A DNA stretch of 16,222 bases from the NCBI GenBank assembly GCA_008501785.1, contig QQUD01000950.1, forward strand, positions 1-16,222. Direction: 5' to 3'. Each line of letters begins with the position of its first letter. Position 1 is the first letter of the stretch. Source of the stretch: Chloroflexota bacterium (GTDB lineage Bacteria > Chloroflexota > Anaerolineae > Promineifilales > Promineifilaceae). Below the pieces are notes generated by a model that had not been told where the DNA came from, searched no databases, and worked only from the letters and a program-made list of their open reading frames with translations. Of this stretch, positions 1 to 16,222 are shown piece by piece. Both the position numbers and the translations under genes were made by a program.

Positions 1-201
1 GTTGAAGCTTGGGTGATGCCCGGAAATCACGCCTCGATTCGTGTGCTGACTAAGCTAGGATTTCAATCAAAAGGTGTACAAGAGGGTAAGGGGTATTGGA
101 ACGGCCGTTTTCACGATTTAGAACAATTTATGCTAAACGCCCCTGCAAAACCAGTCAAAAAACTCGAAACGACACGTACAAAGCTGATAGCTAAAAGCTG
201 A
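1..201 (+). CDS. GNAT family N-acetyltransferase, C-terminal part (5' end outside window)
   Basis: Only the last 66 residues are in the window; the frame is open back to base 1. The fragment carries the end of a RimJ/RimL-type acetyltransferase fold: a 'V-x-P-x-N-x-A-S-I-R-V-L-x-K-L-G-F' segment (residues 5-21 of the fragment), the classic N-x-x-S-x-x-x-x-x-K-x-G-F signature in which Asn and Ser contact the cofactor, followed by 'G-Y-W-N-G-R-F-H-D-L-E-Q-F' matching the final strands before the C-terminus. Family members transfer acetyl from acetyl-CoA to N-terminal amino groups or small molecules; the substrate cannot be told. The last codons (KLIAKS) are encoded by the first copy of a short AAAGCTGATWGCT repeat, so the natural C-terminus may have been altered by repeat growth. 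TrhO follows 44 bases later on the same strand. The family is secure; the exact function is not. Confidence 0.85.
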   Translation, partial: VEAWVMPGNHASIRVLTKLGFQSKGVQEGKGYWNGRFHDLEQFMLNAPAKPVKKLETTRTKLIAKS

Positions 202-227
202 AAGCTGATTGCTGAAAGCTGATTGCT
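180..227 (+). repeat. Short tandem repeat AAAGCTGATWGCT, three copies
   Basis: Copies lie at 180-192 (AAAGCTGATAGCT), 201-213 and 215-227 (both AAAGCTGATTGCT), with an extra half unit AAAAGCTG at 193-200. The first copy encodes the C-terminal residues of the acetyltransferase; the others fill the spacer up to trhO. The unit contains AGCT, so short hairpins are possible, but no terminator T-run follows. Seen directly in the sequence; function unknown. Confidence 0.75.
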
Positions 228-245
228 ATGAAATGGAGTAAAAAA

Positions 246-1151
246 ATGCCGCAGTTTGTCATTGCTGCCTTTTATCAATTTGTCGCCCTGCCTGATTATC
301 GTGAGCTGAGAAACCCGCTGCTTACTTTTTGTGATGAACAGCAAATCAAAGGGTCTGTTTTATTAGCGGCAGAAGGCATAAACGGCACGATTGCTGGCAC
401 TCGCAAACATGTGGATGCTGTGTTGGCATTTTTACGGCAGGATGCACGCCTGTCAACCATGCTGCACAAAGAATCATTTGCTGATTATATTCCTTTTGAC
501 CGCATGAAAGTACGCTTGAAAAAAGAGATCGTCAATTTAGGAAAGGCAGAAATCAATCCCAATGATGAAGTTGGAACCTATGTTGACCCTGCTGATTGGA
601 ACGCTCTCATTTCAGACCCTGAGGTTGTTCTAATCGATACCCGCAACGATTACGAAGTCGATATTGGCACATTTCAGGGTGCTATCAATCCCAACACTCA
701 ATCTTTTAACCAGTTTCCTCAATTCGTGACGCAGCAGCTCGACCCGAGAAAGCAGAAAAAAGTCGCCATGTTTTGCACGGGTGGTATTCGCTGTGAAAAG
801 GCAACTGCCTACATGCTCCAGCTTGGGTTTGAAGAAGTCTATCATTTAAAAGGCGGCATTTTGAACTATTTACAGCACATACCCAGTAACAACAGCATGT
901 GGAATGGTGACTGCTTTGTGTTTGATAAGCGCATCGCAGTTAATCACGCACTCGCGCCAGGAGATGTTGAAATCTGTTTCCACTGTCAGGCTGTCATCTC
1001 ACCACAAGACAAACTTTCAGATTTGTATGAGTTGGGTGTATATTGCCTACATTGTTACCCAACGCTCAGTGAAAAACAACGAGCCAGTGCCAAAGAGAAA
1101 ATCAAACAGCTTAGATTAGCGAAAGACCGTCAAAAGCGTGAAGAAAGCTAA
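246..1151 (+). CDS. trhO: tRNA uridine(34) 5-hydroxylase TrhO (YceA family, rhodanese domain)
   Basis: TrhO hydroxylates U34 of certain tRNAs to ho5U, the oxygen-dependent first step to cmo5U-type wobble bases; it acts in the cytoplasm. The 301-residue product has the family layout: an N-terminal acylphosphatase-like domain (about 1-105, with the typical 'AAEGINGTIAG' segment), a rhodanese domain (about 110-225) whose loop 'M-F-C-T-G-G-I-R-C-E-K-A' places the catalytic Cys at residue 177, and a C-terminal cysteine pair cluster (C244xxC247, C267xxC270) followed by a charged tail. An ATG at 228 is in frame but has no Shine-Dalgarno; ATG 246 follows TGGAG at 234-238 with 7 bases spacing, and homologues begin close to 'MPQFVIAAFYQF', so 246 is preferred. 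It stands alone functionally between an acetyltransferase and a two-component system. All key residues are present. Confidence 0.93.
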   Translation: MPQFVIAAFYQFVALPDYRELRNPLLTFCDEQQIKGSVLLAAEGINGTIAGTRKHVDAVLAFLRQDARLSTMLHKESFADYIPFDRMKVRLKKEIVNLGKAEINPNDEVGTYVDPADWNALISDPEVVLIDTRNDYEVDIGTFQGAINPNTQSFNQFPQFVTQQLDPRKQKKVAMFCTGGIRCEKATAYMLQLGFEEVYHLKGGILNYLQHIPSNNSMWNGDCFVFDKRIAVNHALAPGDVEICFHCQAVISPQDKLSDLYELGVYCLHCYPTLSEKQRASAKEKIKQLRLAKDRQKREES

Positions 1152-1217
1152 CAGCTTGTGTGTATTTTCTTCATAATGTCTTTACACTTTCATGTTAATT
1201 TATGCTGAGAGGTGATT

Positions 1218-1907
1218 ATGGCTAAGACAATTATGGTAGTTGATGATGAAGAACGGCTGGTTTCGCTGGTAAGGGCGTACCTGGAGCAAAATGGGTTTCG
1301 GGTGGTGACGGCAGATAACGGCCGTAATGCGCTCTTCCTCGCCCGCCAAGAAAAACCCGACCTCATTATTCTAGATGTTATGATGCCGGAAATGGACGGA
1401 TACGAATTTATGCGGCTGCACCAGCGAGATTCAGACACCCCAATCATCTTGCTCACTGCCAAAGTCGAAGAAGATGACAAAGTGATTGGCCTGGAAATGG
1501 GCGCAGATGATTACATTACCAAACCATTTAGTCCTCGTGAATTGATGGCGCGTGTACGAGCCATGTTACGCCGCACCGGTAAAGCTGCACCGGCAGGCCA
1601 GATTTTTCGTGTAGGCAGCTTGATGCTGGACCAGGAAAGCTTTATTGTAAAAGTGAATGAACAGCGTATTGATCTAACTCGTTCAGAGTTTGATTTGTTG
1701 GCTGCTCTCATGTCTGCACCGGGGCGCGCATTTTCCCGACTTGAACTGCTAGACCGAGTGCAAGGCACTGTGTTTGATGGCTACGAAAGGACTATTGATG
1801 TCCATATCAAAAATCTGCGTTCCAAAATTGAGGAAAACCCGCGCAAACCACGCTATGTGGAAACAGTTTATGGCGTAGGGTATCGTCTGACAACAGAAAC
1901 ATCATGA
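1218..1907 (+). CDS. Response regulator transcription factor, OmpR/PhoB type
   Basis: DNA-binding response regulator of a two-component system. The receiver domain (1-120) has acidic residues D9 and D10, the phospho-acceptor D53 in 'LIILDVMMPEMDG', T80 and K102 ('ITKPF'), all the residues needed for phosphotransfer. A winged-helix DNA-binding domain of OmpR type fills 130-229, ending 'RYVETVYGVGYRL', the usual end of the last hairpin. A GTG at 1212 would add two residues, but the strong GAGAGG at 1207-1212 fits ATG 1218. The stop overlaps the kinase start by ATGA (1904-1907), so the two are translationally coupled. The signal and target genes cannot be read from the sequence; the closest known style is BaeR/PhoB/CenR. 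The 66-base spacer upstream probably holds the promoter, but I see no convincing -35/-10 pair. Confidence 0.93.
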   Translation: MAKTIMVVDDEERLVSLVRAYLEQNGFRVVTADNGRNALFLARQEKPDLIILDVMMPEMDGYEFMRLHQRDSDTPIILLTAKVEEDDKVIGLEMGADDYITKPFSPRELMARVRAMLRRTGKAAPAGQIFRVGSLMLDQESFIVKVNEQRIDLTRSEFDLLAALMSAPGRAFSRLELLDRVQGTVFDGYERTIDVHIKNLRSKIEENPRKPRYVETVYGVGYRLTTETS

Positions 1908-3280
1908 CACGTTCACTCGCATTTAAACTTACCGTTTCGTTTTGGTTGGTTAGCATTATTGGTGTGACATTAGTTGCCATATTTGCCGTGCTTGCTACCA
2001 ATAATGAGTATGTTACGTTGCAAGATGAGCGGTTGCAAAAAAGTGTTGAAGACCGTTTGTCTAGCTATTATGCAGCTACAGGAAGCTGGCAAGGTGTTGA
2101 TGATACGTTGGCACGTCTGCAACAAAATGTAGAGATGCCTTTTGTGTTAGCAGATGTCAATCGAAATGTGATTTTGCCTGGAATGGGGTTTGATACAAAA
2201 CGGCCGTTACCCGGACACATGTTTGATGATGGCACACCGATTGAGGTAGATGGTGAAGTGGTTGGTAAGCTAATCTTCCCACGTTCTCAAGAGTTTCAAA
2301 CACAACGAGATCCCAACAAGCGAGTGGGGGGGAATGCACGCCCAAATATCTTTAATCCTGAAGTTATGTTTTTGCAGCGCATTAATCGCGCTGTTTTGTG
2401 GGCCGCGGGGGGCGCAACGGCCGTTTCCTTGGCCATCGGTTTCTTTTTAGCCCGCACCCTCACTAAACCCATTCACGAACTGAAACAAGCCACGCAAGCG
2501 GTAGCACAAGGGAACCTGGGTCAGCAAGTCGAAATACATTCACAAGATGAATTAGGGAATCTGGCCGAGTCGTTTAACCAAATGAGTACTGACTTGTTAA
2601 CTGCCCAAAATCAGCGCCGCCAACTGACAGCCGACATTGCCCACGATTTGCGCACACCATTGAGTCTTATCCTGGGTCACTCCGAAGCACTCAGCGATGG
2701 TGTGCTGCCTGCCACGCCTGAAACCCTCGACATTATTCACGATGAGGCAATGCGACTAAATCGCCTCATTGATGATTTACGCACGCTCTCACTAGCAGAA
2801 GCAGGCAAACTTCGTATGATGATGCGTCCTATCCATTCAGAAGAGTTAGTAGAACGAACCGCCATTGCTTATTTGCCTGCTGCACAGGAAAAGCAAATTG
2901 CGGTTGAAAAAGAGATACAGGCTGCCCCAGAAGTGTTGGCGGACCCTGACCGTATTTCGCAAGTGTTAGACAACTTGATGGACAATGCGATTCGGCACAC
3001 GCCACAAGGTGGGAAAATTAGCATCCGTACCCAATCAAACGCAAACGATGTGCAGCTATCCGTTCAGGATTCAGGGGTCGGCATTGCCGCAGTAGATTTG
3101 CCTCATGTTTTTAGCCGCTTTTATCGCGCCGACAAATCACGGCACCGGCATGATGGTGGCTCTGGGTTGGGGCTGGCGATTGCTAGATCGATTGTGGAAC
3201 AGCATAACGGCCGTATCTGGGTTGAAAGCATCCTTGGCCAAGGAACCACCTTCCACTTTACGCTCCCTCAGGCCACATAA
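1904..3280 (+). CDS. HAMP-domain sensor histidine kinase (partner of the preceding regulator)
   Basis: Membrane histidine kinase of 458 residues. Order: short cytoplasmic N-terminus; membrane helix 1 (about 9-31); an extracytoplasmic sensor region of some 120 residues (about 33-155) with no domain I recognise; membrane helix 2 (about 163-183); HAMP linker (about 184-236); HisKA dimerisation domain with phospho-acceptor H247 in 'DIAHDLRTPLSL'; HATPase domain with N-box N361 ('LDNLMDNAIRH'), G1 'DSGVGIA', F-box 'FSRFYRADKSR' and G2 'GGSGLGLAI'. All catalytic motifs are intact. Architecture matches BaeS-like class I kinases. It shares an ATGA overlap with the response regulator gene, which fixes the pairing. 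The sensor region carries AACGGCCGTT at 2199 and a second copy lies within membrane helix 2 codons at 2416. Ligand unknown. Confidence 0.93.
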   Translation: MTRSLAFKLTVSFWLVSIIGVTLVAIFAVLATNNEYVTLQDERLQKSVEDRLSSYYAATGSWQGVDDTLARLQQNVEMPFVLADVNRNVILPGMGFDTKRPLPGHMFDDGTPIEVDGEVVGKLIFPRSQEFQTQRDPNKRVGGNARPNIFNPEVMFLQRINRAVLWAAGGATAVSLAIGFFLARTLTKPIHELKQATQAVAQGNLGQQVEIHSQDELGNLAESFNQMSTDLLTAQNQRRQLTADIAHDLRTPLSLILGHSEALSDGVLPATPETLDIIHDEAMRLNRLIDDLRTLSLAEAGKLRMMMRPIHSEELVERTAIAYLPAAQEKQIAVEKEIQAAPEVLADPDRISQVLDNLMDNAIRHTPQGGKISIRTQSNANDVQLSVQDSGVGIAAVDLPHVFSRFYRADKSRHRHDGGSGLGLAIARSIVEQHNGRIWVESILGQGTTFHFTLPQAT

Positions 3281-3290
3281 CTTAAGAGGA

Positions 3291-3379
3291 ACACAGAGTT
3301 TCACCGAGAAGTCACAGAGAGGAAGAAGAGAAAGCAATTTAACTCTCTTCTTCCTCTCTTATCTCTGTGTCCCTCTGTG
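3291..3379. repeat. Long imperfect palindrome rich in CACAGAG/CTCTGTG
   Basis: A perfect 16-bp stem pairs 3316-3331 (AGAGAGGAAGAAGAGA) with 3344-3359 around a 12-base loop, and an outer arm ACACAGAG (3291-3298) pairs with CTCTGTGT (3363-3370); a further CTCTGTG sits at 3373-3379. It lies in the spacer between the histidine kinase and the convergent acetyltransferase, beginning 11 bases after the kinase stop. It resembles the dispersed CACAGAG palindromic repeats found in some large bacterial genomes and could also act as a two-way transcription barrier; there is no strong T-run. Confidence 0.75.
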
Positions 3380-3392
3380 CCCATCAAATCTC

Positions 3393-3809
3393 TTACAGTT
3401 CCTTACTCAAAAATAATCGTGTGTATCCGGTAGGAAAATCCTTTAACTCACCAAATACCTGATACCCATACTTTTTATAGAATTCAGGCGCTTGAAAACT
3501 AAAGGTGTCTAGAAATGCCTGCTCTGCACCGCGTTTCTGCCCTTCCTCTTCAGCCAATTTCAACAGGCGCTGCCCATACCCTTGACCTCGTAATTCTTCC
3601 TTAACCCACATCAAGTCGATATGCAGCCAATTCCAAAACGTGGCACCAATCACACCACCGACTACTTCCTCGTCAGGAGCGCGTACAACAAAACACAGGT
3701 TTTTACCATTATCATTCCCCGCTCGTTGCGTATTGTATTCACTAATTGCCGGCCCAATGATGCCCCATTCTGGCTTGTCAACAGAGATAATTTCAAATTC
3801 TTCGTTCAT
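3393..3809 (-). CDS. GNAT family N-acetyltransferase
   Basis: A 138-residue single-domain acetyltransferase. The acetyl-CoA binding motif A is clear: 'HIDLMWVKEELRGQGYGQRLL', with R74-G75-Q76-G77-Y78-G79 as the pyrophosphate-binding loop. Motif B follows as 'AFLDTFSFQAPEFYKKYGYQVFG' (Y111 and Y114-G115 in the usual FYxKxGY pattern). 'GGVIGATFWNWLHIDLMWV' provides strands 4-5. Proteins of this kind acetylate small molecules or protein N-termini; the substrate is unknown. An in-frame TTG at 3821 sits only one base from the AAGGA at 3823-3827, too close to use, so ATG 3809 (about 13 bases spacing) is preferred, with some doubt. It is a monocistron, convergent with the histidine kinase. Confidence 0.87.
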   Translation of the reverse strand: MNEEFEIISVDKPEWGIIGPAISEYNTQRAGNDNGKNLCFVVRAPDEEVVGGVIGATFWNWLHIDLMWVKEELRGQGYGQRLLKLAEEEGQKRGAEQAFLDTFSFQAPEFYKKYGYQVFGELKDFPTGYTRLFLSKEL

Positions 3810-3829
3810 GGTTTTATTCAATTCCTTTC

Positions 3830-4084
3830 ATAACGTTCGCCTATCAAATAAACGATAACAATCCAGGGTGCAATGATCATGCAAACAGCAAACACAATAA
3901 TATGTGTGCTGGATAAGTCCATCACACCGAATTCATTTCATATTTTTTTGAGAGTCTACTTGCTACGTCAAGCAAAAATAGTTTGGGTAGGAATTCTTCA
4001 CAATACCTCCTGTAAAGCACCACAAACAAGCAGATTAAAGTATAGAGCTTTTTAGCGTTTTTTTCAATTCGTTTCTAACCTATT
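3830..4084. other. Non-coding spacer, no gene supported
   Basis: About 255 bases of AT-rich DNA between the acetyltransferase start and the lipoprotein-like remnant. It must hold the acetyltransferase promoter, but no clear -35/-10 pair, hairpin or repeat stands out. A 60-codon open frame on the + strand (3873-4055) has no ribosome site and no protein-like composition. Confidence 0.5.
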
Positions 4085-4348
4085 TTAGAACACCTTCTGG
4101 TTTATGTAGTTCTGGGTAAATTTGTAAATCACCCCGTTGCGGTAATCGGATACCAACAGCGTTTTATCATGTATCACCAGCAAGTGTTGTGGATTGCCAA
4201 ATTCAGTGATGAATGATTGTGTTGTGCCGACTGCATTGTCATTTTGTGGGGTGATGGAAACGGCCGTTTGTATCGCGGTACGTTGGCAGGTAGCAGTAAA
4301 CAATAAAAATACCGACAAGAGAAACAAGCATCGTGTTCGATTCAGCAT
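4085..4348 (-). pseudogene. Truncated exported/lipoprotein-like protein with one beta-propeller-like blade
   Basis: The frame reads 87 residues from ATG 4348 (a TTG at 4384 extends it by 12). It starts with an Arg followed by a hydrophobic stretch 'CLFLLSVFLLFTATC', a signal peptide with a poor lipobox (Cys preceded by T-A-T). After a short linker, 'GNPQHLLVIHDKTLLVSDY' plus 'RNGVIYKF' looks like the first blade of an NHL or sorbosone-dehydrogenase-like propeller, after which the frame stops. One blade cannot form a propeller, so this is probably the 5' remnant of a larger gene. There is no convincing Shine-Dalgarno. It begins just after the intrinsic terminator of the upstream cluster, so any expression would need its own promoter. 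An AACGGCCGTT palindrome is inside it (4259-4268). A genuine small secreted protein is the alternative. Confidence 0.45.
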
Positions 4349-4382
4349 AGTCAAAAGTTTAGGGCAACAACTCAAGTTATCC

Positions 4383-4419
4383 AAAAGAAAAAGACGCCAG
4401 ATGCATTCCCTCTGGCGTC
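4383..4419 (-). terminator. Rho-independent terminator of the minus-strand cluster
   Basis: On the minus strand GACGCCAGA (4419-4411) pairs with TCTGGCGTC (4401-4393) around a 9-base loop, and is followed at once by TTTTTCTTTT (4392-4383). It lies 20 bases after the stop of the isoprenylcysteine-methyltransferase-like gene. The 9-bp GC-rich perfect stem plus T-run is a textbook intrinsic terminator. Confidence 0.9.
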
Positions 4420-4439
4420 GTCAATATCCTGATTGGGTC

Positions 4440-4994
4440 TCAAACGATATATGGAATAAATCGCTTTGTTTGTTTCATATATTTTTCATACGGTTCGCCA
4501 AAGTATGCGATATTTTCTTTTTCTTCTTTGATTGCCGTTATGGTGAGCAGGAGGGTGGCGACCAGTGCCAGGGTCAATTCAATTGAGGAAACTCTCTTCA
4601 AAACGATTCCCCAGCTCAGAAATAGCAGTGAACTATAAAACGGATGGCGAATGGTTTGATAAACTCCGGTAGTGACTAATTCTGTGGTTTTCTCGATACC
4701 CACAAGTGCTGGCGCATCACGTGCTTGATCAATCTTCCCTTTCCTGCGAAATGCTTGTACGCCTTGAACGATCAAGATCAGTGAAATGATGAGGAGACAC
4801 CAGGAGATGAGGTGTATGAAGCTAAACGGATCGATGATCCAATAATTTGCATTCAGCACAAACATGACCAGGATTGTTTCCCAGGCAAAAAAACGATAAA
4901 AACCATGATTTTGCACGTTCCGTAAAGAAGATCGTGACACCCAAACGATACCAATCGTGCCTATTACAAAGATAATCAATTTGATAACGAACAT
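4440..4994 (-). CDS. Isoprenylcysteine carboxyl methyltransferase-like (ICMT/PEMT) integral membrane protein
   Basis: A 184-residue membrane protein. Hydrophobic helices lie at about 3-19, 36-52, 59-79, 121-133 and 138-155. The family signature is complete: 'GVYQTIRHPFYSSLLFLSWG' with the RHPxY motif at 116-120, and the C-terminal 'KEEKENIAYFGEPYEKYMKQ' (156-175) with the E-x-x-x-x-x-x-F/Y-G-x-x-Y-x-x-Y pattern that binds S-adenosylmethionine. Bacterial members are assumed to methylate small or lipid-like substrates; the actual substrate is unknown. The start is fixed by GAGAGGAAGG (5003-4994 upstream side) just before ATG 4994. That ribosome site overlaps the stop of the C_GCAxxG_C_C gene, only 10 bases away, so the two are almost certainly co-transcribed and perhaps translationally coupled. 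Confidence 0.88.
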   Translation of the reverse strand: MFVIKLIIFVIGTIGIVWVSRSSLRNVQNHGFYRFFAWETILVMFVLNANYWIIDPFSFIHLISWCLLIISLILIVQGVQAFRRKGKIDQARDAPALVGIEKTTELVTTGVYQTIRHPFYSSLLFLSWGIVLKRVSSIELTLALVATLLLTITAIKEEKENIAYFGEPYEKYMKQTKRFIPYIV

Positions 4995-5004
4995 TGCCTT
5001 CCTC

Positions 5005-5859
5005 TCAACTGATAGCTAAAACGTCAAAAATTTCCGAGCAGCCTCCATTACATACATAACCGGAATGGTCTTGGATATTCTGAAACTTGCGCCCGACAAT
5101 TTCAGAACATTCGAATTCATAGTCTGTGCATTGTAAAAACCTATCAATCAGCTCAACGGCCTCGGGATTTTCGAAATCTTTTAGACCAGCACCTTCCTTG
5201 CTGCTGTTCATAACAGCGATCCATATTGCGGCTCCTAATGCCCCACAGCCACCTCCGCATAAGCCGATACCCCCTGCAAACCCGGCTGCCATCACTGTAT
5301 GCAAATCAGATGCACCCATCTTTTTTGCTAGCATGGCTGTACAGCTTACCGGAGAAGAGGGTGCTTCGATGTGTTCTTGAGAAAGGGTGGAATTTATCTC
5401 ATCATATGCAATTGGGGCGTAGGCTGCAGCCATGCGAAAGCAGCCAATAGGCCCACCTTTTGCGAAAAACCTTAACATCTGCATGGCAAGATCGCGCTTT
5501 GATGAAGGTTTCCATTCTACTTCAGTGATATCGGAGCAGTTGATATGTTTGTTTTGAGTTTGGAAGGATGCCACAAGCCTTTGAGTTGCCATCATGGCCC
5601 CCATTTCAGCTTGTGGGCCTGGACCATAAAGTTGGTATGCTTGTGCGCCGGCGGCAAGGGCTGCGCCCCACAACATGCCACACTGGTAGCCATATTGCAT
5701 AATGCCGCCTGCAAGGGGTGCGCAGGCTCCTTCCTCGACTTTTAGCGGGTGATCGAAAGAGTCGTCAACGACGCTCATAATTGTTTCCGATCAGGTGCCT
5801 TCTCGCAGAAATGTACGTATTGTTCCAAAGGATGATATTTTACGCTTTGCTGGGGTCAT
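5005..5859 (-). CDS. C_GCAxxG_C_C family redox protein, probable selenoprotein (TGA at 5791-5793 read as Sec)
   Basis: The conventional reading starts at ATG 5778 (257 aa) behind a weak GGAA. However ATG 5859, 27 codons upstream in the same frame, follows a perfect AGGAGG (5872-5867) with 7-base spacing. The leader reads 'MTPAKRKISSFGTIRTFLRE' then G-T, an in-frame TGA as codon 23, S-E-T-I, and joins the known frame; the family usually has Cys at such a spot. The family name reflects its conserved cysteines: here C201 and C205 in 'GLCGGGCGALG', C244, C251, C270 and C274, plus C46 and C60 in the N-terminal half. (C-GCAxxG-C-C family members are known to include selenoproteins.) With Sec the protein is 284 residues, cytoplasmic and without membrane helices; its redox partner is unknown. 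The methyltransferase-like gene follows 10 bases after the stop. Alternatives: a start at 5778 with a spurious leader peptide, or a recent nonsense mutation. Confidence 0.8.
5750..5793 (-). promoter_or_regulatory. SECIS-like stem-loop starting at the in-frame UGA
   Basis: On the minus strand the UGA forms part of TGATCG (5793-5788), which pairs perfectly with CGATCA (5755-5750). Inside, GTCG (5772-5769) pairs with CGAC (5764-5761) around a UUGA loop (5768-5765), extended by G-C and A-U pairs beyond one C-U mismatch. Total length 44 bases, with the apical loop about 23-26 bases after the UGA and containing a G, within the range expected for bacterial SelB-binding SECIS elements. Folded by eye only. 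Confidence 0.6.
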
Positions 5860-5866
5860 GACTACG

Positions 5867-5872
5867 CCTCCT
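5867..5872 (-). promoter_or_regulatory. Strong Shine-Dalgarno AGGAGG that places the start of the selenoprotein gene
   Basis: The site is a full AGGAGG with 7 bases (cgtagtc) before ATG 5859. It has no other open frame to serve than the 22-codon leader that runs into the TGA, which supports read-through. The conventional ATG at 5778 has nothing comparable. Confidence 0.8.
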
Positions 5873-6002
5873 GTTTTATACAGCCATGTTCATAGGAGTA
5901 TACGTTGATGGGTTCTGCAAGGTTGCATGGGTATGCGTTTGTTTTGAAAAAACGAGCAAGCGTAGATTGGCGGGATCCATCAACCCCGGCACGATAGTGA
6001 TG

Positions 6003-6731
6003 TTACAACGATGCTTTATTGTAGATGATGGGCATTTGCCCTTTCCATTTGTTCCATAAAACATCATCAGTAACCAGGTCAGCCATGAAATGCCCTACAT
6101 TGATTCTGCTGGTCACACCTGGATCAAAGATGGCGCTCCTGGTCGGTGAGGGATGCACCGCATAGTCACTAACCTCACCTTCATCGATCAAACTATCAGG
6201 GCGTACAGCTACCCACTCGATAATTCCATCATTTTGACCTACCTGCGTGCGCAGATATTCGGCAGCTTGTTCATTGTCTGAGTGAGGAGGCACCAATAAA
6301 CGAATAAGCCCAATGACAAATTTCTGACCCAATGAAATCTTTTCGGGGATATTGCGGTTGCTGTTGCCAGCGGTGTTCATGAGCACAAACTTGACTGATT
6401 TTTCTGGTTTGTTTGCCTTAATAGCGTTGCATAATCTGCGAGTCGCATCGGTTACAAGTTTGCGTGGATGGCCGAAAATGCCTTTGATATTTGCATTGTG
6501 TCCAAGGCATGAAGCCACTGCATCACAGTCCTTGACATGTTGGGCCATATCGGTGTCGCTAAATTCCAAGACACTTGCCTTGATTACAGCTAAATTATTG
6601 TGATGCCTGATATCATCAGGGAGCTTATCGGGAGATCGTACAATTATCTTAACATTTAGTCCACGATTTAAAAGCTGCTTTACAAGTAGCCGCCCTGTCG
6701 CGCCACTTGCTCCAACCACAAGGATCATCAT
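6003..6731 (-). CDS. NAD(P)-binding atypical SDR family protein
   Basis: A 242-residue Rossmann-fold protein. The first strand and nucleotide loop read 'MMILVVGASGATGRLLVKQL' with G7-A-S-G10-A-T-G13, the GxxGxxG pattern of extended/atypical short-chain dehydrogenases (NmrA-like, NAD(P)H-binding). 'VIKASVLEFSDTDMAQHVKD' and 'DAVASCLGHN' follow as strands 3-4; 'EWVAVRPDSLIDE' is the usual strand 6 segment. A classical YxxxK catalytic pair is not evident, so it may be a sensor or an isomerase/reductase of the atypical group; no substrate can be named. The frame is open upstream to 6902, but GGAGG at 6742-6738 with 6-base spacing fixes ATG 6731. It lies downstream of the cyclase pseudogene and 143 bases before the selenoprotein gene, probably the same transcription unit or with an internal promoter. 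Confidence 0.88.
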   Translation of the reverse strand: MMILVVGASGATGRLLVKQLLNRGLNVKIIVRSPDKLPDDIRHHNNLAVIKASVLEFSDTDMAQHVKDCDAVASCLGHNANIKGIFGHPRKLVTDATRRLCNAIKANKPEKSVKFVLMNTAGNSNRNIPEKISLGQKFVIGLIRLLVPPHSDNEQAAEYLRTQVGQNDGIIEWVAVRPDSLIDEGEVSDYAVHPSPTRSAIFDPGVTSRINVGHFMADLVTDDVLWNKWKGQMPIIYNKASL

Positions 6732-6771
6732 AAATTTCCTCCATCCTCCGGAAGGTGTTTGACAGTTATTG

Positions 6772-7306
6772 CTAGATTTGTTTGCCTTTTGCTTGCCAGC
6801 GGCCGATGGTAACGGCCGTTTCCCCATGCAGCCGAATATCCAGTTGGTCAACTTTGGCCAACGTCCATATTCGCGTAATGCGTAAAACCCATTTCCCCAC
6901 AAATGTGATGGACTTCTTTGTTTGACACTTGTCTAACATCAGGTGACATCGTTTCCACACCAAACGCTGCAATCCTCTGCTGCCCCAACCAGCGGGCTGC
7001 ATTTGCGCTTACCGCAGGTCCATTGTCCCAATTATTTGTTTTGTAGACACGACGATAATGATCCGTATACAGCAGGACTGTATCACCAGACTTTATGCTT
7101 AAATTCGCTCCAGAAAGGGCGCGTTTCAAATCATTAATTTCAATCAGCTCCCGCAGCCCTTTGTCAGACAAATCAAGACAAAGTCCTTCTATGTAAAACA
7201 TCGAAAGCGGCATCGTGTCGATAGACTGTCCTCGATATTGACATGCCATATGACTGATTGCATCAACATGGGTCCCGGTATGTTCACCCAATTCCAGCCG
7301 GTTCAC
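6772..7306 (-). pseudogene. Cyclase-family hydrolase (kynurenine formamidase-like), 5'-truncated and frameshifted
   Basis: From GTG 7306 the frame gives 152 residues beginning 'NRLELGEHTGTHVDAISHM': the HxGTHxDxxxH metal-binding motif of the cyclase/kynurenine formamidase family lies almost at the very start, whereas intact members have about 40-60 residues before it; the upstream frame is closed by TGA at 7336. The middle 'SIKSGDTVLLYTDHY' and 'IAAFGVETMSPD' is typical. At the 3' end the frame reads 'GFTHYANMDVGQS' and stops at 6848, but a shift near 6861-6870 continues as 'LAKVDQLDIRLHGE' to a TAG at 6772, matching the family's 'HYENLANLDxL' ending. So the gene has lost its start and suffered a frameshift. 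It may still be transcribed as part of the cluster. A sequencing error would explain the shift but not the missing start. Confidence 0.7.
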
Positions 7307-7401
7307 AGCAGGTGAAACAATATCACTATCACTTCATCCTTTAGCCAATGTTTATCGGCAAGGAGAAGTATAAAATTTTTGCCGTGATTGACAAACAAAG
7401 T

Positions 7402-7656
7402 TTATAAAACGTTAGATAGCGCTGTATAAAGCTGCTTGGTTGTCATTAATCCGCCGAGATGGTAGGTGTATTGATTTGAAAATGTTTGAATTGAAATGTT
7501 TTTGTTTGATTCATCCATTGAAACATGCGTGATTTGGGGAAAAGGTATGGTGAACTCGTCTCTAAAAATCCCGTTTAAATTTTTTACTTGAACTGAATTT
7601 GTGAAAACATTTATCTCCAACTTGCCAAACAAGACCTGGTGAAATCTATTTTCCAT
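7402..7656 (-). CDS. Small hypothetical protein with a PH-like beta-strand pattern
   Basis: An 84-residue cytoplasmic protein with no signal peptide or membrane helix. ATG 7656 is chosen because AGGGAG (7668-7663) precedes it by 6 bases; an ATG at 7710 would add 18 basic residues but has no ribosome site. Alternating strands ('KLEINVFTNSVQV', 'DEFTIPFPQITHVSMDE', 'NISIQTFSNQYTYHLGG') followed by a C-terminal helix 'TTKQLYTALSNVL' resemble short bacterial PH-like domains, in which strands are followed by one closing helix. I do not recognise a named family. It is the first gene of the minus-strand run and diverges from the large + strand operon across a 367-base spacer, so it could share or compete for regulation with it, or simply belong with the cyclase/SDR cluster 96 bases downstream. 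Confidence 0.6.
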   Translation of the reverse strand: MENRFHQVLFGKLEINVFTNSVQVKNLNGIFRDEFTIPFPQITHVSMDESNKNISIQTFSNQYTYHLGGLMTTKQLYTALSNVL

Positions 7657-8023
7657 GACTAGCTCCCTAAATACTCTTGGTTGGCTTCTTCTTTTTGACG
7701 GCTCCGGCATTAAAGTTACTAGAAAGAGCTTGCATTATTGCTTACGTGATATCAAGTCATTTAACTTCGATAATGTATACAGTTTTATAAGGAACCTATT
7801 TAGGTGCAAACTGATAAGATTGTAAATTTTTTCTATATTTAAACAATATATTCACGTATTAATAACGTCTTCTGCTTTATTTATACTGAATAATAAATTG
7901 TATTGTTTTTACTTTTTCTCTTTATCCAGAAGGGCTAGGAAAGCAAATTGCCTTACATGTGGTCCATGCCAGATTCACTAAGATATTAATCACCGCATTA
8001 GTAAATAAATAAAAGAGGGTAGC
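7657..8023. promoter_or_regulatory. AT-rich divergent spacer upstream of the propeller/kinase operon
   Basis: This 367-base stretch separates the PH-like gene (-) from the 1109-residue gene (+). It is markedly richer in A/T than its surroundings, especially 7790-7920, with many TATA- and TAAT-like words, so several -10 candidates exist and none can be singled out. No open frame, hairpin with T-run, tRNA or repeat is evident. It must contain promoters for both directions. GAGGG at 8015-8019 is the ribosome site for ATG 8024. Confidence 0.5.
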
Positions 8024-11000
8024 ATGATTGCTGAAGTTTCAGCATTGCAAACGCCGTTTTGTTTGCAATGCGAATTCATGTTATTAAATGATCAAATATG
8101 TGCTTCTTGCGGATGGAAGCGGCCAAACCAATTTGAAAATGATGGAGATGTTGTTTGGTCTATGTCTCTAGATGGTTCTTTTGCGAAACCATATCACTTA
8201 CCTGCATTATATAAAGATATACTGTTAACTTGTATCGAAAGTAGAATTGCGCGAGATGGAATATTAGCCAGTATAGTTGCCATCAACTTAATAAATGGGA
8301 GCGTTATTTGGTCTCAAGATATGCCTATTGGATGCGTTTCAAGATTCTTAAAAGTTTCCAATGATACTTTATTAGTTGGTTTAGAAAATTTAACTACCTT
8401 AGCTGAGCCTAAAAATAGTTTAATAGCAATTGATCCAAGCACTGGTATACAAAAGTGGTCATTTGAAGTCCCAGCACATAGTCTTTCTGCCCCGGCCATT
8501 ATTGGCGATATTCTTTTTTTTTCAGCATCAAATAGAGCTGGATTTGGATTAAACTTATCTACTGGTCAGCAATGTTGGCATATTAAAAATTTGGTTTCAT
8601 CATGGTGTTCACTCCATGCTACTGCTGGAGATAGCTGCTTTTACCTTGGAGGTCGTACATCTAAAATAAAGCGTATCGATTTGGATGGGAACATTTCGAC
8701 TTTCTTTCATTCAAATGATGAAAAAGATTGGTTTGACATTCCGTTAACTTATGCAGATGGCGTACTGTATGCGATAAGCAGAAATAAACAACTTTATGCA
8801 ATTGATACAGTAAGGCATCAATTGAAATGGGAAGCATCAGTAGCAAGAGGTGCAACTGCTCCTCCTGTTATAGGTCGTTATGTTTTTGTTCCAATAAAGG
8901 ATTTCCCTTCCCGTACCTATAGTTTACGCGCATTTTCCATTGAAACAGGAGATAGAATTTGGCAGTTCGATATCAATAGACACTTTCAAGCACCTGCCAG
9001 CACAATTGATGAAATTGTGTTTATTGGTGGCAATGACCGTAATTTTTATGCACTTGATTCTCTATCTGGCAAAAAATTATGGAGTATTGATTTGGAAAAT
9101 AAAGTTAGAACCGCGCCTATAATTTCTGGTAACCACGTTTGTGTGGGCACGGAACATGGAAAGCTTTATTTAATTCGTTGGCGTCAGGAAGGGGAGCATA
9201 AATTATTAACGGCTAACCATTATCGTGACCTTAAACAATGGTCATTAGCAGGAACGGCCGCAATTATAGAAGGTGATTGGCTGTCTGCGGCCAACGATTA
9301 TGAGCGAGTGGGTGCTTTTTATAAAGCTGCTCAACTATTTGAAAAAGCTGGTGTCTTAGCCCGTGCTGCAAAGCTTTTCTTACATACTTCTAACTATTCA
9401 CAAGCCGCCAAGCTCTATAACCTCTTAAATGACAAGCAGGGAGAAGCAGCGGCTTTAGTAGGATTGAATCAATTTGAACGGGCTGCTGAATTGTATGGCG
9501 AATTAAATATGCATAATCGGGCTGCGGAAATTTACAGGGATGCGGGGCATTTGAATCGTGCGGCTGACCAATTTAACCTTGCTGGGAATTTTTATCATGC
9601 AGCCGAAATATATAAAGAACTTGATAAACATGAATCTGCAGCTGAAATGTATCAAAAGGCAGATATGAATGATTTGGCTGTTCAAAGTTGGTTACAAGCT
9701 GATGAACCTTATGAAGCTGCCCGTGTTCTGGAAAAAACAAAAAAATTTGGTAGAGCATCAAAATTATTAGAATCTGAAGGTGATATTGATAATGCTGCTG
9801 CCGTTTGGCTACGACAAGGTAATGTAGAACAGGCAGCAATCATTTACAAACGGGCAAAACGCTGGGTACAAGCTGCCGAGCTGTACGAATCGAATTATGA
9901 ACGCGAAAAAGCAGCACGCCTTTATGAGCAAGGTGGAAGACTACAGAAGGCTGCAAAATTATATCTTGCAAATTTACAATTTGGTAAGGCTGCTGAATTA
10001 TTTATTCAAATGCAAGATGCCATTTCGGCTGCCAAAGCATATGAAAAGGAACGAAATTGGCGTCGAGCTGCCCAACTCTATTTGTCTATAAGCCCACCAC
10101 TTTATCAGAATGCTGGTCAATGTTATGAAAACTTAGAAGCATGGCAAGAAGCAGCAAATACCTATGAAGATGGCAAATTCTATGAAGATGCTATTCGAAA
10201 TTGGTTGTCGTGTGGCAATTCTAAACGAGCGGCTAAGTTATTAAGTCGTAAAGGCAACACATTTCAAGCCGCGCAGCTATTAGAGAATGAAGGGGAACAA
10301 CTAGAAGCAGCCCATTTGTATTTAAAAAATGGGAGCGTGAGTGACGCAATTCGTCTTTATCGGCTATCTGGAAATGAGGAACATGCACTTGAGGTTTTGG
10401 TACAACAGGAGGCATGGGACGAATATAGGGCGCTAGCAATTGAACTAAAAAGGTATGAAAGAGAAGCCGAAGCCTGTGTCGCATTAGCGGAACAATCATC
10501 ACGTACAGAAGCCTATAAACTAGATATCGCTGCTGCTCAGGCTTATGAAAGGGCAGCTCAAAAATACGAAGAAGAAAATATTCATAACCGAACAGATGAG
10601 GAAATTGCACAGTTATGGCTGCTTGCTGCCAAGTATTATGAGTTAGGAGATTCTTCTGACGAGAGGATTGCCAACTGTGAGCGCCAAGCAAAACGATTGC
10701 GTAAGCTCCCAGAAATTGTTATTGATGTCAAAGCGCAAAAGGAATTAGTGTTAAATGAGTATCATCGTTTGCTAGTGCGTGTAAAAAATGTTGGTTATGG
10801 TGAGGCATTCGATATTACTTTTAAAGTTATAAATGATCAATTTGAGAGCGATTTGCAATTTACACAAGATTTTTCTGGCGTATTATTGCCGGATAAAATG
10901 AAAAAATCTCTCTTTTCTGTTAAACCGAAAACGTCAGGTTCTGCAGTGCCAATGAAAATCTTGCTCACGTATCGATTACCAGATGAAACTCTGGCAAAAC

Positions 11001-11353
11001 GTACGATTGCATTAGAAGTTCAAGTTCACCCTTCTAGTTCAAAACTTACTGCAACAGGTCAATTAGGTCATCAACCTCTTATTGACATGTATGAAGATAC
11101 AGGTTTTCATCAAAGTGCTATTTCATTATTGGTGAAAAAAATTGAAAAACATTTCAACTTGCAGGAATTACATCAACTCTCATTTAGTTTAAATATTGAT
11201 TGGGAGAACTTGGAAGGTACAACAAAATACAAGAAAGCATTTGAATTAGTTAGATACTGCCAGGTTCGTTATAGGATGCCAGAATTGATTGGTAGTTTAT
11301 CTGAAAATCGTCCAGTGAATGTGAATTGGCGGGAAGGGTTTGATGACCATTAA
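8024..11353 (+). CDS. Zinc ribbon - PQQ beta-propeller - 13-residue-repeat alpha-solenoid - CARDB-like - EAD protein
   Basis: A 1109-residue cytosolic multidomain protein. (1) Zinc ribbon, C13xxC16 and C26xxC29. (2) PQQ-type beta-propeller, about 42-395, with blade signatures such as 'LIAIDPSTGIQKW', 'LYAIDTVRHQLKW' and 'FYALDSLSGKKLW', about seven blades, so one ring. (3) Alpha-solenoid 422-787: 28 consecutive units of AAxLYxxxGxxxx, 20 of them exactly 13 residues with no gap, one of 15 (682-696), then seven of 13; more helices follow to 893. (4) Beta-rich CARDB/Ig-like domain, about 896-1010. (5) C-terminal effector-associated domain (EAD), about 1030-1105, with 'HFNLQELHQLSFSLNIDWEN' and 'FELVRYCQVRYRMPELI'. 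There is no catalytic domain, so a sensor or scaffold is inferred. Two Ser/Thr kinase genes follow at 38 and 21 bases, probably one operon. Confidence 0.88.
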   Translation: MIAEVSALQTPFCLQCEFMLLNDQICASCGWKRPNQFENDGDVVWSMSLDGSFAKPYHLPALYKDILLTCIESRIARDGILASIVAINLINGSVIWSQDMPIGCVSRFLKVSNDTLLVGLENLTTLAEPKNSLIAIDPSTGIQKWSFEVPAHSLSAPAIIGDILFFSASNRAGFGLNLSTGQQCWHIKNLVSSWCSLHATAGDSCFYLGGRTSKIKRIDLDGNISTFFHSNDEKDWFDIPLTYADGVLYAISRNKQLYAIDTVRHQLKWEASVARGATAPPVIGRYVFVPIKDFPSRTYSLRAFSIETGDRIWQFDINRHFQAPASTIDEIVFIGGNDRNFYALDSLSGKKLWSIDLENKVRTAPIISGNHVCVGTEHGKLYLIRWRQEGEHKLLTANHYRDLKQWSLAGTAAIIEGDWLSAANDYERVGAFYKAAQLFEKAGVLARAAKLFLHTSNYSQAAKLYNLLNDKQGEAAALVGLNQFERAAELYGELNMHNRAAEIYRDAGHLNRAADQFNLAGNFYHAAEIYKELDKHESAAEMYQKADMNDLAVQSWLQADEPYEAARVLEKTKKFGRASKLLESEGDIDNAAAVWLRQGNVEQAAIIYKRAKRWVQAAELYESNYEREKAARLYEQGGRLQKAAKLYLANLQFGKAAELFIQMQDAISAAKAYEKERNWRRAAQLYLSISPPLYQNAGQCYENLEAWQEAANTYEDGKFYEDAIRNWLSCGNSKRAAKLLSRKGNTFQAAQLLENEGEQLEAAHLYLKNGSVSDAIRLYRLSGNEEHALEVLVQQEAWDEYRALAIELKRYEREAEACVALAEQSSRTEAYKLDIAAAQAYERAAQKYEEENIHNRTDEEIAQLWLLAAKYYELGDSSDERIANCERQAKRLRKLPEIVIDVKAQKELVLNEYHRLLVRVKNVGYGEAFDITFKVINDQFESDLQFTQDFSGVLLPDKMKKSLFSVKPKTSGSAVPMKILLTYRLPDETLAKRTIALEVQVHPSSSKLTATGQLGHQPLIDMYEDTGFHQSAISLLVKKIEKHFNLQELHQLSFSLNIDWENLEGTTKYKKAFELVRYCQVRYRMPELIGSLSENRPVNVNWREGFDDH
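9287..10384 (+). repeat. 28-unit 13-residue helical repeat (encoded, inside the propeller protein)
   Basis: Codons 422-787 encode repeats aligned on an Ala-Ala pair: examples AAQLFEKAGVLAR, AAEIYRDAGHLNR, AARLYEQGGRLQK, AAHLYLKNGSVSD. The consensus AAxLYxxxGxxxx holds with constant 13-codon spacing over the first 20 units. The DNA copies are strongly diverged, so this is an old array kept by selection, not a recent expansion. Confidence 0.85.
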
Positions 11354-11391
11354 TAAAACTTCCCAAAGAGTTAAAAAGGAAACAGTTTATT

Positions 11392-13641
11392 ATGTCTGAA
11401 ACTTTTCCCTATATGTTTGGAAAATATAAAATAGAATCTCAATTGGGTCGCGGCGGTTTTGGCACAGTTTACCTTGCTCAAGATAATAAGCTAGAACGTC
11501 CTGTCGCAATCAAAATAATGGCTCCAGCGCTGATGCGAGATGCCAATTGGGTAAATCGATTTCAGCAAGAAGCTCGTGTAATGGCAAGACTTGATCACCC
11601 CAATATTGTGCCGATTTATGAGATTGGTGAGGAAAACGGCCGTCTTTTTCTAGCAATGAAATACATCAGCGGTCCAAGCCTGGCTGCTCGCATTGCAAAT
11701 CATAATAAGCTGGAAATTGATAAAGTCCATTCCATCATGGGGCAGATTGCTGACGCCCTGGATTATGCTTATCATCAAGGAGTCATTCATCGAGATATTA
11801 AACCATCCAATATTTTGATGAATGGAAATACGCCAGCCATGACCGATTTTGGATTTGCACGGCTCCTAAAAAATAATAGCCAGACTTTCAGCTTGAGTGG
11901 GGGTATTGTTGGTACACCAGCATATATCGCACCTGAAGTATGGGAAGAAAACGAACAAGGTCGAGCCAGCGATATTTATGCACTTGGCTGCATTTTGTAT
12001 GAAATGTTGACGGGTGAGGTGTTGTTTCAAGGCGATTCAGTTCCGGCAATTATGCATGCTCATTTCAAACCACCTCAATTTTCTCAAAATCATTTAAATA
12101 AAGTACCCAAAATCTATTGGGACACGATTCGCACAGCGCTTGCCCGTGATCCAAAAGAACGATTTGCCACTGCAACTGCAATCGTGGACTCTTTTTCACA
12201 GACTGCTTCCGACATGTTTACTGCGCCCTATGCAAACCTTTTACGCGCAATGAAGGAACAACGATGGCCAGATGCAATACAAATTGCCAACAATATTCTT
12301 AGCAAAAATCCGGATTATCGTGATGTTGAGGCAAAAAAAAGCAAAGCGCAGCAGTTCCTGTGGGCATCAGAATGGAAAGAACAGGCTTTGTCATCATTTA
12401 ACTCAAAGGATTATGACGCTGCGCTTCTTTCTATTAAGCGTTGGCAAGAAATCAACCCTGACGACCCCGTGGCTAAAGACCTGCTGAAAAAAATCAAACA
12501 AGCTCAAAATCCGCCGCCTGTAAGTACAGTGCCCCCACCAATTGTAAATGATGCATATAGCCAACAAATCGAAGAACCGGCAAAGTTTAGGACAAATCGT
12601 GTAAAGGAACCAGTTGAGAAAAGTACCAGTGCCAGAATCGACTATAAAAGGGTAGAAGTTTTGCGGCTGAAGAAGATTGCGTCAAATGCAATTTCCAGGC
12701 GAGATTGGAAAACGGCCGAAAAAATAATGACCCGGCTAAAAGGTGTCGCCCAAGACGATCCAGAAATTTATCTTCTTGATAATCGATTGATGTCAGGCAA
12801 AGAAGAAGCGGAAAGAGAACAGAATATTGCTTTTTGGCGTGATCAAGCCAAAGATGCGGTAAGTATGCAGCAATGGCACTCTGCAGAAAAATTAGTAAAG
12901 CGCTGGCTTAGTTTAGCTCCTGATGATAATGAAGCAAAACATTTAATTGATGTCATAAATAATGCCATGATAGAGCAAGAAGTTGAAGAAGAGCCTCAGG
13001 AAGAACTAGTATATTCACTTCCTCCTAGAAAAAATTTGACAAAGCGCATCTTAATTGGTATAGGATTGTTGATTTTGATAGGAACACTCCTTTCAATAGG
13101 AGCCTATATATATTATGATGCGCTAAACTATGCTAGGAGCCAGACGATAACTGAAGTAGTAGAGGTAACACGAGTTGTTGAAGTTTCAATTCCAACCCTT
13201 TCTAATAATGACAAAACAATTTCACCTGAGATTAGAACAGAAATAGTAAACTTATTAGCTGGTGCTTTATTAGAATACAAATTCGCAGCGTATAATTTGG
13301 ATTCGAGTACTATAAACGGCTTTTATGCAGGTAATCGGCTTGAGGAAATTGATAATTTAATTAATGTAGCTAAAGGTTCAAATTCAAAAACGGACATAAA
13401 ATACGATATTTCAAGTAGTTATTTTCACGATATCGAATTGGTTAGCAATTTCAAAAGAGTTGTAGATATATGTTTATATCGACAAATTACAATTTATTCA
13501 GATGGTCAGGCATGGTTTGAAGAAAAATCTTTTTCTCATGTCCCTCAAATAATAACAATTGAATATCTAAATACATCTTCTGGCCCGAGTTGGTTTATTA
13601 CAGACGTTGAAATTCTAGAGCAACCGGGATTTTGTCAATAA
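11392..13641 (+). CDS. Transmembrane Ser/Thr protein kinase with TPR-like linker and extracytoplasmic domain
   Basis: A 749-residue Hanks-type kinase. The kinase domain (about 12-270) has all catalytic residues: glycine loop G19-R-G-G-F-G24, K41 in 'VAIKIM', D135 in 'HRDIKPSN', D152 in 'DFGFAR', and 'GTPAYIAPE'. It is followed by four TPR-like helical pairs (about 280-370 and 420-530; each with a W/Y-x-x-A core and ending 'NPDD/APDD'), split by a proline-rich linker. One membrane helix (about 553-575) leads to 'EVVEVTRVVEV' (588-598), a linker typical of Chloroflexota surface proteins, and an extracytoplasmic domain of 150 residues that could be NTF2-like (low certainty). So the protein can sense outside and phosphorylate inside. 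It is 38 bases after the EAD protein and 21 before a second kinase with a closely similar catalytic domain. The ribosome site AAAGGA is rather far (about 11 bases). Confidence 0.92.
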   Translation: MSETFPYMFGKYKIESQLGRGGFGTVYLAQDNKLERPVAIKIMAPALMRDANWVNRFQQEARVMARLDHPNIVPIYEIGEENGRLFLAMKYISGPSLAARIANHNKLEIDKVHSIMGQIADALDYAYHQGVIHRDIKPSNILMNGNTPAMTDFGFARLLKNNSQTFSLSGGIVGTPAYIAPEVWEENEQGRASDIYALGCILYEMLTGEVLFQGDSVPAIMHAHFKPPQFSQNHLNKVPKIYWDTIRTALARDPKERFATATAIVDSFSQTASDMFTAPYANLLRAMKEQRWPDAIQIANNILSKNPDYRDVEAKKSKAQQFLWASEWKEQALSSFNSKDYDAALLSIKRWQEINPDDPVAKDLLKKIKQAQNPPPVSTVPPPIVNDAYSQQIEEPAKFRTNRVKEPVEKSTSARIDYKRVEVLRLKKIASNAISRRDWKTAEKIMTRLKGVAQDDPEIYLLDNRLMSGKEEAEREQNIAFWRDQAKDAVSMQQWHSAEKLVKRWLSLAPDDNEAKHLIDVINNAMIEQEVEEEPQEELVYSLPPRKNLTKRILIGIGLLILIGTLLSIGAYIYYDALNYARSQTITEVVEVTRVVEVSIPTLSNNDKTISPEIRTEIVNLLAGALLEYKFAAYNLDSSTINGFYAGNRLEEIDNLINVAKGSNSKTDIKYDISSSYFHDIELVSNFKRVVDICLYRQITIYSDGQAWFEEKSFSHVPQIITIEYLNTSSGPSWFITDVEILEQPGFCQ

Positions 13642-13662
13642 GTTAATTGTGAGGCAGTAAAA

Positions 13663-15168
13663 ATGAATGAATATGGTTACCTTGAACAATTTGGGAAATA
13701 TCGAATTGAAAATATGATCGGTCAAGGTGGATTCGGTACCGTATATCGGGCTACTGATACCAAGCTGGATCGCCCTATTGCACTTAAAAAACTGGATCCT
13801 TTGTTAATGCGCGATACGGTTTGGGTATCTAGATTTCGCCGGGAAGCCAAAATGATGGCAAAACTTGAACATCCTAATATTGTGCCTATTCATGAAATTG
13901 ATGAAATTGATGGGCAGCTATTTATTGCGATGAAATTTATCGACGGCCCAAATTTAGCAGAACGAATTAAACATCAAGGGCGATTAGAATGGGGGCAGAT
14001 TGTACATATTGTACAACAAATCGGCCTGGCATTGGATTATGCGAATAGTCTTAATGTTGTTCATCGAGACCTGAAGCCGTCTAATGTATTGTTGAAGGAT
14101 CAGTATGCTTATTTAACGGATTTTGGCTTTGCTCGTGTGGTTGGTGATAACAGCCATAGCATCACAGTAAGCGGCAGTGTGGTGGGTACACCAGCATACA
14201 TCGCCCCCGAAATTTGGGAAGGGAAAACGTCAGATCGCACGACTGATTATTATGCTTTAGGATGTATTCTTTATGAGATGGTCATGGGTCAAGTTCTCTT
14301 TCAGGGTGACTCTGTTCCTTCTATTATGTTGAAACATTTTAAACCACCGCCTTTACCAAGTCGGCTGCCAGCTGATGTGCCAGCTCATGTAATTCAAGTT
14401 ATCGAAAAAGCCCTTGCTCGCAATCCAGCAGATCGATATACGACAGCCAAAGAGATGCTGCAAGCCTTAAATATTAAACAAAATAAAGAGCCAAGTTCAG
14501 ATATCTCCACGCATTTAAAAGAGGCTGCAAGGTTGGCACTTGATAAATTGGATTTAGTGAAGGCACGCACTTATATCAATTCTTTACGAGAAGCCGCTCC
14601 TAACAGTCCAGAAATTGCCCCATTGGTACAACGATATAAACAAAGTGTAGAATCATTGACAAGAAAGGCACCCGTTGAACGTAGGCCCCCTGAACCTACT
14701 GTGTCATTTCAACAATCAGATTACGGAGCTACAAAAAGATGTGCATATTGTGCAGAGGAAATCAAGGCAATGGCTAAGGTTTGCCGCTATTGCAAACGAG
14801 AACAACCGAGTGTACCGCCCAGGAAAAATGTATCAAGCTCAGACTTTACAAATACATCAGGTCAAGGGAAATTAGCAGTTGTGCCTCAAGAAGCACAAGG
14901 GTGGCATTGGGGAGCCTTCCTCCTCAATTGGATTTGGGGATTAGGCAACAATTCGTATATCGCTTTACTCTGCTTAATTCCTTATGTCAATTTAGTTATG
15001 GTTTTTGTGGTAGGCGCAAAAGGGAAAGAATGGGCATGGAGAAATAAACAGTGGGATAGTATTGAACATTTTACCAGTACCCAGAAAAAGTGGACAAAAT
15101 GGGGTGCTGGAATTTGGATCGCCAGTTTCATTCTAAGCTTTTTAATAATAATCGCTGCTGAGTTTTAG
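13663..15168 (+). CDS. Ser/Thr protein kinase with zinc ribbon and WGAFLLNW-type membrane domain
   Basis: A 501-residue Hanks-type kinase. Kinase domain about 13-270: glycine loop G20-Q-G-G-F-G25, K42 in 'IALKKLD', D136 in 'HRDLKPSN', D153 in 'DFGFAR', 'GTPAYIAPE'; all catalytic residues present. Then one TPR-like helical pair (about 285-330), a short linker, a zinc ribbon C360xxC363-x10-C374xxC377, and a C-terminal hydrophobic domain (414-501) beginning 'WHWGAFLLNWIWGLGNNSY' and including 'GKEWAWRNKQWDSIEHF', a widespread bacterial membrane module of unknown function usually found behind zinc ribbons, with about three membrane helices. The catalytic domain shares long identical stretches with the preceding kinase (for example 'GDSVP.IM..HFKPP'), suggesting tandem duplication with exchanged tails. 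GAGG at 13650-13653 lies 9 bases before the start. Substrates are unknown; the EAD protein and the sister kinase are natural candidates. Confidence 0.92.
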   Translation: MNEYGYLEQFGKYRIENMIGQGGFGTVYRATDTKLDRPIALKKLDPLLMRDTVWVSRFRREAKMMAKLEHPNIVPIHEIDEIDGQLFIAMKFIDGPNLAERIKHQGRLEWGQIVHIVQQIGLALDYANSLNVVHRDLKPSNVLLKDQYAYLTDFGFARVVGDNSHSITVSGSVVGTPAYIAPEIWEGKTSDRTTDYYALGCILYEMVMGQVLFQGDSVPSIMLKHFKPPPLPSRLPADVPAHVIQVIEKALARNPADRYTTAKEMLQALNIKQNKEPSSDISTHLKEAARLALDKLDLVKARTYINSLREAAPNSPEIAPLVQRYKQSVESLTRKAPVERRPPEPTVSFQQSDYGATKRCAYCAEEIKAMAKVCRYCKREQPSVPPRKNVSSSDFTNTSGQGKLAVVPQEAQGWHWGAFLLNWIWGLGNNSYIALLCLIPYVNLVMVFVVGAKGKEWAWRNKQWDSIEHFTSTQKKWTKWGAGIWIASFILSFLIIIAAEF

Positions 15169-15262
15169 ATAATTTTGATTAAAAAATTGAAGATGGACAA
15201 AACATCATTCACGCATTATTCGGTTATCCTGCTTCGTGCGTAATGTAGGTTGGATGATAGAA
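15169..15262. other. Short convergent spacer without a gene
   Basis: The 94 bases between kinase 2 and the hairpin contain no open frame or T-run hairpin that I can support; the only structured element in the spacer is the palindrome hairpin described separately. Confidence 0.5.
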
Positions 15263-15294
15263 AAACGGCCGTTTCTCGTAAGAAACGGCCGTTT
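15263..15294. terminator. Perfect 14-bp hairpin made of two AACGGCCGTTT palindromes
   Basis: AAACGGCCGTTTCT (15263-15276) and AGAAACGGCCGTTT (15281-15294) are exact inverted complements around a CGTA loop. It sits in the convergent spacer, 5 bases past the stop of the minus-strand ABC gene. On the minus strand the stem ends in five T (15265-15261), making it a fair intrinsic terminator for that gene; on the + strand the stem is followed by CCCTTC, so termination of the kinase operon here is less certain. Each arm is itself a palindrome. Confidence 0.75.
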
Positions 15295-15299
15295 CCCTT

Positions 15300-16222
15300 C
15301 TACGCAGCCCCACCCACAGCCACCCCATCCTCTATCCCATACACCTTCGCCCGCTCATTGCGAAACTGTTTGGTGTAAAGGTTGTAGTAGTGACCCCGCT
15401 GCCGAATCAATTCAGCATGAGTGCCCATTTCCGAAACCCCGCCATTTTCAATAACAAGAATGCGGTCAGCATTCTTAATCGTAGACAAACGGTGCGCGAT
15501 GATGAAACTCGTGCGTCCTTCCATCAATTGGTCCATGCCCTTCTGAATCAATGCCTCGGTTAAGGTGTCTACCGAACTCGTTGCTTCATCCATAATGAAA
15601 ACATCTGGGTCCGCCAGAATCGCCCGTGCCAAACTGATTAGCTGCTTTTGACCTACAGATAACAATACACCGCCTTCACCTACCTGCGTTTCATACCCAT
15701 CATCTAACTCAACGATGAATTCGTGAGCACCAGCCATGCGAGCCGCGTCTACTACTTCGTCGTCGGTGGCGTTTAAACGGCCGTATCTCAAATTCTCCAA
15801 CACATTACCAGAGAACAGGTGCGGCGTTTGTAAAACCATCCCGATGCGCGAATGAATCGAGTGCAGCGTCATCTTTTGGTAATCAGTTCCATTAAACCGC
15901 ACCGTACCTTTCACAGGTTCGTAGAAGCGGCATAGCAGGTTAACCAACGTCGATTTACCTGCACCAGTGGGTCCCACAATCGCCACAGTTTCGCCATGCG
16001 GCACATGCAAGTTGAAGTCAGTCAACACTGGCTTGCCCTTTTCATATTGAAAGGTGATATTGTCAAACAAGATGTCACCGCGAATCGTACCTGGGTCAAC
16101 TGCGTCAGCCGCATCCACGATTTCAGGTTCTGTGTCTAGCAGCGAAAAGATACGTTCGGCAGAGGCAACCGCCTGCTGCATGTTTGCATACACAATCGCC
16201 ATCTGCTGAATCGCCCACAGCA
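15300..16222 (-). CDS. ABC exporter (TMD-NBD half transporter), C-terminal part with complete nucleotide-binding domain
   Basis: The frame is open to the right edge of the window, so the gene's 5' part (membrane domain) lies outside. The first visible residues 'LWAIQQMAIVYANMQQAVAS' plus 'AERIF' are the end of an ABC exporter membrane domain, followed by a full NBD: Walker A 'GPTGAGKST', Q-loop 'MVLQTPHLFSG', signature 'LLSVGQKQLISLARA', Walker B 'VFIMDEATSSVD', H-loop 'SFIIAHRLSTI'. The signature has V where LSGGQ has the first G, a variant seen in functional exporters. The layout (MsbA/MDR-like) suggests a lipid or drug exporter, often working as a heterodimer with an adjacent gene. Convergent with the kinase operon; the stop TAG is at 15302-15300, right after a hairpin. 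Confidence 0.92.
   Translation of the reverse strand, partial: LWAIQQMAIVYANMQQAVASAERIFSLLDTEPEIVDAADAVDPGTIRGDILFDNITFQYEKGKPVLTDFNLHVPHGETVAIVGPTGAGKSTLVNLLCRFYEPVKGTVRFNGTDYQKMTLHSIHSRIGMVLQTPHLFSGNVLENLRYGRLNATDDEVVDAARMAGAHEFIVELDDGYETQVGEGGVLLSVGQKQLISLARAILADPDVFIMDEATSSVDTLTEALIQKGMDQLMEGRTSFIIAHRLSTIKNADRILVIENGGVSEMGTHAELIRQRGHYYNLYTKQFRNERAKVYGIEDGVAVGGAA

Follow-up and report, generated by a model that had tools for sequence, protein, structure and literature searches.

A gene on the reverse strand of the window (the whole 16,222-nucleotide stretch of DNA analysed here) almost certainly reads codon 23, a UGA, as selenocysteine (Sec) at the site of its relatives' first conserved cysteine, as judged from sequence comparison. 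The predicted reading frame lies at 5005..5859 (-), ends in TGA and specifies 284 residues with Sec23, arranged as a tandem of C_GCAxxG_C_C domains (PF09719). The first-pass annotation had proposed a selenoprotein here, and this interpretation is supported by a column that holds Cys or TGA, by a conserved hairpin and by Sec machinery in the relatives' genomes. Two results go beyond what had been claimed before: the tandem architecture, and a SECIS-like hairpin in which some pairs change on both sides.

An in-frame TGA follows a translated leader

The full frame opens with an ATG at 5859-5857 (-), meets a TGA after 22 codons at 5793-5791 (the predicted Sec codon, 5791..5793 (-)), and is then open for 261 codons up to a TGA stop at 5007-5005. 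A Shine-Dalgarno sequence, AGGAGG, stands at 5867..5872 (-) with a spacer of 7 nt to the ATG. Mechanical ORF calling chooses instead the ATG of codon 28 at 5776..5778 (-), where the database copy of the protein also begins; no Shine-Dalgarno sequence is present at normal spacing before this ATG (upstream letters CACCTGATCGGAAACAATT). The first-pass description of this region is therefore accurate in all its coordinates (AGGAGG-7 nt-ATG at 5872-5857, TGA after 22 codons, open frame beyond), in calling the ribosome site at the conventional start 5778 poor, and in warning that an annotation from 5778 loses the N-terminus. Of the 22 sequences (relatives plus window), 19 have GGAG, GAGG or AGGA ahead of the assigned start; no ATG start was assigned in L047 and L053, the former lacking such a site and the latter having one.

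Across the 16 leader codons before the TGA, pairwise differences among the relatives and the window amount to 0.263 at the first codon position, 0.170 at the second and 0.595 at the third, and this concentration at the third position marks the leader as translated. It also aligns with the N-terminus of the Cys homologues. Because the TGA, the leader with its mark of translated sequence and the frame all recur in 21 relatives, the read-through frame is more than a product of chance. The base after UGA 23 is U, which we counted against a Sec reading.

Codon 23 is Cys in full-length proteins and TGA in related loci

We examined all of the best 120 of 3304 protein matches. Every one of the 60 full-length relatives among them (at least 268 residues) has Cys at the codon-23 column; full-length database proteins are unable by construction to show a TGA, and the point is that only Cys occurs there. 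The other 60 relatives, one of which (P0001) is the window's own protein, are short, and 59 of them begin at the codon-28 position, 54 with M and 5 with L; the mis-start is thus general among the 120 listed relatives. The remaining short relative, P0009, starts further upstream and contains the Cys. One Cys form, P0003, retains MSVVD, a sequence typical of Sec forms, and its sequence may reflect a recent Sec-to-Cys change.

At the DNA level, a contig scan yielded three loci, two from Chloroflexi and one from Anaerolineae. Counting the genome at the centre of each search, loci were found around G001 in 1 of 400 genomes of its phylum and 2 of 56 of its order, around G002 in 7 of 251 genomes of its order and 15 of 396 of its class, and around G003 in 7 of 251 genomes of its order (six of these also belong to the G002 order set); the gene is thus uncommon in the phylum, orders and class searched. 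Codon 23 is TGA in all 22 loci that cover the column, namely 21 relatives from 21 genomes and the window. Not counted among the 22 are a distant paralogue (L028, 31% identity, match from residue 46) and two fragments without the codon-23 column (L021 and L059; in L021 the reported TGA adjoins a stretch containing N), and L012, L022 and L029 duplicate L001-L003. No second in-frame stop occurs in the 20 full-length frames, window included, and no Cys form of the gene turned up in DNA searches of the relatives' genomes.

The homologue alignment that had been proposed as a check on the TGA standing in place of a family Cys accordingly gave Cys at codon 23 in the proteins (60 of 60 full-length, among the best 120 of 3304) and TGA in 21 of 21 genomic relatives, an in-frame UGA exchanging with Cys in homologues as is expected of a selenoprotein. 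Homologues with neither Cys nor Sec at this column and with a dissimilar leader had been named as grounds for rejection; we saw instead a Cys column and an aligned leader.

A conserved SECIS-like hairpin lies just downstream of the UGA

Starting 14 nt past the UGA, at 5759..5776 (-), is a predicted bacterial SECIS hairpin of 18 nt (GAGCGUC-GUU-GACG-A-CUC) with apical loop GUU and a UGA-to-loop spacing of 21 nt. Bacterial SECIS rules, as given in an excerpt of a review (PMC13188914), call for a loop of 3-9 nt that has a G at its first or second position, 16-37 nt of spacing and an energy of -7.5 kcal/mol or lower. The hairpin falls within the published limits for loop length, loop G and spacing; as for energy, the 48-nt fold of the window (-14.6 kcal/mol) passes and the core alone (-6.9 kcal/mol) misses, and 48-nt folds at or below -7.5 kcal/mol are reached by 21 of the 22 sequences.

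The 48 nt from the TGA onward align without gaps in the 22 sequences. Paired cells make up 92.2% across these 22 distinct sequences (matched by 0 of 500 shuffles), the covariation score is 0.221 (equalled by no shuffle out of 500 and by none of 6 slid versions) and two-sided changes occur at 3 of 7 pairs (a count reached by 5 of 500 shuffles), figures to be read with the knowledge that related sequences can outscore shuffles without any structure. A C-G to G-C swap at columns 21-31 is seen in five sequences, and the measure of further pair types stands at shuffle level, its value being reached by 483 of 500. RNAalifold returned a near-identical hairpin with a weak energy of -2.87 kcal/mol, and a variant with a moved bulge was weaker. 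The minimum-energy fold contains the three loop-adjacent pairs in 15 of 22 sequences at 48 nt and in 18 of 22 for the 23-nt core; among the four that lack them in the core, L052 and L057 fold into a different hairpin with loop AGUU in the same place, and the cores of L047 and L058 are not clean. The stability of a 66-nt fragment of the window is not unusual against shuffles (z -1.37, that is, 1.37 s.d. below), and Rfam gave no match at the hairpin.

Two hairpin types of differing sequence thus share one place after the UGA, that of L052 and L057 and that of the other TGA loci. Codon 28 is UUG in L052 and L057, and the five short proteins that start with L probably have UUG at codon 28 too.

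Constraint on the nucleotide sequence is visible in the coding region as well. Over codons +6 to +12, synonymous identity is 0.81 as compared to 0.46 in the rest of the gene (20 sequences, the partial L027 and L058 omitted; a smaller, earlier run used 8 sequences, without L027), and none of 20,000 random 7-codon sets reached 0.81. When all 260 seven-codon windows are ranked by synonymous conservation, the top eight start at codons +2 to +9, and the hairpin coincides with this peak of the gene. These data point to a SECIS hairpin just downstream of the UGA, with the fold exceptions counted above.

Relatives' genomes encode selenocysteine machinery

SelB scored above its cut-off in 20 of the 21 genomes of TGA-bearing relatives (3/3 and 17/18 in two sets). 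In 8 of the 17 the best match is confined to the first 345-361 of the 581 profile positions, and the open frames of these eight partial matches run to 599-855 codons. SelA was found in 19 of the 21 (8/8 and 11/13; the 8/8 set was 10/10 in the full search, which included two genomes without a readable TGA column), such that each of the 21 genomes has SelA, SelB or both: G808 and G818 have SelB without SelA, and G791 has SelA without SelB. SelD was present in all 8 TGA-bearing genomes tested (10/10 in the full search), and a tRNA-Sec above cut-off in 2 of 3 relatives' genomes tested. Since 201 of the 251 genomes in the order of G002 carry selA, its presence in the relatives, taken alone, is weak evidence; this count shows how common the Sec trait is in that order, and not that the trait goes with the present gene.

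The best SelD match itself carries one in-frame TGA in 10 of 10 relatives' genomes. In the 8 loci read (L038-L045) the residue number of this TGA does not vary and its surroundings read CAG or CSG-TGA-ASK, and SelD therefore looks like a selenoprotein too.

The protein is a tandem of two C_GCAxxG_C_C domains

The read-through product scores 69.4 bits against PF09719 (cut-off 27), and its best stretch begins at residue 23, that is, at the predicted Sec codon, which falls on profile position 3. It also exceeds the cut-off of TIGR01909 ('C-GCAxxG-C-C family (seleno)protein'; 49.8 bits, cut-off 47.4). Taken separately, domain 1 (residues 1-152; 5404..5859 (-)) reaches 45.9 bits with PF09719 and contains Sec23, Cys60, Cys108 and Cys140, and domain 2 (residues 153-284; 5008..5403 (-)) reaches 33.3 bits and contains Cys173, Cys205, Cys251 and Cys274, both against the cut-off of 27. 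A direct profile comparison of the two halves gave no significant similarity.

Cys 60, 108, 140, 173, 205, 251 and 274 are Cys in 68 of 68 alignment rows. Together with Sec23, this conservation indicates four thiol or selenol positions per domain, with Sec only at the first position of domain 1. Membership of the family is thus reflected both in profile scores above curated cut-offs and in four conserved Cys per domain, counting Sec/Cys23; the conserved Cys were matched to the letters of the family name by eye. The predicted fold is helical, and a search for a convincing match among solved structures found none.

Selenocysteine insertion and its alternatives

We are highly confident of a two-domain, redox-type protein translated from 5859, in which UGA 23 is decoded as Sec by way of a downstream hairpin that recruits SelB. 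Translation would begin at 5859, and the hairpin within the coding sequence, 14 nt past the UGA, would bring in SelB with Sec-tRNA(Sec), which would insert Sec at UGA 23. Sec would then stand for the first of the four conserved Cys of domain 1, with four Cys remaining in domain 2. Sec23 as nucleophile and the invariant Cys of domain 1 could carry out a thiol-selenol redox reaction, a role suggested by the family label 'putative redox-active' together with the exchange of Sec and Cys. That Sec is actually inserted in the source organism is what we infer from these comparisons.

The outcome of ORF calling, and the form in which databases store 59 of the 60 short relatives (best 120 of 3304), would also follow if the protein truly started at the ATG at 5778, leaving the upstream frame untranslated and the TGA a chance stop. 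We consider this very improbable, for that start is without a ribosome site, 21 relatives conserve the leader at the protein level, this leader can be aligned with the N-terminal end of the Cys homologues, and the Pfam match already begins at residue 23. A frame open across the TGA is equally what one would see if the codon stood for another amino acid, through a reassigned code or near-cognate read-through. TGA terminates this gene and three others among the 13 ORFs listed in the window, which argues against a global reassignment, and Cys alone occupies the site in the 60 full-length relatives (best 120 of 3304); with the conserved hairpin and the sel genes of the relatives also opposing it, insertion of another amino acid is, in our estimate, about half as probable as a start at 5778.

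A disrupted gene or a sequencing error would look much alike in any single record with a single in-frame stop. Here the TGA is shared with 21 other loci and the 20 full-length frames hold no further stop, which makes an accident of this kind the least probable of the explanations considered, to the point of being negligible.

Neighboring genes

The gene that follows the selenoprotein gene after 10 nt, at 4440..4994 (-), encodes a PEMT/ICMT-like membrane methyltransferase and is possibly co-transcribed with it. No match to this methyltransferase appeared in the flanks examined at the relatives' loci. Where the window has the methyltransferase, five relatives (L023, L027, L046, L048 and L050) have an ORF starting MKAI downstream of the selenoprotein gene; we take the sequence after MKAI to be typical of NAD(P)-dependent alcohol dehydrogenases.

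On the other side, a putative cyclase (PF04199; 6848-7306 (-)) is missing the first 20 profile positions and has several stops upstream of its GTG, and it may be 5'-truncated or decayed. The ORF of an NAD(P)-binding protein (6003-6902 (-)) overlaps that of the cyclase; its domain begins at residue 58-64, and translation probably starts from an internal ATG close to residue 57-58. Further along, 8024-15168 (+) holds a large ORF rich in repeats (1109 residues) and, after it, two ORFs that by eye resemble protein kinases.

Discussion

That this redox family includes selenoproteins, as the first-pass annotation stated, is borne out by the description of TIGR01909 and by the lists of two reviews, each consulted as an excerpt: a 2026 review (PMC13188914) lists form 1 and form 2 of the 'C-GCAxxG-C-C family protein' among prokaryotic selenoproteins, and a 2022 review (PMC9312934) lists one Sec form of the family. 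Sec forms of the family are thus already catalogued, and it is well supported that the present protein adds to the known selenoproteins. Among the titles and abstract openings returned for the family name and accessions, none addressed the function of the family.

These results matter in two respects. A systematic annotation error leaves 59 of the 60 short relatives (best 120 of 3304) without their N-terminus and likely reactive Sec, and the parallel occurrence of this protein in a Sec group and a Cys group offers a handle on the role of a redox family. More tentatively, with somewhat worse than even chances, the protein could represent a third distinct Sec form, a single-chain tandem whose selenol domain hands electrons on to its all-Cys domain. 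Such a form would have escaped notice in databases because its members are uniformly started too late, at the ATG or TTG that comes right after the UGA and lies within the SECIS region itself.

The hairpin resembles the bacterial SECIS consensus, as excerpted from PMC13188914, in its small loop, in a G followed by U at the loop start and in a distance of 21 nt from the UGA, a likeness by consensus rules and not by the sequence of a characterised element. Similarity to the DVU_1555 family C-GCAxxG-C-C protein (NF045669) is partial, at 41 bits far under the cut-off of 103 bits, and forms 1 and 2 of the review are compared here as they are listed in the excerpt of PMC13188914, not by their sequences. 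With the TIGR01909 / PF09719 family the protein shares scores above both cut-offs and a PF09719 match that opens with Sec, but it differs in being a tandem of two domains, 284 residues long, with Sec in domain 1 only.
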